This document shows, piece by piece, positions 1-64,000 of a stretch of 64,000 nucleotides of DNA. Below the pieces are notes generated by a model. The model did not search any database, was not told the origin of the DNA, and worked only from the letters and a program-made list of their open reading frames with translations. The first letter of the stretch is position 1. Each line of letters opens with the position of its first letter. The translations under genes and the position numbers were made by a program. Source of the DNA: Candidatus Puniceispirillum marinum IMCC1322 (GTDB lineage: Bacteria; Pseudomonadota; Alphaproteobacteria; Puniceispirillales; Puniceispirillaceae); contig NC_014010.1 in NCBI RefSeq assembly GCF_000024465.1, forward strand, positions 124,001 to 188,000. Direction: 5' to 3'.

Positions 1-1364
1 GTATTTCGCCGATTGATGGATCGATCTATGCCGAGCGTCCGTTGATGGACAAGGCGGCGGCTTTTGACGCGGTCAAACATGCTGGCGATGCGCAGGCCGC
101 CTGGGCGATGCGTCCGCTTGACGAACGTGTGGCAATTGTCCGTGATGCGGTGGCGCGTATAGGTGACATGAATGACCAGATTGTCCCCGAACTAGCGTGG
201 CAAATGGGACGGCCGGTGCGCTATGGTGGTGAATTTGGCGGCTTTACCGAGCGAGCCAGCTATATGGCTGATATTGCCGATGCGGCATTAGCCCCGATCA
301 TGATTGAAGATAGTGATAGCTTCACACGTTATATAAAGCGCGTGCCGCATGGCGTTGTTCTGGTCATTGCGCCGTGGAATTATCCTTATATGACAGCGAT
401 CAATACGGTTGCGCCCGCGTTAATAGCTGGCAATGCGGTAATGCTGAAACATGCCTCGCAAACGCCGCTGGTTGGTGAAAGGTTAGCACAGGCATTTCAG
501 GCTGCTGGCATGCCCGAAGGCGTGTTTCAGAATGTGTTTATGGGGCATGATGTGACAGCTGATCTGATTGCGGCAAAGTCATTCGGTTTTGTCAATTTCA
601 CCGGGTCGGTTGATGGTGGCAGGCATATCGAGACAGCGGCGGCAGGCACCTTTACCAATCTCGGACTGGAGCTTGGCGGTAAAGACCCGGGTTATGTCAT
701 GGAAGATGCCGATCTGGATGCGGCGGTCGATACATTGATTGATGGCGCGATGTTCAATTCGGGGCAATGCTGTTGCGGGATCGAACGGATATATGTCACG
801 GCAAGCCTGTATGATGATTTTGTTGCCAAGGCGGTCGCGATTGTCAGCGGCTATAAGCTGGGCAACCCGCTGGATAGCGATACCACATTGGGGCCAATGG
901 CGCAGGCGCGCTTTGCCAATGAGGTGCGGGCGCAAACAGCCGAGGCCATTGAAGCTGGTGCCACCGCCTTGATCGATCCGGCCTTGTTTCCAGAAGATGA
1001 TGGCGCCTATCTGATGCCGCAAATTCTGGTTGATGTGGATCATTCGATGCGGGTGATGCGCGAAGAATCCTTTGGTCCGGTTGTAGGAATCATGAAAGTG
1101 GCTGATGATAATGAGGCTGTGCGGCTGATGAATGATAGTGATTTTGGCCTGACCGCGTCACTATGGACAAAAGACATGGCACGGGCGACTGCGATTGCCG
1201 ACCAGATCGAAACTGGCACCGTTTTTGTCAATCGCTGTGACTATCTTGACCCGGCTTTGTGCTGGACAGGGTGCAAGGATACCGGTCGTGGCGGCGGGCT
1301 TTCCGAAATCGGCTATCACAATGTGACACGGCCAAAATCTTTCCATTTTAAAAAGGCACTATAA
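1..1364 (+). CDS. aldehyde dehydrogenase, 5'-truncated by the window edge
   Basis: NAD(P)-dependent aldehyde dehydrogenase superfamily enzyme, oxidising an aldehyde to a carboxylate; the substrate cannot be read from sequence. The frame is open to base 3 and the residues there (SPIDGS) match the usual N-terminal ALDH segment, so the first in-frame ATG at 45 is internal and roughly 10-20 residues are missing. The catalytic cysteine lies in a GQCCCG segment and the general-base glutamate in LELGGKDP; the cofactor-fold motif FTGSVDGG is also present. The stop overlaps the next start by one base (TAATG), so it is translationally coupled to an iron-type alcohol dehydrogenase, suggesting an alcohol-aldehyde-acid oxidation pair. 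Confidence 0.9.
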   Translation, partial: ISPIDGSIYAERPLMDKAAAFDAVKHAGDAQAAWAMRPLDERVAIVRDAVARIGDMNDQIVPELAWQMGRPVRYGGEFGGFTERASYMADIADAALAPIMIEDSDSFTRYIKRVPHGVVLVIAPWNYPYMTAINTVAPALIAGNAVMLKHASQTPLVGERLAQAFQAAGMPEGVFQNVFMGHDVTADLIAAKSFGFVNFTGSVDGGRHIETAAAGTFTNLGLELGGKDPGYVMEDADLDAAVDTLIDGAMFNSGQCCCGIERIYVTASLYDDFVAKAVAIVSGYKLGNPLDSDTTLGPMAQARFANEVRAQTAEAIEAGATALIDPALFPEDDGAYLMPQILVDVDHSMRVMREESFGPVVGIMKVADDNEAVRLMNDSDFGLTASLWTKDMARATAIADQIETGTVFVNRCDYLDPALCWTGCKDTGRGGGLSEIGYHNVTRPKSFHFKKAL

Positions 1365-2509
1365 TGACATTAACTGCTAATTGGTCTTATCCCACCGCAA
1401 TCCGTTTTGGCGCTGGCCGCATTGGTGAAATTGCCGATGCCTGCGCTGTAGCTGGCATGAAGAAGCCGCTTCTGGTGACGGATAAAATGCTGGCCAGCCT
1501 GCCGATTACAACGGCAACACTCGATTTGATGGAAGCGGCTGGTCTGGGCAGGGGGCTGTTTAGCGAGGTTGATCCAAACCCGACGGAAGGTAATGTCAAT
1601 GATGGTATTGCCGCCTATCGTGCAGGCGGGCATGACGGGGTGATCGCCTTTGGCGGTGGCTCGGGACTGGATCTTGGCAAGGTGATCGCCTTTATGGTGG
1701 GGCAAACGCGCCCGCTATGGGATTTTGAGGATGTTGGCGACTGGTGGACGCGCGCCGATGCCGATGCGATTGCGCCGATTATTGCGGTGCCAACAACCGC
1801 CGGAACCGGGTCCGAAGTGGGGCGCGCCTCGGTCATCACCAATAGCCAAACGCATGAAAAGAAAATCATTTTTCACCCGAAAATTCTGCCAACCGTGGTT
1901 ATTGCCGATCCCGAACTGACCGTTGGCATGCCCGGTTTTGTAACGGCTGGCACCGGCATGGACGCGCTATCGCATTGCCTTGAGGCATATTGTTCACCGC
2001 ATTACCACCCGATGAGTCAGGGCATTGCGCTCGAAGGCATGCGACTGGTCAAGGACAATCTGCTCGTCGCCTTTCAGGATGGCAGCAATCTGGCCGCGCG
2101 CGGCGAGATGATGAGCGCCGCGATGATGGGCGCGACAGCCTTTCAAAAGGGGCTGGGGGCGATGCATGCGCTGGCGCACCCGCTAGGCGCGGTGCATAAT
2201 ACGCATCATGGCACAACCAATGCCGTGGTCATGCAGGCGGTACTGCGCTTTAACCGCCCAGCTATTGAAGACAAGATCGGGATGGCCGCCCGATATATGG
2301 GTATTGAAGGCGGCTTTGACGGGTTTCATGATTTTGTCGGCATGATGAACAGCACGCTGGGTATTCCCGAAAACCTGACCGCGCTGGGCGTGCAAGACCC
2401 CGATATTGACAGTCTGGTTGCCTCGGCGCTGGCTGACCCAAGCGTAGGTGGCAATCCGGTTGAGATGACAGCGGATAACACCCGCGCCTTGCTGGAGAGC
2501 TGTCTATAG
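1364..2509 (+). CDS. iron-containing alcohol dehydrogenase (type III)
   Basis: Group III metal-dependent alcohol dehydrogenase, 381 residues, the family's usual length. Visible motifs are the NAD-binding FGGGSGLDLGK, the PTTAGTGSEVG stretch, and the metal-ligand region AHPLGAVHNTHHG with the conserved histidines, preceded by the D...H ligand pair in the DALSHCLEAY segment. Cytoplasmic. The start overlaps the upstream aldehyde dehydrogenase by one base, so the two probably act in sequence on the same alcohol. The last 78 bases of this gene reappear about 1 kb downstream as an 85% identical copy at 3463-3540, beyond the next gene. Specific substrate unknown. Confidence 0.92.
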   Translation: MTLTANWSYPTAIRFGAGRIGEIADACAVAGMKKPLLVTDKMLASLPITTATLDLMEAAGLGRGLFSEVDPNPTEGNVNDGIAAYRAGGHDGVIAFGGGSGLDLGKVIAFMVGQTRPLWDFEDVGDWWTRADADAIAPIIAVPTTAGTGSEVGRASVITNSQTHEKKIIFHPKILPTVVIADPELTVGMPGFVTAGTGMDALSHCLEAYCSPHYHPMSQGIALEGMRLVKDNLLVAFQDGSNLAARGEMMSAAMMGATAFQKGLGAMHALAHPLGAVHNTHHGTTNAVVMQAVLRFNRPAIEDKIGMAARYMGIEGGFDGFHDFVGMMNSTLGIPENLTALGVQDPDIDSLVASALADPSVGGNPVEMTADNTRALLESCL

Positions 2510-2527
2510 GGGGTTAGGCGGTTAAGC

Positions 2528-3454
2528 TTAGGGTTTTTCGGTTTTCAGATGCTCCACATTAACAAGTGCGACGGCAATTATGGTCATGCCGGTGCCTATT
2601 AATTGCAACATTGTCAGTGTTTCATTCAGAAACAGAACAGCACCGGTAAGACCGAATACCGGAATCAAATTCAGGAAACTGCCCGAAATATTTGCCCCAA
2701 TATGGCGAAGCGCCACCATGTACAGCGAAAACGCCAAGGCATATTGCACGACACCGGAAAAACCTGCATAGAGCCAAGCCTGCCAGTTGGCATTAACATC
2801 GTTCAAAGTCGAAAAATCATCAAGCCCCATAGGCAATAGCATAAGCGCAAAAATCAACGCGACAGTTTGCTGGCATGCTACGATAAAGGCAGGGTCGTAT
2901 TTGGCCGCATATTTACCCGAAATAACGACATAGAGTGCGGCGGCGGCAGTGCCCAGAAAAATAAGAAGATAGCCAAAATTCACCGCCTGACTTGGCGTTA
3001 CGCCAGATGGGCTTTTCAAGGCAAGATAAAGGCCGATAAACGAAATGACGAGCAGGAAAACAAACCTCATTCGGGGAATGATGCCGTATATTACGATGGA
3101 TAAAAGCACGATCATCATTGATTCAGATGCCTGAATTATGACCGCGTCACTGGCATCAACATGAACCAGGCCAATAAGCCCCAGCAAATAGGCCATGCCT
3201 GGTTCAAGTATGCCCAGCGAAGCAAAGGCCGCGATTTCACGGATTGATAAGGGCATTAATCTAAGAGGGTGTGTTTGTAGCCTGATGATAACAAAAACCC
3301 ATAATAGAACGACGCTACAGAAAATCTGCACGACAAGAAGCAATGTCGGCGGAAATATGTCCAAGATGTCTTTAGACATGAGCGTGCCTGACCCCCAGCA
3401 GAGCGTCGCCCCCAATGCGGATGCTATGCCTATGATTTTTGAATGATCAGTCAT
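2528..3454 (-). CDS. EamA/DMT-family transporter
   Basis: Integral inner-membrane protein of 308 residues with about ten hydrophobic segments arranged as two EamA repeats, the drug/metabolite transporter architecture. Substrate unknown; members of this superfamily export amino acids, sugars or metabolites. It is convergent with the alcohol dehydrogenase, ends 18 bases from its stop, and is bracketed by two direct copies of that gene's 3' end (2438-2515 and 3463-3540). It is one of four DMT proteins in the first 25 kb. The ATG at 3454 gives a hydrophobic first segment shortly after the N-terminus. Confidence 0.88.
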   Translation of the reverse strand: MTDHSKIIGIASALGATLCWGSGTLMSKDILDIFPPTLLLVVQIFCSVVLLWVFVIIRLQTHPLRLMPLSIREIAAFASLGILEPGMAYLLGLIGLVHVDASDAVIIQASESMMIVLLSIVIYGIIPRMRFVFLLVISFIGLYLALKSPSGVTPSQAVNFGYLLIFLGTAAAALYVVISGKYAAKYDPAFIVACQQTVALIFALMLLPMGLDDFSTLNDVNANWQAWLYAGFSGVVQYALAFSLYMVALRHIGANISGSFLNLIPVFGLTGAVLFLNETLTMLQLIGTGMTIIAVALVNVEHLKTEKP

Positions 3455-3462
3455 TGGCCTAT

Positions 3463-3534
3463 CCTAGTGTGGGTGGTAATCCGGTTGAGATGACAGTGGA
3501 GAACACCCGCGCGCTATTGGAAAGCTGTCTGTAG
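3463..3534 (+). pseudogene. remnant 3' end of an iron-type alcohol dehydrogenase
   Basis: These bases encode the final residues of the alcohol dehydrogenase at 1364-2509 (PSVGGNPVEMT followed by NTRALLESCL and a stop) with only a few substitutions. I counted 66 matches in 78 bases between 2438-2515 and 3463-3540, and the similarity runs past both stop codons into GGGGGTT. There is no start or upstream coding sequence. The likely history is a tandem duplicate of the dehydrogenase whose body was lost or replaced by the DMT transporter gene now lying between the copies. Confidence 0.8.
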
Positions 3535-3545
3535 GGGGTTTAAGA

Positions 3546-3857
3546 TTATTTTGGATACTGTTTGGTTGTGGCCGAACCATCACTGTATACTTCAGTGATG
3601 GTTACATGGGTTTTACTCTCTGAAAAGGTAATCTTGGAATCCAGATTATGGGTTCGCCATCGACCATCAATTGCTCCCCATATCACTCTGTCACCTTCAA
3701 CTTTACATTTGTTTACCCATACTGTGCCGTCATCAGGCCTTTTATAGGTAACTACATATATTTCTGGATTATCAGATTGTGGTTCTGTGGTCATAATTTC
3801 TATAGGCTGGCCAAATACTGTTGCGATTGTGGCACTACAGATCATAACGGTATTCAT
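3546..3857 (-). CDS. small hypothetical protein, possibly exported
   Basis: About 103 residues from the ATG at 3857, chosen because an AAGG element lies just upstream and the following residues (MNTVMICSATIATVFG) resemble a short signal peptide; a longer reading begins at 3914. The rest is polar and beta-rich, with conserved-looking W and D residues (WVNKCKV, WGAIDGRWR) and a THVTITEVY strand. I do not recognise the family. It stands alone between the dehydrogenase remnant and the divergent exonuclease-fusion gene. The local DNA is more A/T-rich than its neighbours. Confidence 0.55.
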   Translation of the reverse strand: MNTVMICSATIATVFGQPIEIMTTEPQSDNPEIYVVTYKRPDDGTVWVNKCKVEGDRVIWGAIDGRWRTHNLDSKITFSESKTHVTITEVYSDGSATTKQYPK

Positions 3858-4074
3858 CAGATCACCTTTTCCAATTTTATTTGTAAAGGAAACCGTAACG
3901 CAATAAATAAACAAATAAAATCAATAGTTTATATTAAAAATATCTAATATTCAGGTTTCATGTGAAACATTGCGTTCTTCGTCAATAGATATCTGGCAGC
4001 ACCCCTTAACCTGATTGCGTTCGGCGAGACACCTGCGTTAGGATGAATGGTCTGATCGTCATGTCTGGAGGGGG

Positions 4075-4173
4075 ATGCAACCAGCCAAAATGCAACCAGC
4101 CACGATACCACTTTCGAAGATACCACTGGCCACAATGCCACTTGCTACGATGCCACTGTCCGAGGTGCCGCTT
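4075..4173 (+). repeat. 15-bp minisatellite at the start of the exonuclease-fusion gene
   Basis: About 6.6 tandem units of 15 bp, each encoding a pentapeptide: MQPAK, MQPAT, IPLSK, IPLAT, MPLAT, MPLSE, VPL. Unit boundaries fall at 4075, 4090, 4105, 4120, 4135, 4150 and 4165. Four units begin with ATG and the last partial unit with GTG, so several possible start codons are spaced exactly one repeat apart. The repeat ends where the exonuclease domain begins. Confidence 0.85.
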
Positions 4174-6267
4174 GTGTCGCTTGATCTGGAAACGACCGGA
4201 CTTAAACCGCAGACTGACCGGATTGTGCAAATTGGTGCGATCGGTGTTGATGTAGCTGTTGCGGCTGATCGTGCTGAGGACGATCATATTGAAATGCTGG
4301 TTGATCCGGGGATAGCGGTGCCTGCCGCAAGTACCGCGGTGCATGGCATTAATGATGCGATGCTGGCCGATGCCAAGCCCATTGCTGTCGCCCTGCCAGC
4401 TTTGCGCAGCTTTATCAATAAGCGGATCATTTTGGGCTATAATATCGGCTTTGATCTGGCCTTCCTGACCAATGAAGCCAAGCGTCAGGGGCTTGAGTGG
4501 AAATGGAGTGGTGCGTTATGTCTGCGCCAGCTGGCAACGGTTCTGCTAGGGCCGGAAGCGATGCTTATGATTGCCGATCTTGATGCGCTGGCGGCGCATT
4601 ATGGGGTGCCGGTTATTGGCCGCCATACGGCACTAGGCGATGCTACCATCACTGCACAGGTTTATCACAAAATGGTGCCGCATCTGGCCGATAAATCGAT
4701 TGTTACGATGGCCGATGCGTGGCGCGTGGTTGCCGATCTGGACGATATCCGCCAAGCGACTGCAAGGGCAGGGTGGATAGATGTTGCCGGTGTTCATAGC
4801 CAGCCAGGCAGTGACAAGGCCGTATCATGGATTGATCCCTATCCATATCAGCACCGGATCAGCGAAATCATGCTGACCGATCCGGTTATTATAAGTGGTG
4901 ACGCCTGTGTTGGTGACGCCGCCCGCCTGATGAAACAGGGCGGGCAGGAATGTGTTTTCATCGGCAGTGACAAGGCGCATATAACGGGCATCGTTACCGA
5001 GCGCGATATTGTTCATGCCATGGCGGTTCCGATTGATGAGGTCACGCGTGCGCGATCAATCCCGCTGGCTGAAATTATGTCGGCGCCATTATTGACCGTA
5101 TCGGGATCGGATTACCTGCATGTCGGGCTAGGGCGGATGAGCCGCCATGACATAAGGTTTCTGGGTGTGATCGATGAATATGGTGATCTGGCAGGGTGGA
5201 TTTCGGCACGTCAACTTCTGCGGCAGCGTGTGACCAAGGCCTTGACCATAGGTGATCAGCTGGAAACCGCCCAGAATGGTGATGATCTGGCGTCAGCCTT
5301 GCAAGGCTTGCCGGCATTGGCAACGTCTTTGATTGCCGAAACAGTGCCCGGATATCAGATAACAGCGGTGATTAGCGGTCAGTATCGGGCGGCACTTGCC
5401 CGTGCTAGCCACCTGGCCGCGCGCATGATGATGGAGACTGGCAAAGGCACCCCGCCAGTAGATTATGTGGTTCTGGTATTAGGATCGGCTGGGCGTGATG
5501 AAAGCTTGCTTGCCGCCGATCAGGATCATGCGATCATTTATGCCGATAGTGAATCGGCATCCAAGAAAGAGACGCAGGCATGGTTTGAACAGCTTGGTAG
5601 CCATATATCGGATTTGCTGGATAGGGGCGGGATTCCCTATTGCAAAGGCGGGGTGATGTCGCGCCATGCGCGATGGTGCCGATCATTGTCGGGATGGCGC
5701 AAGGCGGTGCGACGGTGGGTCAAACATGCCCGTCCGGAAGATATTCTGAATGTTGATATTTTCTTTGATTTTGTTGCCGTTCACGGTAATGCAACGTTGG
5801 CACGGGATCTTGATCAGGTGATTTCCAGCCGTCTGACGCGGGACAGTGAATTTTTGAAATCATTGGCGCGCAATACAGCCGGACAGGCCAGCGGGCGCAC
5901 GATCTTTGGCGGGCTGAAAACAGAAAATGGACGCTTTAATGTCAAAGCCAATGTGCTGTTACCGATGGTTGAAACCATTCGTGTGCTGGCCATTTCCCGC
6001 GGTATTACAGCGCGCACCAGCACCGCCCGAGCAAAAGCGCTGGTTCAGCTTGATGATATTCCCAATGAAGTACAACAATTATCCGAAGATATTCATATCG
6101 GGCTTGGTCTGGTTTTGCGCCAGCAAAGCAAGGATATGGCTGAAGGTTTGCCGCCTGTAAATACGATAGACCTGCGGCTGTTGACGAAGGTGGAACTTAA
6201 CATTCTAAAAGCCATAGTCGGGCGGGTGGGGCGTTTGCAAACGCTGATTCAGGACGTGTTGTTCTAA
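4075..6267 (+). CDS. DnaQ-type exonuclease / CBS pair / DUF294 nucleotidyltransferase fusion
   Basis: A 730-residue cytoplasmic protein with three modules. Residues about 34-190 are a DEDDh 3'-5' exonuclease: ExoI DLETTG, ExoII GYNIGFDLAFL and ExoIII RHTALGDA. Residues about 260-380 hold two CBS domains, which usually bind adenine nucleotides. Residues about 440-725 are a DUF294-type nucleotidyltransferase (GSAGRDESLLAADQDHAII, with the G-S and D-x-D-like acidic residues) and its C-terminal domain. The relation to the GlnD-like nucleotidyltransferase fold is family knowledge; the target here is unknown. The start is uncertain: a GGAGGGG run lies only about 3 bases before the ATG at 4075, and alternative ATGs follow every 15 bp in the repeat. 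Confidence 0.88.
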   Translation: MQPAKMQPATIPLSKIPLATMPLATMPLSEVPLVSLDLETTGLKPQTDRIVQIGAIGVDVAVAADRAEDDHIEMLVDPGIAVPAASTAVHGINDAMLADAKPIAVALPALRSFINKRIILGYNIGFDLAFLTNEAKRQGLEWKWSGALCLRQLATVLLGPEAMLMIADLDALAAHYGVPVIGRHTALGDATITAQVYHKMVPHLADKSIVTMADAWRVVADLDDIRQATARAGWIDVAGVHSQPGSDKAVSWIDPYPYQHRISEIMLTDPVIISGDACVGDAARLMKQGGQECVFIGSDKAHITGIVTERDIVHAMAVPIDEVTRARSIPLAEIMSAPLLTVSGSDYLHVGLGRMSRHDIRFLGVIDEYGDLAGWISARQLLRQRVTKALTIGDQLETAQNGDDLASALQGLPALATSLIAETVPGYQITAVISGQYRAALARASHLAARMMMETGKGTPPVDYVVLVLGSAGRDESLLAADQDHAIIYADSESASKKETQAWFEQLGSHISDLLDRGGIPYCKGGVMSRHARWCRSLSGWRKAVRRWVKHARPEDILNVDIFFDFVAVHGNATLARDLDQVISSRLTRDSEFLKSLARNTAGQASGRTIFGGLKTENGRFNVKANVLLPMVETIRVLAISRGITARTSTARAKALVQLDDIPNEVQQLSEDIHIGLGLVLRQQSKDMAEGLPPVNTIDLRLLTKVELNILKAIVGRVGRLQTLIQDVLF

Positions 6268-6337
6268 ATTGTGTTAATACCCACCCTAGTGCCGTCTTTG
6301 GACATGCACCCCACCCATAGTACATAGAACTGACGCA

Positions 6338-7111
6338 TCAATGCGCAAACAGAATAGGTGCCTTGCATTCGGTGCGCATGGTTTCGGTAACGCCCCCGAA
6401 CAATTTTTCCAAAGTCATTGAAAAGCCATACGCACCCATAATCACAAGATCGCAATTCTGCGCTTCCTTGAGGATCATCTGGGCGGTGTTTCGATCACGG
6501 CTGGACTCGATATTGATATTGGCGCTGATGTCATGCGCGGCAAGATAATTGGCGATATCACGAGACAGATTGGGTGTATCAGGATCTGCCAGTAGCACAT
6601 CAACCTCGGTAAACCGGCTCAACATAGGCATGGCCGCCCGAAGCGCCCGTCCCGCCTGTGCCGAACCATCCCAAGCAATCAGGCAACGTCCTGACAAATC
6701 GACGATCTTGGTCTTTTCAGATAGTTGTATCGTCGCGCTGATCCCTGCTGATGCCAATCGCGGTGCCGATAATGGTGGCGCAACGATGGCGATATCAATA
6801 TAGGGCGAGAGTTTTGGCCATTCATTCAGGATAAAACCATGGACGCCAAACCATTCATGCGCAACATCATGTTCATTGCATATCGCCTTAAAAGCATCAC
6901 CACAACGTTTGAGGTTTCTTTCGGCATTATCAATCGATACCGTGACCAAGCTTACGTAACTTGCACCACCTCCAGAGTAATATTCCATAGTGTCTTCGGT
7001 GGCCGCAATACCAACAAGAGGCACATCAAGTTTTTTGGCGATTTGACAGGCAAGACTGATTTGCTTTTTGGGCATATCAACCGCCGTCGTCATTACAAAA
7101 GCGAGTTTCAT
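6338..7111 (-). CDS. universal stress protein, two-domain UspA type
   Basis: About 257 residues from the ATG at 7111, which has a GGAGGATATGAA leader giving a good ribosome-binding site; the longer reading from 7162 adds an unsupported segment. Two tandem Usp folds are implied by length. The C-terminal one carries the nucleotide-binding signature G-x2-G-x9-G (GAYGFSMTLEKLFGG), while the N-terminal one lacks a clear copy. Usp proteins are cytoplasmic and induced by stress or growth arrest. A perfect TTGAT-N4-ATCAA box lies about 60-70 bp upstream, so redox or oxygen control by an FNR/FixK-type regulator is likely. It is divergent from a small membrane-protein gene. Confidence 0.9.
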   Translation of the reverse strand: MKLAFVMTTAVDMPKKQISLACQIAKKLDVPLVGIAATEDTMEYYSGGGASYVSLVTVSIDNAERNLKRCGDAFKAICNEHDVAHEWFGVHGFILNEWPKLSPYIDIAIVAPPLSAPRLASAGISATIQLSEKTKIVDLSGRCLIAWDGSAQAGRALRAAMPMLSRFTEVDVLLADPDTPNLSRDIANYLAAHDISANINIESSRDRNTAQMILKEAQNCDLVIMGAYGFSMTLEKLFGGVTETMRTECKAPILFAH

Positions 7112-7170
7112 TTCATATCCTCCGTTGCTAGGCGTCTGTCTCAAAAGAACACAAAACAACAAGCCAGAAA

Positions 7171-7184
7171 TTGATTTCGATCAA
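7171..7184. promoter_or_regulatory. FNR/FixK-type operator, TTGAT-TTCG-ATCAA
   Basis: A perfect 14-bp dyad matching the FNR/Anr/FixK consensus TTGAT-N4-ATCAA. It sits between two divergent genes, with the Usp start (7111) and the small membrane-protein start (7244) each roughly 60 bp away. That spacing would place the box near -40 of a promoter with a short leader in either direction. Confidence 0.75.
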
Positions 7185-7243
7185 TGTTTGAACCCATAAC
7201 CCCGATTAATCTCGCATCGGTAACATTAATAAGGAGATGCGTT

Positions 7244-7405
7244 ATGCGAGGGGATATTCTGTATCTGTTGTTGGTGATCAGCGCGTTTAGCGTGTTTTTT
7301 GCCGTTATATTGTGGTTGCAGGTGACCGATGCCCGCCATCGTAGCGATCAGGCCAGCGTTAATGTACAAGCCGATCCAATGGGAAATCGCACAGATAAAA
7401 CATAA
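7244..7405 (+). CDS. small single-span membrane protein
   Basis: A 53-residue protein from the ATG at 7244, selected because AAGGAG precedes it at the right distance. Residues about 4-26 (beginning GDILYLLLVISAF) form one hydrophobic helix, followed by a polar tail. No known family recognised. It is divergent from the universal stress protein and shares its FNR/FixK-type box, so it may be a redox-regulated membrane microprotein. That link is inference from position only. Confidence 0.5.
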   Translation: MRGDILYLLLVISAFSVFFAVILWLQVTDARHRSDQASVNVQADPMGNRTDKT

Positions 7406-7440
7406 AAATCATAGCTTTATTATATGTCAACGTGACCTAG

Positions 7441-7476
7441 GTGATATGTTGCTTTGGTGGTGATATTTTGCTTTGG
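7441..7476. repeat. two-copy 17-bp direct repeat in an intergenic region
   Basis: GTGATATGTTGCTTTGG at 7441-7457 and GTGATATTTTGCTTTGG at 7460-7476 differ at one base and have a 19-bp period. They lie in the 275-bp gap between the small membrane-protein gene and tRNA-His, which otherwise shows only the tRNA promoter. Two near-identical sites spaced just under two helical turns could be an operator; no regulator is assigned. Confidence 0.5.
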
Positions 7477-7615
7477 TCACAAAGCCACGACATTCCCCAG
7501 AGGGTGCGTGCCACAAAAACACCCCGAAATGATGCTGATGAGGGGATTTTGGATAGCAAGCTTTGTCTAATTCAACAAAATTTGTAAATTCTGGTTAAAT
7601 TCTGCGCGGCAACGA

Positions 7616-7644
7616 TTGACGCCAGCTTTGAAGGTGGTTAAACA
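7616..7644 (+). promoter_or_regulatory. sigma-70-type promoter for tRNA-His
   Basis: TTGACG at 7616-7621, a 17-base spacer, then TAAACA at 7639-7644, ending 36 bases before the mature tRNA-His 5' end. The near-consensus -35 and ideal spacing fit a strong housekeeping promoter. Confidence 0.6.
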
Positions 7645-7680
7645 TCCGACCGGTGTTGCATTTATTGCAAACCGCCGATG

Positions 7681-7757
7681 GCGGGTGTAGCTCAGTCGGT
7701 TAGAGCGCCAGTTTGTGGCACTGGAGGTCGCCGGTTCAATCCCGGTCACTCGCCCCA
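7681..7757 (+). tRNA. tRNA-His (anticodon GTG)
   Basis: Full cloverleaf: acceptor GCGGGTG pairs with CACTCGC (one G-T), anticodon stem CCAGT/ACTGG closes the loop TTGTGGC with anticodon GTG, and the T-loop TTCAATC is present. The 3' CCA is encoded. A G at 7680 supplies the extra G(-1) opposite C73 that is characteristic of tRNA-His. Confidence 0.97.
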
Positions 7758-7875
7758 CTCCCACTTTGTTTGGGTTGGGGTGCCTCGGAAACTAACGTTC
7801 CGGCTTGCCGGGACATGACGATAATAGACTACCGTGCTATTTACCAGTAGCCGGACATTAATCAGCTTGTGTTAT

Positions 7876-7960
7876 GCGGGCGTGGCGGAATTGGTAGACG
7901 CGCTGGTTTTAGGTACCAGTGGCGAAAGTCGTGGGGGTTCAAGTCCCTCCGCCCGTACCA
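7876..7960 (+). tRNA. tRNA-Leu (anticodon TAG)
   Basis: An 85-nt gene with a long variable arm, as expected for class II tRNA-Leu. Acceptor GCGGGCG pairs with CGCCCGT (terminal G-T), the anticodon stem CTGGT/ACCAG closes the loop TTTAGGT with anticodon TAG, and the CCA is encoded. It lies 118 bp downstream of tRNA-His and 153 bp before trigger factor. Confidence 0.96.
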
Positions 7961-8113
7961 CAAGGCTGAAAAGACATAAATTGAGCATCATCCGCCTGCC
8001 GTTGAACATCCGTGAGACAGGGCCTATAGGATGATCAGGTAACAAATAAAGAGCAAACATCCGTATTCATTTAGGGCGGATTTTGATCTAATTGAGAGGG
8101 AAGCACCTGTTCG

Positions 8114-9610
8114 ATGAATATTGCCGAAACCAAAAGTGAAGGTCTGGTGCGCGAATTCGCCATTACGATTACCGCCGCCGATATCGAAACCGAAACGCAG
8201 GCCAAACTTGCCGAAATTGCCAAAACCGCAAATATGCCGGGTTTTCGCCCAGGCAAGGTGCCGATGGCTGTTGTAAAAACGCGCTTTGGTGCGCAGGTAC
8301 AAGGCGATGCAATCAAAGCTGCGCTTGACGAAGGTGCGCGCAAAGCTGTTGATGATAATGGCCTTAATCTGGCTAGCCAGCCATCAGTAGATATTAAATC
8401 TTATGAAGAAGGCAAGGATCTAGAAGCGGTCTTTACCTGCGAGATTATGCCTGAGATCAAAATTCCTGATCTGTCTAAATTGTCTATCGAAAAACCAGTT
8501 TTGCCTGTTGATGAAGCGCAGATCGATGAGGCGCTGACCACGATTGCTACAGAGAACCGCCCAAGTGTCGAGGTGGCCAAGCCACGCGCCGCAAAAAAGG
8601 GTGATATTGTCGTCATTGATTTTGTTGGCAAGATTGACGGTGAACCGTTTGATGGTGGCGCTGCCGAGGGTCATTCGCTGGAACTGGGTTCAAATAGCTT
8701 CATTCCAGGCTTTGAAGACGGTTTGATTGGCGTCAAGCCAGGTGAAAGCCGCGATGTGAATGTGTCCTTCCCTGATGATTATCAGGCCCCGCATCTGGCT
8801 GGTAAAGCCGCCGTATTTGAAACCAAAGTTACGGCAATGCGTGAGCTTGGTGACGCAAAGGTTGATGAAGATCTGGCAACACGCCTTGGCTTTGAAACGA
8901 TCGATGCGCTTAAAGAAGCTGTGCGTGAGCAACTGGGTGCACAGCATGCAACCGCTTTGCGTCAGGCTGTGAAAAAGAACGTTCTTGATGGTCTTGCCGA
9001 TGGTGAAGCCTTTGACGTGCCGCCATCATTGTTCAAGCAAGAATATGAATCAGTGGCCCGGGCGATGAATCCGGCTGCGTCTGAACATAATCACGATCAC
9101 GATCACGATCACGATCATGATCACGACCACGCTCATCCAGCTGCGGATGAAGGCATGGATGATGATGCGAAAGCCGAAGCCACGTCAGTAGCTGAACGCC
9201 GTGTTCGTCTTGGTCTGCTACTGACCGAAATTGGCCGTGACAGTAAAATCGAAGTGACCGAAGCCGATACCCAGCGTGCGGTTATCGAAGAAGCGCGACG
9301 TTATCCGGGACAAGAGCAGATGGTCATGGAATATTTCCAGAAAAACCAACAAGCTCTGCAACAACTGGCTGGCCCCATCTTTGAAGATAAGGTTATCGAT
9401 TATATTCTTGAACTGGCGAAAGTGACCGAAGTAACAACCGACGTCGATACGCTGTATAAAGCACCTGAAGAGGTTGCCCCAGCTAAGAAAGCGTCCAAAA
9501 AGTCTGCCAAGACATCAGCAGCCAAGAAACCAGCTACCAAAACGGCGGTAGCGAAGAAAACAGCCGCTAAAAAGGCACCTGCCAAAAAAGCCGCAAAGAA
9601 GAAGTCATAA
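8114..9610 (+). CDS. tig: trigger factor with His-Asp tract and Lys-rich tail
   Basis: Ribosome-associated chaperone and peptidyl-prolyl isomerase acting on nascent chains. The N-terminal ribosome-binding signature GFRPGKVP lies near residue 40, the FKBP-type domain at about 155-245 (GDIVVIDFVGKIDG), and the C-terminal chaperone domain follows. At 498 residues it is much longer than the usual 430-450. The extra length comes from a histidine/aspartate-alternating tract at residues about 325-341 inside the chaperone domain, and from an Ala/Lys tail over the last 45 residues (repeated AKKxAxK) like histone-H1-type bacterial tails. The first may bind metal and the second RNA or the ribosome; both are inferences. 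Upstream of clpP-clpX-lon, with an intrinsic terminator following. Confidence 0.95.
   Translation: MNIAETKSEGLVREFAITITAADIETETQAKLAEIAKTANMPGFRPGKVPMAVVKTRFGAQVQGDAIKAALDEGARKAVDDNGLNLASQPSVDIKSYEEGKDLEAVFTCEIMPEIKIPDLSKLSIEKPVLPVDEAQIDEALTTIATENRPSVEVAKPRAAKKGDIVVIDFVGKIDGEPFDGGAAEGHSLELGSNSFIPGFEDGLIGVKPGESRDVNVSFPDDYQAPHLAGKAAVFETKVTAMRELGDAKVDEDLATRLGFETIDALKEAVREQLGAQHATALRQAVKKNVLDGLADGEAFDVPPSLFKQEYESVARAMNPAASEHNHDHDHDHDHDHDHAHPAADEGMDDDAKAEATSVAERRVRLGLLLTEIGRDSKIEVTEADTQRAVIEEARRYPGQEQMVMEYFQKNQQALQQLAGPIFEDKVIDYILELAKVTEVTTDVDTLYKAPEEVAPAKKASKKSAKTSAAKKPATKTAVAKKTAAKKAPAKKAAKKKS
9086..9135 (+). repeat. CAC-GAT tract encoding alternating His-Asp in trigger factor
   Basis: Near-perfect repetition of the hexamer CACGAT, with a few CAT/GAC variants, encodes eight or more histidines alternating with aspartate. 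Simple repeats of this kind can change length by slippage in whole codon pairs without losing frame. Confidence 0.85.
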
Positions 9611-9660
9611 TTATATAAAGTATGCCGCCTATATAGCGGTTGATTTGGCCATATAAATGC

Positions 9661-9699
9661 AAGCGGGTTCAATATAATCTTGAACCCGCTTCTTTATTT
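9661..9699 (+). terminator. intrinsic terminator after trigger factor
   Basis: AAGCGGGTTCA (9661-9671) and TGAACCCGCTT (9681-9691) form an 11-bp perfect stem with a 9-base loop, followed by the T-rich TCTTTATTT. It lies 50 bases beyond the tig stop. The right arm also contains the -35 of the putative clpP heat-shock promoter. Confidence 0.8.
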
Positions 9700-9706
9700 C
9701 CCATAT
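9679..9706 (+). promoter_or_regulatory. sigma-32-type heat-shock promoter for clpP
   Basis: CTTGAA (9679-9684), a 15-base spacer, then CCCATAT (9700-9706) match the RpoH consensus CTTGAA-N(13-17)-CCCATNT. The same arrangement with the same spacing occurs before lon at 11922. The -35 lies within the right arm of the tig terminator hairpin. Confidence 0.65.
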
Positions 9707-9794
9707 AGTCTTAGTCAATATCGGTGCCTACCAATCTGAATTATCTTATTAGCTTGACGAGCTGCAAGCGACTCATCCAATGCAGGAGACTATA

Positions 9795-10445
9795 ATGCGT
9801 GATTATGAAGTAGCTAAATCGAACTTTGATCCGATGGCTAATCTGGTGCCAATGGTGGTCGAACAGACTAACCGTGGCGAGCGCTCTTATGATATTTTTT
9901 CGCGGCTTCTTAAAGAACGTATCATTTTCCTGAATGGTCCGGTTGATGATACCACTGCCTCGCTTGTATGTTCGCAGTTGTTGTTTTTGGAGTCCGAAAA
10001 CCCGACCAAAGATATTTCGATGTATATCAATTCGCCAGGTGGCATTGTGACCTCTGGTCTGGCGATATATGACACGATGGAATATATCCGCCCCGACGTA
10101 TCAACCGTATGTATGGGGCAGGCGGCGTCAATGGGCTCGCTATTATTGATGGCTGGTGCCGCTGGCAAGCGCTATTCATTGCCTAATGCACGGATTATGA
10201 CACATCAGCCATCAGGTGGCTTCTCGGGTCAGGCAAGTGATATTGAAATTCACGCCAGGGAGATTCTTGATTTGCGAAAGCGTCTTAATGGCATGTATGT
10301 CAAGCATACAGGCAAGACCCTGAAAGATGTCGAGAAAATCATGGAGCGCGACACCTTCATGACTGCCGAGGATGCCCAGAAATTCGGCCTGATTGATGAA
10401 GTTGTCGAGAAGCGCCCAGCTGGAAAAGATGAAAAGGCATCATAG
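9795..10445 (+). CDS. clpP: ATP-dependent Clp protease proteolytic subunit
   Basis: Serine peptidase subunit that forms the double-heptamer degradation chamber with ClpX or ClpA. From the ATG at 9795 it is 216 residues; I prefer this to the ATG at 9780 because GGAG sits 7 bases before 9795. The catalytic serine is in [11 protein letters not shown] (about Ser112), the histidine in MTHQPSGG (about His137), and the aspartate in the ERDTFM region (about 186). clpX follows after 190 bp and lon after that. A sigma-32-like promoter lies about 90 bp upstream. Confidence 0.97.
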
Positions 10446-10635
10446 ACTGAATATGCGTAAATGTGGCTTTTTGGCAACAAACTGCTTAATTTTGAATTAT
10501 AGGCACGGTTTTTGCGGGTGATAGCCAGATTTAAATTGTAACTGTATATAAGGCAGTTTTAGACTAACGTTTGTAATAGCTGGAAAAGGGCGACATTGGC
10601 CGTTCCAGCACTGGAAAATCGTCAGGAGCCGTCAG

Positions 10636-11898
10636 ATGGCAAAATCAGAAGATAGTGATAAAAGCACGCTTTTCTGTTCTTTTTGCGGGAAAAGCCAGCA
10701 TGAAGTTCGTAAACTCATCGCTGGACCAACAGTATTTATTTGCGATGAATGCGTCGAATTATGCATGGATATCATCCGTGAAGAGCATAAAACCGCATTA
10801 TCCAAAAGTCATGACGGTGTTCCAACACCAGCTGATATCCTGGCCGTGCTTGATGGCTATGTCATTGGTCAGTCGCGGGCTAAGCGCGTTTTGTCAGTCG
10901 CTGTGCATAATCATTATAAACGTCTGGCAAATGCTGGCCGCACAGGCGACGTGGAAATTTCAAAGTCAAACATTCTGCTGGTTGGCCCGACAGGCTGTGG
11001 CAAGACTCTATTAGCGCAAACTTTGGCGCGGATGCTTGACGTGCCATTTACCATGGCTGATGCCACAACATTAACCGAAGCTGGCTATGTTGGTGAAGAC
11101 GTTGAAAATATCATTCTCAAACTTCTACAGGCCGCCGATTATAACGTTGAACGCGCCCAGCGTGGTATTGTCTATATCGATGAGGTCGATAAGATTTCAC
11201 GTAAAGCAGATAACCCGTCAATCACCCGCGACGTATCAGGAGAAGGTGTGCAGCAGGCGTTATTGAAGATTATGGAAGGCACGGTTGCGTCGGTACCGCC
11301 ACAAGGCGGCCGAAAGCATCCACAGCAGGAATTCCTGCAGGTTGATACAACCAACATCCTATTTATCTGCGGTGGTGCTTTTGCCGGACTAGATAAATTG
11401 ATTGCAGGCCGTGATACAGGTGCCGGTATTGGCTTTGGTGCTGATGTACGTGATCCTGACGATCGCAAGATTGGCGAACTTTTAGGGTCGCTGGAACCAG
11501 AAGATCTGATCAAATTTGGCCTTATCCCTGAATTTGTCGGACGTTTGCCGGTGATTGCGACGCTTGAGGATCTCGATGAAGAAGCTCTTGTCCGTATTCT
11601 GACCGAACCAAAAAATGCGCTTGTAAAGCAATATGAAAAACTGTTCGAGATGGATGATGTCCGGCTTGAATTCCGTGATGATGCCTTGCGGGCTGTGGCA
11701 CAAAAAGCGATTGCGCGTAAGACTGGCGCGCGTGGCTTGCGTTCGATCATGGAAAACATTCTTATGGAACCGATGTTTGATATCCCGACGAGTGGCGATA
11801 TTGAAGAGGTGGTCATCAACGGTGACGTTGTTGAGGGTGGGGCGCAGCCGTTGGTTGTTCATGCTAAAAAGTCCAAAGAGGCTGATAGCAGCGCCTAA
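10636..11898 (+). CDS. clpX: ATP-dependent Clp protease ATP-binding subunit ClpX
   Basis: AAA+ unfoldase that feeds substrates into ClpP; in alphaproteobacteria ClpXP also controls cell-cycle regulators. 420 residues, standard length. The N-terminal C4 zinc finger is visible (CSFCGKS followed by CDECVELC), then Walker A GPTGCGKT, Walker [10 protein letters not shown], and a late sensor-2 arginine region. The GGAG before the ATG supports the start. The 190 bp after clpP contain no obvious terminator, so clpX may be transcribed both from the clpP promoter and separately. Confidence 0.97.
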
Positions 11899-11921
11899 GG
11901 CCGCATTTCCGTCGTCAAAAC

Positions 11922-11949
11922 CTTGAAATAAACGCTGTACTGCCCATAT
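11922..11949 (+). promoter_or_regulatory. sigma-32-type heat-shock promoter for lon
   Basis: CTTGAA at 11922-11927 followed after 15 bases by CCCATAT at 11943-11949, about 57 bp upstream of the lon ATG. The hexamers and spacer match the clpP promoter exactly, suggesting co-regulation by RpoH. Confidence 0.7.
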
Positions 11950-12005
11950 GGAATTGGCAGGCAATGCGTCTGTGTGAACAAATTGATCGCCGAGGAATTT
12001 AGCTA

Positions 12006-14426
12006 ATGTCAGACAAAGCTTCAATTGCGCTACCTATATTGCCGTTACGTGATATTGTTGTGTTTCCGCACATGATTGTGCCGCTGTTTGTCGGTCGTGA
12101 AAAATCTATCAAGGCTCTTGAAGCCGTGATGGCCGAAGAAAAGCAAATCATTCTGGTAACGCAGACTGAAGCTGATATTGAAGATCCAGATGCCGATGGA
12201 TTGCATCGTGTTGGTACCGTTGGATCAATTCTGCAACTTTTGAAATTACCAGATGGTGCTGTTAAGGTGCTGGTTGAAGGCGGTGAGCGCGTTGAACTGA
12301 ACCTTGATAGTTTGCGCGCGCAGGATGGTTTTCTGACTGTCGAAGCCATGCCTATGGAGCAGACTGGCGATCTTGGTGCAGATACCGAAGCGCTGGCCGC
12401 TACAACGGTTCAACAGTTTGAACAGTATCTTAAGCTGAATAAGAAAATAGCGTCAGAAGTGTTGAATGCGATCGAACAGGTCGACGAAGCTGACAAGATC
12501 GCAGATATGATCGCGTCACATCTATCCGTCAAGATCGACGAAAAGCAGGAATTGCTGGAAATTCTGGACGTTCACGAACGGCTAGAAAAAGTGTTTGGTG
12601 CGATGGAAACCGAAATTGGCGCCTTGCAGGTCGAAAAACGCGTGCGCAACCGAGTTAAGCGCCAGATGGAAAAGACCCAGCGCGAATATTATCTCAATGA
12701 GCAGATGAAAGCCATCCAGAAGGAATTGGGTGATGGCGAAGATGGTGGCAATGAGCTAGATGAGCTTGAATCCCAGCTTTCCGATTTGAAAATGCCGAAA
12801 GCTGCGCGCGAAAAGGCAGATGCCGAGTTGAAAAAGCTGCGCAATATGGGCCCCATGAGCGCCGAAGCAACCGTTGTGCGCAATTATCTGGATTGGATGC
12901 TGGCATTGCCCTGGAAAAAGGCAACGCGTCTTAAAAAGGATATTATCAAGGCGCGCGAAATTCTTGATGCAGATCATTATGGTCTGGACAAGGTTAAGGA
13001 TCGCATCGTCGAATTTCTGGCTGTTCAGCAACGTACGCGGAGCATGAAAGGCCCTATTCTGTGCCTTGTTGGCCCGCCGGGTGTTGGTAAAACGTCGCTA
13101 GGCAAATCGATTGCCCGTGCCACAGGACGTAAATATGTTCGTATGGCATTGGGTGGTGTTCGTGATGAAGCTGAAATCCGTGGTCATCGGCGCACCTATA
13201 TCGGGTCAATGCCTGGCAAGATCGTTCAGGGCATGAAGAAGGCGGAATCAAATAACCCGCTGTTTCTGCTAGATGAAATTGATAAATTAGGCGCTGACTG
13301 GCGCGGTGATCCAACATCGGCATTGCTTGAAGTTCTGGATCCAGCACAAAATAACAGTTTCGCTGACCATTATATGGAAGTCGAATTCGATCTATCGAAT
13401 GTGATGTTCGTTACAACAGCCAATACGCTGAATATGCCACAGCCGCTGATGGATCGGATGGAGATTATCCGTCTGTCTGGGTACACTGAAGATGAGAAGT
13501 TGGAAATTGCCAAGCGGCATTTGATCAACCGTCAGCTTGAAGATCATGGTTTAAAAGATGGTGAGTTGTCGATTTCTGACGATGCGATACGCATGATGGT
13601 TCAACGATATACACGGGAAGCTGGTGTTCGTAACCTTGAACGTGAAATCGCCAAAGTCGCGCGTAAAGCCGTGACCTCAATCGTAAGTGGTAAGTCTGTA
13701 TCGGCGGCTGTGACAGCGGCGAATTTGGAAGATTATCTTGGAGTGCCTAAATTCCGCCATGGTGAAATTGAGGCCGAGAATCAGGTTGGTGTCACCACTG
13801 GTCTGGCCTGGACAGAAGTTGGTGGCGAATTGCTGCAAATTGAGGCGGTTCGTGTTCCCGGCAAGGGCAAGGTTAGTGCGACAGGTAAATTAGGCGATGT
13901 GATGAAGGAGTCGATTCAGGCGGCTGAATTTTTCATCAAGTCACGTGCAGAATCATATGGTATTGATCTTGCGGACCTAGCCAAGCATGACCTGCATGTG
14001 CATGTGCCCGAAGGGGCAACGCCCAAGGATGGCCCCTCGGCTGGTGTTGCTATGGCAACGTCAATTATTTCCGCGGTTACAGGCATAGCTGTGCGCCGGA
14101 ATGTTGCGATGACAGGTGAGATCACATTGCGCGGGCGTGTACTTCCCATTGGCGGGCTTAAGGAAAAGTTACTGGCCGCCCTTCGCGGGGGTCTGACGAC
14201 GGTTCTGATTCCCAAGGAAAATGAAAAAGACCTTGTTGAAATTCCTGATAATGTCAAAGAAGGTCTGACAATCATTCCTGTTGCCATGGTTGATGAGGCC
14301 TTGTCAGCGGCGCTTGTCGAAGAACCATTGCCCAAATCCATTGGTGCCGGATCCGATTCAGACGCCCAAGCGGCTGTGAAATTACCTGAAGCAGGCGATA
14401 CGGGTGATGATTTTGTCGCCCATTAA
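12006..14426 (+). CDS. lon: ATP-dependent protease Lon
   Basis: Homohexameric cytoplasmic AAA+ protease that removes misfolded and regulatory proteins. 806 residues with the N-terminal LON substrate domain (about 10-205), Walker A GPPGVGKT near residue 360, and a C-terminal peptidase domain. The Ser-Lys dyad is at about Ser678 in DGPSAGVAM and Lys721 in GGLKEKLLAALRG. The C-terminus extends about 25 residues beyond the peptidase fold with an acidic tail. A short GGCCTG/CAGGCC hairpin follows at 14437-14451 but has a weak T run. Confidence 0.97.
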   Translation: MSDKASIALPILPLRDIVVFPHMIVPLFVGREKSIKALEAVMAEEKQIILVTQTEADIEDPDADGLHRVGTVGSILQLLKLPDGAVKVLVEGGERVELNLDSLRAQDGFLTVEAMPMEQTGDLGADTEALAATTVQQFEQYLKLNKKIASEVLNAIEQVDEADKIADMIASHLSVKIDEKQELLEILDVHERLEKVFGAMETEIGALQVEKRVRNRVKRQMEKTQREYYLNEQMKAIQKELGDGEDGGNELDELESQLSDLKMPKAAREKADAELKKLRNMGPMSAEATVVRNYLDWMLALPWKKATRLKKDIIKAREILDADHYGLDKVKDRIVEFLAVQQRTRSMKGPILCLVGPPGVGKTSLGKSIARATGRKYVRMALGGVRDEAEIRGHRRTYIGSMPGKIVQGMKKAESNNPLFLLDEIDKLGADWRGDPTSALLEVLDPAQNNSFADHYMEVEFDLSNVMFVTTANTLNMPQPLMDRMEIIRLSGYTEDEKLEIAKRHLINRQLEDHGLKDGELSISDDAIRMMVQRYTREAGVRNLEREIAKVARKAVTSIVSGKSVSAAVTAANLEDYLGVPKFRHGEIEAENQVGVTTGLAWTEVGGELLQIEAVRVPGKGKVSATGKLGDVMKESIQAAEFFIKSRAESYGIDLADLAKHDLHVHVPEGATPKDGPSAGVAMATSIISAVTGIAVRRNVAMTGEITLRGRVLPIGGLKEKLLAALRGGLTTVLIPKENEKDLVEIPDNVKEGLTIIPVAMVDEALSAALVEEPLPKSIGAGSDSDAQAAVKLPEAGDTGDDFVAH

Positions 14427-14572
14427 GCCTGATTTTGGCCTGTAACAGGCCATTTAACTGAAATTTTTCTATATTTTGGCTGATATGCGCGTTTTTGTTT
14501 GGTGTTTAAGTGAATAAGTGTGTTAATTTCTGCATATATAAAAACAACTAACACCACCAAAGAGAGGTTCCC

Positions 14573-14848
14573 ATGAACAAAAATGATCTTGTTTCTGAGG
14601 TTGCAGAGTCATCTGGTTTGACAAAAGCTGACGCGGGTCGCGCAGTTGATGCTGTTTTTGAAAGCATCCAAGGCGCATTGAAATCAGGTGGCGACGTAAG
14701 AATTGTTGGATTTGGTACTTTTTCTGTCGCGCATCGCGCTGCCACAACTGGCCGTAACCCAAGAACGGGTGAGACCATCCAAATTAAAGCATCAAAGCAA
14801 CCCAAGTTTAAAGCGGGTGCTCCTTTGAAAGAAGCCGTTAACAGCTAA
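14573..14848 (+). CDS. hup: DNA-binding protein HU
   Basis: Histone-like nucleoid protein, 91 residues, which binds and bends DNA without strong sequence specificity. The family signature is visible as GFGTFSVAHRAATTGRNPRTG, in two pieces: GFGTFSV and GRNPRTGETI, the latter in the DNA-binding arm. An AGAGAGG site precedes the ATG. It follows lon, the common arrangement in Gram-negative bacteria. The alternative, an IHF subunit, is less likely: the gene next to merR at 54270 is the better ihfA. Confidence 0.95.
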   Translation: MNKNDLVSEVAESSGLTKADAGRAVDAVFESIQGALKSGGDVRIVGFGTFSVAHRAATTGRNPRTGETIQIKASKQPKFKAGAPLKEAVNS

Positions 14849-14865
14849 TTTTGTGTATCTTTTTC

Positions 14866-14894
14866 AACGCCGACCTTGTATAAGGGTCGGCGTT
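14866..14894 (+). terminator. hairpin terminator after HU
   Basis: AACGCCGACC (14866-14875) and GGTCGGCGTT (14885-14894) form a perfect 10-bp stem with a 9-base loop, starting 18 bases after the HU stop. The downstream T run is poor (GTCATT), so termination may be inefficient. Confidence 0.6.
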
Positions 14895-14982
14895 GTCATT
14901 GGCGGTTTACCTGATTAAACCGTCATTCATGATTTCTTGAAATATTACTGATAGAAACCAGATTGATCTGGGGTCTTCAAAT

Positions 14983-15058
14983 GGGTGCTTAGCTCAGCTG
15001 GGAGAGCAATTCGTTTACACCGAATAGGTCGGGGGTTCGAGCCCCTCAGCACCCACCA
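14983..15058 (+). tRNA. tRNA-Val (anticodon TAC)
   Basis: 76 nt. Acceptor GGGTGCT pairs perfectly with AGCACCC; the anticodon stem ATTCG/CGAAT encloses TTTACAC with anticodon TAC; T-loop TTCGAGC is present and CCA is encoded. Confidence 0.97.
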
Positions 15059-15164
15059 TTATCCCATGAAACTTTTGCAGTTTCCGCTTTTATTCCCTTC
15101 AGCATTGACCATCCATTATGTTTCGTTAGTCTAATGATGTGAATTTTGCGTCAGGTCTGTGTTT

Positions 15165-15446
15165 ATGCGTATTTTTATTCCGTTATTCATCTTTTTTGTT
15201 AGTCTGTTACCGTCATTAGCTTCTGCCCATCAATGCAAGCTGGAGAATGGATCAACCGAGGCTATCCTGGTTTACAATAGTTGCAAGGCTGACCTTGCGG
15301 CAGGAATGTCCCAGCACCAATCAGATGCCAGAAAACCACGAAGCGATCGCGAATTGGCACTTGAAGATGAGAATCTTCAGTTACGGCAAAAGCTGGGCGC
15401 AATAAGGAACGATTTGTTGGATATTCTTAGAGATCTGCCTAATTAG
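15165..15446 (+). CDS. small secreted protein with C-terminal helix
   Basis: 93 residues from the ATG at 15165; an in-frame GTG two codons earlier is also possible. Residues 1-21 (starting MRIFIPLFIFFVSLL, cut after SLASA) form a clear Sec signal peptide. The mature part has two cysteines (CKLENG and NSCKADL) that could form a disulfide, then a charged helical stretch (ELALEDENLQLRQKLG) suggestive of a coiled coil. No family recognised; probably periplasmic. Stand-alone between tRNA-Val and another small gene. Confidence 0.6.
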   Translation: MRIFIPLFIFFVSLLPSLASAHQCKLENGSTEAILVYNSCKADLAAGMSQHQSDARKPRSDRELALEDENLQLRQKLGAIRNDLLDILRDLPN

Positions 15447-15532
15447 GCTGGGTATCAGCCATGAGATATAGTTAAAAACATATATGTAAATTACCGCTAC
15501 ACTGTGATCTGTATTATGTCAGGGAGCCCCCC

Positions 15533-15847
15533 ATGTTTATGAAGGTTTTTATCCGCACATTTCCATCAGCTGAAGAATGCGAACTTTTCGAGTCCATTCT
15601 GCAAACAAAATGGCCTGATTTGTTAAAACAGGTTCCAGGTGTGAGGTTTCGGGCATTGAGTAATAAGCAGGCACCGCATGTCAGTATCGTGGTCTGGGAA
15701 TTCCCTGATGAGAATAGTCAGCGTCTTATAGAAAAAATGATCGATAACAATATTAGTCGTTTTGCCAAAACACTGGCACCAAAGACGATGACAGTCAGTG
15801 GTCAGGTAATGATGGATTTTGGCGATCTATATGCAGGCAAAGCCTAG
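15533..15847 (+). CDS. conserved-looking hypothetical protein, 104 residues
   Basis: Soluble protein with no signal peptide or membrane segment. A good ribosome-binding site (CAGGGAG) precedes the ATG at 15533. The strand-helix-helix-strand pattern (MKVFIRTFPSAEECELFESIL followed by HVSIVVWEF) resembles a ferredoxin-like alpha/beta fold, but I cannot assign a family. It ends three bases from the stop of the convergent membrane-protein gene. Confidence 0.6.
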   Translation: MFMKVFIRTFPSAEECELFESILQTKWPDLLKQVPGVRFRALSNKQAPHVSIVVWEFPDENSQRLIEKMIDNNISRFAKTLAPKTMTVSGQVMMDFGDLYAGKA

Positions 15848-15849
15848 CT

Positions 15850-16179
15850 TTAATTGGCTATATTTTTCCGTCGGTTGCGGATTCTATTGCGGATCCAGAT
15901 GACCAGAATAATTGTTGAAATAATACCTGCCGATACCCCAAGACCTAAAATCAGCTTTACTGATCCCATATCTGCCAGCGTTTCTTTAACGCATAATGCA
16001 ACATCAGCCGCGTTCGCGCATTTGGCCTCGGCTTGTGGGCGATATTGTGCGTAATTTGTTGTTTCAGCTGTGTAGATCCCATGTGTGGCTAGCATACCAA
16101 TGATAATAAAGCCAAGCAGAAGAACGGCCAGAAACGCCTGAAAGACACGCATGAAAAATGTAAAAACCGTCGTCAGCAT
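15850..16179 (-). CDS. hypothetical two-helix membrane protein
   Basis: 109 residues from the ATG at 16179, chosen because GAGG lies upstream; a longer reading from 16317 is possible but begins in unconvincing sequence. Two membrane segments are visible, near residues 11-33 (VFQAFLAVLLLGFIIIG) and 82-103 (beginning LILGLGVSAGIIS). Between them is a roughly 45-residue loop with two cysteines (KCANAADVALC), probably periplasmic, and the tail is strongly basic (RNRIRNRRK). Family not recognised. Confidence 0.55.
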   Translation of the reverse strand: MLTTVFTFFMRVFQAFLAVLLLGFIIIGMLATHGIYTAETTNYAQYRPQAEAKCANAADVALCVKETLADMGSVKLILGLGVSAGIISTIILVIWIRNRIRNRRKNIAN

Positions 16180-16370
16180 TAGGCCACCATCCTCAAAAGC
16201 AATTGAATTTATGATATAGCGCGCAATCCCAATAAAAAGAATGGAAAAGTAATAAAAAACACAGGTTCCGTTGCGCTTCGTCTTGACAGTTGTCATGCAC
16301 TGATTTAGACCAAGCACACCTTAAGCGAATGGTGCAGGTTTTGACAAAGCACCGCGTTTATATTGCGCTT

Positions 16371-16447
16371 GGGGGTGTAGCTCAGTTGGTTAGAGCGCTG
16401 GCCTGTCACGCCAGAGGCCGCGGGTTCGAGTCCCGTCACTCCCGCCA
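16371..16447 (+). tRNA. tRNA-Asp (anticodon GTC)
   Basis: 77 nt. Acceptor GGGGGTG pairs with CACTCCC (one G-T), anticodon stem CTGGC/GCCAG encloses CTGTCAC with anticodon GTC, T-loop TTCGAGT present and CCA encoded. Confidence 0.97.
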
Positions 16448-16630
16448 TTTCCCACAATATAAGTAAAGATAAATGGTTCGTCGCACCGACCATGCTGTCT
16501 TGATATGTATATCTTCGAATAGTGATCTGATATAGCCCAATAGCCTATTTAGGGGGGGTTTGGACAATCTCGAAGCCATAAGCCTGCTATCGCTTCACAT
16601 CATCAAATTTTAACAAAAATTTTACGATTC

Positions 16631-16644
16631 TTGATCCAGATCAA
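16631..16644. promoter_or_regulatory. FNR/FixK-type operator, TTGAT-CCAG-ATCAA, before hsp20
   Basis: A second perfect TTGAT-N4-ATCAA dyad in the window, centred about 83 bp before the hsp20 ATG at 16721. A CTTGAT at 16630-16635 overlaps its left half and could be read as a poor heat-shock -35, but no matching -10 was found. Confidence 0.7.
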
Positions 16645-16720
16645 AGTGTCTAAATACGGATGTTTGTTAGTCTTTGTTTTGGCTAATCATGGTCAAGACA
16701 ACCGAGGAAAGGAGGCCTTC

Positions 16721-17173
16721 ATGCCTATAAAACATTTACCATCAATTTTTGGAATGCGTCCGCTGGATATTAATCGTGTCTTTCATGAATTAGATAGTCT
16801 TGCGCCGTTAATGTCACACCGGAATAGCGGTGGTAGCATCTATCCGAAGCTCGATATTCGTGCCACAGAAGATGATGTGGAAATTTCCGTTGAGTTGCCA
16901 GGCGTTAAAAGTGATGATGTTACTATTTCAGTGTCTGATAATACGCTGATTATTAGCGGTGAAAAAGCCACCGAAGACGAGCGTGACGAAAAGGATTTTT
17001 ACCTTGTTGAGCGATCCTATGGGGCTTTTGAACGAAGCATTCCATTGAACTTCAAGCCTGATCCAGAAAAGGTGAAAGCTACGTTTGATAATGGTGTTCT
17101 AGTGATTAAAATTGAACAATCACAGGACGATATTACCAAAACCCACGACATAAAAATCACCTCATCCGCATGA
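16721..17173 (+). CDS. Hsp20/alpha-crystallin small heat-shock protein
   Basis: ATP-independent holdase that binds unfolding proteins. From the ATG at 16721 it is 150 residues; AAGGAGG six bases upstream decides this start over a longer reading from 16631. The alpha-crystallin domain spans about residues 40-145, with DIRATEDDVEISVELPG and the conserved A-x-x-x-N-G-V-L signature (ATFDNGVLVIKI). A C-terminal I-x-I-like anchor is visible in HDIKITSSA. An FNR/FixK-type box upstream suggests induction under low oxygen rather than, or as well as, heat. The NnrD-type gene follows after 28 bp. Confidence 0.95.
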   Translation: MPIKHLPSIFGMRPLDINRVFHELDSLAPLMSHRNSGGSIYPKLDIRATEDDVEISVELPGVKSDDVTISVSDNTLIISGEKATEDERDEKDFYLVERSYGAFERSIPLNFKPDPEKVKATFDNGVLVIKIEQSQDDITKTHDIKITSSA

Positions 17174-17201
17174 TGGATGTTGTGGCTGTTACATCTGGAA
17201 T

Positions 17202-18026
17202 ATGGTGATGGTGTGGCAGACCAATAAAGTTGAACTCTGGCTAGATGATTTGCCAGTGCCATCACCATTTGGTAATAAATATGATCGTGGTCATGCGGTC
17301 ATTATTGGCGCGCCTGAGCTAACGGGTGCCACTAGGCTTGCCGCTTCATCATGTGCACGCGTTGGTGCCGGGCTTGTGACAGTGGTGGCGCAAGAGGCCA
17401 ACACCATCTACCGATCGTCATTACCGCCTGAAATCATGGTGAGAGACAATAATTATACAGCGCTGACAACACCTGCAGTCATTCTGGCGGGGTGCGGTGG
17501 CGTTGCCCCACAAATATTTCAGACGCTTCGAACAAGATTTACAGATTGCTTGTGGGTGCTTGATGCAGACGCCATTATAAAGACCTTATCACAAGGCAAA
17601 CGGCCAGAGAAAATGGTAATAACACCACATCAAGGCGAGTTTGATCGTTCATTCCCCAAAACATCTGGAAGCCGAGTGGAACAAGCCCATAAGGTAGCAA
17701 AATTTTACAATAGCATGGTTATTTTAAAGGGTCCCCGCACGGTTATTGCCAGTCCAGACGGTCGGATAGTGGTGAATGTTCATGCTAGCCCCTATCTGGC
17801 AAGCGCTGGAACAGGCGATGTTCTGGCTGGTGTGGTCGCTGGTTTGATTGCACAAGCGATGCCCCCCTTTGAAGCCTGTTGTGCGGCTGTCTGGATACAT
17901 GGTGACGCGGCGCGACGATTTGGCCCTGGCATGGTCGCAGGTGATATCCCGAATTTAGTGCCAAGCATTCTTGGCGATATACTTAAATTGCGTCATGAGA
18001 CCACCGCAGACACAGTACCAACATAG
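17202..18026 (+). CDS. nnrD: ADP-dependent NAD(P)H-hydrate dehydratase, single domain
   Basis: Ribokinase-like YjeF C-terminal domain enzyme that dehydrates NAD(P)HX, a damaged cofactor. Motifs seen: GHAVIIGAPELTGATRLAA at the N-terminus, the VITPHQGEF substrate-site segment, VILKGPRTV, and the phosphate-binding SAGTGDVLAGVVAGL. It is 274 residues, so the epimerase domain that usually forms the N-terminal half of bacterial Nnr (about 500 residues) is absent and must be elsewhere or missing. Several in-frame ATG/GTG codons near 17202 make the exact start uncertain. Confidence 0.88.
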   Translation: MVMVWQTNKVELWLDDLPVPSPFGNKYDRGHAVIIGAPELTGATRLAASSCARVGAGLVTVVAQEANTIYRSSLPPEIMVRDNNYTALTTPAVILAGCGGVAPQIFQTLRTRFTDCLWVLDADAIIKTLSQGKRPEKMVITPHQGEFDRSFPKTSGSRVEQAHKVAKFYNSMVILKGPRTVIASPDGRIVVNVHASPYLASAGTGDVLAGVVAGLIAQAMPPFEACCAAVWIHGDAARRFGPGMVAGDIPNLVPSILGDILKLRHETTADTVPT

Positions 18027-18159
18027 ACATAATGATCCTGATACGCGCTGTTTTGTCATGGCGTAACTATTTTGCATTGTTAAAATATTAGGTGTTCCTC
18101 GGGTTTTGCATTACAGATGGACTGTGCGTTTGTGATCGTCGGTTCTACAGGTGCAATTT

Positions 18160-19080
18160 ATGCTTGTCGTTAGGGGAAATTGGTTAGTTATGTTGCAAGC
18201 AACAGGCATCTGGTTCAGGACAAGATTTACCCCGCGTCAGATCAGCTTCATGCTGATGCTGGTATCGATGATATGCTTGCCGGGTATGGATGCCATCGTT
18301 AAATATATGTCGCAAAGTCTGCCTGTCATGGAAATTATCTGGGCGCGCTATACGGGGCATTTCGTGGTTATACTGCTAGTATTTGCACCCCAATTGTCAA
18401 AAGTGCTCAAAACATCCAATATTAAAATTCAACTGGCTCGCTCTGTTGCTTTGTTTTGTACGACGATGCTGTTTTTTCAGGCTTTGCAATTTATCGAGCA
18501 GGGTCAGGCAACGGCCATCTTTCAGATTGCCCCCATGATCATGACGGTGCTGGCTGTCATATTTCTCAAAGAACGTTTAGGACCACGCCGAATCATTAGT
18601 CTGATTGCCGGATTTGTCGGTGCGATGATCATCATCCAGCCACAGGCAGAACAATTTACCCTTGCCAGTTGTCTGCCGCTTGCCGCAGCTGCTAGCTATG
18701 CTGTCTATTCGATTCTGACACGCTATCTGGGGGCGGCGGAATCTGCCTATACGACATTGATCTACACGGCAGGGTTTGGCGCGATTGTCAGCTCGATCAT
18801 ACTTCCCTTTATATGGGTGCCACCTGAAACAGCTTTCGATATATTTTTGTTGCTGTTGATACCTATGATTGGTGGTATTGGGCATTTAACGCTGATTCAG
18901 GCACTGCAATTGACCGAAGCCAGCGATCTGGCGCCGATGAATTATCTGACGCTGGTCTTTGCCATGGTGTGGGGCGGCTTGATCTTTGCCGAGGTGCCAA
19001 CGCCATCTACGCTGGCAGGTGGCTGTCTCATTGTTGTGTCTGGCTTATATCTCATTCGTCGATCACGTGGCCGTTCATGA
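18160..19080 (+). CDS. EamA/DMT-family transporter
   Basis: Inner-membrane protein of about 306 residues with two EamA repeats and about ten helices; the first repeat starts around residue 30 after a short charged N-terminus. The start is ambiguous between GTG 18151, ATG 18160 and ATG 18190. Typical features include the conserved GQATAIFQIAPMIMTVLAV segment and the second-repeat MNYLTLVFAMVWGGLIF. Substrate unknown. It precedes the YczE-like gene by 21 bp on the same strand and may be co-transcribed with it. Confidence 0.85.
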   Translation: MLVVRGNWLVMLQATGIWFRTRFTPRQISFMLMLVSMICLPGMDAIVKYMSQSLPVMEIIWARYTGHFVVILLVFAPQLSKVLKTSNIKIQLARSVALFCTTMLFFQALQFIEQGQATAIFQIAPMIMTVLAVIFLKERLGPRRIISLIAGFVGAMIIIQPQAEQFTLASCLPLAAAASYAVYSILTRYLGAAESAYTTLIYTAGFGAIVSSIILPFIWVPPETAFDIFLLLLIPMIGGIGHLTLIQALQLTEASDLAPMNYLTLVFAMVWGGLIFAEVPTPSTLAGGCLIVVSGLYLIRRSRGRS

Positions 19081-19101
19081 TGGATCTGAAAGTCAAAAAT
19101 A

Positions 19102-19785
19102 ATGGCGGGTAAGTTTGCATTTCTCTCGATCAAGACAATCCCAACGCTGTTCTGGAGCGCGCCTAAGCCGTTGACCATGCGTCCACCATTACGGTCCTTT
19201 GTGATTTTATGTTTTGGATTGGCTTTGTTTGGTCTTGGTGAGGCACTGTTGATTGCTTCAGCTGCAGGTGTCAGCCCATGGACTGTGTTTGCCGAGGGCG
19301 TGACCAATGTGACAGGCTGGAGCATTGGGCTGGCAACCTTCATCATCAGCGTTTGTGTTCTGCTGACATGGATTCCTTTGCGCCAGATTCCCGGCATTGG
19401 GACAATTGCAAATGCGATTATCATCGCGTTGATGCTGGATTTTTCATTGCCCTATCTGCCCAAACCGGACGGTTTTATGCTTCAATCGCTACAAGCGCTC
19501 ATCGGGGTTCTGGTAACCGGTCTTGGTGGCGGCATCTATCTTATTGCCAATCTGGGGCCAGGGCCGCGTGATGGTCTGATGACGGGGCTTCAACAGCTTA
19601 CCAATTTGCCTATCGCATGGGTGCGTAGCGGTATTGAAATATCGGTTGTGATTATTGGCTGGTATCTGGGCGGTACAGTTGGTCTGGGCACCATATTATT
19701 TGCGTTCCTGATTGGCCCATCGGTAGCCGCCAGCCTGTATGGTTTGCAGGCTTTGTTTGGAAAAAAGCCCGTATCCCAGAGATAA
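19102..19785 (+). CDS. YczE/YyaS/YitT-like integral membrane protein
   Basis: 227 residues with about five or six hydrophobic segments. Family resemblance rests on the LGPGPRDGLMTGLQ segment following a membrane helix and on FGLGEALLIASAAGVSPW, both typical of the YczE branch. The role of this family is not established; some members lie near transporters or regulators. An alternative start is the ATG at 19177, which removes a poorly hydrophobic leader. Followed by a bidirectional terminator. Confidence 0.8.
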   Translation: MAGKFAFLSIKTIPTLFWSAPKPLTMRPPLRSFVILCFGLALFGLGEALLIASAAGVSPWTVFAEGVTNVTGWSIGLATFIISVCVLLTWIPLRQIPGIGTIANAIIIALMLDFSLPYLPKPDGFMLQSLQALIGVLVTGLGGGIYLIANLGPGPRDGLMTGLQQLTNLPIAWVRSGIEISVVIIGWYLGGTVGLGTILFAFLIGPSVAASLYGLQALFGKKPVSQR

Positions 19786-19797
19786 ATTTCAGACATA

Positions 19798-19821
19798 AAA
19801 GCGCGCCCCTCAGCGCGCTTT
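19798..19821. terminator. bidirectional intrinsic terminator
   Basis: AAAGCGCGC (19798-19806) and GCGCGCTTT (19813-19821) form a 9-bp stem with A/T-rich flanks on both sides, between the convergent YczE-like gene and the secreted-protein gene. It suits termination from both strands. Confidence 0.8.
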
Positions 19822-19856
19822 GTTATATGTGTTTTGGATCGTTAGTAATGAAGTGG

Positions 19857-20696
19857 TTATCTATTTGTAACCACAAACGAGCCTGAAAAGGGGCCACTTC
19901 CTACATCATTAGGGACGGTATCGCCATCTTCATTGAAGAACTGCACACCATAATTCGTGATGTTGAAGTTAAACTGCATATTGATGGTATCCGCCGATAT
20001 GGTGAAAGGGTTGGTCAAATTGATAAGCCCAACCAACCGATCAGCATTTGTACATAGCACCTTATTGCCGCGGCCTGTCACAACAGTTTCTTTGTCCAAT
20101 GCACCAGGTTTATCGAGAGAAGCGCTGGTGATATAGGCGCTGATTGTTCCTACATCTACAGGCGCATCAAGATATTCTGGATCACATGCATTAGAGCCAC
20201 TGCTTGGATCATCTTCGCCAAAATTTTTCAAAGACTCTGAAAAATTGACCGATGGGCCAGTAGTATTCAGGTCCTGATCAGCTTCGCTGTAATAGGTATT
20301 GGTGCCATCATTAAAAGACGCCCGTAACCCAAACGTAGTACCCATAACCATATATGGGTATTTATAGGTGCCATTGGCTGGTCTGGTAGATACACCGTCA
20401 AGCTCTGTATTGCCACCAATTACCGATACGAAATCATAGGTAAAACCAGCGGTATTTACAAAAGTCGTCGAACATACGTCACGGTTAAAGCTTGTTCCTG
20501 TCATCGGGTTTGCCGTGCAAACACCCATCTCATAGATCACGACTTCATAGCGCTCAGGCGTTGTCCGGCATACTGAACCAGTTTCAAATACACCTTCACA
20601 TACGGGTGTGTAGCCACTATCGGTAACAGCATAGCTAAGATGTGCACATGACAGAGCCATAAAAAGGGCGGTTAAATATATAGTAATCTGTTTCAT
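19857..20696 (-). CDS. secreted cysteine-rich protein paired with the inverse-autotransporter barrel
   Basis: 279 residues from the ATG at 20696, selected because it begins a textbook signal peptide (KQITIYLTALFMALSCAHL, cut after SYA); the upstream in-frame extension overlaps the barrel gene in another frame. The mature protein is rich in Thr, Asn, Gly and Tyr with about seven cysteines (VCEGVF, VCRTTP, VCTANP, VCSTTF, NACDPEY, VLCTNAD), and looks like a beta-sandwich surface protein. No family recognised. Its ATG lies one base after the barrel stop, so it is translationally coupled. It could be a separately encoded passenger or partner of that barrel. That is inference. Confidence 0.6.
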   Translation of the reverse strand: MKQITIYLTALFMALSCAHLSYAVTDSGYTPVCEGVFETGSVCRTTPERYEVVIYEMGVCTANPMTGTSFNRDVCSTTFVNTAGFTYDFVSVIGGNTELDGVSTRPANGTYKYPYMVMGTTFGLRASFNDGTNTYYSEADQDLNTTGPSVNFSESLKNFGEDDPSSGSNACDPEYLDAPVDVGTISAYITSASLDKPGALDKETVVTGRGNKVLCTNADRLVGLINLTNPFTISADTINMQFNFNITNYGVQFFNEDGDTVPNDVGSGPFSGSFVVTNR

Positions 20697-20697
20697 C

Positions 20698-21687
20698 TTA
20701 GACGCCTCCCGCGCTAGATGAGAAGCCGCTTTCGACGACGATTTGGTTTTTACGGCGCACTTTATCAAGCAAGTGGGCTTTCATTGATGTTGAAGCAAAA
20801 GCTTCGTCGGCAATGAAAGGGGCGTCATTGATGACCTTGTCAATTTCACCTAACTTGAATTTATAGGTCACATTGACGAAATCGATATCTTTGGCGTTAT
20901 CCAAATCTTTGCGGCCGGCCTCAAGCATCATATTTGGCATAATAGGTGCGGCAAGTTGAAGGCTGTATGTCTTGCCTTTTGTGTCGGCCCCCTTCTTGCC
21001 ATCCCAATTCCACGATTTTGCAAATATACGGGCTGTCGGAATGTAAGGCACCTGACCACCAATTTCGATTTCATAACCGCCTAATGCATGTTCCTGAGTG
21101 CCGTTTAACCCCTTTTCCCAGCCGGAAATAGCGACATATTTATTGGCGGTGATTTCAAATGCGGCATTTTTCATCTCGCCGCCAATGCTGGCACGTTGAT
21201 GACCAAATTTAATTTCATGATCATAGAAAACATTGATGCCATACATCCAGCTTTCGTCATCACTCAAGAACCGGCGGCCAACGCCCAAATTCACCGTGTC
21301 GCGGTTTTTCTTGGCCAAGAATGATCCTTGGAAGAAATCGAGCTTTCCATTGGATAAACCGCCGCCGAGTGCACGCACCGTCGAGATTGTAAAGCTGGGT
21401 TTGCTGCTATCGGCACCTTCAATCGTCAACTCATTATTGGCATCAGCATTATCAAACATATTGCTGAAACCTGTTTCCAAAGAACGGAAGGTTTTTTGTA
21501 ATACTTCGTTTTTCAGAAAACTGACAGTTGATGATTCTGGATTTGCAGAGTTTTCTGCAGCGTTTTTGGCAACTTCGGCTGACAGTTTTTTCAGATAATC
21601 CGTATCTTGCATAATGCCTGACGCGGATGTCGCACTTGCGCATGCAAGTGACCCTGCAAGCACTAGCGCTGTATAATGGTGTTTCAT
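20698..21687 (-). CDS. inverse-autotransporter (intimin/invasin-type) beta-barrel protein
   Basis: 329 residues with a signal peptide (MKHHYTALVLAGSLACASA), a helical periplasmic segment, then a 12-strand-type barrel. Recognisable features are VGRRFLSDDESWMYGINVFY followed by DHE, the classic inverse-autotransporter barrel motif, and the linker LLDKVRRKNQIVVESGF that normally leads into Ig-like passenger domains. Here the protein ends seven residues later, so no passenger is attached. Outer-membrane location follows from the family. AAGGAG precedes the ATG. The secreted protein downstream begins one base after the stop. Confidence 0.82.
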   Translation of the reverse strand: MKHHYTALVLAGSLACASATSASGIMQDTDYLKKLSAEVAKNAAENSANPESSTVSFLKNEVLQKTFRSLETGFSNMFDNADANNELTIEGADSSKPSFTISTVRALGGGLSNGKLDFFQGSFLAKKNRDTVNLGVGRRFLSDDESWMYGINVFYDHEIKFGHQRASIGGEMKNAAFEITANKYVAISGWEKGLNGTQEHALGGYEIEIGGQVPYIPTARIFAKSWNWDGKKGADTKGKTYSLQLAAPIMPNMMLEAGRKDLDNAKDIDFVNVTYKFKLGEIDKVINDAPFIADEAFASTSMKAHLLDKVRRKNQIVVESGFSSSAGGV

Positions 21688-21816
21688 GGATTTCTCCTTA
21701 AATTAGCAATAAATAATTTATAGATAGTTGATTATAATGTCAAAGCTTGAACCTGTAGAGCAGGGCCTTGTTATCAGCGCTGGATTTGCATTAGGGTAAA
21801 GATCATAAAAAGAAAT

Positions 21817-22176
21817 ATGAGTATGGCCGCTACAATGAAAAACAACCTGACAATTTATGCCCTAAAGACCTGTGATAGTTCTAAAAAGGCAATTTCGTCA
21901 TTACGCGTGGCTGGACATGAGGTTTTGGTTGTGGATGTGCGCGCCGATGGTGTTTCTGATGATCTGTTGGCCAGTTGGCTGGCGCTACATGGTGCCGATG
22001 TCATGATTAATCGAAAATCAACAACATGGCGCAATTTTGATGAGGCCACCAAGGCTGAATCCCCGCTTGCCTTATTACGCGCTCATCCGACACTGATGAA
22101 ACGTCCGGTGATTGTTGATGGCGATCATGTTCATGTCGGCTGGGGCAAAGATGTGCAAACAGCATTTAGCATATAA
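21817..22176 (+). CDS. ArsC/Spx/YffB-family thioredoxin-fold protein
   Basis: About 113-119 residues depending on whether ATG 21817 or ATG 21835 is used. The N-terminus TIYALKTCDSSKKAISSL matches the ArsC/YffB loop, with a single cysteine followed by D-S-S-K-K; the RPVIVDGDHVHVGW segment is the conserved C-terminal strand with the cis-proline. Family members include arsenate reductases and uncharacterised YffB-like proteins; the spacing here favours YffB-like. Cytoplasmic. Divergent from the barrel operon. Confidence 0.82.
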   Translation: MSMAATMKNNLTIYALKTCDSSKKAISSLRVAGHEVLVVDVRADGVSDDLLASWLALHGADVMINRKSTTWRNFDEATKAESPLALLRAHPTLMKRPVIVDGDHVHVGWGKDVQTAFSI

Positions 22177-22343
22177 TGCCTGACAATCTTGATTTTCTAG
22201 TACTATCATACCCTGAAATGCGGACTGACTCAAAGTAATGCCCGAGCTGTTATTTGGGCTAGTATGTGCCGCCCTAATCGTGCATATCTGAAAACGTAAC
22301 GGCGTTGAAGATTTATTCAATCCAGACATAGTGAGGAGTTTCT

Positions 22344-22724
22344 ATGGCCAAAACACGTGTTGCTATGGAGCTTGGGATGGGAACATCGCTACGCGCCGAA
22401 GATTATACAAAAGCGGCTGTGCGTGCCTTGAAAGATGCGCTTTGGCATAATTCGCTTTCAGTGGCTGATGCTTTTGGGTTTCCGCGTGATGCCATGATTG
22501 TCGATATCGAAATAGCGGTGCAAAAACCGGATGCAGTTGATACCAATGCGGTTAAAGCCGTTCTGCCCTATGGTAAGGGGGCAGTTACGGTCGTGAAAGG
22601 TGGGTTAGATGTGCCCAAGCCCGATGGTGCCGGTAAAACGATTATAGCCAATGCCGCGGTGCTGGTTTCGTTCGACATGGAACGTCGCCATCATGCTGTT
22701 ATTCAGCCGGAGGCAGGCCGATGA
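22344..22724 (+). CDS. Lin0512-family protein, first copy
   Basis: 126 residues of the Lin0512/CHP02058 family of unknown function. Signature segments: MELGMGTSLRAEDYTKAA at the N-terminus and the central EIAVQKPDAVD. GAGGAG precedes the ATG. It is the first of two tandem paralogues; the second begins inside its stop codon (ATGA overlap), implying coupled translation and perhaps a heteromer. Known family members form small ring-shaped alpha/beta oligomers by homology; no activity can be assigned. Confidence 0.85.
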   Translation: MAKTRVAMELGMGTSLRAEDYTKAAVRALKDALWHNSLSVADAFGFPRDAMIVDIEIAVQKPDAVDTNAVKAVLPYGKGAVTVVKGGLDVPKPDGAGKTIIANAAVLVSFDMERRHHAVIQPEAGR

Positions 22725-23095
22725 AACGTATCATTCTTGAAATGGGGATGGGCAACGATCTTTATGGTGAGGATTATACCAAGGCCGCATGTCGTGCTGT
22801 GCAGGATGCTTTGCATCATAGTTCTTTGATCTTGTTTCGCTCGCTAGGGTTCGATCATGCCGATATGAGTGTCAAGGTTACGATTGGTGTGCAAAAACCA
22901 GACAATGTTGATTGCGATGCCGTTGCGGCAACCTTGCCACGCGGACATGCACAGGTCATAGCGGTCAAGGGCGGTCAGAATGTGACTGATCCAGAGCATG
23001 ATACGGTTTCGGTGATTGCGACGGCGGCTGTCGAGGCTTATCTTGACATTGATGCGAATGACTGGGCGTTATCGACGTCTTCCAATACACGATAA
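22721..23095 (+). CDS. Lin0512-family protein, second copy
   Basis: 124 residues, alignable along its full length with the preceding gene: LEMGMGNDLYGEDYTKAA and TIGVQKPDNVDCDAVAATLP replace the corresponding segments. Starts at 22721 within the stop of the first copy. The EamA transporter at 23102 follows after six bases, so all three probably share a transcript. Function unknown. Confidence 0.85.
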   Translation: MKRIILEMGMGNDLYGEDYTKAACRAVQDALHHSSLILFRSLGFDHADMSVKVTIGVQKPDNVDCDAVAATLPRGHAQVIAVKGGQNVTDPEHDTVSVIATAAVEAYLDIDANDWALSTSSNTR

Positions 23096-23101
23096 TCGCT
23101 T

Positions 23102-23971
23102 ATGAAGCTGTTTGATTATTTCCTTTATGCCGTTGTTGTTTTTGGTTGGTCCACAAGCTGGTTCCCGCTGAAAATGCAACTTGGCGTCGTGGCACCTGAA
23201 GTGTCGCTATTCTGGCGATTTCTGATTGCAAGCTTCTTGATGTTTGTCATCAGCTTTGCCTCCAAACAAACATTGCGTTTTGGATGGCGAACGCATCTGC
23301 GGATTGCCGCGCTTGGTCTATGTCTGTTTTCCGGTAATTTTACACTGTTCTATTATGCCGGACTTCAAACGACATCTGGCTTGCTGGCCGTGATGTTTTC
23401 AATAGCGTCACTGATTAATGTACTGATGGTGGCAGCCTTAACCCGTTCAGCGCCAAAGCCAGCGCATATCATTGCTGCGCTGGTTGGGATTGGCGGCGTG
23501 TGCCTGTTATTCTGGCCAGAGCTTCAGATTTCTGAAACGGCGGTTACAACGATCCTGTTATGCTTTATGGGCACTATGTTTTTCTGTACAGGCAATATGG
23601 TGTCGGCGTCGGCACAGAAAGCCGGTTTTCCCGTCATTGGCACGGCGAGCTGGGGTATGCTGTATGGGGCTTGCTATCTGGGTATTTTTTCGGCAATCCG
23701 CGGGCAGGCCTTTATCATTGAGGCAACGCCTGTCTATGTGGGTAGTCTGATCTGGCTGGCGCTGATTTCGTCGGTATTTACTTTTACGGCCTTTTTGATG
23801 TTGATTGGTCGTATCGGGGCAGGGCGCACCGGCTATGCAACGGTCATTTTTCCGGTTTTTGCTTTGTTGATATCGACGTTTCTTGAGTCTTACATATGGA
23901 CGTGGTTTTCATTAAGCGGTCTGGCTTTAGTGGTGCTTGGCAATGTCATCATGGTGCGTGCACGCGATTAG
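23102..23971 (+). CDS. EamA/DMT-family transporter
   Basis: 289-residue inner-membrane protein with ten predicted helices in two EamA halves; the FGWSTSWFPLKMQLGVVAPEV opening is the usual start of the family (seen here as FGWSTSWFPLK then APEVSLFWRFL). It follows the Lin0512 pair closely and is convergent with the DUF3429 gene, whose stop lies six bases from its own. Substrate unknown. Confidence 0.88.
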   Translation: MKLFDYFLYAVVVFGWSTSWFPLKMQLGVVAPEVSLFWRFLIASFLMFVISFASKQTLRFGWRTHLRIAALGLCLFSGNFTLFYYAGLQTTSGLLAVMFSIASLINVLMVAALTRSAPKPAHIIAALVGIGGVCLLFWPELQISETAVTTILLCFMGTMFFCTGNMVSASAQKAGFPVIGTASWGMLYGACYLGIFSAIRGQAFIIEATPVYVGSLIWLALISSVFTFTAFLMLIGRIGAGRTGYATVIFPVFALLISTFLESYIWTWFSLSGLALVVLGNVIMVRARD

Positions 23972-23977
23972 GGATGT

Positions 23978-24415
23978 TTAGGCCAGAAGCATAGATGACA
24001 GGCAAATAACAGCACCAGCCGTTAATCCATGGCGCAGACGCATATACCAAGCCGGAATCAAGCCCTTTAAAAACGCCTGCCGGTCAACCGACCAGGCCAA
24101 TCCATAAAGTGGAATCAGGCCAAGAAGCCTGAACTCAACATCAAAAACCAACAAGGTCGGCCATGCCAGCAAAGCCGGTGTAATCGACCAGACATACCAT
24201 GCTGGATGACGGTCATCCTGCATCGCCAGTCCCCAGTGGACAGCACCCAGAAATGACAGAATGATTGCCGCATAGGTGGTGCCACCCAGCAAGCCATATA
24301 AGACTAGAACCGAAATGCCGCTATGCGCGCCAATTGCGGCTATGCCAAAAGGAATCACGCCAGCCCAGCCAAGCAATAAAGGCATTTGCGGCATAATTTC
24401 AGATTTATCATTCAT
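23978..24415 (-). CDS. DUF3429-family membrane protein
   Basis: 145 residues with about five hydrophobic segments. The family hallmark is LSFLGAVHWGLAM in the middle and the GLIPAWYMRLRHGLTA segment near the C-terminus, both seen here. DUF3429 proteins are widespread in proteobacteria with no defined role. It is followed on the same strand, upstream in sequence, by another EamA exporter with a 31-bp gap. Confidence 0.82.
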   Translation of the reverse strand: MNDKSEIMPQMPLLLGWAGVIPFGIAAIGAHSGISVLVLYGLLGGTTYAAIILSFLGAVHWGLAMQDDRHPAWYVWSITPALLAWPTLLVFDVEFRLLGLIPLYGLAWSVDRQAFLKGLIPAWYMRLRHGLTAGAVICLSSMLLA

Positions 24416-24446
24416 CAGATGATGGCTCCGGTTAGAGATTGTTCTG

Positions 24447-25328
24447 TCATTGAGGTGATCTGCTGGATAGTGTCTTACGGGTAAAAATTGTCATCATGAC
24501 AACGGCAAGCATGACTGTCACACCACCAATGATTTCCATTAAGCTTAGCGCTTCACCAAGAAAAAGCCATGGCCAGATTGGACCAAGAACGCTCTCAATA
24601 AGAACTAGTAAGCTGACCTCTGCGGCGGGAACATAGCTGGCGCCCCAAGTTACAAAGGCAATGCCGATTCCAATAGTGAAGGCGCCCATAAACAATATGA
24701 TGCCAAGATCACGAGGGGTAACCTCCAGGCCAATGCCGGTTACACCATTTGCAACCAAGCCTATAAGAAAGGCAAATATCCCGCCAAGAAATGTCCCGCC
24801 AAGAACATCTTGCTTGCGACTGCGTCGAGCCAGAACCAGCATCACGGCAAAGCACAGGGCTGAAACAAGTGCCAGTAGATTGCCAAACGTGCGTCCCATC
24901 TCAATGCCATCACCAATCATCAAGCCGACGCCAAATATGGCCCCAATCATGGCAAACCATGTAACTGGATGCGGTTTTTCGCCAATCCAGACCCAGCCAA
25001 TAATTGCCGCCATAAAGGGTGCAATGGTCAAAATGAACAAAGTTGAGGCAACCGAAGTGTACAGCATTGAAAAGACATAGGTTGAAAATGCGATTGATAG
25101 CATCGTTCCCATGGCAACATCATGTCGATCAAGTCCGCGCAGAAAACTAACCAAGCCGACACGACGACGCAGACAACAGACCAAAGCAACCATGGCGCAC
25201 AGACTTATCGATCTATACATCAAAATCTGAAAGCCATCGGCAGTTTCGATCAGGCGCATACATAGACCGACAAAGCTCATGCAGGTGCCACCAAGAAGAA
25301 CTAATAACATAGCGGACTGTTTTTGCAT
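24447..25328 (-). CDS. EamA/DMT-family transporter
   Basis: 293 residues, ten-helix EamA architecture; LFILTIAPFMAAIIGW and AEVSLLVLIESVLGPIWPW are the conserved repeat ends. An AAGAGAG element precedes the ATG at 25328. It is divergent from the nuo operon; the 281-bp space between them (25329-25609) is A/T-rich and must hold both promoters, but I could not pick convincing hexamers. Substrate unknown. Confidence 0.88.
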   Translation of the reverse strand: MQKQSAMLLVLLGGTCMSFVGLCMRLIETADGFQILMYRSISLCAMVALVCCLRRRVGLVSFLRGLDRHDVAMGTMLSIAFSTYVFSMLYTSVASTLFILTIAPFMAAIIGWVWIGEKPHPVTWFAMIGAIFGVGLMIGDGIEMGRTFGNLLALVSALCFAVMLVLARRSRKQDVLGGTFLGGIFAFLIGLVANGVTGIGLEVTPRDLGIILFMGAFTIGIGIAFVTWGASYVPAAEVSLLVLIESVLGPIWPWLFLGEALSLMEIIGGVTVMLAVVMMTIFTRKTLSSRSPQ

Positions 25329-25609
25329 GGACGCTCTCTTAACTTTACTAACATCTGCTTATCATCGGACAGCCGCTTTTCCAATGGAAATACAAAAACA
25401 ACTATACTTAATATATTAAGTTTTAGATGTAAGTATGTGGGCATATTGATGCGAACTTATCTGCATAACTGCGAATGCAAATCGTTATTATTTGCAGAAT
25501 GCTTTAATGCACTGCCTATTTGTAAAAAAAGCCAGATGTTGCTTGCTTTTACGCGGGCGCTGACTTATTTCAAAGGCAACAGTTTCGTGGTTTTTTGCGG
25601 GAGAAAAAA

Positions 25610-25975
25610 GTGCCAGGATTTCTTTCCGAGTATCTGCCTATAGCCGTATTCTTTGCTATTGCTGTAGGTTTGTCTGCGGCCTTTGTTTTAACAGCATTCG
25701 TTTTCGGAACGCAGCGTCCCGATGAAGAAAAAATGACAGCCTATGAATGTGGGTTTGACGCATTCGATGACTCGCGCCGTCAGTTTGATGTGCGCTTCTA
25801 TCTTGTGGCTATTCTATTCATCATTTTCGATCTTGAAGTCGCATTTCTGTTTCCGTGGGCGGTATCGCTTGGCGGCATCGGCATGTTCGGTTTCTGGTCA
25901 ATGATGATTTTCCTTGGCGTTTTGACAATTGGATTTATCTACGAATGGAAAAAAGGAGCGTTAGAATGGGAGTAA
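25610..25975 (+). CDS. nuoA: NADH-quinone oxidoreductase subunit A
   Basis: Small membrane subunit of proton-pumping complex I, 121 residues with three helices. GTG at 25610 is preferred as start because GGGAG lies six bases upstream and it gives the usual [12 protein letters not shown]-terminus. Conserved loop [20 protein letters not shown] carries the quinone-switch cysteine. First gene of the 14-gene operon; overlaps nuoB by ten bases. Confidence 0.96.
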
Positions 25976-26514
25976 TCGATCCGTATAATGCGCCACCGAT
26001 TCCACCCGGGGCTGATCAGGACGCCATTCTCAAAGCCGTTGGCGATGAAATTACCAATCGCGGCTTTGTGATTGCGAAAGCTGATAAACTATTCAATTGG
26101 GCGCGCTCAGGTTCGCTTTGGCCGATGACCTTTGGTCTGGCCTGCTGTGCTGTCGAAATGATGCATTCAGCGGCTAGCCGGTATGACATGGATCGCTATG
26201 GCATGTTGTTCCGTCCAAGCCCACGGCAATCAGATGTGATGATTGTTGCAGGTACGCTGACCAATAAAATGGCACCGGCCTTGCGCCGCGTTTATGATCA
26301 GATGCCGGAGCCTCGCTGGGTTCTTTCAATGGGCTCATGCGCCAATGGCGGCGGCTATTATCACTATTCGTATGCCGTTGTCCGTGGATGTGACCGCATT
26401 GTTCCGGTAGATGTATATGTCCCGGGATGTCCGCCAACTGCCGAAGCATTAATTTACGGGCTTTTGCAATTACAAAAGAAAATTCGCCGTACAGCTACAA
26501 TTGCTAGAACTTAG
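25966..26514 (+). CDS. nuoB: NADH-quinone oxidoreductase subunit B
   Basis: Carries the terminal Fe-S cluster N2 next to the quinone site. 182 residues from the ATG at 25966, which has AAGGAG upstream and lies within the end of nuoA. Cluster ligands are Cys60 and Cys61 ([10 protein letters not shown]), plus [10 protein letters not shown] and [11 protein letters not shown]. Peripheral-arm subunit at the membrane interface. Confidence 0.97.
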
Positions 26515-26525
26515 GGCCATTCAGA

Positions 26526-27185
26526 ATGAACGACATTGAACAGACTGACGATGCTACTGGCGACGTTTTTGCTGAAACGCCATTATCGACGATGGCAAAT
26601 TATGTGCGTGAAATTCTGGCAGATATTTATGAAAGCGTGGTCGCAACCAATGATGAAGTGCTGGTGCGGGTCAACTCGCAGGATATCACGTCGGTTTTAA
26701 CAAAATTACGTGACGATAATCATGCGGCTTTCACCCAGCTGTCCGATCTGACAGCGGTTGATTATCCCGAGCGTCCGGTGCGTTTTGAAATGGTTTATCA
26801 ACTCCTTTCGATCAGCAACAATATGCGCTTGCGTATTCTGGCAGGCGTTGCCGAAGGCCAGTCCGTCCCCTCTGTATCAGGTGTTTTTTCGGCAGCTAAC
26901 TGGGCCGAGCGCGAAGCGTGGGACATGTTCGGCATTTTCTTTGCGGGGCACCCTGATCTGCGGCGTCTGTTGACTGATTATGGTTTTGAAGGCCATCCAT
27001 TGCGCAAGGATTTTCCGCTGACTGGTCATGTCGAGGTTCGTTATGACGATACCCAGCGCCGCGTGGTTAACGAGCCTGTTCATCTGGTGCAGGAATTCCG
27101 CGACTTTGATTTTCTGAGTCCGTGGGAAGGTATGCAGCATGCCATTGATGCTGCTGATTCTGACAAAAACAGCGATTCGAATTAG
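26526..27185 (+). CDS. nuoC: NADH-quinone oxidoreductase subunit C
   Basis: The 30-kDa type peripheral subunit, 219 residues, separate from NuoD as is normal in alphaproteobacteria. The family signature ERE-x-WDMFGI is seen as [20 protein letters not shown], followed by [18 protein letters not shown]. The N-terminal 20 residues are acidic and poorly conserved. Eleven bases after nuoB. Confidence 0.96.
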
Positions 27186-27194
27186 GGGTTCGTT

Positions 27195-28373
27195 ATGGCA
27201 GAAATGCAAATTAAGCCAATCACAATGAATTTCGGGCCGCAGCATCCAGCGGCGCATGGCGTGTTACGGCTTGTGCTTGAAATGGATGGCGAGGTAATTG
27301 AACGCGCTGATCCGCATATCGGCTTGCTTCATCGTGGTACTGAAAAACTGATCGAGCATAAGACCTATTTACAGGCTCTGCCTTATTTTGACAGGCTTGA
27401 TTATGTGTCGCCCATGAATCAGGAACATGCCTGGGCATTGTCGATTGAAAAAGCTTTGGCTATCGACGTGCCGCGCCGTGCCCAGTTTATCCGCGTTTTA
27501 TATTGCGAAATTGGCCGTATTCTGAATCATCTTTTGAATCTGACGACCTTTGCCATTGATGTGGGGGCGATGACGCCGCTTTTATGGGGCTTTGAAGAAC
27601 GCGAACAATTGATGGGCTTTTATGAGCGTGCCTGTGGTGCACGTTTGCATGCGGCCTATTTCCGCCCGGGTGGTGTGCATCAGGATCTGCCAACCGGTTT
27701 GCTGGACGAGATTGGTGACTGGGCACATAAATTCCCGTCATTTATTGATGATATGGAAACACTACTGACTGAAAACCGTATTTTCAAGCAGCGCACTGTT
27801 GATATCGGCGTGATGAGTGAAAAAGAGGCACTTGACCTTGGCATGACAGGCCCTTGTTTGCGCGCGTCTGGCCTGCCGTGGGATCTGCGCAAAAGTCAGC
27901 CTTATGATGTTTACGCTGAAATGGATTTCGACGTGCCAATGGGAAAAACGGGGGACTGTTACGCACGTTATCTGGTGCGTATTGAAGAAATGCGCCAGTC
28001 TTTGCGTATCATTCACCAATGTATTGCCGAGATGCCCGAAGGTCCCGTTCTGGCCGAAAATAATAAGGTCACACCTCCACATCGCAGCGATATGAAGAAT
28101 TCGATGGAAGCCCTGATCCATCATTTCAAGCTTTATACTGAGGGGTTTCACGTACCCGAGGGTGAGAGCTATACGGCTGTTGAAGCACCGAAAGGTGAAT
28201 TTGGTGTCTATCTTGTTGCGGATGGGTCGAACAGACCCTATCGGTGCAAAATTCGGGCACCAGGATTTTATTTCATGGCAGCGGTAGATTACCTGTCACG
28301 TGGCCACATGCTGGCAGATTCAGTGGCAATCATTGGATCTTTGGATGTTGTTTTTGGTGAGATTGACAGATGA
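27195..28373 (+). CDS. nuoD: NADH-quinone oxidoreductase subunit D
   Basis: The 49-kDa type subunit, 392 residues, forming the quinone pocket with NuoB. Seen: [20 protein letters not shown] with the quinone-site histidine loop, [11 protein letters not shown], and the C-terminal hydrogenase-like motif ending [14 protein letters not shown] precedes the ATG by six bases. Its stop overlaps the nuoE start (ATGA). Confidence 0.97.
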
Positions 28374-29017
28374 GTATTGAAGCCCGTATTGCTGAAGACC
28401 AACCCAACTCGTTTGCTTTTACGGCTGAGAATGAGGCGGAAATCAAGCGTATTATCGCCAAATATCCAAAAGGCCGGCAAGCCAGCGCAGTGATGCCGTT
28501 GCTTGATATGGCGCAACGCCAGCATGAAAACTGGATTCCGATGAAAGCTATCGAGCTGATTGCCGATAAGCTAGATATGGCAAAAATCCGTGTGCTAGAG
28601 GTTGCCACCTTTTATACGATGTTCAATCTCAAACCGGTTGGTAAGTATTTTCTGCAAGCCTGCACAACGACACCATGCTGGCTTCGTGGCTCTGACGAGA
28701 TGATGCGGTGCATCAAGGATCGATACGGTATCACGTCTGGCCAGACATCGGATTGTGGGCGTTTCTCTCTGCTTGAGGTCGAATGCCTGGGCGCGTGCGT
28801 GAATGCACCGATTTTACAGGTAAATGATGATTTTTATGAAGATCTGAATTACCAGTCCACCGGTGCCTTGCTTGACTCGCTTGAGAAAGACGCGCCGCTT
28901 GCCGTCGGGTCGGTTTTGGGCCGGTCTGGGTCTGAAGCCAGTGGTGGTGCCACAAGCCTGAATGCAATAAAACCAAAGAAAACAGCCAAAGCAAAGTCGG
29001 GAGCAGCCAATGCTTAA
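28370..29017 (+). CDS. nuoE: NADH-quinone oxidoreductase subunit E
   Basis: The 24-kDa [2Fe-2S] subunit (cluster N1a). 215 residues; ligands are in [10 protein letters not shown] and CLGACVNAP. The C-terminal 40 residues beyond the fold are a low-complexity Ser/Ala/Lys tail, common in alphaproteobacterial NuoE. Overlaps nuoD by four and nuoF by eight bases. Confidence 0.96.
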
Positions 29018-30302
29018 AGACGCTGATCGTATTTTTACCAATATCTATGGCTGGAATGATGCCATGCTTGCGGGTGCCAAAAAACGCGGTGATTGGGACA
29101 ATACTGCGGCTATTTTAAAACTTGGTCATGGTGAGATTGTTGAACGTATGAAGGCGTCTGGCTTGCGCGGTCGTGGTGGCGCTGGTTTCCCGACTGGTCT
29201 TAAATGGTCATTTATGCCGCAAGAGGTTAGAGATCGCCCTCATTATTTAGTGGTCAATGCCGATGAGTCTGAGCCCGGCACATGTAAAGACCGTGATATT
29301 ATCCGCCATGAGCCGCATAAATTGCTGGAAGGCTGTGTTGTTGCTGGTTTTGCCATGCGTGCTCATGTTGCCTATATCTATATTCGTGGTGAATTCGTCA
29401 ATGAAGCCCGCCGTTTGCAGGCGGCCATTGATGAAGCCTATGATGCCGGGTTGCTGGGTAAAAATGCTGCCAAATCAGGCTGGGATTTTGACATTTATCT
29501 GCATCGCGGGGCGGGGGCTTATATTTGTGGTGAAGAAACCGCCTTGCTTGAGTCACTGGAAGGCAAAAAAGGCCAGCCACGCTTGAAGCCGCCATTTCCT
29601 GCAGGTGTCGGGCTATATGGTTGTCCGACAACCGTCAATAATGTTGAATCCATTGCCGTTGCGCCGACCATTTTGCGCCGAGGCAGTGACTGGTTCGCGG
29701 GTCTTGGTAAAGAAAACAACACTGGCACAAAACTATTTTGTATTTCCGGCCATGTAAATAAGCCATGTAATGTCGAAGAAGAAATGGGCATTCCACTGAA
29801 AGAGTTGCTTGAAAAGCATGCAGGTGGTGTACGTGGTGGCTGGGATAATTTGCTAGCTGTTATTCCAGGTGGGTCGTCAACGCCGATGATGCCCAAAGAT
29901 ACTTGTGAAACCATGACAATGGATTTTGACGCGCTCCGCGAGGCTGGAACAGGCCTTGGAACTGCTGGCGTCATTGTCATGGACAAAAGTACCGATGTGG
30001 TGAAGGCCATTTCACGTTTATCTTATTTCTATAAGCATGAATCATGTGGCCAATGTACGCCATGCCGTGAAGGCACTGGCTGGATGTGGCGGATGATGGA
30101 ACGACTTGTACGCGGTGAAGCTGAACCGCATGAGATCGACACATTGTACGAAGTCACCAAGCAGGTTGAAGGCCATACTATTTGCGCATTAGGCGATGCG
30201 GCGGCATGGCCTATCCAAGGTCTGATAAAGCACTTCAGACCAGAGATTGAGCGCCGTATTGCGGCGCGTCATGCTGGGGACGCCGTAGCGGCAGCTGAAT
30301 AG
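29010..30302 (+). CDS. nuoF: NADH-quinone oxidoreductase subunit F
   Basis: The 51-kDa subunit that binds NADH and FMN and carries [4Fe-4S] cluster N3. 430 residues. FMN/NADH site [16 protein letters not shown], second glycine-rich NADH segment [17 protein letters not shown], and cluster ligands [14 protein letters not shown] with a distal cysteine in [14 protein letters not shown] precedes the ATG inside the nuoE end. Confidence 0.97.
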
Positions 30303-30314
30303 AGGATTATCACG

Positions 30315-32393
30315 ATGCCAAAACTGACCGTTAATGATGTTGAAGTCGAAGTAGAAGACGGATCAACAGTGTTACATGCCTGTGAAGCTGCTGGTGTTGA
30401 AGTGCCACGTTTTTGCTATCATGACCGTTTATCGATTGCCGGTAACTGCCGCATGTGTCTGGTCGATATGGAACGCGCACCAAAACCGGTTGCGTCCTGT
30501 GCGATGCCCGCTGGCGATGGAATGGTCATTCGTACCGATACTGACCGTGTTAAAAAGGCGCGCGAAGGCGTCATGGAATTCCTGTTGATCAATCATCCGC
30601 TTGATTGCCCAATTTGTGATCAGGGCGGTGAATGTGATTTGCAGGATCAGGCAATGGGCTATGGCCATGATGGATCACGCTTTGAAGAAAACAAACGTGC
30701 GGTTGAAAACAAGCATATGGGTCCGCTGATTAGTACGGTTATGACGCGCTGTATTCATTGTACGCGCTGTGTCCGTTTCGCAACCGAAGTGGCGGGTGTG
30801 CCAGAGCTGGGTGCCATTGGTCGCGGTGAAAATGTTGAAATCACCACCTATCTTGAAAAAAACCTAGCATCAGAGCTTTCGGCTAATGTGATTGATCTGT
30901 GCCCCGTTGGCGCGTTAACGTCGCGCCCTTATGCTTTTACCGCCCGTCCATGGGAACTTAACAAAACTGAATCCATCGATGTGATGGATGCGGTAGGTAG
31001 CAACATTCGCGTTGATGCACGCGGATCACAGGTCATGCGTGTCTTGCCGCGTTTGCATGAAGATGTGAATGAAGAATGGATTTCCGATAAGACCCGCTAT
31101 GCGATTGACGGTTTGCGCCGCCAACGCCTTGATCAGCCATATTTGCGCGGTGCCAATGGCAGCCTGCATCCGGCAAGCTGGGATGAGGCGTTCAAAGCCA
31201 TGGCCACTAAGATCAAGAAAGCCAAATCATCGACAATTGCCGCGATTGCGGGTGATCAGGCTGATGCTGAAAGCATGTTTGCTTTGAAAGCGATGATGCA
31301 ACGGCTTGGCGTGGCAAATATTGATTGTCGTCAAGATGGTGCCAAAATTGGTGGATCACGTGCTGGTTACCTGTTCAACTCGACAATTGCCGGTATTGAT
31401 GACGCTGATGCACTGTTGATTATTGGAAGTAACCCCCGTGAAGAAGCGGCTGTTCTGAATGCCCGTATCCGCCGTAACTGGCTGGCCTCAGGTATGCCGG
31501 TTGGTGTCGTAGGGGTGGATAGCGATCTGACTTATGACACAAAGCATCTTGGTGATGATACGGCGGTATTGGCAGCTATCCTTAATGGTTCCAACAAATT
31601 TTCTAACGTTCTGAAACGTGCTAAACGGCCAATGATCATCATTGGCATGGGGGCGCTTAGCCGTGACGATGGTGCCGCGGTGCTGGCCACAGCGCGCCAG
31701 ATCGCCGAAACTTATGGCGTTGTTGCAAAGGGGTGGAACGGCTTTAATGTTCTGCATAACGCGGCGGCACGTGTGGGTGGCCTTGATATGGACTTTATCC
31801 CGGGCAAGGGTGGTCTTGATATTGAAGCTATGTATAAGGCCGCTGAAAGTAAAAAGCTTGATTTTGTCTGGTTGCTAGGTGCTGACGAAGTTGATATGGA
31901 TCGTCTTGGTAATGCGTTTATAGTCTATCAGGGGCATCATGGTGATAAGGGCGCGCATGGCGCTGATGTGGTGTTGCCAGGTGCCGCCTATACTGAAAAA
32001 GACGGAATTTATGTCAATACCGAAGGGCGTGTGCAATATGCTAATCGCGCCGCGTTCCCTCCAGGTGAAGCCAAGGAAGACTGGACGATCATTCGTGCCT
32101 TTTCCGGACATATAAATAAATCAATCGGTATGGATAATCTGACAGAGGTGCGCAACGCCTTGTATGAAGCCTATCCCCATTTTGCTGACAGCGACGCTAT
32201 CGAAAGCGCTAAATGGTCAAAATTTGGTGGTCGTGGCAAGATGGATGCGTCACCGATTACCAATAGCATCGATAATTTTCATATGACGTGTGCGATTAGT
32301 CGTGCATCTGAAACCATGGCCGAATGTCGCAAGGCATTGCTGGATGACAATGTTGATGATGTGGCCATGTCATCTACAGTAGCGGCGGAGTAG
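30315..32393 (+). CDS. nuoG: NADH-quinone oxidoreductase subunit G
   Basis: The 75-kDa subunit, 692 residues, chaining several Fe-S clusters in the peripheral arm. N-terminal [2Fe-2S] ligands [15 protein letters not shown] with a later cysteine, the His-ligated cluster segment [17 protein letters not shown], and the [4Fe-4S] motif [10 protein letters not shown] are all intact. The remainder is the molybdopterin-oxidoreductase-like domain without catalytic function. GAGGAT precedes the ATG. Confidence 0.97.
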
Positions 32394-32397
32394 TCAA

Positions 32398-33426
32398 ATG
32401 ATTATGGATTTGATCAATAACGCCGACATTCGCGCTGTTGCGTGGATTGTTGCCCAGATCATGATCGTGGTCGGGCCTTTGCTGATCGCTGTGGCCTATC
32501 TGACCCTTGCCGAGCGCCGTGTTATCGGTTTCATGCAGTTGCGAAAAGGCCCTAATGTTGTTGGCCCGTTTGGCCTGTTCCAGCCGTTTGCCGATGCGCT
32601 GAAATTGATGGCTAAGGAAACAATCCTGCCAGCTGGTGCCAATAAGGTTGTTTTCATTATTGCCCCGATGCTGACTTTTGTTTTGTCGTTGGTGGCATGG
32701 GCGGTGATACCTTTTGGTGAAGGGCTTGTGATCGCCGATATCAATGTCGGTATCCTCTATCTGTTTGCGGTTTCCTCGCTGGGCGTCTATGGCGTGATCA
32801 TGGCGGGATGGGCCAGTAATTCAAAATATGCCTTTCTTGGTGCCTTGCGGTCTGCCGCGCAGATGGTGTCGTATGAAGTGTCGATGGGATTGGTTATCAT
32901 CAATGTGTTGCTTTGTGCAGGTTCACTGAATTTGAGTGCGATTATCGAAGCACAACAGGGCATGTGGTTTGCCTTGCCTTTATTCCCGATGTTTATTGTC
33001 TTTTTCATTTCGACGCTGGCCGAGACCAATCGTGCGCCGTTTGATCTGCCTGAAGGCGAGTCCGAGCTGGTCGCTGGCTATTTTGTTGAATATTCTTCCA
33101 TGAGTTTTGCGCTCTTTTTCCTTGGTGAATATGCCAATATGATCCTGATGAGCAGCATGACAGTTATTTTGTTCCTTGGGGGATGGTTGCCACCATTTGA
33201 TATCTGGCCATTAAACATCATTCCGGGCCCTTTATGGTTCATTTTGAAAATCATGATGGTATTGTTTGTGTTCCTGTGGGTGCGCGCGACAACGCCGCGC
33301 TATCGCTATGATCAGCTGATGCGCCTTGGTTGGAAAATATTTTTGCCATTTTCATTGTTGTATGTGGTGGCAACAGCCGGCTTTTTGCTGGCAACTGATC
33401 GCCTGCCAGCGGTTATCGTCGGTTAG
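32398..33426 (+). CDS. nuoH: NADH-quinone oxidoreductase subunit H
   Basis: Membrane subunit forming the entry to the quinone chamber, 342 residues, about eight helices. Conserved segments [20 protein letters not shown] and [20 protein letters not shown] are complete. GGAG ends the nuoG coding region a few bases before the ATG; an alternative ATG lies two codons later at 32404. Confidence 0.97.
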
Positions 33427-33446
33427 GTATAGGAGAAGATAAAGTC

Positions 33447-33935
33447 ATGCGAATGTTGATGGATTCAATCAAATCATTCCTGCTTCTTGAGCTTGCCAAA
33501 GGCATGTTCCTGACGTTGAAGTATTTCTTCAAACCGAAAGTTACGATCAACTATCCTTATGAAAAGGGTAGCCTTTCTCCCCGTTTTCGTGGCGAGCACG
33601 CTTTGCGCCGTTATCCTAACGGCGAGGAACGCTGTATCGCGTGTAAATTGTGTGAGGCGGTCTGTCCTGCACAGGCTATCACTATCGAAGCTGAACCGCG
33701 GGATGATGGAAGCCGCCGAACAACGCGCTATGATATTGATATGACAAAATGTATCTATTGTGGATTTTGTCAGGAAGCCTGTCCGGTTGATGCGATTGTC
33801 GAAGGGCCCAATTTCGAATTCGCGACCGAGACACGTGAAGAACTGTATTATGATAAAAACAAATTGCTTGCGAATGGGGATCGTTGGGAAACCGAGATCG
33901 CCAGAAATCTTGCAGCTGACGCCGAATGGCGCTGA
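33447..33935 (+). CDS. nuoI: NADH-quinone oxidoreductase subunit I
   Basis: The 23-kDa ferredoxin-like subunit with clusters N6a and N6b, 162 residues. Two [4Fe-4S] motifs are seen, [16 protein letters not shown] and [16 protein letters not shown], with the conserved [16 protein letters not shown] lead-in. GGAG precedes the ATG by about ten bases. Confidence 0.97.
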
Positions 33936-33957
33936 TCTAGATTGGAAATGACAGACA

Positions 33958-34563
33958 ATGTTTGAAGCGCTTTTCTTTTATCTGTTTGCAGGCATCATGC
34001 TGGCTAGCGCCTTTATGGTTGTGATATCGAAAAACCCTGTATATTCAGTGCTTTTCCTTATTCTTTCTTTCTTTAATGCGGCTGGATTATTTGTCCTGAT
34101 CGGTGCGGAATTTCTCGCCATGCTTCTGGTCGTTGTCTATGTTGGTGCCGTTGCCGTGCTATTCCTGTTTGTCGTGATGATGCTGGATATTAATTTTGCC
34201 GAAATGCGCGCTGGCTTTCAGAAATATTTGCCACTAGGTCTGATTGTCGGTGGTATTCTGGTATTTGAACTTGTGGCAGCGATGTATGGCGATGCCTTCA
34301 AAGGGGCGACATTGCCAGAAGCCTCCGAGATCCCCAATACCACTCGACTTGGAGGTGTTCTCTACACCAAATATATCTACCTGTTTCAGGTTGCAGGTTT
34401 GATCCTGCTTGTTGCCATGATTGGTGCCATTTCACTCACCATGCGGCATCGTCCAGGTGTACGTCGTCAGGTTGTTGCCAACCAGAATATGCGGCGCCGT
34501 GATGAAACGGTCGAGGTGGTTAGTGTGCCTGTTGGCAAAGCGCCACCACGGCAGGAAAGTTAG
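33958..34563 (+). CDS. nuoJ: NADH-quinone oxidoreductase subunit J
   Basis: Membrane subunit with five helices, 201 residues. The conserved helix with the pi-bulge region is seen as [20 protein letters not shown]. The last 30 residues are a charged cytoplasmic tail. Followed by nuoK after four bases. Confidence 0.95.
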
Positions 34564-34567
34564 AGCT

Positions 34568-34879
34568 ATGATGGAATTAACATTGAATCATTACCTTGCC
34601 TGTTCGGCGATCCTTTTTGCGATGGGTATATTTGGTATCTTTTTGAACCGGAAAAACGTGATCACGATCCTGATGTCGATTGAACTGATGTTGCTGGCTG
34701 TGAATATAAATATGGTGGCGTTCTCAGCTTATAACGGTGATCTGGAAGGACAGATATTTTCGCTGTTTATTCTGACCGTAGCGGCAGCCGAGGCGGCCAT
34801 TGGACTTGCTATTCTGGTGGTGTTTTTCCGAAATCGCGGTTCGATCGCGGTTGAAGACGTAAATATGATGAAGGGCTAG
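34568..34879 (+). CDS. nuoK: NADH-quinone oxidoreductase subunit K
   Basis: Small three-helix antiporter-like subunit, 103 residues from ATG 34568, with a second in-frame ATG immediately after. Proton-path glutamates are in [16 protein letters not shown] and [13 protein letters not shown]. Seven bases before nuoL. Confidence 0.96.
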
Positions 34880-34885
34880 GGCGAC

Positions 34886-36820
34886 ATGTACGCATCTATA
34901 GTATTTTTGCCGCTTGTTGGTTCCATAATTGCAGGCATTCTTAGCCTCGGACATCATGATAGAGCCGCCGAACGGATAACAATCATCGGTTTGTTACTGT
35001 CACTTTTATTTTCGATTTTTGCCTTTGCCGAAGTTGCTATTGGTGGACAGCCTATCACAGTCGATCTATCACGCTGGATTGTGTCAGGTGATTTTGAAGC
35101 GCATTGGCGGCTCCGTTTTGATACACTCACCGCTGTTATGCTGATTGTCGTGACCGGCGTATCATCGATGGTGCATATCTATTCGGTTGGCTATATGTCG
35201 CATGACAAAGGGCGCGCGCGCTTTATGTCTTATCTTAGCTTATTTACCTTTGCCATGTTGATGTTGGTCACTGCCGATAATCTTGTCCAGTTGTTCTTTG
35301 GCTGGGAAGGTGTTGGTGTCGCGTCTTATTTGCTGATTGGCTTCTGGTATCATAAAGAGTCAGCCCATGCGGCAGCGATGAAAGCCTTTGTGGTCAACCG
35401 AGTTGGTGATTTTGGTTTCGCACTTGGTATCTTGGCTGTCTATGCCTTGTTTGGGTCTGTTCAGTTTGACGATATATTTTCCAAGGCCGCGCTCTATGTC
35501 GATGTGAACATCAACTTCCTAGGCATGAGCTTGCCAGCATTGGAAGTGGCAGGCATCTTGCTGTTTATCGGTGCGATGGGCAAATCTGCCCAACTGGGTC
35601 TGCATACATGGTTGCCAGATGCGATGGAGGGCCCAACGCCCGTTTCAGCACTTATTCACGCTGCAACAATGGTGACGGCGGGTGTGTTTATGGTATGCCG
35701 ACTTTCACCGGTGCTTGAATATGCGCCATTTACGCTTGATGTTATCACTGTCATTGGCGGCATGACGGCCATTTTTGCGGCCACGGTTGGCATGACACAG
35801 TTTGATATCAAGCGCGTGATTGCCTATTCAACCTGTTCGCAGCTTGGCTATATGTTTTTTGCGGCAGGTGTTTCGGCCTATCCAGCCGCGATGTTCCATC
35901 TGACAACACATGCCTTTTTCAAGGCTTTGCTATTTCTTGGAGCAGGTTCGGTCATCCATGCGATGTCTGATGAGCAGGATCTGCGAAATATGGGTGGTAT
36001 CTGGAAAAAAATTCCAGTCACCTATGTGATGATGTGGGTCGGGTCGCTTGCCTTGGCTGGCTTCCCGTTTTTTGCCGGTTTCTATTCAAAGGATATGATC
36101 CTGGAAGCTGCATTTGGGGCGCATACATCGGTTGGCAATTTTGCATTTTGGATGGGGTGTGCTGCGGCGTTCCTGACAGCGTTCTATAGCTGGCGTCTAT
36201 TGATCATGGCGTTCCATGGCAAGCCGCGGGCATCAGCCGAGGTGATGGCGCATGTGCATGAGTCACCGTCGGTTATGACCTTACCGCTTTTTGTTCTGGC
36301 TCTGGGTGCAATTTTCTCTGGCTGGCTGGGTTATGAGCTATTTGTTGGCCATGATATGGCAGCATTCTGGGGTGACTCGATTTTCATTCTGCCAACACAT
36401 ATGGCCATGGAAAATGCGCATCATGTGCCAAGTTGGGTTAAGCTATTGCCGATTGTACTTGCCTCCAGCGGGGTTCTGCTAGCGGTATTGTTCTATGCGG
36501 TGTTTACCGATATGCCAGCGCGTATGGCAAAAGCCTTTTCGCCTCTTTATGCCTTATTCTTCAATAAATGGTATTTTGACGAAATCTATGATGCGCTGTT
36601 GGTCAAGCCTGCTGTGCGGATAGGGGCAATCCTGTGGCAACGCGGTGATCGCGATACGATTGATGGTTTCGGTCCGGATGGTATGTCGGGGCTGGTGCTT
36701 CGGATTTCGGGTTTTTGCTCACGGATACAGTCTGGATTTGTTTTCCACTATGCTTTTGCCATGCTGATCGGCGTTGTTGTGCTGGTGAGCTGGTATTATT
36801 TTCGCCTTAAGGGAATATAA
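34886..36820 (+). CDS. nuoL: NADH-quinone oxidoreductase subunit L
   Basis: The distal antiporter-like proton-pumping subunit, 644 residues, with about 16 helices and the C-terminal lateral helix. Proton-channel features include LFFGWEGVGVASYLLIGFW with the key glutamate, TWLPDAMEGPTPVSALIHAA with the broken helix, and the lysine region DIKRVIAYSTCSQLGYM. Its stop abuts nuoM directly. Confidence 0.97.
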   Translation: MYASIVFLPLVGSIIAGILSLGHHDRAAERITIIGLLLSLLFSIFAFAEVAIGGQPITVDLSRWIVSGDFEAHWRLRFDTLTAVMLIVVTGVSSMVHIYSVGYMSHDKGRARFMSYLSLFTFAMLMLVTADNLVQLFFGWEGVGVASYLLIGFWYHKESAHAAAMKAFVVNRVGDFGFALGILAVYALFGSVQFDDIFSKAALYVDVNINFLGMSLPALEVAGILLFIGAMGKSAQLGLHTWLPDAMEGPTPVSALIHAATMVTAGVFMVCRLSPVLEYAPFTLDVITVIGGMTAIFAATVGMTQFDIKRVIAYSTCSQLGYMFFAAGVSAYPAAMFHLTTHAFFKALLFLGAGSVIHAMSDEQDLRNMGGIWKKIPVTYVMMWVGSLALAGFPFFAGFYSKDMILEAAFGAHTSVGNFAFWMGCAAAFLTAFYSWRLLIMAFHGKPRASAEVMAHVHESPSVMTLPLFVLALGAIFSGWLGYELFVGHDMAAFWGDSIFILPTHMAMENAHHVPSWVKLLPIVLASSGVLLAVLFYAVFTDMPARMAKAFSPLYALFFNKWYFDEIYDALLVKPAVRIGAILWQRGDRDTIDGFGPDGMSGLVLRISGFCSRIQSGFVFHYAFAMLIGVVVLVSWYYFRLKGI

Positions 36821-36823
36821 GTG

Positions 36824-38329
36824 ATGATCGATAATTGGCCTTTACTGACAATCATCACCTTCCTGCCATTGGCTGGTGTGATTTTCCTGCTGATGATAAG
36901 GGGTGACGATGAAATTGTTGCCAATAATGCACGGAGCGTAACCCTGTGGATTACCGGTTTTAACTTTATCGTGTCCTTGTCGCTTTTGCTTGGTTTTGAT
37001 AGCAATGTAGCTGGTTACCAGTTTGAAGAATTTGCCGAATGGCTGCCAAATACAGGTATTAATTATCACATGGGTGTTGATGGTATTTCGATGCCATTTG
37101 TCCTGCTTTCAACATTTTTGACACCACTTGCCGTACTGGCTAGTTGGCGCGCCATCTCGCATCGAGTGCGTGAATATATGATCGCCTTTCTGGTGCTGGA
37201 AACAATGATGATCGGCATGTTTGTTTCGCTCGATATGCTGATGTTCTATCTGTTTTTCGAAGCGGTGTTGATACCGATGTTTCTGATCATCGGTATCTGG
37301 GGTGGTGCAAGACGGGTTTATGCGGCGTTTAAATTCTTCCTGTTTACCTTGCTGGGTTCAGTGCTGATGCTGGTCTGTATGCTGGCCATGTATGTGCAAA
37401 CCGGCACAACCGACATCCCCATGCTGACCGCGCATAGTTTCGGCACAGGCATGCAATTCTGGCTGTTCCTTGGCTTTTTTGCCTCATTTGCGGTAAAGGT
37501 ACCGATGTGGCCTGTACACACATGGTTGCCTGACGCGCATGTTGAAGCCCCAACAGCAGGGTCGATGATATTAGCTGGTGTTCTTTTGAAGATGGGTGGT
37601 TATGGTTTTCTGCGGTTCTCGCTACCAATGTTTCCACATGCGTCTGAATTGTTTGCACCCGTCATCTTTGCCTTGTCTGTAATTGCGGTAATCTACACGT
37701 CACTTGTGGCATTGGCGCAATCAGATATGAAAAAGATGATCGCCTATTCATCTGTTGCCCATATGGGATTCGTTACGATTGGCATCTTTACCTTCACCGA
37801 GCAGGGCATTGCCGGTGCTATGTTCCAGATGATCAGTCATGGTCTGGTATCAGCGGCCTTATTCTTTTGTGTGGGTGTTGTTTATGACCGGCTTCACACG
37901 CGCGAAATCGATGCTTATGGTGGCGTTGCCAAGGTTATGCCGCGTTATGCCGTATTTTTCATGTTTATGATGCTGGCATCGGTTGGTCTGCCAGGAACAA
38001 GCGGTTTTGTTGGTGAAATGCTGGTTCTTGTAGGGGCGTGGAAAGCCAGCACATGGGTGGCCTTTTTCACCGCTACAGGTCTTGTGCTTGGGGCGACTTA
38101 TATGTTGTGGCTATATCGCCGGGTTATGTTTGGCAAGGTCACCAAAGCCGAAGTCCAATCAATGGAGCCAATGCAACTACGCGAATTAGGCATTTTTGTT
38201 CCGATCAGCATTCTGGTTTTGGTGTTTGGCATCTATCCGGCGTTTTTGCTGGATGTGATGGCTGTTTCGATTCAAATAATTATTGATGAATTGTCGGTAA
38301 GTGGCGTTGCGCTCGTCGCATCTAATTAG
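36824..38329 (+). CDS. nuoM: NADH-quinone oxidoreductase subunit M
   Basis: Antiporter-like proton pump, 501 residues from ATG 36824 (a GTG one codon earlier at 36821 directly follows the nuoL stop; AAGGGA upstream fits the ATG better). Conserved: [39 protein letters not shown] and the [16 protein letters not shown] lysine helix. Confidence 0.96.
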
Positions 38330-38361
38330 ACTCATATTTGTTCTCAAGGGGAACGGCACTC

Positions 38362-39813
38362 ATGTTTGAAATAAATGATATCCTGCCTGCTCTTCCGGAA
38401 ATGTTTCTGGCATGTGTTGCGCTATTGCTTGTGCTGGTAGCTGCCTATGGTGGTGATGGTGCTGTAAATGCAAAACGTGTCTGTTCAATAGCTCTGGGTG
38501 CCATTGTGATTGCGGCGGTGATGTTGTGGCAGGGTGGTGATATCGCAACAACAGCCTTTTCAGGCATGTTCAGCGCCGACTCATTCAGTGCCTATATGAA
38601 ACTGTTGGTTCTAATGGGTTCATTTGCGGCTTTATATATGTCTATCAGTCCATTGGAACAGGATGATATCAACAAACCTGAATTCAGTTTGCTTGTTCTG
38701 CTGGCTGTTGTTGGCATGATGCTTATGATTTCGGCAAATGACCTGATGTCGCTTTATATGGCGGTTGAATTACAATCCTTGCCACTCTATGTGGTTGCCG
38801 CTATGCGGACAAATTCACTTCGTTCATCCGAAGCCGGATTGAAATATTTTCTGCTTGGCGCGCTGTCATCAGGCATGTTGCTCTATGGCGCGTCACTGGT
38901 TTACGGATTTGCCGGAACGACCAGCTTTGACGGTATTTCTGCGGCTGTTGCAACAGGTGCGTTACCAGTCGTCTTTGTTATAGGCATGGTATTCATGATT
39001 TGTGGCATCGCGTTTAAAATATCCGCAGCTCCATTCCATATGTGGACACCAGATGTCTATGAAGGCTCGCCGACACCGGTAACTGCCCTTTTTGCGATTG
39101 CGCCAAAGGTAGCGGCAATGGCGTTGATGATGCGCCTGACCTATGGTGCTTTTGGTCCGATAGCCGTGGAATGGTCACAGGTGCTTGTTGCTTTGTCGAT
39201 CGCATCAATGGTTATTGGTGCTTTTGGTGCCATTATGCAGACTGATATTAAGCGGATGATGGCTTATTCGTCTATCGCACATATGGGCTATGCGCTTGCA
39301 GGTCTGGCGGCGGGATCGCATGCTGGTGTGCTGGGCGTCATTATTTATATGACAGGTTATATTTTTATGGGGGCAGGTACGTTTGCGATCATTTTGATGA
39401 TGCGTCGTGAAGGAAAATCCGCCACGAAAATTGATGATCTGCGTGGCCTATCAAAGACTCATCCCTTATTTGCCATTGGCTTGCTGGTCATGATGTTTTC
39501 GATGGCAGGAATTCCGCCGCTGGCTGGCTTTTTTGGTAAATGGTATGTGTTTCTGGCAGCTGTTAATGCAGGTCTGATTCCGCTGGCAGTTATCGGTGTG
39601 GTCATGTCGGTTGTTGGTGCCTTTTATTATCTACGTATCATCCGCATGATGTATTTCGAAGACAGTGATGATCCGCTGGATGCTGATCTGCCGATGTCGA
39701 ACCGTTTGGTGCTGACCGTGTCTCTGGCTGTGGTTCTGCTGTTCTTTGCCGGACTTGGTAGCTTGCTTGGGACGGCTGATATTGCGGCCACAACCTTGAT
39801 GACGAGCAACTAG
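38362..39813 (+). CDS. nuoN: NADH-quinone oxidoreductase subunit N
   Basis: Third antiporter-like proton pump, 483 residues from ATG 38362. AAGGGG eight bases upstream makes this start better than the TTG at 38338. Key segments: MAVELQSLPLYVVAA, FHMWTPDVYEGSPTPVTALF and DIKRMMAYSSIAHMGYALAG. Last complex I gene; birA follows after 11 bases, so the transcript probably continues. Confidence 0.96.
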   Translation: MFEINDILPALPEMFLACVALLLVLVAAYGGDGAVNAKRVCSIALGAIVIAAVMLWQGGDIATTAFSGMFSADSFSAYMKLLVLMGSFAALYMSISPLEQDDINKPEFSLLVLLAVVGMMLMISANDLMSLYMAVELQSLPLYVVAAMRTNSLRSSEAGLKYFLLGALSSGMLLYGASLVYGFAGTTSFDGISAAVATGALPVVFVIGMVFMICGIAFKISAAPFHMWTPDVYEGSPTPVTALFAIAPKVAAMALMMRLTYGAFGPIAVEWSQVLVALSIASMVIGAFGAIMQTDIKRMMAYSSIAHMGYALAGLAAGSHAGVLGVIIYMTGYIFMGAGTFAIILMMRREGKSATKIDDLRGLSKTHPLFAIGLLVMMFSMAGIPPLAGFFGKWYVFLAAVNAGLIPLAVIGVVMSVVGAFYYLRIIRMMYFEDSDDPLDADLPMSNRLVLTVSLAVVLLFFAGLGSLLGTADIAATTLMTSN

Positions 39814-39824
39814 GATCAGATCAT

Positions 39825-40565
39825 ATGGTGACAAGCGCAGCTTGGACGTTTTCCACCGCCGACGTCGCCAAATCATCTTCTGATCTTGCCCGCAAGGCTG
39901 CGCTTGACGGCGCACCAACAGGAACCGGCTTTCTGGTAGGCACACAAACCGCAGGACGTGGTCGGCGTGGACGCACATGGATTTCACCACAGGGTGGGAT
40001 GTATCTGTCGTTCGTTCTACGGCCTGATTATGACAAACATCTTTGGCCACTTTTGTCTTTTGTAGCGGCATTAGCCGCGCGCGAAACAATTGCGCATGTT
40101 TTGGCATCACATCGGCCTAAAGTGAAATGGCCTAATGATATTCTGGTCAATGACAGGAAAATCTGCGGTATTCTGCTTGAAGGGGTGGAGGATGCCCTGA
40201 TTGTTGGAACGGGTATTAACGTGGCACCTATCAAAGCTGATACAGCCATGCCGGGGCATATACAACCGACGTCACTTGTCGATCTGGGTGATAATGTCAC
40301 AACACCAGCATTGCTGGCGGCTGACTATATGGATAATCTGGCACGGCGTTATAATATGTTTAATCAAACAGCTTTTGCCCCAATTCGTGATGAATGGATG
40401 CGTCATGCCGCTTTTTTGAACCAGAATGTTACCGTTATGGACACGGGGCTAACGGGACGTTTTATTGGTATTGACGATGATGGTTCCATGATGCTGGTTG
40501 ATGCATCAGGCAAGACACACCATATCACTACTGGTGATGTCGTTTTAATGGGTGATGGTAACTGA
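39825..40565 (+). CDS. birA: biotin--[acetyl-CoA-carboxylase] ligase
   Basis: Attaches biotin to the BCCP subunit of acetyl-CoA carboxylase via biotinyl-AMP. 246 residues containing the catalytic domain only: the biotinyl-AMP loop GRGRRGRTWISPQGG and KWPNDILVNDRKICGILLE are present, but the N-terminal repressor HTH of E. coli BirA is absent, so it is not expected to regulate transcription. Overlaps coaX by one base. Confidence 0.93.
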   Translation: MVTSAAWTFSTADVAKSSSDLARKAALDGAPTGTGFLVGTQTAGRGRRGRTWISPQGGMYLSFVLRPDYDKHLWPLLSFVAALAARETIAHVLASHRPKVKWPNDILVNDRKICGILLEGVEDALIVGTGINVAPIKADTAMPGHIQPTSLVDLGDNVTTPALLAADYMDNLARRYNMFNQTAFAPIRDEWMRHAAFLNQNVTVMDTGLTGRFIGIDDDGSMMLVDASGKTHHITTGDVVLMGDGN

Positions 40566-41398
40566 TGCTTCTGGCCGTAGATTGTGGCAACACCAATATT
40601 GTGTTTGCTGTTTATGACAATACAGCTGATGTTAGCAGGCAGCTTGGATGCTGGCGCATTGCAACTGACGTCTCGCGTTCTGGTGATGACTATACCGTCT
40701 GGCTGGGGCAGATGATGAGTGCAGCCAATTTAGCCAACGATATGGTTTCGGGCATTGTCGTGGCTAGCGTTGTGCCGGAAATTACCCCGCATCTGGTGAT
40801 GATGGCGCGCACCGGATTCAGTCTTGATCCAATGTTGATTGGAGATGCAGGCGTTGATCTGGGTATTACGGTTGATATTGACAATCCGTCACAGGCAGGT
40901 GCCGACAGGCTAGTTAATGCCGTGGCAGCAAAACATTATCATCAGGTTCCAGCCATTATCCTTGATTTTGGCACCGCCACAACACTTGATCTTGTGCGTG
41001 CCGATGGGGCGTATGCAGGTGGTATAATTGCACCAGGTGTGCATGTATCGGTTGATGCCTTATATAAAGCAGCAGCGCGTTTGCCACGTCTTGATGTTAA
41101 GCCATGGGATCACACTTTACCGGTTCTGGGGCGCGATACGACAAGTGCTATGGAGTCGGGTATTTTTTGGGGCTATGTTGGCATGATTGAAGGGTTGATC
41201 ACGCGTCTTCGAACAGAGCAGGGCGTCGAGTTGCCAGCCATAGCCACTGGTGGATTAGCATCGCTTTTTGCGCCACATTTGCCGATGATTTCTGCAGTTG
41301 ATGCCGACCTTACGCTACGCGGCCTTGTTGCCATATATAACCTTAATAATGAATCTAATTCCGCCATAACGGCGCACTCAAACAAAGTTGATTGCTAA
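40565..41398 (+). CDS. coaX: type III pantothenate kinase
   Basis: First committed step of coenzyme A synthesis, phosphorylating pantothenate; this type is not feedback-inhibited by CoA and needs a monovalent cation. 277 residues with the ASKHA phosphate motif DCGNTNIVFAVYD, GADRLVNAVAAKH and DFGTATTLDLV with the catalytic-site region. Located between birA and the RNase J gene, overlapping the former by one base. Confidence 0.95.
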   Translation: MLLAVDCGNTNIVFAVYDNTADVSRQLGCWRIATDVSRSGDDYTVWLGQMMSAANLANDMVSGIVVASVVPEITPHLVMMARTGFSLDPMLIGDAGVDLGITVDIDNPSQAGADRLVNAVAAKHYHQVPAIILDFGTATTLDLVRADGAYAGGIIAPGVHVSVDALYKAAARLPRLDVKPWDHTLPVLGRDTTSAMESGIFWGYVGMIEGLITRLRTEQGVELPAIATGGLASLFAPHLPMISAVDADLTLRGLVAIYNLNNESNSAITAHSNKVDC

Positions 41399-41400
41399 AT

Positions 41401-43080
41401 ATGACCTATTTTTCAAAGTCTGATTTTCTATTTGTTCCGCTAGGTGGTTCTGGCGAAATCGGCATGAATGTAAATCTATACCATTATCAGGATAGCTGGT
41501 TGATGGTTGATCTGGGCATTTCATTTCCCGACGAAAGCACCCCCGGCATTGATGTCGTGCTTCCTGATTTGCAATTTATTCAGAAGCATCGTGACAAATT
41601 AGCCGGACTTGTTCTGACCCATGGTCATGAAGATCATCTGGGGGCTATCCCTTATCTGTGGAGTAGTCTTGGGTGCCCGATATGGGGGAGTGCCTTTACC
41701 CTAGCATTGCTTCGTCGCAAGCTTGCCGAGTCGCGGAATGACTATGATATTCCACTACATGAAATGGGCATGAATGCGGTTGAAAAAATCGGGGCTTTTG
41801 AGATTGAAATGATTGGTCTTAATCATTCAATTCCTGATCCAGCTGCCTTAGCCATCCGAACTGACGCTGGATTGGTTCTGCATACAGGCGACTGGAAATT
41901 TGACAAGACGCCGGTTCTTGGCACCGATACGGATAAGGATCGTCTTGCCAAGCTTGGCGATGAAGGTGTGCTTGTCATGGTTGGTGATTCAACCAATGCG
42001 ATGGTTGCCGGACATACCGGTTCTGAAGCTGAGGCACGAGATGGTTTGACTGACGCTATTGGCGCGGCTACAGGCCGTGTAGCGGTAACATGTTTTGCCA
42101 GTAATATTGCGCGAATTGACTCTATTGTGAAAGCGGCGCAGGCAAATGATCGCTCGGTAGCTATTGTGGGCCGCGCATTGAATAGGGCGATATCTGCCGC
42201 GCGTGAAGTCGGATATTTACTCGATCTACCTGAATTTGTACCCGAGGGTGACATAAATCTGCTACCACGCGAAAATGTTGTCATCATTTGTACGGGTACG
42301 CAGGGGGAACCTCGAGCCGCAATGGCAAAGATTGCCGCCGGTGCGCATGAAACCGTGTCTCTTGATCCAGGTGATACGGTGATTTATTCGTCGCGAAAGA
42401 TCCCAGGTAATGAAAATGCGATCAGCCGTGTGCAGGACATGCTAGTCCGTCGGAAAATCAATCTGATTACCGATGAAGATGCGCCTGTGCATGTGTCTGG
42501 TCATCCTTCGCGGGATGAAATGGTCGAAATGTATGGTCTTGTCAGACCCAAAATCGCTATTCCCGTGCATGGTACAGCGCGGCATCTTGTAGCGCATGCT
42601 GAACTGGCCGAAAGTTGTCAGGTGCCGCAAACAATCCTGCCAGACAATGGCGCGGTCATTAAGCTGAATGATGAGACGGTCAAGATTATCGATAATGTGC
42701 ATACAGGCGCGATGACGCATGAACGCGGATCGATTATTGATATGCAGGCGGATATGCTTCGCGCGCGCCGCCGGATGTTGTGGAATGGTAGTGTGACAGT
42801 TAGTCTGGTACTGAACCGAACAGGGAATATTTGTATGGTGCCAGCGGTAAGCCAGACCGGTCTAGGCGAAGGTGACAAAGCTGATGATTATATCGCGGCG
42901 GCGTCTTTAGCCGTTGAGGATGCGGTTGAGCAACTTGGTAAATCAGCCCGCAAGAATGATGATTCGGTTGAGGAAGTTTCTGGGCAGGCTGTGCGCCGTG
43001 TTGCAAGAAGTATGTTTGGATTGCGCCCAATTACGCATGTTCATATCATGCGGGTGAACCAAGAGGATTTGATGGCATGA
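41401..43080 (+). CDS. rnj: ribonuclease J
   Basis: Metallo-beta-lactamase/beta-CASP endo- and 5'-3' exoribonuclease in mRNA decay and rRNA processing. 559 residues from ATG 41401; no good ribosome-binding site is seen, so coupling to coaX (stop three bases before) is likely. Zinc motif HGHEDHLGAIPY, the beta-CASP SGHPSRDE motif and PVHGTARHLVAHA are complete. The C-terminal domain is present. Overlaps the epimerase gene by four bases. Confidence 0.95.
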   Translation: MTYFSKSDFLFVPLGGSGEIGMNVNLYHYQDSWLMVDLGISFPDESTPGIDVVLPDLQFIQKHRDKLAGLVLTHGHEDHLGAIPYLWSSLGCPIWGSAFTLALLRRKLAESRNDYDIPLHEMGMNAVEKIGAFEIEMIGLNHSIPDPAALAIRTDAGLVLHTGDWKFDKTPVLGTDTDKDRLAKLGDEGVLVMVGDSTNAMVAGHTGSEAEARDGLTDAIGAATGRVAVTCFASNIARIDSIVKAAQANDRSVAIVGRALNRAISAAREVGYLLDLPEFVPEGDINLLPRENVVIICTGTQGEPRAAMAKIAAGAHETVSLDPGDTVIYSSRKIPGNENAISRVQDMLVRRKINLITDEDAPVHVSGHPSRDEMVEMYGLVRPKIAIPVHGTARHLVAHAELAESCQVPQTILPDNGAVIKLNDETVKIIDNVHTGAMTHERGSIIDMQADMLRARRRMLWNGSVTVSLVLNRTGNICMVPAVSQTGLGEGDKADDYIAAASLAVEDAVEQLGKSARKNDDSVEEVSGQAVRRVARSMFGLRPITHVHIMRVNQEDLMA

Positions 43081-43484
43081 TTGGCCGTATAAATCATATC
43101 GCGATTGCCGTGCCTGATGTTGAAAAGGCAGCGTTGCACTGGCGAGATGTACTGGGTGCAGATGTCAGTACAGTCGAAAGCTTGCCCGAACATGGGGTGC
43201 GTATCGTTTTTGTCAACGCTCCAAATGGTAAAGTTGAGCTTATGGAACCATTAGGCGAGACTTCACCAATCGCAATGTTTCTGCAACGCAATCCTGATGG
43301 TGGCATGCATCATATATGTTACGAAGTGTCGGATATCACCGCAGCATGTGATCATTTGACAGCCAAGGGCGCGCGCGTGCTTGGTAACGGGACACCAAAA
43401 AAAGGCGCGCATGGGAATCCGGTTTTGTTTTTACATCCAAAGGATTTCAATGGCACTTTGATTGAACTTGAAGAAGTGCGCTAG
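43077..43484 (+). CDS. mce: methylmalonyl-CoA epimerase
   Basis: VOC-superfamily enzyme interconverting the (R) and (S) forms of methylmalonyl-CoA in propionate metabolism. 135 residues; metal-ligand pattern INHIAIAVPD (His), KVELMEPL (Glu), GMHHICYEV (His) and TLIELEEV (Glu) is complete. Overlaps the RNase J stop (ATGA). The mutase itself is not in the window. Confidence 0.94.
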   Translation: MIGRINHIAIAVPDVEKAALHWRDVLGADVSTVESLPEHGVRIVFVNAPNGKVELMEPLGETSPIAMFLQRNPDGGMHHICYEVSDITAACDHLTAKGARVLGNGTPKKGAHGNPVLFLHPKDFNGTLIELEEVR

Positions 43485-43492
43485 GACAGGTC

Positions 43493-43729
43493 ATGGATAT
43501 TGTATCAGGAGTCGTCGTTTATATACTTTTATGGTGGTGGGTGTTTTTGATGACATTGCCCTTTGGTGTAAAGTCACCAAAAACCGTCGAAACGGGGCAT
43601 GCGACATCGGCACCCGAACGGCCTTTGATTTGGCGCAAGGCAGGGGTGGCGACAATTATCGCTGCTATTTTATTCATTATCGTTTACATGGTTATTGATT
43701 CGGGAATGATATCGCTGGATAAACTGTAA
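43493..43729 (+). CDS. DUF1467-family two-helix membrane protein
   Basis: 78 residues with two hydrophobic helices (VVVYILLWWWVFLMTLPFG and AGVATIIAAILFIIVYMVI) and a conserved GVKSP between them. DUF1467 genes are typically found directly after the epimerase gene in alphaproteobacteria (recalled, not checked). Function unknown. It ends the long nuo-to-mce gene string; a hairpin lies about 120 bp downstream. Confidence 0.85.
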   Translation: MDIVSGVVVYILLWWWVFLMTLPFGVKSPKTVETGHATSAPERPLIWRKAGVATIIAAILFIIVYMVIDSGMISLDKL

Positions 43730-44171
43730 TTGGCACCCCCGCGACGACCTGTCGCAGATGGCGTTAATGCGTCATGATTAATGATTTCTTGGCCAGTGTG
43801 AGGCTTCTACAATCTAGGCTGGGCGTAGAAAAACCAAACCAAAAAGAAAAAGCAAGGCTCACGCCTTGCCTTTCAAACAATCGCCAATCTGTGTTGGCTT
43901 TTTCACTCCCTAAACCCGGTCTTTGCAACCTGTTATTATTACGCTAAGCAATAAAACATCGTTTGTCGATACAAAATTATTCCTTTTTTAATAAAATAGT
44001 CATTCATATGTATTATTTGTAACAAGGCATAGTGAATTAGCTATTTAGAGGTAATCTGGCAACGTAAGACATGTCATTGTTTAATGCTGTTTTGATATGC
44101 TACGCGTTTGGGTAAATGTTTTACTTGTGAAAACGGGTGTTGATTTTAAGTGATCGGATAAAGGAGGATAT
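43730..44171. other. 442-bp gap between DUF1467 and rpiB, without a recognised gene
   Basis: No convincing reading frame on either strand. It contains a strong hairpin at 43852-43869 and an A/T-rich right half (43920-44160) that presumably carries the rpiB promoter. The genes that I would expect next in many alphaproteobacteria (proS, lolCDE) are absent, so this is probably a rearrangement point. That expectation is from memory. Confidence 0.6.
43852..43869. terminator. intrinsic terminator, strongest in the minus direction
   Basis: GCAAGGC (43852-43858) and GCCTTGC (43863-43869) form a 7-bp stem with a 4-base loop. On the plus strand it is followed only by CTTTC. On the minus strand it is followed by TTTTTCTTTTT, the better terminator, although no minus-strand gene is known to end here. 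Confidence 0.65.
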
Positions 44172-44621
44172 ATGGCCGCGCATGCAAAAATTTATCTGGC
44201 ATCTGATCATGCCGGTGTTGAACTGCGCAAAGCGGTCGCTGCGCATATTGTGGCGCAAGGTTTACAGGTGGTTGATCTTGGCCCAGATGATGGCAGTTCA
44301 GTTGACTATCCAGATTATGGAGAAAAGCTAGCTATGGCATTATCTGACGATGCTGATGCACGTGGCGTTGCTATTTGTGGAAGTGGTATAGGTATTTCAA
44401 TCGCTGTAAATCGTTTTCCATGGGCGCGTGCCGCATTGGTCACGTCTGCCGAAGCGGCACGTCTGTCACGTGAGCATAATAATGCAAATGTGATTGCGCT
44501 TGGTGAACGGCTGATAAGCCAGGAAACGGCGCTGGCGTGCATTGATGCGTTTCTCGCTACCGACTTTGAGGGTGGTCGTCATGCGAGGCGGGTGGATAAG
44601 TTGACGAAACTTTCGCCCTAG
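44172..44621 (+). CDS. rpiB: ribose-5-phosphate isomerase B
   Basis: Interconverts ribose 5-phosphate and ribulose 5-phosphate. 149 residues with the N-terminal ASDHAGVELRK motif and the active-site cysteine in AICGSGIGISIAVNR; EHNNANVIALGERL is the conserved C-terminal segment. AAGGAGG precedes the ATG at good distance. glyA follows after 116 bp, a common pairing in alphaproteobacteria. Confidence 0.95.
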   Translation: MAAHAKIYLASDHAGVELRKAVAAHIVAQGLQVVDLGPDDGSSVDYPDYGEKLAMALSDDADARGVAICGSGIGISIAVNRFPWARAALVTSAEAARLSREHNNANVIALGERLISQETALACIDAFLATDFEGGRHARRVDKLTKLSP

Positions 44622-44678
44622 TTTGAGCGAAATAGTGTCGCAAATGGAATGCGCACTATGTCGGTAACATGTGTAATT

Positions 44679-44719
44679 ATTCGGCTCCCCCTGTCGAGGA
44701 ATGGTCATCGAGACCGAAT
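44679..44719 (+). promoter_or_regulatory. possible structured leader before glyA
   Basis: ATTCGG (44679-44684) and CCGAAT (44714-44719) can close a stem over a 29-base loop that itself holds CTCC/GAGG and GTC/GAC complementarity. The structure ends 8 bases before the AAGGAG ribosome-binding site of glyA. I cannot match it to a known riboswitch class. Confidence 0.3.
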
Positions 44720-44737
44720 TAACCAAAGGAGATTATT

Positions 44738-46042
44738 ATGGACGATTTAAAAAGAACGATACCATCATTCGTAATGGACGGATTTTTCTCAGCACCATTA
44801 AAGGATACCGATCCTGAGGTAGCGGCAGCATTAGGGCATGAACTTGTGCGCCAGCAGGATCAGATCGAAATGATCGCATCCGAAAACATTGTCAGCACGG
44901 CAGTCATGGAAGCACAGGGATCGATTTTTACCAATAAATATGCCGAAGGCTATTCAGGTCGTCGTTATTATGGTGGCTGTGAGTATATGGACGTTGTCGA
45001 GACGTTAGCGATTGAACGCGCCAAGACGCTGTTTAAATGTAACTTTGTAAATGTGCAGCCGCATTCTGGCGCGCAGGCTAACCAGGCTGTGTTCCTGAGC
45101 TTGTTGAAGCCGGGCGATACGATTCTGGGTATGTCATTGGCTGCAGGTGGCCACCTTACGCATGGTGCGGCACCAAACCTGTCTGGTAAATGGTTTAATG
45201 CCGTGCAATATGGCGTTGATCCAGAAACCTCATTAATTGACTTTGATGAGTTGCAGAAAATTGCCGAAGAGTGCAAGCCGCAGATGATTCTGGCTGGTGG
45301 TTCGGCTTATCCTAGAACGCTCGATTTTGCCAAATTCCGTGAAATTGCTGATTCGGTTGGTGCCTATCTGATGGTCGATATGGCGCATATTTCCGGTCTG
45401 GTAGCCACCGGTGCGCATCCTAGTCCAGTTCCCCATGCGCATGTCGTGACCTCAACAACGCATAAGACATTACGTGCATCGCGTGGAGGTATCATCCTGT
45501 CGAATGACGAAGCGCTGGGCAAGAAGATCAATTCAGCTGTTTTTCCGGGGCTTCAGGGTGGTCCGTTGATGCATGCGATTGCTGGTAAAGCGGTTGCTTT
45601 TGGCGAAGCGATGCGGCCAGAGTTCAAGCAATATATCGACTCTGTTGTTGAAAATGCTCGTGTGCTTTCCGAAACACTGATCGAACGTGGCGCGGCGATT
45701 GTCTCTGGTGGTACTGACACACATCTGACGCTGGTCGATTTACGTCCAAAAGGTCTGACAGGCGATATCACTGAAGTGTCGCTTGAACATGCTGGCATCA
45801 CATGCAACAAAAATGGTATTCCGTTTGATCCGCAACCACCTATGGTGACTTCGGGTGTCCGTCTGGGCACGCCAGCAGGCACAACACGCGGCTTTGCGCG
45901 TGATGAGTTTGTCGAAATCGGTCATCTGATCGGTGATGTGTTTGATGGCTTGGCAGAAAATCCGGAAGATAATAGTGCTGTTGAGGCTGTCGTACGTGAA
46001 AAAGTGCGCAGACTATGTCGGGCTTTCCCAATCTATCAATAG
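44738..46042 (+). CDS. glyA: serine hydroxymethyltransferase
   Basis: PLP enzyme that makes glycine and 5,10-methylene-THF from serine, the main one-carbon source. 434 residues. PLP lysine in [14 protein letters not shown], cofactor segment [11 protein letters not shown], and [18 protein letters not shown] near the active site. The N-terminal 20 residues exceed the family core. AAGGAG precedes the ATG. nrdR follows after 45 bp. Confidence 0.97.
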
Positions 46043-46087
46043 TGTGTACAATCATCCTCACGTCAATATATAGCGTGGGTTTGGGAA

Positions 46088-46540
46088 ATGATTTGTCCGT
46101 TTTGTGCTAGTGAAGACACGCAGGTAAAGGACTCTAGACCTTGTGAAGACGGCGCCGCGATCCGGCGTCGCCGTTACTGTGGTCAATGTGAGTCACGCTT
46201 TACAACATTCGAGCGTGTGCAGTTGCGTGAAATTATGATCGTAAAGCGTAATGGGCGCCGGTCTCTTTTTGATCGCGACAAACTTGAACGGTCTTTCGAA
46301 ATTGCCTTGCGCAAGCGCGATGTTGACCCTGACGATAAAGCTCGGTCGATCAATCAGATTGTGCGCCAGCTTGAAAGCTATTCTGACGGGGATGTGCCAA
46401 GCGAACTGGTTGGTGAATTGGTCATGACGGCGCTTAACCAACTCGATCACGTAGCCTATATACGTTACGCATCGGTATATCGAAACTTTGGAGAAGCCAA
46501 AGATTTTGAAGCCTTTGTTGAAAAAGAACTTGGTGACTAA
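46088..46540 (+). CDS. nrdR: transcriptional repressor NrdR
   Basis: Repressor of ribonucleotide reductase genes that senses ATP/dATP. 150 residues: N-terminal zinc ribbon [15 protein letters not shown] followed by [16 protein letters not shown], then an ATP-cone ([18 protein letters not shown]). Position between glyA and ribD is standard. Overlaps the ribD start. Confidence 0.96.
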
Positions 46541-47672
46541 TATCCCAACTAAAAACATTGATCAAAAATGGATGCGGTATGCCATTTCCGAAGCCCGAAA
46601 GGCCGTCGGGCGCGCCGCTGAGAATCCGCCGGTTGGCTGTGTGATTATAGCTGCCTCGGGTCAACTTATCGGGGCAGGGCATACAGCGCGGACGGGCCGG
46701 CCGCATGCCGAAACAGTGGCACTGGCGATGGCAGGTCAGCGCGCGCATGGTGGCACTGCCTATGTCACGCTGGAACCTTGTGCTCATCATGGGCAAACAC
46801 CCCCATGTGCTACAGCATTGATCGAGGCAGGAATCCGGCGCGTTGTCATAGCGTGTCAAGATCCTGATAGACGTGTGAATGGCAAGGGCGTGACCATGCT
46901 TCGTGCGGCTGGTATTGACGTTATTACCGATATCGGCAGTGACATGGCCTATTCTGTCATGCAGGGGTTTTTGCATCGTATGGTGCATAAGCGCCCTCTT
47001 GTCACCATCAAGACAGCGACATCATTGGATGGTGGTATTGCACTTGGGGATGGTCGGAAAGTTTGGCTGACATCACCACCAATGCGCCGATATGTCCATG
47101 TGCTTCGTAGTAAATCAGACGCGATTTTGACAGGTATTGGTACGATTCTGGCAGATGATCCAGAAATGACATGCCGGTTGCCTGGGCTGGAACATGATAG
47201 CCCGTCTCGATTTATTCTGGATAGTCAGCTTCGTTGCCCTCCAGGTGCCAAGATTCTGCAAAATAACAACGCTGTGCCAACAGTGATCTTTTGTGCTGAA
47301 ACCGCGTCACCTGATGCACGGATTGCGCTTGAAAAGTCTGGCGCCGTTATTGTGCCAATGGCTGTAGATAAAGCTCAGGATGATGGTTTGCAAAAGCGGC
47401 TCGATCTGCAAAAGATTTTACGTTATCTGGGTGATGCGGGGGTGAATAATCTGCTGGTTGAGGCGGGCAGTTCTATTGTGACCAGCATAATTGCCGATGA
47501 CCTGGTGGACGTTATACATTGGACGCAAAGCCAACATTTACTGGGCAGTGACGCTATTCCTGCTATATCACCCTTAAAGCTAGTGGCTTTGCCTGAGCAA
47601 ACACGATATACCGAGACACATCATCAGCAAATCGGACGGGATCGCCTGACCATTCTGGCTAAATCTCTTTAG
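46533..47672 (+). CDS. ribD: bifunctional riboflavin biosynthesis deaminase/reductase RibD
   Basis: Second and third steps of riboflavin synthesis. I choose GTG 46533, overlapping the nrdR end by eight bases and giving 379 residues; no ATG lies in a suitable place, and an in-frame TTG at 46488 is too far inside nrdR. Deaminase zinc site [12 protein letters not shown] and [11 protein letters not shown]; the reductase domain ([17 protein letters not shown]) follows from about residue 150. Confidence 0.93.
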
Positions 47673-47703
47673 ACTGGCGTAATCATAAGTAACGGATGTT
47701 TTG

Positions 47704-48300
47704 ATGTTTACAGGAATCATTACCGGACAAGGCCATATTCTTGATATCCACGATGCAGGGGACCGGCATCTGACTATCGGATGTGACTGGGATTGCGCTT
47801 CGATTGATATAGGGGCGTCTATTGCCTGTTCGGGTATATGTTTGACTGTGGTTGCTCGTGATGCACATAGCTTTAAGGTTGAGGCATCATCCGAAACAAT
47901 ATCGGTGTCAACGCTTGGTGACTGGCAAAAGGGTGACAAGATTAATCTTGAACGTGCGCTTCGTATGGGAGATGAGCTAGGCGGTCATATCGTGTCAGGT
48001 CATGTCGATGGATTGGCCGAAGTGTTATCGATCACGCCTGATGGCGACAGTCATATTGTCAGTCTCAGTGTGCCTGCTGATTTAGCGATGTTTGTTGCGC
48101 CTAAGGGATCGGTTACATTAGATGGCGTGTCTCTGACAGTGAATAATGTCACTGACGATAGTTTTACTATAAATGTTATTGCCCATACGTGGGATGTGAC
48201 CCAGTTTGGTGTGCTGACGGTTGGTCAGAAAATGAATATGGAAATAGATATGCTGGCACGCTATGTTGCACGCCTGAATAGCCTTAATAAGGAAGCGTAA
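47704..48300 (+). CDS. ribE: riboflavin synthase alpha subunit
   Basis: Dismutates two lumazines to riboflavin. 198 residues from ATG 47704, beginning with the diagnostic MFTGIITGQG. The two barrel repeats are visible: first with IACSGICLTVV, second with VTLDGVSLTVNNV, each preceded by a GHVDG-type segment (SGHVDGLAEV). Lies 31 bases after ribD. Confidence 0.96.
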   Translation: MFTGIITGQGHILDIHDAGDRHLTIGCDWDCASIDIGASIACSGICLTVVARDAHSFKVEASSETISVSTLGDWQKGDKINLERALRMGDELGGHIVSGHVDGLAEVLSITPDGDSHIVSLSVPADLAMFVAPKGSVTLDGVSLTVNNVTDDSFTINVIAHTWDVTQFGVLTVGQKMNMEIDMLARYVARLNSLNKEA

Positions 48301-48302
48301 TA

Positions 48303-49454
48303 ATGAGTCAGTCCGGTAAATCAGATATGCCCGCATTGTCCCCCATTGAAGATGTTATTGCCGATGCCAAACAAGGCAAGCTTTTCATCCTGATTGACGA
48401 TGAAGATCGTGAGAATGAGGGCGATCTGTGTGTTGTGGGTGAATGGGTGACCCCGGAAAATATTAATTTTATGGCAAAGTATGGGCGCGGACTCATCTGT
48501 TTGGCTTTGCCACGCGAAAGAACGGATGCGCTGGGTCTTGGCATGATGGAGCGACGCAATGAATCGCGGCATCAGACAGCGTTTACAGTTTCGATTGAAG
48601 CGCGGGAAGGCGTTACAACAGGTATTTCAGCTGCGGATCGTGCCCATACGATTCGTACAGCTATCGACCCGCAACGAAGTGAAAAAGACATCACCACGCC
48701 AGGACATATTTTTCCGCTTATTGGCCGCGATGGTGGAACGCTTGTTCGGGCAGGGCATACCGAAGCTGTTATCGATATCGCACGGGCAGCTGGATCGGAA
48801 AATCCATCAGGTGTTATTTGTGAAATTATGAAAGATGATGGCGAAATGGCACGTCTTAATGATCTGCTACCTTTTGCCAAAAAACATGATTTAAAAATTG
48901 GCACTATTGCCGATTTAATTGCGTGGCGTCGCATGAATGAAACGTTGATTCAAAGGTCAGTGGAAACGGACTTCGCCTCACAGACAAGCGGCTCATGGCG
49001 GATGATTATCTATGTAAATACGATCTCGGATGTTGAGCATATAGCTCTTGTGAAAGGTGATATTTCCGGAGATGACCCTATTCTGGTGAGAATGCATGCC
49101 CTTGACTTGATGTCTGATGTGCTTGACGAGGCGTCTCCTTTCCGGAATGGCCGTGAGTTGCAAACAGCTATGCGTGTGATTGAGAATAATGGGCGCGGCA
49201 TTATTGTTGTGCTTCGTGAATCGTCAAATGCTAGCCTGTCATCAATGGTAAGCCAGCGGGTGATGCAAGATGCCAATAGCGGTGATAATCCGGGACATGA
49301 TTTGCGTGAATATGGAGTAGGTGCGCAAATTCTTGGTGATCTTGGCGTTTCAAAAATGGTGCTGTTATCAAATTCCAAGCCAAATGTTATCAGCCTGGAT
49401 GGATACGATCTGGAGATTGTTGACTGGAAGCCGTTGAATGGAGAAGGGCAGTAA
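48303..49454 (+). CDS. ribB: DHBP synthase with degenerate GTP cyclohydrolase II-like domain
   Basis: 383 residues. The N-terminal half is 3,4-dihydroxy-2-butanone 4-phosphate synthase: [11 protein letters not shown] and [14 protein letters not shown] carry the metal-site residues. The C-terminal half aligns with GTP cyclohydrolase II in position but lacks the zinc cysteines (normally C-LTGD...C-D-C); the corresponding region reads [14 protein letters not shown] without any cysteine. It therefore resembles the RibBX type, and GTP cyclohydrolase activity is not expected from it. Overlaps ribH by one base. Confidence 0.9.
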
Positions 49455-49885
49455 TGTCAGGACATTTTCTAATTGTTGAAGCGCGCTTTTATGGAGCGCT
49501 CGCTGATGCTCAGAAGGCAGGTGCCATAGCCGCCCTTGATGACCAAGGCGCAACGCACGAAACCATTTCTGTGCCGGGTGCGCTTGAAATTCCGGCAGCG
49601 ATTGCCTTTTACGCATCCAGCGACAAGCGCTTTGACGGTTATGTTGCACTAGGCTGTGTTATTCGAGGAGAAACAAGCCATTATGACACTGTTTGCAATG
49701 AGTCGGCGCGCGGACTTATGGATTTGGCGCTGGCAGAAAATCTAGCCATTGGTAACGGTATCATCACGGTTGAAGATGAAGATCAAGCATGGGCACGTGC
49801 TGATAAAAGTCGTAAAGACAAGGGTGGTGATGCTGCACGCGCGGCTCTGGCTATGGCAAAACTGAAACAAGATGTAGGTATCTGA
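49454..49885 (+). CDS. ribH: 6,7-dimethyl-8-ribityllumazine synthase
   Basis: Penultimate step of riboflavin synthesis, forming capsids or pentamers. 143 residues with [28 protein letters not shown] (catalytic histidine region) and [17 protein letters not shown]. Overlaps the preceding stop by one base; GAGAAGGG serves as ribosome-binding site. Confidence 0.96.
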
Positions 49886-49889
49886 TCAT

Positions 49890-50372
49890 ATGGCAAAAGA
49901 AAATGCTGAACTGAAACCTGTTCCTGTTCGCCGGCGATCTGCATCGCGTGTGTCTTCGATACAGATATTATATCAATCACAGATTACTGATCGCGCCTCG
50001 GTTGATTTTGCACCGGATTATCTGACGCATTATGCGCCGGATGTGTCAAAATCCTTTCGGGTTAAAGATCTTGATCACGAGCATCTGAATGCCCTTTATA
50101 CAGGCGTTGAAAAAGAGATGGTGCTATTAGATGAGGATATTGCCGATTCTTTGGCAAGTGGATGGAGTATTAAACGTCTGCCATTGATTGAGCTGACTTT
50201 GTTACGATGCGGGGCTTATGAGTTACGTTTCATGCCGCATATACCAGCGCGTGCTGTGGTTAGTGAATATGCGGCTATCAGCGATGCCTGTGGCTGCGAA
50301 GTTGCGTTTGTGAACGCAGTTCTAGACCGTTTATCGCGTATCGTGCGGACGGTTGAGATGGGTACAGCTTAA
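49890..50372 (+). CDS. nusB: transcription antitermination protein NusB
   Basis: Binds boxA RNA with S10 during rRNA antitermination. 160 residues, all-helical; VSSIQILYQSQ at the N-terminus and VVSEYAAISDACGCEVAFVN followed by LDRLSR near the C-terminus match the family. The pairing ribH-nusB with a four-base gap is standard. Convergent with bamE. Confidence 0.94.
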   Translation: MAKENAELKPVPVRRRSASRVSSIQILYQSQITDRASVDFAPDYLTHYAPDVSKSFRVKDLDHEHLNALYTGVEKEMVLLDEDIADSLASGWSIKRLPLIELTLLRCGAYELRFMPHIPARAVVSEYAAISDACGCEVAFVNAVLDRLSRIVRTVEMGTA

Positions 50373-50383
50373 CGTTTGGGAGT

Positions 50384-50857
50384 CTATTCTTCGGTTGCGC
50401 GACGTCGCTTAAGATTCTTGAACACCTGATCAATCACACCATATGTGTTGCCAGGTGTTGGCGTCTTTTCATCAATATGGGCGATCGATATGCCTGAATC
50501 TTCGTCAAGTACGTCAACAGCGCGGACAATATCATTTTTATCTACCGTAAACATAACCACAGTGCGGGATGTTGTTTGATTCAAACCAGCAACAGGTTCT
50601 TCCATTATCTGAGAAACATAGTAGGTTTTGCCAGACCCGAAAGCACCATCAAAGCTAGGTTTTCCGAGAATGAAAATCAAATCGGATTTCGTGCTTTTGC
50701 CAAGTTCAATCTTTGCCAGTTCGGCTTCATCAATGTTATGTCCATGAGAACTGATGCGCGACTCACATCCAATAGTGCTCAGCATTACGATGCTCAATAG
50801 GCTTAAAGAAGAAAGTGCGCGCAAAACTGTCATGGGTGCAAATGTTCGTCTGGTCAT
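50384..50857 (-). CDS. bamE: outer membrane assembly lipoprotein BamE (SmpA/OmlA)
   Basis: Accessory subunit of the BAM complex. 157 residues from ATG 50857, supported by AGGA upstream. A hydrophobic signal segment ends at LSTIGC; the lipobox is imperfect at -3 (Thr) but the cysteine is well placed. SmpA/OmlA domain at about residues 45-120, with IELGKSTKSDLIFILGKPSF and TYYVSQIMEEP. Divergent from the bc1 chaperone gene, as in many alphaproteobacteria. Confidence 0.88.
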   Translation of the reverse strand: MTRRTFAPMTVLRALSSLSLLSIVMLSTIGCESRISSHGHNIDEAELAKIELGKSTKSDLIFILGKPSFDGAFGSGKTYYVSQIMEEPVAGLNQTTSRTVVMFTVDKNDIVRAVDVLDEDSGISIAHIDEKTPTPGNTYGVIDQVFKNLKRRRATEE

Positions 50858-50924
50858 AGCCACGTTCCTAGGATATAGACATGCATAGTCATATAGATAG
50901 CCAACATAACGAGATGTTTGTAAA

Positions 50925-51479
50925 ATGAACAGTAAAGAAAATGGATGGCTGAAACAAATGCTTGGGTTTGGCAGGAAAAAACAGGAAACGATTGCTGAAA
51001 TCCTGTATGCGCAAGCCATTACCATAGCCAGAGCACCCAAGCTATACATTGATTATGGTGTGACGGATGATGTTGACGGTCGTTTTGACGCCTTGTGTCT
51101 GGTTGTGATGCTGGTTATGCGCCGACTTAAAGACATAGAGGGCGGTAAGGACATCAGTCAGGATCTTTTCGATTCGATGTTTGCTGATATGGATTTATCG
51201 TTGCGCGAAATGGGCGCAGGTGACATTGGCGTGTCAAAACGTGTACGTGTCATGGCCGAAGGTTTTATGGGGCGGTTGGAAAATTACGCATTAGCCCTTG
51301 ATACAGGGGATGATGACATGCTTGCTTCGGCATTGGCGCGAAACCTTCTGCGTACCCCAGAAGCGGTGGATCAGGTGGCACAAAGCGGTCTGGTTGATTT
51401 CGTGCGAACCCTAGCGCAAAAAATTGATACTGTGTCTGCACAAGATATGCTTGCAGGTCAGATGCATATTGAGCTCTAG
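50925..51479 (+). CDS. ubiquinol-cytochrome c chaperone (CBP3-like)
   Basis: Assembly factor for cytochrome bc1. 184 residues, mostly helical; recognisable segments are YAQAITIARAPKLYIDYGV, DGRFDALCLVVMLVMRRL, and the FADMDLSLREMGAGDIGVSK core motif. The last is diagnostic of the family. Followed after 95 bp by the DUF177 gene. Confidence 0.92.
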   Translation: MNSKENGWLKQMLGFGRKKQETIAEILYAQAITIARAPKLYIDYGVTDDVDGRFDALCLVVMLVMRRLKDIEGGKDISQDLFDSMFADMDLSLREMGAGDIGVSKRVRVMAEGFMGRLENYALALDTGDDDMLASALARNLLRTPEAVDQVAQSGLVDFVRTLAQKIDTVSAQDMLAGQMHIEL

Positions 51480-51574
51480 ATCAGACAGTTTCTATTGGAT
51501 AACAGCTTAGGTGCTATATAATAGCTGGATATGGCGTTTGTCGTCATAATGTGATTGCCTGATAGCCTTAACGA

Positions 51575-52099
51575 ATGGTTTTTGAAATGCCGGTTTTTTC
51601 TCTATCTGCTGAGCTTGCCGCTGAAACTATCAAGCCGGACGCTACCTATCGATGCAAAATCATTCCTTCAGAAGATGAAATTGATATGTTGTTGGCGCGC
51701 TTTGATTATATTGCTGTCAATGATCTTGTAGCCGAGTTGCAAATCCGCAAAGTGGCGCGTGATTGCTGGGATATTCAGGGCAGGTTAACCGCCGATGTGG
51801 TGCAAAGCTGTGTCGTAACTGGTGAGCCATTAGCGGAAAGTGTAGATTTTACGTTAGAAGAACGTTATGTTCGCTTAATTGACGATACAACGTCAGTCGA
51901 AGTTGATTTAGACGGAGTGGAACCGCTAAAAAACGGCTTTATTGATTTAGGCGAAATGGTGATGCAGTCGCTAGCGTTAGCTGTCACAGCATGGCCGCGC
52001 GCAACCGGTGCGGCTGAATATACCGAGCCTGAGCCGGTAAAGAGTGATCACCCATTTGCTGGATTGGCAGCTATGAAACAGCCAACCAACAAAAATTGA
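51575..52099 (+). CDS. yceD: DUF177/YceD-family protein
   Basis: About 170-174 residues depending on ATG 51575 or 51587. The family motif is a cysteine followed by a T-x-E-P turn, seen as QSCVVTGEPLAESVDFTLEE, and LGEMVMQSLALAV near the C-terminus. Role possibly in 23S rRNA maturation or ribosome assembly; in many bacteria it precedes rpmF, but here plsX follows directly without the L32 gene. Confidence 0.88.
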   Translation: MVFEMPVFSLSAELAAETIKPDATYRCKIIPSEDEIDMLLARFDYIAVNDLVAELQIRKVARDCWDIQGRLTADVVQSCVVTGEPLAESVDFTLEERYVRLIDDTTSVEVDLDGVEPLKNGFIDLGEMVMQSLALAVTAWPRATGAAEYTEPEPVKSDHPFAGLAAMKQPTNKN

Positions 52100-52120
52100 C
52101 CAAGTAACCTGGAGAGCAGT

Positions 52121-53167
52121 CTGTCCAAGAACATTAAAATAGCACTGGACGCCATGGGCGGCGATAACGCGCCCGAGATTGTCATCAATGGTGCTGAACT
52201 CATCAAACAACGATTGCCGCATATTGACCTCGTTTTTGTGGGCGATGAAACCCAGATCCGTGGATTTTTGGCACAGACAAAACATCTGGCTAATGCAGAG
52301 GTTCTGCATGCTGTTGATGCGGTATCACCAGATGATACCGCCTCGCAAGCTGTACGCAGGGGTAAAACGACATCAATGTGGCAGGCTATTGCCGAAGTTG
52401 CAGATGGCCGCGCTGACGCTGTTGTCTCGGCAGGTAATACAGGCGCTCTAATGGCGATGTCGAAATTACAATTTCGGACAATGCCCGGCGTTACTAGGCC
52501 AGCTATTGCCGGGTTGTTGCCGTCGGAAAAAGATATTGTCTGCATGCTTGATTTGGGCGCAAACCTTGAAGTTGATGAAGAAAACATGGTGCAATTTGCC
52601 CTTATGGGACAGGCTTTCTATCATAGCTTGACCGAAAAAGAGCGTCCGGTTGTTGGCTTGCTGAATGTGGGTGAGGAAGAACAAAAGGGGCATGAATATT
52701 TGCGTCTGGCATCACAGCAACTATCCGACCCCGATCTTGGCGTGAATTATTATGGTTTCATCGAAGGATCCGATCTTGTTAAAGGGGAAGTCGATGTTGT
52801 CGTTGCCGACGGGTTTTCGGGTAATATTGCCTTGAAAACAGCTGAAGGCGTGGCGCGGTTGTTATCATCATTTTTGCGTCGCAGTTTTACCTCAAGCATA
52901 TTGTCAAGGCTGGGCTATCTACTTGCACGCTCTTCGATGAAAGAATTACGCAGAAAAATGGATCCGCGGCGTTATAATGGTGCGGTGTTTCTTGGTTTGA
53001 ACGGCATTGCTGTAAAATCACATGGCGGAACCGATGCGCTAGGCTTTTCAAATGCTATCGATGTAGCGGCAAATTTGGTCGATCACGGGTTTATACCGGA
53101 TGTAAGCAACGCCATTGAAAAAGCTGCACTTATACGAGAAAAAAGGAAACTATCTGATGTCGAATAA
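52121..53167 (+). CDS. plsX: phosphate acyltransferase PlsX, probable CTG start
   Basis: Makes acyl-phosphate from acyl-ACP for phosphatidic acid synthesis. The conserved N-terminus IALDAMGGDNAPE is encoded from 52139 on, so the ATG at 52154 starts too late and would remove the first strand. Between the yceD stop (52097-52099) and that point, the only start-like codons in frame are CTG at 52109 and CTG at 52121; GGAGAG at 52111-52116 favours 52121. The resulting protein is 348 residues. Later motifs SAGNTGALMAMSK and FSGNIALKTAEG are intact. Confidence 0.88.
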   Translation: MSKNIKIALDAMGGDNAPEIVINGAELIKQRLPHIDLVFVGDETQIRGFLAQTKHLANAEVLHAVDAVSPDDTASQAVRRGKTTSMWQAIAEVADGRADAVVSAGNTGALMAMSKLQFRTMPGVTRPAIAGLLPSEKDIVCMLDLGANLEVDEENMVQFALMGQAFYHSLTEKERPVVGLLNVGEEEQKGHEYLRLASQQLSDPDLGVNYYGFIEGSDLVKGEVDVVVADGFSGNIALKTAEGVARLLSSFLRRSFTSSILSRLGYLLARSSMKELRRKMDPRRYNGAVFLGLNGIAVKSHGGTDALGFSNAIDVAANLVDHGFIPDVSNAIEKAALIREKRKLSDVE

Positions 53168-54140
53168 GTCTGTTTTAATGACATCTGTTGGCTCGTATTT
53201 GCCCGAAAAGGTAGTTTCAAACAAAGAACTTTCAACTTATGTCGATACAAGTGACGAATGGATTCGCCGTCGAACAGGCATCACACAGCGTCATGTCGTT
53301 GGCGAGAATGAGAAGACATCCGATCTTGCCCGCAAAGCCAGCCAAGAAGCGTTGGAACATGCTGGTTTAACAGGTGCTGATATTGATTTGATCATTGTTG
53401 CCACATCTACGCCGGATGATACCTTTCCGTCAAACGCCACCAAGCTACAATATCAAATTGGTGCCACCACTGCGATCGCGTTCGATATTCAGGCGGTTTG
53501 TGCAGGCTTTATCTATGCCTTGGATGTTGCCGATGCGATGTTACAATCTGGTCGTGGTAAACGTGCCCTTGTTGTTGGTGCCGAAAGCTTTTCAAAAATT
53601 CTCGATTGGAAAGACCGATCAACCTGTGTGCTGTTTGGCGATGGCGCCGGTGCTGTTGTTCTTGAGATAGAGTCCGACGTTGGGGATTTTGGTATCAAAT
53701 CGTCGATACTTCATGCAGATGGAAACTATCGCGATATCCTTTATGTTGATGGTGGGCCGTCCAGTACAAATGATGTGGGCCATGTGCGCATGGAGGGCAA
53801 GGAAGTTTTCCGTCATGCGGTTGAAAAGCTGTCAGCAGTTATGGATGAAGTGCTGGAAGCCGCCAATATGACCGCAGCTGATGTTGACTGGCTGGTGCCG
53901 CATCAGGCAAATATTCGTATTATTGACAGTATGCAGCGTAAGATGAAACTGCCTCAAGATCGCGTTGTCCGTACCGTTGACCGGCATGCAAATACATCGG
54001 CTGCCTCAATACCTTTGGCTTTGGCAGACGCTGTTCGGGATGGACGAATCAAGAACGGACATGTGCTGGCACTTGAAGCCATAGGTGGCGGCCTCGTGTG
54101 GGGTGCCGCTCTGGTGAAGTATGGTCGGCCGCAACAATAA
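53157..54140 (+). CDS. fabH: beta-ketoacyl-ACP synthase III
   Basis: Initiates fatty-acid elongation by condensing acetyl-CoA with malonyl-ACP. 327 residues from ATG 53157, which lies inside the plsX end and has AAAGGAAA upstream. Catalytic triad: Cys115 in QAVCAGFIYAL, His in PHQANIRI, and Asn in RHANTSAASIPLAL. Overlaps plsX by 11 bases. Confidence 0.96.
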   Translation: MSNKSVLMTSVGSYLPEKVVSNKELSTYVDTSDEWIRRRTGITQRHVVGENEKTSDLARKASQEALEHAGLTGADIDLIIVATSTPDDTFPSNATKLQYQIGATTAIAFDIQAVCAGFIYALDVADAMLQSGRGKRALVVGAESFSKILDWKDRSTCVLFGDGAGAVVLEIESDVGDFGIKSSILHADGNYRDILYVDGGPSSTNDVGHVRMEGKEVFRHAVEKLSAVMDEVLEAANMTAADVDWLVPHQANIRIIDSMQRKMKLPQDRVVRTVDRHANTSAASIPLALADAVRDGRIKNGHVLALEAIGGGLVWGAALVKYGRPQQ

Positions 54141-54269
54141 ATAAATTTTTGCTATCTTTTTAGTGCAATGGTAAGATTTCTTTGATTAAATATTCCATAG
54201 TTTTAGAAACTAGTTGTAAAATTCATTTGTTGAATTGACCCTCATGTGGAAAGAAAGTAGCTTTTTGTA

Positions 54270-54563
54270 ATGTCAAAGACCCTAACACGCGCTGATCTTA
54301 CCGAAGCTGTTTACCGTAGCGTCGGACTCTCAAGAAACGAATCCTCCGATCTGGTGGAAGCTGTGATTGAAGAAATATGTTCTTGCCTAGAATCAAATGA
54401 AGAAGTCAAACTTTCTTCCTTTGGGACATTCTCGGTTCAATCAAAGACTGAGCGTGTTGGCCGCAATCCAAAAACAGGTGTTGAGGCCGTGATCACACCG
54501 CGGCGGGTTTTGTCGTTCAAGCCGTCACATATTCTGAAGAATCGTGTTGATGCATCGCAATGA
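54270..54563 (+). CDS. ihfA: integration host factor alpha subunit
   Basis: Sequence-specific DNA-bending protein. 97 residues; [20 protein letters not shown] and [20 protein letters not shown], with the beta-arm proline region, fit IHF alpha. Placement between fabH and a MerR-type gene is typical of alphaproteobacteria and separates it from the HU at 14573. Overlaps the next gene by four bases. IHF also commonly assists tyrosine recombinases such as the one downstream. Confidence 0.93.
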
Positions 54564-54934
54564 CGGGTAAGGCTGACGACGCATTCCGGACAATTTCCGA
54601 AGTTTCCAAAATGCTGGACATCCCAGCTCATGTGTTGCGTTTCTGGGAAACAAAATTCAGCAGTCTTCGCCCGCTCAAAAGAAGCGGGGGGCGCCGCTAT
54701 TACCGCCCAACCGATGTGGCCTTGTTAGAGCGCATCCGTGATTTACTGTATAAAGACGGGTTTACAATCAAGGGCGCGCAAAAATTTATGCGTAGCAAAA
54801 CTGAATTGCCACATGATCTTGATAGTGTGATTAGTCAGGCTAGTGATGCTGACAATGATCTGGCCGCTGCGCTGGCACTTTTGCAAGAAGCCAGAAGCGA
54901 TATTGCCAGACTGAAATTGGCGTTCGCCTCTTAA
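54560..54934 (+). CDS. MerR-family transcriptional regulator
   Basis: 124 residues. N-terminal winged helix at about 10-80 with [39 protein letters not shown] and [11 protein letters not shown]. The C-terminal part is a short helical, probably coiled-coil, dimerisation segment. There is no effector domain and no metal-binding cysteine. Always near ihfA in this group as far as I recall; target unknown. Last core gene before tRNA-Pro. Confidence 0.9.
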
Positions 54935-55033
54935 ATTTTTTCACTGTGAATTTTGGTTTATGTGCGGCGCCTTGGTGTCGATGAAAACAGCGTTGCGCTG
55001 ACACCTTGCCATGGTTATAAGAAGATCATGGTC

Positions 55034-55110
55034 CGGAGCGTAGCGCAGCCTGGTAGCGCACTATACTGGGGGTGTAGGGGTCGTGGGTTCGAATCCCGCC
55101 GCTCCGACCA
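55034..55110 (+). tRNA. tRNA-Pro (anticodon GGG), probable island attachment gene
   Basis: 77 nt. Acceptor CGGAGCG pairs perfectly with CGCTCCG; anticodon stem CTATA/TGTAG encloses CTGGGGG with anticodon GGG; T-loop TTCGAAT present and CCA encoded. An integrase gene begins 170 bp downstream on the same strand, the usual layout when the 3' end of a tRNA is the attachment site. No second copy of the tRNA 3' end was seen before the window edge. Confidence 0.95.
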
Positions 55111-55212
55111 TTTCAAACCTCATTAAATACCAATAAAACAAAGACATACAGGCGTTTTTTTGTTTTATCTTGTTTATATTAATATCATCTAATATGGTTA
55201 TAATATCGATAA

Positions 55213-55233
55213 AGTGTAGACATAGTGTAGACA
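55213..55233. repeat. two 10-bp direct repeats upstream of the integrase
   Basis: AGTGTAGACA at 55213-55222 and again at 55224-55233, exactly 11 bp apart (one helical turn). Position between the attachment tRNA and the integrase start fits arm-type recombinase sites or an AlpA/excisionase operator. A run of nine C follows at 55247-55255. Confidence 0.5.
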
Positions 55234-55279
55234 CGGGAGGGCTGTACCCCCCCCCATTTTGATATTTGACCGGAGCCTG

Positions 55280-56437
55280 ATGAAACAAAAGTTAACAGCA
55301 TCTGTAATAAGTAAGCTCAGTTGCCCTAACAATAAGGCGCAGATCAAGTTCTTTGACACCGAGGTTACCGGTTTGGCGGTTCGTATTACGCGAAATGGTG
55401 CCAAGACCTTTATTTTTGAACGGCGTCCAAAAGGTACCAGCGTCGCACGGCAGGAAAAAATTGGTCGCTGTAGTGATTTCAGCATTGAGCAAGCGCGAAG
55501 TATTGCTAGACAAAAAGCGGTCGATTTTGAAGATCCTGATTATTTGCAAAAGGTCTTTGAGACGAAAACGCGGCTAACCTTCAAAGATGCCTATGAACAA
55601 TATGTCTCGGTTCGCATGTCAGCGTTGGCGCAAACTACGCGCGAGAAGCAAATTGGATTGTTTCAGCGTGAAGTTCTGCCCACTATGGCGGATATACCTT
55701 TGGAGTCATTTGTAAGGAAGCATTTGTCGAGCATTACACTGCCGATCCAGCAAAGTGGCCGTCAAGGTACAGCATCTGATGTTTGGAAATCCGTCTCTGC
55801 GTTTCTGACGTGGTGTGTGAAGCAGGGATATCTCAGCATAAATCCAGTACTTGGTGCCACGCCTGAATTTCAGGTGGCAAAACGCGAACGAAAACTGACC
55901 TTGGACGAATTGGCTTCAGTATGGCGTGCGGCTGAAGCACTAACACCTGTAAGATGTTCCGCGGTCAGGCTGCTATTACTCCTTCCCTTTCGAAAAACCG
56001 AATTTACGCGTTCTGTTTGGGATGAGTTTGATGGGGAAATGATGAATATTCCGAGTGAAAGAACAAAGTCAAAACGCGCTATTTCTCTTTATTTGACTGA
56101 TTTTGCCAAGAAACAACTGCCATTACGCCGTAATGACAGTAACCTAATCTTCACTACCAATGGGCAAGTTCCTACTAGGCTTGATGACAAGCTCCTGAAA
56201 CGCTTGATCAAGCTTGCAGATGTTGAGCCATTCGGTTGGCATGACAATCGGCGCACTTTTTCTACAAACTTGAATGATCTTGCTGGAGCAGACTATTTGG
56301 CCATTGAAGCATGTCTGAACCATCAGGTTGAGGCGCAGAGGGGAGTCAGTGGTGTTTATAATCGAGCTACTTATGCGGAGAGGATGCAAGCTGTTCTGCA
56401 ACAATGGTCTGATAAGGTAGAGGCAGCAGTTGACTAG
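55280..56437 (+). CDS. int: P4-type tyrosine recombinase (island integrase)
   Basis: 385 residues from ATG 55280, with GGAG five bases upstream. N-terminal arm-binding DUF4102-like domain (TEVTGLAVRITRNGAKTFIFE, in pieces TGLAVRITRNG and KTFIFE), core-binding domain about 100-190, catalytic domain thereafter. The catalytic residues all appear present: Arg in LPFRKTEF, Lys in RTKSKRAI, His-x-x-Arg in WHDNRRTF, His in CLNHQ, and the nucleophile Tyr in GVYNRATYAE. It should therefore be active. It catalyses integration next to tRNA-Pro. First gene of the island. Confidence 0.93.
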   Translation: MKQKLTASVISKLSCPNNKAQIKFFDTEVTGLAVRITRNGAKTFIFERRPKGTSVARQEKIGRCSDFSIEQARSIARQKAVDFEDPDYLQKVFETKTRLTFKDAYEQYVSVRMSALAQTTREKQIGLFQREVLPTMADIPLESFVRKHLSSITLPIQQSGRQGTASDVWKSVSAFLTWCVKQGYLSINPVLGATPEFQVAKRERKLTLDELASVWRAAEALTPVRCSAVRLLLLLPFRKTEFTRSVWDEFDGEMMNIPSERTKSKRAISLYLTDFAKKQLPLRRNDSNLIFTTNGQVPTRLDDKLLKRLIKLADVEPFGWHDNRRTFSTNLNDLAGADYLAIEACLNHQVEAQRGVSGVYNRATYAERMQAVLQQWSDKVEAAVD

Positions 56438-56465
56438 TAAACCGTATTTGGATGAAAGCAATAAT

Positions 56466-57059
56466 ATGTCTGAAAATAAAACTATTGAATTGATTGATAA
56501 ATGGGAACGATTTTTGGAACGTCAGAACATTGCTGATGCATACTATAGTTTTTTAGATACAGGAAAATTATCACCACTGGCAAAGTTATGCATAGCTTCG
56601 CCTGAAAATTCTGCTTGGTTAATGAAAGCCATAGAAATGCTTGAAGATAATCGCGGATATCCTTGGGTAATAAAACAGCAAATTACTAAATTGGGTCACA
56701 AAGAGTCAGATAGTTCAAATCCAAATGGACGGCCTCCAGACTTAGATGAAATAGTAGACTCTCGTTTAATTTTTATAAAAGTAGCTATAGAAAAATATGA
56801 AAACTTGTTCCTTTGGGGTGGTCATAAAAAAGTTACTAAGAAGATGTTGATTGATAAAATCTGGGGAGAAGAAGAACTCCCTAAAATTGTGCCTCTTAAT
56901 CCTAGCCTTTCGGCTAAATATGATCTTTTGGCGAGGGCTAGATGCCATCAACCAAAAGATTGTGATGAGCTCGAAAAAGCTCATATAATTTTAATGGATA
57001 ATGATAGGGACTATATGGAAGCTTTAGCAGCATCTGAGTTTTTGAAACTTTCCAATTAA
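56466..57059 (+). CDS. hypothetical island protein
   Basis: 197 residues from ATG 56466; an alternative TTG at 56430 overlaps the integrase stop. Soluble, helical, with charged ends; no signal or membrane segments. A polar linker SSNPNGRPPDLDE divides two halves; the second has WGGHKKVTKKMLIDKIWGEE. I cannot assign a family. The DNA is clearly more A/T-rich than the integrase and the core genes, which suggests separate acquisition. Its place directly after the integrase could mean regulatory, recombination or defence function; none can be shown. Confidence 0.6.
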   Translation: MSENKTIELIDKWERFLERQNIADAYYSFLDTGKLSPLAKLCIASPENSAWLMKAIEMLEDNRGYPWVIKQQITKLGHKESDSSNPNGRPPDLDEIVDSRLIFIKVAIEKYENLFLWGGHKKVTKKMLIDKIWGEEELPKIVPLNPSLSAKYDLLARARCHQPKDCDELEKAHIILMDNDRDYMEALAASEFLKLSN

Positions 57060-57133
57060 CTCCTACTTTAACTAATTTTATTGGAAATCCAGATGTATCA
57101 ATTTGGTGTCTCAAAACGCAATTGGAGATACTA

Positions 57134-57370
57134 ATGATACAGTTACTTACCAGAAAGAACGCCGCCGCATATCTTAAAACTAAAGGTATACGGTCATCTC
57201 AAGCCACTCTAGCCCGCCTCGCAATGGGAGGTAATGGCCCCCAATACGCCCTGATTGGCCGTACAGCCTATTACAAGCCTGAATGGCTTGATGTGTGGCT
57301 AGAGGGAGAACTTGTGCCCCACAGCCATTCTATGGCGCATATGACGGCACAGAACGGGGAGGGCGCGTAA
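57134..57370 (+). CDS. AlpA/excisionase-like helix-turn-helix protein
   Basis: 78 residues from ATG 57134 with GGAG six bases upstream. LLTRKNAAAYLKTKGIR followed by SQATLARLAMGGNGP and YYKPEWLDVWLEGE has the layout of the winged-helix AlpA/HTH_17 family: helix, recognition helix, wing, and a Trp near the end. Such proteins regulate integrase genes or act in excision. Its stop overlaps the replication-protein start (TAATG). Confidence 0.72.
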   Translation: MIQLLTRKNAAAYLKTKGIRSSQATLARLAMGGNGPQYALIGRTAYYKPEWLDVWLEGELVPHSHSMAHMTAQNGEGA

Positions 57371-59217
57371 TGTCTGACCTCACAAAACATATAGGAATTG
57401 TTGCTCGTCATTACTGGGGTGAGCCAAACATCAAATCAAGCAACGGGTCTGACCTGAGGTTTGGCACAAACGGCTCCAAATCTGTGGACTTGGATAAAGG
57501 CTGTTGGTTTGATCATGAAAATGAAGTCGGCGGCGGCGTTGTTGACCTTGTGCGCCGTCAGGAGGGTATTCCAGATGGTGCGCCGGTAGCGCATATCTTG
57601 CATGAAAAGTTTGATATTCAACCGCTATCAGTGCCAGTTTTGAGTCAAGCTTCAAAGCTGAATGAGACATATGACTATATCGACGCGCAAGGCGAATTGC
57701 TTTATCAGGTTCAGCGTTTACATCCTAAATCGTTTAGGCAACGACGCCCCGATAATAATGGTGGTTGGATTTACAACCTCAAAGGCGTTCCTTTGCTACC
57801 TTATCGGCTACCAGCTCTGCTCGGTAATCAGCAAGGCTCAATATTCATCGTTGAAGGTGAGAAGTGCGCTGACGAACTATCACGCCTAGGCCTGCTAGCT
57901 ACAACCAATAGCGGTGGTGCAGGAAGCTGGAAGCCAATCCTGAACCACCATTTTCAGGGGCGGAATGTTGTGATTATTCCAGATAATGATGATGCAGGCC
58001 GTAAGCATGCTCAGCGGGTCGCTCAAAATCTTTTTGGGTTAGCAAATAGCCTAAAAATATTGGAATTGCCCGGATTACCTGAAAAGGGCGATGTTATCGA
58101 TTGGCTGACGAATGGCAATAAGCCTCAGGATCTGGTCAGATTAGCCGATCAAGCCTCGATTGTTGATCAGCCACCAATTGAAAGTGTTGATGAGGACAAA
58201 GATTACTACAAGTTCTTGACTGTTGAAGACCTGTATCGTTTGCCCGAGCCAAGACCTCTTGTTGAGGGTTTGATCTCAGAAAATAGCTTCTGCGTTATGT
58301 ATGGTGCCCCCGGAAGCGGTAAATCGTTTTGCGCCCTTGATATTGGGTTATCTATCGCTTGTGGAATGCCGTGGCATGATAAACAGACTCAACAGGGCTC
58401 AGTGCTGTTCATAGCGGGGGAGGGTGTTGGCGGTCTTAAGCGTCGCGTCAAAGCGTTTCAGCGCCATCACGGGCTGGATGCGGTGGGATCCTTCCTAATA
58501 CTCCATCAGGCCGTAAACTTTCGGGATGAATCAAGTGTACAGCGTCTACTCCGGTCAATTGACCGTACCGGTGGAAATTTTAACGCTGTATTTGTTGATA
58601 CTGTGGCCAGAGCCTTGCCCGGCAGCGATGAGAATAGTGCAACAGATATGGGCGCGTTTGTTGATACATGTGACCGTATTAGGCATCACACGGGCGCTGC
58701 GGTGATAGGTGTCCATCACTCAGGAAAGGACATGAGCCGCGGTATGCGCGGCTCCAGCGCCTTGCTTGGGGCTGTTGATACGTCAATTGAGGTAAAAAAC
58801 ACCGACGGTGTGATCCGCCTCAAAAACGAAAAGCAAAAGGATCACGCTGAGCATCAGCCCATTTATCTTAAGATGAGCGAGGTGGGACTTCTAGATGGCT
58901 CCAGCGTGGTGCTAGAGCTAATCAGCAGTGATGGTGGCCAAAACCCCCTAAAACGTCCGAAATTTCGCACTGCTCATCAATATGCAGCGTTTCAGGCGCT
59001 ACGAAACCTTTTGATAGATAAAAAGGTCAAGAAAGTCCCTGTGAGTGATTGGCATAAGGCGCATGCGGGTAAATCTCCAGACTTGAGCTCAGACAAGCGC
59101 AGAGGCGCAAGGCAGCAGTTGCAAGACAAAGGTTTAGTTGTAATCAACGATAGTATGGTTTGGATAAACCGAGAGGTAGAGGAAACTATGGAGCCTTATC
59201 ACGACACAAAAGACTAA
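57370..59217 (+). CDS. Toprim-primase/RepA-like helicase replication protein
   Basis: 615 residues from ATG 57370 (GGGGAGG upstream). Residues about 1-110 form a putative DNA-binding or primase N-terminus; about 165-250 hold a Toprim-like fold (IFIVEGEKCADELSRLG and VVIIPDNDDAGRKHA with the acidic residues). From about 310 comes a RecA-type ATPase: Walker A GAPGSGKSFCALD, Walker B-like NAVFVDTVARA, and HHSGKDMSRGMRGSSALLG. This is the primase-helicase arrangement of phage satellites and integrative plasmids, probably initiating replication of the excised element. Translationally coupled to the AlpA-like gene. Confidence 0.85.
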   Translation: MSDLTKHIGIVARHYWGEPNIKSSNGSDLRFGTNGSKSVDLDKGCWFDHENEVGGGVVDLVRRQEGIPDGAPVAHILHEKFDIQPLSVPVLSQASKLNETYDYIDAQGELLYQVQRLHPKSFRQRRPDNNGGWIYNLKGVPLLPYRLPALLGNQQGSIFIVEGEKCADELSRLGLLATTNSGGAGSWKPILNHHFQGRNVVIIPDNDDAGRKHAQRVAQNLFGLANSLKILELPGLPEKGDVIDWLTNGNKPQDLVRLADQASIVDQPPIESVDEDKDYYKFLTVEDLYRLPEPRPLVEGLISENSFCVMYGAPGSGKSFCALDIGLSIACGMPWHDKQTQQGSVLFIAGEGVGGLKRRVKAFQRHHGLDAVGSFLILHQAVNFRDESSVQRLLRSIDRTGGNFNAVFVDTVARALPGSDENSATDMGAFVDTCDRIRHHTGAAVIGVHHSGKDMSRGMRGSSALLGAVDTSIEVKNTDGVIRLKNEKQKDHAEHQPIYLKMSEVGLLDGSSVVLELISSDGGQNPLKRPKFRTAHQYAAFQALRNLLIDKKVKKVPVSDWHKAHAGKSPDLSSDKRRGARQQLQDKGLVVINDSMVWINREVEETMEPYHDTKD

Positions 59218-59223
59218 AATCCG

Positions 59224-59282
59224 GCACATAATGTGGGTGGGGTGGGGTACCCCCTATGGGGTACCCACCAACCCATATGTGC
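59224..59282. repeat. long imperfect palindrome after the replication gene
   Basis: Outer arms GCACATA (59224-59230) and TATGTGC (59276-59282); inner arms GGTGGGGTACCCC (59241-59253) and GGGGTACCCACC (59258-59269) pair with a single-base bulge over a four-base loop. The left inner arm is itself palindromic (GGGGTACCCC). No T run follows, so it is more than a simple terminator; an element origin or primase recognition site is possible. Confidence 0.6.
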
Positions 59283-59311
59283 TTGAGGTGGGTGGTTAAT
59301 CCACCCCAAGC
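59281..59311. repeat. second strong hairpin, adjoining the palindrome
   Basis: GCTTGAGGTGG (59281-59291) and CCACCCCAAGC (59301-59311) are complementary with one A-C mismatch around the loop GTGGTTAAT. It touches the right end of the previous palindrome, giving two consecutive cruciform-capable structures within 90 bp. Confidence 0.55.
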
Positions 59312-59403
59312 AGAACAAGCCGCCACAAGCAGGATAAGGGCGATCTCAAAAGCACATAAGAGGAATAGGGTGAGTTTGCGGGTCACTTGATAAATCCCTA
59401 ATA

Positions 59404-59679
59404 TCAATCAAACCTTATGATTGTGCCGTCTTCAAACATAATCTGATCTAAATCAGCTTCCATAAGCACTAAATTAGGTACGATAGACGCTAAACGCGAT
59501 GGAACATCTGAAACAGCCATACCGGTGTTATACTTGCCTCTTTGAACAATTGTCTCACTTGGTTGAATTCTGAGGTCACCAGTTCCTGCTTGAAGACGCC
59601 ATTAGGCGCTGCGGACGTGCAAATGGTCGTGCATTCGGCTTTCTGCGCGAGTCAGTAGGCCGCTACTTAGGTTATTAGG
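59404..59679 (-). pseudogene. decayed minus-strand gene fragment with in-frame stop
   Basis: Minus-strand reading gives a coding-like peptide in two in-frame pieces: NLSSGLLTRAESRMHDHLHV then RSA, a TAA (at 59602-59604), and WRLQAGTGDLRIQP continuing through SETIVQRGKYNTGMAV to a TGA at 59404-59406. The residue composition looks protein-like on both sides of the stop, there is no start codon or ribosome-binding site at the 5' side, and it abuts another gene. I read it as a pseudogene, possibly of phage origin; the family is not recognised. A coincidental open stretch is the alternative. Confidence 0.35.
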
Positions 59680-59699
59680 GGGTAGAAATGTTAAATAGG

Positions 59700-59897
59700 C
59701 TATTTGTCCGAACTCTGACCTTCTAGGATACGCCTTATACGTTTTAATTCGATAGAGTGTGTGTCTAAACCAAGATTGCGTCTGATAAAGCCTATTAGCC
59801 AAACAACGCAAATGCCCATTACCAAATAAACAGTAACTTTGAGCCAGAGTATTATCTGGTCTATCTGAGCAAAGATATCATTGATGATTTCAGTCAT
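59700..59897 (-). CDS. small single-span membrane protein
   Basis: 65 residues from ATG 59897 (a TTG-initiated 93-residue reading from 59981 is possible). One hydrophobic helix, LWLKVTVYLVMGICVVWLIG, near residues 16-35, followed by a basic amphipathic stretch (LKRIRRILEG). No good ribosome-binding site for the ATG. No family recognised. It lies 120 bp downstream of the alternative oxidase on the same strand and could be co-transcribed. Confidence 0.45.
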   Translation of the reverse strand: MTEIINDIFAQIDQIILWLKVTVYLVMGICVVWLIGFIRRNLGLDTHSIELKRIRRILEGQSSDK

Positions 59898-60017
59898 AGC
59901 GTTGATACAGCCCAATACCTCTAGTTGAATAGGTTTAGAAAGATGGGTATCAAAATGAAGAGGGTCATTAGAATTTCTCAAATGGTTCTAAATGAGACTT
60001 TTCCATAATTCTATAGC

Positions 60018-60620
60018 TTATCCTTTTGCCAAAGCGTCCGCCATTTCGTGATTGGTGTCGCTGTGCCCTTGTTCGTCTTGCCTAACAGCAATTATGACAT
60101 CCCTGAGTTTAGCCGTCTTAGGCAGCCCATAATAGTCTTTTGCGATATCCGGCGCGTCAATATTTGTAGCTTTGTCCGAGTCTATTTGATCTAAATATTC
60201 TGTGTAACTAATTACAGCCTGCTCCTCAAAATAACCGACCATACGGTGTGCCGTTTTTGGAAAAAATACGTACAGAATGAAGTAAAAATGCCAAAAAAAG
60301 AATTGGGCTAATAGAATAATAGCCCTCTCTAAAGCATTGGGTTTGGCGATTTCAATAAAAATCATCAAATGCATTCGCTCATTTTCTGCCTCATCAAGTA
60401 AAGTCTTTATCCAGCCCTTTTCATCTTGTTTCATTTTCCTCAGAGAACTTAGATGATTCCACATGCCCGCAACCATACCGGGAACTCCAGCAACTGTCTC
60501 AAGAACAACCGCCCTATGGCCGTATCGTTTTGCAAAAAAGGTGTCAGCGAACCACCTAAAAAACATTGTTACAGCTAATGCGAACCTGTCAGAAAAATCA
60601 CTTGGAGCGCGGTGTTGCAT
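60018..60620 (-). CDS. aox: alternative (cyanide-insensitive) ubiquinol oxidase
   Basis: Di-iron membrane-bound oxidase that reduces oxygen with ubiquinol without pumping protons. 200 residues, the compact bacterial size. All six iron ligands are visible: Glu41 in LETVAGVPG, Glu81 and His84 in AENERMHL, Glu in FEEQAVISYT (132/133), and Glu183 and His186 in RQDEQGH. Two hydrophobic helices for monotopic binding lie near 45-60 and 100-125. GAGG eight bases upstream supports ATG 60620. It sits inside the island, flanked by unrelated genes and remnants, so it is mobile cargo. Confidence 0.92.
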   Translation of the reverse strand: MQHRAPSDFSDRFALAVTMFFRWFADTFFAKRYGHRAVVLETVAGVPGMVAGMWNHLSSLRKMKQDEKGWIKTLLDEAENERMHLMIFIEIAKPNALERAIILLAQFFFWHFYFILYVFFPKTAHRMVGYFEEQAVISYTEYLDQIDSDKATNIDAPDIAKDYYGLPKTAKLRDVIIAVRQDEQGHSDTNHEMADALAKG

Positions 60621-60973
60621 TTTTATTACCTCGAATATAAGTCGTTTGTTATAAGAGCCAAGGGCTGTAACCTAATGTATATAAGTTGGAAAATAGTTCC
60701 GAGAAACACAACTATGTAATATAAGTAAACCGATCCTAATTTTTAAAAAAGTGAGGCTAACTGAGTGCTTGGTATGACCTCTGGCTCCTTACATATTATT
60801 TATTTAGTCTGAATTTGCGATAAAACAAGGCCAGCGCATAGACTGGCAAATAATCACCAATTTAACCTTCCGTATTGGCTTACTGCGGGGGGAGATATGA
60901 CCTTTTTTATCTTTTGACCCTTTTCTCTAATTTTAGATAAGAAGCTGCAGTAAGTGTCAGACGCATTTTCCGA
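60621..60973. other. 353-bp A/T-rich gap with no gene recognised
   Basis: Upstream of the alternative oxidase. No reading frame on either strand is convincing. The A/T-rich left part presumably carries the oxidase promoter, but I see no FNR-type box. CTTACTGC (60879-60886) recurs inverted as GCAGTAAG (60947-60954), a weak inverted repeat of doubtful meaning. Confidence 0.5.
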
Positions 60974-61168
60974 TTATTCGGGATTTACGCCAGTTTCACG
61001 TAACGCGCCGGGATCTGGAACGATATGGGGCATGCGCCTTGATCTCATTTCAAATTGATCAAGAATTTGAGAATTTTCGTCTGTTAAGATAGCTGCGAAT
61101 TGGAAAATCTGGCCAAACATTTGGTTTAAGTCAGAGGTTTCCGTATCGTAGAAAATATAGTTTTTCAT
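60974..61168 (-). pseudogene. N-terminal fragment of an exonuclease I-type DEDD nuclease
   Basis: 64 residues starting MKNYIFYDTETSDLNQMF with the ExoI motif D-x-E-T and continuing QIFQFAAILTDEN and RRMPHIVPDPGALRETGV, which is the opening of the SbcB/exonuclease I and related DEDDh family. Full-length relatives are 450 residues or more. The frame stops at TAA right after TGVNPE and no continuation is visible in the next 300 bp. There is no ribosome-binding site before the ATG at 61168. Remnant left by an insertion or deletion in the island. Confidence 0.7.
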
Positions 61169-61250
61169 TTAGCTAATCAGCTTGATTTGTATTTTGATTA
61201 AGTATCTTATAAGGCTTGAACCGTTAAGGTTATTTGGCTGGGAGTGCAAT

Positions 61251-63221
61251 GTGAATCAAATAGGTAAGTGGTTTGAAGCGGTTTTAGGACCATTAATTGG
61301 TTATCTTAAGATTGAAGGATTTGGTCCCTTTTTGGCGTTTGCAATTTTAGTTGTTGGAGCAATAGTTATTGCACTTATTTTATATCATTTTAGTGTTTTT
61401 TATAGAAGGCTCAATAACGCAATTTCGGCGCTTCAAAATTGTGAAAATGAAGAAGAGTTTTATAAAAATTTTGAATCAATAAATGGATATTTCAATAATA
61501 ATTCTGGGCTGGGAGTTTGTTGGAGGGAGTTTACAGAGACTATAATTCACCCTCACGTTGCTAGGCCCGGTGGGACAGATCCTATAATACGAAACACCTC
61601 TCGCCCGGGTGATTTTTTTGATGCAGAGGCTGCTGGATTCGTTACGCCAACACTGAGGATAATGCCAAACATATTTGTTGGTGTTGGCTTGTTCCTTACT
61701 TTTGCTGGGTTGATAGCAGCTTTATCAACGGCCACGACAGCGATGTCGGGCGGTGCTGATCAAATGCAGGTCGCACTCAGAGATCTGCTTTATACCATAT
61801 CTGCAAAATTCTATACTTCATTGATCGCTTTGGGAGTTTCAATCTTTCTAACTATTATTTTCAGGATTTTGGAAACAAAAAGATCTGTTCTGTTTAAAAA
61901 ATTAAACGATAAAATTGAAAGGGGAATGCACTTCGTTTCAGTTGAAGAGATCGCATACAGCCAACTAGAAGAGATGAAAGAACAAAAGATCCAGCTCCAG
62001 CAATTTAATACAGATCTGGCGATGAAACTTGGAGATCACATTGAAACAGCTGTAACATCGGCAATGAGCCCTGTTGTAGATAAGTTGAGTTCAATGGGAG
62101 AGAATATGGGGCAAAGTAACATTAAGGCAATGCAGGAAATTGGCGACGCTATTGCCAAAAATGTTCAAGGAGCTGCAGGCGAAAGTTTAGGCCACTTGTC
62201 TGATAGGCTTGATAACCTAACAACTGTACTTGGCGATATGTCATCAAACCTTTCCAAGAGCACAAGTGAGTTTGAGAATGATATAGCCAATGCACTGACG
62301 AGTATGAAATCAGGTTTAGAGGCTATGGCGTCAGATCTGCAAAGTAATGCCGCGCAAACATCCGATATACTTTCTGAAAAGCTTGAGGGTCTTGCTGATA
62401 GCCTATCAAATGCAGCTGAGAACATTAAGGTTAGCCTTGAAGCAGGGGCAGGAGAGGTGTCTGGTGAGCTTGAAAGAGCAATCGAAAGGCTAACTGAGGC
62501 CACTGATAGAAGTGCAGACAAGATGGGCTCTGCTGTTGACGGTATTAACGATGCAGTGAAGGGCATTGCCAGCTCTCTCGAAGATGCTTCGGGGCAAGCT
62601 GGTGAATTAGCAAAGGCCCGAATGGAGGAAGCTGGAGCCTCCGCAGCAAATACGTTTTCAGAAGCGGGGCAAAAAATGTCTGACGCGCTCGAGGTGGGTA
62701 TGGAAGAGCTCAGTACTGCAATGGCAGGCTTTGAGCAGAGTCTCGGTCAAGCCTCAGAAAATATGCTTAAAATGAATGATGAACTGGGCAACACATCTAA
62801 AGTGGTTTCAAAGACTAGTTCAGATTTAGATAGTAGCGTAAAGGCTCTTAAAGAGGCATCAGGTAGCGTAAGCGGCGCAATTAGTCCAGCGTTAAATGCT
62901 GTTGAAAGTATTCAGTCTGCGGTGAGGCAGATGGATGAAAAGGTGAGTTCAGCAGCTAGTCGTGTCAGCGAAGCTGTTGAGAGGCTTGAGACGGAAATGC
63001 GCCTCAGCGGGGAGTCTTGGGAAGAGCATTCGAAAAAGTTTGACGGGGTTAATGAGAACCTTGGGGCAGTGTTCAGTAAAGTTAACTCTCAGATAGAAGA
63101 GAGCCAGAGCAGGATGAGAGATTTCGTGATTGGTGTTGACGGCGCATTCAGAAACGCCTTGGCTGGTCTCCAAGAGGCTGTAGAAGAACTAGCTGATGAA
63201 CGAAAAGCTGGAAGAGATTAG
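61251..63221 (+). CDS. zorA: Zorya anti-phage system protein ZorA (MotA-like motor with long tail)
   Basis: 656 residues from GTG 61251, with GGGAG six bases upstream; the reading frame extends upstream but has no better start. Membrane helices at about 24-50, 141-161 and 186-206 flank a MotA/ExbB-type core (RIMPNIFVGVGLFLTFAGLI). Residues about 215-656 are a long cytoplasmic helical tail rich in Ala, Ser, Glu, Lys and Gln, resembling a chemoreceptor coiled coil. Family knowledge: ZorA forms the pentameric stator around a ZorB dimer, uses ion flow to rotate, and its tail signals phage infection to effector proteins. Followed after six bases by zorB. Confidence 0.88.
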   Translation: MNQIGKWFEAVLGPLIGYLKIEGFGPFLAFAILVVGAIVIALILYHFSVFYRRLNNAISALQNCENEEEFYKNFESINGYFNNNSGLGVCWREFTETIIHPHVARPGGTDPIIRNTSRPGDFFDAEAAGFVTPTLRIMPNIFVGVGLFLTFAGLIAALSTATTAMSGGADQMQVALRDLLYTISAKFYTSLIALGVSIFLTIIFRILETKRSVLFKKLNDKIERGMHFVSVEEIAYSQLEEMKEQKIQLQQFNTDLAMKLGDHIETAVTSAMSPVVDKLSSMGENMGQSNIKAMQEIGDAIAKNVQGAAGESLGHLSDRLDNLTTVLGDMSSNLSKSTSEFENDIANALTSMKSGLEAMASDLQSNAAQTSDILSEKLEGLADSLSNAAENIKVSLEAGAGEVSGELERAIERLTEATDRSADKMGSAVDGINDAVKGIASSLEDASGQAGELAKARMEEAGASAANTFSEAGQKMSDALEVGMEELSTAMAGFEQSLGQASENMLKMNDELGNTSKVVSKTSSDLDSSVKALKEASGSVSGAISPALNAVESIQSAVRQMDEKVSSAASRVSEAVERLETEMRLSGESWEEHSKKFDGVNENLGAVFSKVNSQIEESQSRMRDFVIGVDGAFRNALAGLQEAVEELADERKAGRD

Positions 63222-63227
63222 TGTTAG

Positions 63228-64000
63228 ATGGGTGGGGCAAGAAGAAATAGAAAATCACGCAACGAGGCAGACGAGTCTTATTTTGTGTCTATGACTGATA
63301 TTATGATTGGTATGCTGTTCGTTTTCATTCTGATCATTATGTACTTTTCTTACCAATTGAAGATTCAATCAGAGGCTCAAGATGATTATGCGCAGTCGGC
63401 AACAGATCATCGCACGCAGATTCTTGACGAGTTGAAAGATTATTTAGAGGGTAACGGTCAGATTAAAATTGAGATAGATGCAGAGCAGGGTATCCTAAGA
63501 GTTCCAGAGGGGGTGTTGTTTGACTCTGGTGTTGCCGATATTCTGGAAGGAAGCAATGCAGACTTCTTCTCGGCCAAGCTGGCAGCAGCTTTTGCGGCTG
63601 TCATTAGGTGCTCCGTTCTAAATGAAGGGCTAAAAGTTTTTGATGGTTCAGAAAAATGCAGGTCTAAAAATGTTAACCGAGCATTTATTGAGTCAATATT
63701 TATTGAAGGGCATACTGACAACAGCCCCATAAGGGGCGGTCTTAGAGGCAACGTCAAGATCAATTCAAATCTCCGATTATCAGCGCGGAGAGCTACAAAT
63801 ACCTACGAAAATATGATTGCGAAAAAGCCAGTCCTTGAAGCGTTTAAGTCGCCTAAAAACGAACCCGTGTTTGCGGTGTCAGCATATGGTAAGACACGCC
63901 CAATTGACACTAATTCCACATCCTCAGGTAAAGCAAACAACCGCAGGATTGATATTAGGTTACTGATGTATATTCCAGAAAACAGTGCGGCGTTATTTGA
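63228..64000 (+). CDS. zorB: Zorya anti-phage system protein ZorB (MotB-like), truncated at the window edge
   Basis: Open from ATG 63228 to the window end, 257 codons with no stop. The short basic N-terminus (GGARRNRKSR) is followed by SYFVSMTDIMIGMLFVFIL, the MotB plug helix with the ion-binding aspartate at about residue 24. From about residue 145 a peptidoglycan-binding OmpA-like domain is seen: FIEGHTDNSP, LRLSARRATNTYE, AYGKTRPIDTN and NNRRIDIRL. It anchors the ZorAB motor to the cell wall. Only a short C-terminal piece should be missing. Effector genes (zorC/zorD or zorE) would be next, outside the window. Confidence 0.88.
   Translation, partial: MGGARRNRKSRNEADESYFVSMTDIMIGMLFVFILIIMYFSYQLKIQSEAQDDYAQSATDHRTQILDELKDYLEGNGQIKIEIDAEQGILRVPEGVLFDSGVADILEGSNADFFSAKLAAAFAAVIRCSVLNEGLKVFDGSEKCRSKNVNRAFIESIFIEGHTDNSPIRGGLRGNVKINSNLRLSARRATNTYENMIAKKPVLEAFKSPKNEPVFAVSAYGKTRPIDTNSTSSGKANNRRIDIRLLMYIPENSAALF

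Follow-up and report, generated by a model that had tools for sequence, protein, structure and literature searches.

The stretch of DNA analysed here (the window) comprises 64,000 nucleotides of the genome of Candidatus Puniceispirillum marinum IMCC1322 (NC_014010.1, positions 124,001 to 188,000) and contains on its forward strand, at positions 8114..9610, a tig gene coding for a trigger factor of 498 aa, which is the sole trigger factor match in this single-contig genome of 2,753,527 bases. With respect to its identity, the product scores 410 bits against the curated equivalog model TIGR00115 (cut-off 180), and Trigger_N, FKBP_C (residues 157-238) and Trigger_C (residues 262-433) are all found above their cut-offs, i.e., it combines an FKBP domain with the arm-bearing C-terminal chaperone domain of a trigger factor. 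The N-terminal signature GFRxGxxP, which we take to be the ribosome-binding motif of trigger factors, is intact (GFRPGKVP, residues 43-50; 8240..8263, + strand), with G43, F44, R45, G47 and P50 invariant in an alignment of 57 sequences, and the protein presumably binds the ribosome. In a Foldseek search the top matches of the predicted structure were the E. coli trigger factor structures. A candidate terminator-like stem-loop, detected by a consensus scan only, follows tig at 9661..9691 (+), and the next genes on the same strand are clpP (9780..10445, TIGR00493), clpX (10636..11898, TIGR00382) and lon (12006..14426, TIGR00763), each above the cut-off of its model. The profile matches, the intact signature and this downstream neighbourhood together identify an ordinary trigger factor with two additions, a His-Asp tract and a Lys/Ala tail. 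In particular, it shares with the E. coli protein (1w26) the three domains, the ribosome-binding motif and the order tig-clpP-clpX-lon, but differs from it by an arm-1 loop that is about 19 residues longer and holds the tract, and by the 44-residue tail.

Immediately upstream of tig lie the genes for tRNA-His (7681-7754) and tRNA-Leu (7876-7957). The latter adjoins tig in distant Alphaproteobacteria as well, and the former does so in most of the SAR116 loci examined. A tie between the tRNA-His gene and the His tract was considered and could be ruled out, since tRNA-His adjoins tig also in the close relative L011, whose loop has no His. Elsewhere in the window, a 30-base tandem repeat in two copies (4099-4158) is found at the start of a 730-aa open reading frame with repetitive N-terminal residues.

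The His-Asp tract HNHDHDHDHDHDHDHAH comprises residues 325-341 (9086..9136, + strand) with nine His, in agreement with the preliminary description, which had placed its start at 9086 within the chaperone domain. It resides in a loop segment of about residues 302-361 (9017..9196, +), called arm-1 after trigger factor nomenclature, whose counterpart in the E. coli protein lies between residues 304 and 342 or thereabouts, the tract itself being located between the helix starting DVPPSLFKQEY and the helix containing RRVRLGLL. In an AlphaFold2 model with a mean pLDDT of 88.4, residues 324-349 have no secondary structure and are flanked by helices at 304-318/320-323 and 350-376; the mean pLDDT was 65 and 63 over residues 321-340, most of the remainder being above 90. 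At the DNA level the tract is an imperfect hexamer array (TRF: 9090-9135, 7.7 copies, 87% matches) of four CACGAT units with variants on both sides. Its peak of nine His per 20 residues is the highest of any frame in the window, the runner-up with eight being a spurious frame of 69 aa.

The second addition is a Lys/Ala-rich C-terminal tail of 44 residues (455-498; 9476..9607, +), 17 of them Lys, for which the model has a pLDDT below 50 (453-497) and which had been described beforehand as an Ala-Lys tail of about 45 residues. However, 49 of the 51 trigger factors from the order and 49 of the 134 distinct ones read class-wide have a tail of at least 40 residues with at least 20% Lys, so that a histone-like tail can be ruled out as a special feature of this protein; nor does the tail belong to the histone H1-like family HC2 (12.1 bits, cut-off 40). 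It may make weak contacts with nucleic acid (rRNA or DNA) or with the ribosome. The tract, likewise regarded at first as absent from standard trigger factors, recurs in 30 of the 51 trigger factors of the order. Three further trigger factors (L122, L222 and L105) have His-rich motifs in the C-terminal tail and not in the arm loop (HDHGDHGHDHEHDH; HVHGPDCGHDHD).

For the comparison of loops, a run was defined as alternating H-[DEN] of at least six residues in the arm-1 loop, and a His-rich loop as one with at least four His. In the loop tally, from which incomplete sequences (5 of 236 distinct ones) had been dropped, 30 of the 51 full-length trigger factors of the order carry a run, 34 have four or more loop His and 13 have none, and this recurrence refutes the possibility that the tract is a sequencing artefact or an oddity of a single assembly. 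The comparison of tig among related genomes that had been proposed shows that run length varies between species from 0 to 25 residues, the maximum being found in L048; length variation between strains, as originally envisaged, is plausible. Whereas other members of the genus have a His-Asp run, the close relative L011 has QNQDQDQDQDQD, with (QD)n in place of (HD)n, and thus an acidic loop can persist without His.

In the class, 184 of 192 genomes drawn had a trigger factor match and 135 trigger factors were read (134 distinct), namely the 30 best-scoring loci, then most others approximately by score, and five by way of the phylum sample. Of the 134, 12 carry a run, spanning nine family codes, a further 10 have at least four loop His (22 in total), and 92 have no loop His, the share of His-rich loops possibly being off, and probably too high, because the 49 class matches that were not read were mostly the weakest. 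Some of the 22 His-rich loops combine His with Cys (HVHGPNCNHDHDH, EHDRQHAHCEKDCGEDH). Outside the class, 40 trigger factors of the same phylum were read out of 88 matching genomes, and none of them had a His-rich loop or more than one loop His. In 57 trigger factors of the Rhodobacteraceae type, both His of a GHDH-type pair are present without exception, and 51 of the 57 have another His further on; the set was picked by the pattern AHQ[LIM][WY]H, which by itself accounts for the first two fixed His, whereas neither that pair nor the additional His is part of it. With His at fixed positions, this loop type is possibly a structured metal site.

The run-bearers are placed far apart in the trigger factor phylogeny. 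Explaining the HD label takes 13 changes in a FastTree reconstruction with 146 rows and 12 changes in an IQ-TREE reconstruction with 149 rows, in both cases with at least 10 on well-supported branches; both trees were built from part of the sequences, and the changes do not separate gain from loss. From these sequence comparisons, it appears that Alphaproteobacteria acquired the His-Asp add-on more than once, on several occasions. Among dipeptides repeated at least three times in the loops of 315 trigger factors, 40 of 44 cases are His-Asp, the others being one His-Glu, two Glu-Gly and one Asp-Gln, and in the same 315 proteins no such repeats were found in the regions before or after the loop. 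As many of them come from one order the 44 cases are not independent; together with the tree changes they nevertheless point to convergence on one chemistry. Neighbouring codons within the tracts differ in 183 of 312 His pairs and in 119 of 231 Asp pairs, and such a mixture of synonymous codons argues against fresh DNA slippage and against a fast-slipping repeat, being rather the pattern of old, protein-constrained repeats. A fresh microsatellite origin can therefore be ruled out for most lineages; the tract in the window, with its four CACGAT units, is purer than most.

The pattern HDHDHDH occurs in 59 genomes out of the 192 drawn from the class. Of 30 such loci inspected, 29 have a frame carrying it, comprising seven trigger factors and 22 other proteins, 20 of which were scanned for families after two (L276, L279) had been left out as likely wrong frames. 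Metal-related families account for 15 of the 20 (CobW and the nitrile hydratase alpha chain with five each, and ZnuA, ZrgA, UreE, CbiX and a heavy-metal ATPase); the remaining five comprise three other families (an ABC transporter ATPase, FtsX/MacB and RNase E/G) and two proteins without a family match. The nitrile hydratase alpha chains (L263, L274, L275, L281 and L286) have their HD runs near the N-terminus, and the RNase E/G protein (L271:1027-3021) has a long His-Asp stretch. In the genome under study the strict pattern (HD)3 occurs in tig only. To call tig the bearer of the only such tract of the genome would be too strong, though, as kindred loops that escape the pattern are found in its own ZnuA, whose (HDD)n loop is very long, and in its own CobW, with the His-rich loop HHHHHHHDDDPDHHHEHEHGH (HHHHHHH...HEHEHGH). 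The tig product thus resembles ZnuA and COG0523/CobW in having His-Asp-type runs, but these are dedicated metal proteins, ZnuA in addition being periplasmic.

A His-rich region is reported for about 40% of the COG0523 proteins analysed (PMC2770081), and SAR116 subclades are described as differing in their metal transporters, with znuABC sparse (PMC12262181). In our own sample a match to the ZnuA family, which is broader than znuABC, was obtained for 52 of 61 genomes of the order, and its presence showed no association with the tract (26 of 30 genomes with a run, 11 of 13 without loop His). The CobW family, found in 59 of the 61, is nearly universal and therefore uninformative in this respect.

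SlyD consists of a short FKBP domain with an insert-in-flap (IF) domain, has its metal-binding residues in a His-rich C-terminal tail and serves as nickel donor for hydrogenase. Like SlyD, the tig product is a folding helper that has an FKBP domain and a flexible segment rich in His, but here the tract lies inside the arm loop, and a protein of 498 aa with trigger factor architecture and a tail devoid of His is not a member of the SlyD family. The likeness to metal-binding SlyD tails drawn in the preliminary description thus holds as an analogy, given the metal-related families among the HDHDHDH proteins and the loops of the genome's own ZnuA and CobW, and fails as an assignment. One might go further and suppose that the tract has made the trigger factor a replacement for SlyD, i.e., a nickel donor for a nickel enzyme. 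This would fit the shared features just named and the lack of a SlyD match at 1e-15 in the genome; however, few genomes of the class have a SlyD-like protein (21 of 192), with or without a tract, and one tract genome, G175, has both. The absence of SlyD is therefore uninformative, replacement is not indicated, and we regard this explanation as very improbable.

Two explanations assign no function to metal. Neutral low-complexity drift would see in the loop a tolerant, acidic, disordered arm-1 spacer in which CAYGAY repeats slip in length without any metal function, in line with the complete loss of loop His in 13 of the 51 order relatives, the existence of a (QD)n version, the range of run lengths and the lower AlphaFold2 confidence of the loop. 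However, drift is contradicted by the share of His-Asp among the loop dipeptide repeats (40 of 44), by tract codons that are mixed instead of forming pure repeats, by the His fixed in the Rhodobacteraceae loop, and by the company of like runs elsewhere, mostly in metal proteins, and it is in our view unlikely. Alternatively, an acidic tract that is partly protonated near neutral pH might adjust how strongly the arm tip is charged and thereby influence the release of clients or a response to pH, any metal being incidental; loop segments free of His are also rich in Asp/Glu, and L011 has kept the acid without the His. But charge alone gives no reason for the alternating His, which the Glu- or Asp-rich loops lack, nor for the recurrence of His together with Cys in loop motifs, which renders charge tuning less credible still than drift.

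On balance, we consider it probable, with appreciable room for doubt, that this is a true trigger factor, able to bind the ribosome, in which the arm-1 loop has developed into a flexible metal-binding loop with several sites, acting as a labile metal buffer or donor. The reading of the tract as metal-binding is supported by its distribution, its convergence, the company of metal proteins and published peptide chemistry, while the loops without His in the order, the acidic His-free loop of L011 and the failure of ZnuA presence to track the tract speak against it. Chelation of a divalent metal by the side chains of alternating His and Asp would be weak and exchangeable, the metal most likely being Zn(II), with Fe(II), Ni(II) and Co(II) as further possibilities. 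A chaperone that receives nascent chains would thereby have a labile store of metal on its substrate-binding arms; this buffer might either absorb excess metal or pass metal on to nascent metalloproteins. Binding, the identity of the metal and any role in translation are thus put forward here as predictions.

As to the metal, free zinc in the cytosol is in the picomolar range. For the peptide Ac-HDHDHDHDH-NH2 at pH 7, table 6 of PMC11938343 gives Kd values of 1.77e-7 M for Zn(II), 6.27e-6 M for Fe(II), making it the best Fe(II) ligand of six peptides, and 8.41e-5 M for Mn(II). Its zinc affinity is hence weak in relation to picomolar free zinc, so that the tract might be zinc-free in normal cells and a passive role, overflow buffering, or iron instead of zinc have to be considered. 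Since the Fe(II) Kd of the peptide is close to the free cytosolic iron level, iron and not zinc could be the natural cargo. A literature search returned no report of metal binding measured on any trigger factor and, with most subscription papers lying outside its coverage, no description of a trigger factor with a loop rich in His. A further parallel is HspA of Helicobacter pylori, a GroES with a His/Cys-rich tail that is reported to act like a nickel sequestration domain (PMC7840056). Both would combine a general chaperone with a lineage-specific metal-sequestering segment, which is predicted in the case of the tig product; HspA, though, is a different chaperone that is not ribosome-bound, and its Cys-containing tail takes nickel.

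A bolder version holds that in Alphaproteobacteria trigger factor has become, on repeated occasions, a metal chaperone acting during translation, which would carry exchangeable Fe(II)/Zn(II) on its arm-1 tip where chains leave the ribosome and load metalloproteins as they emerge; we offer it as a speculation and consider it unlikely. The question of how new proteins obtain their metals, and of whether any metal is handed over before the chain has left the ribosome, has yet to be answered, and a repeatedly evolved loop with predicted metal binding on a ribosome-bound chaperone, close to the exit of the nascent chain, would offer a direct and testable system in which to address it, in an abundant group of bacteria from surface waters of the sea, which are poor in trace metals. 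Even if the loop were merely a passive buffer, it would still represent a new location for a metal-binding extension.
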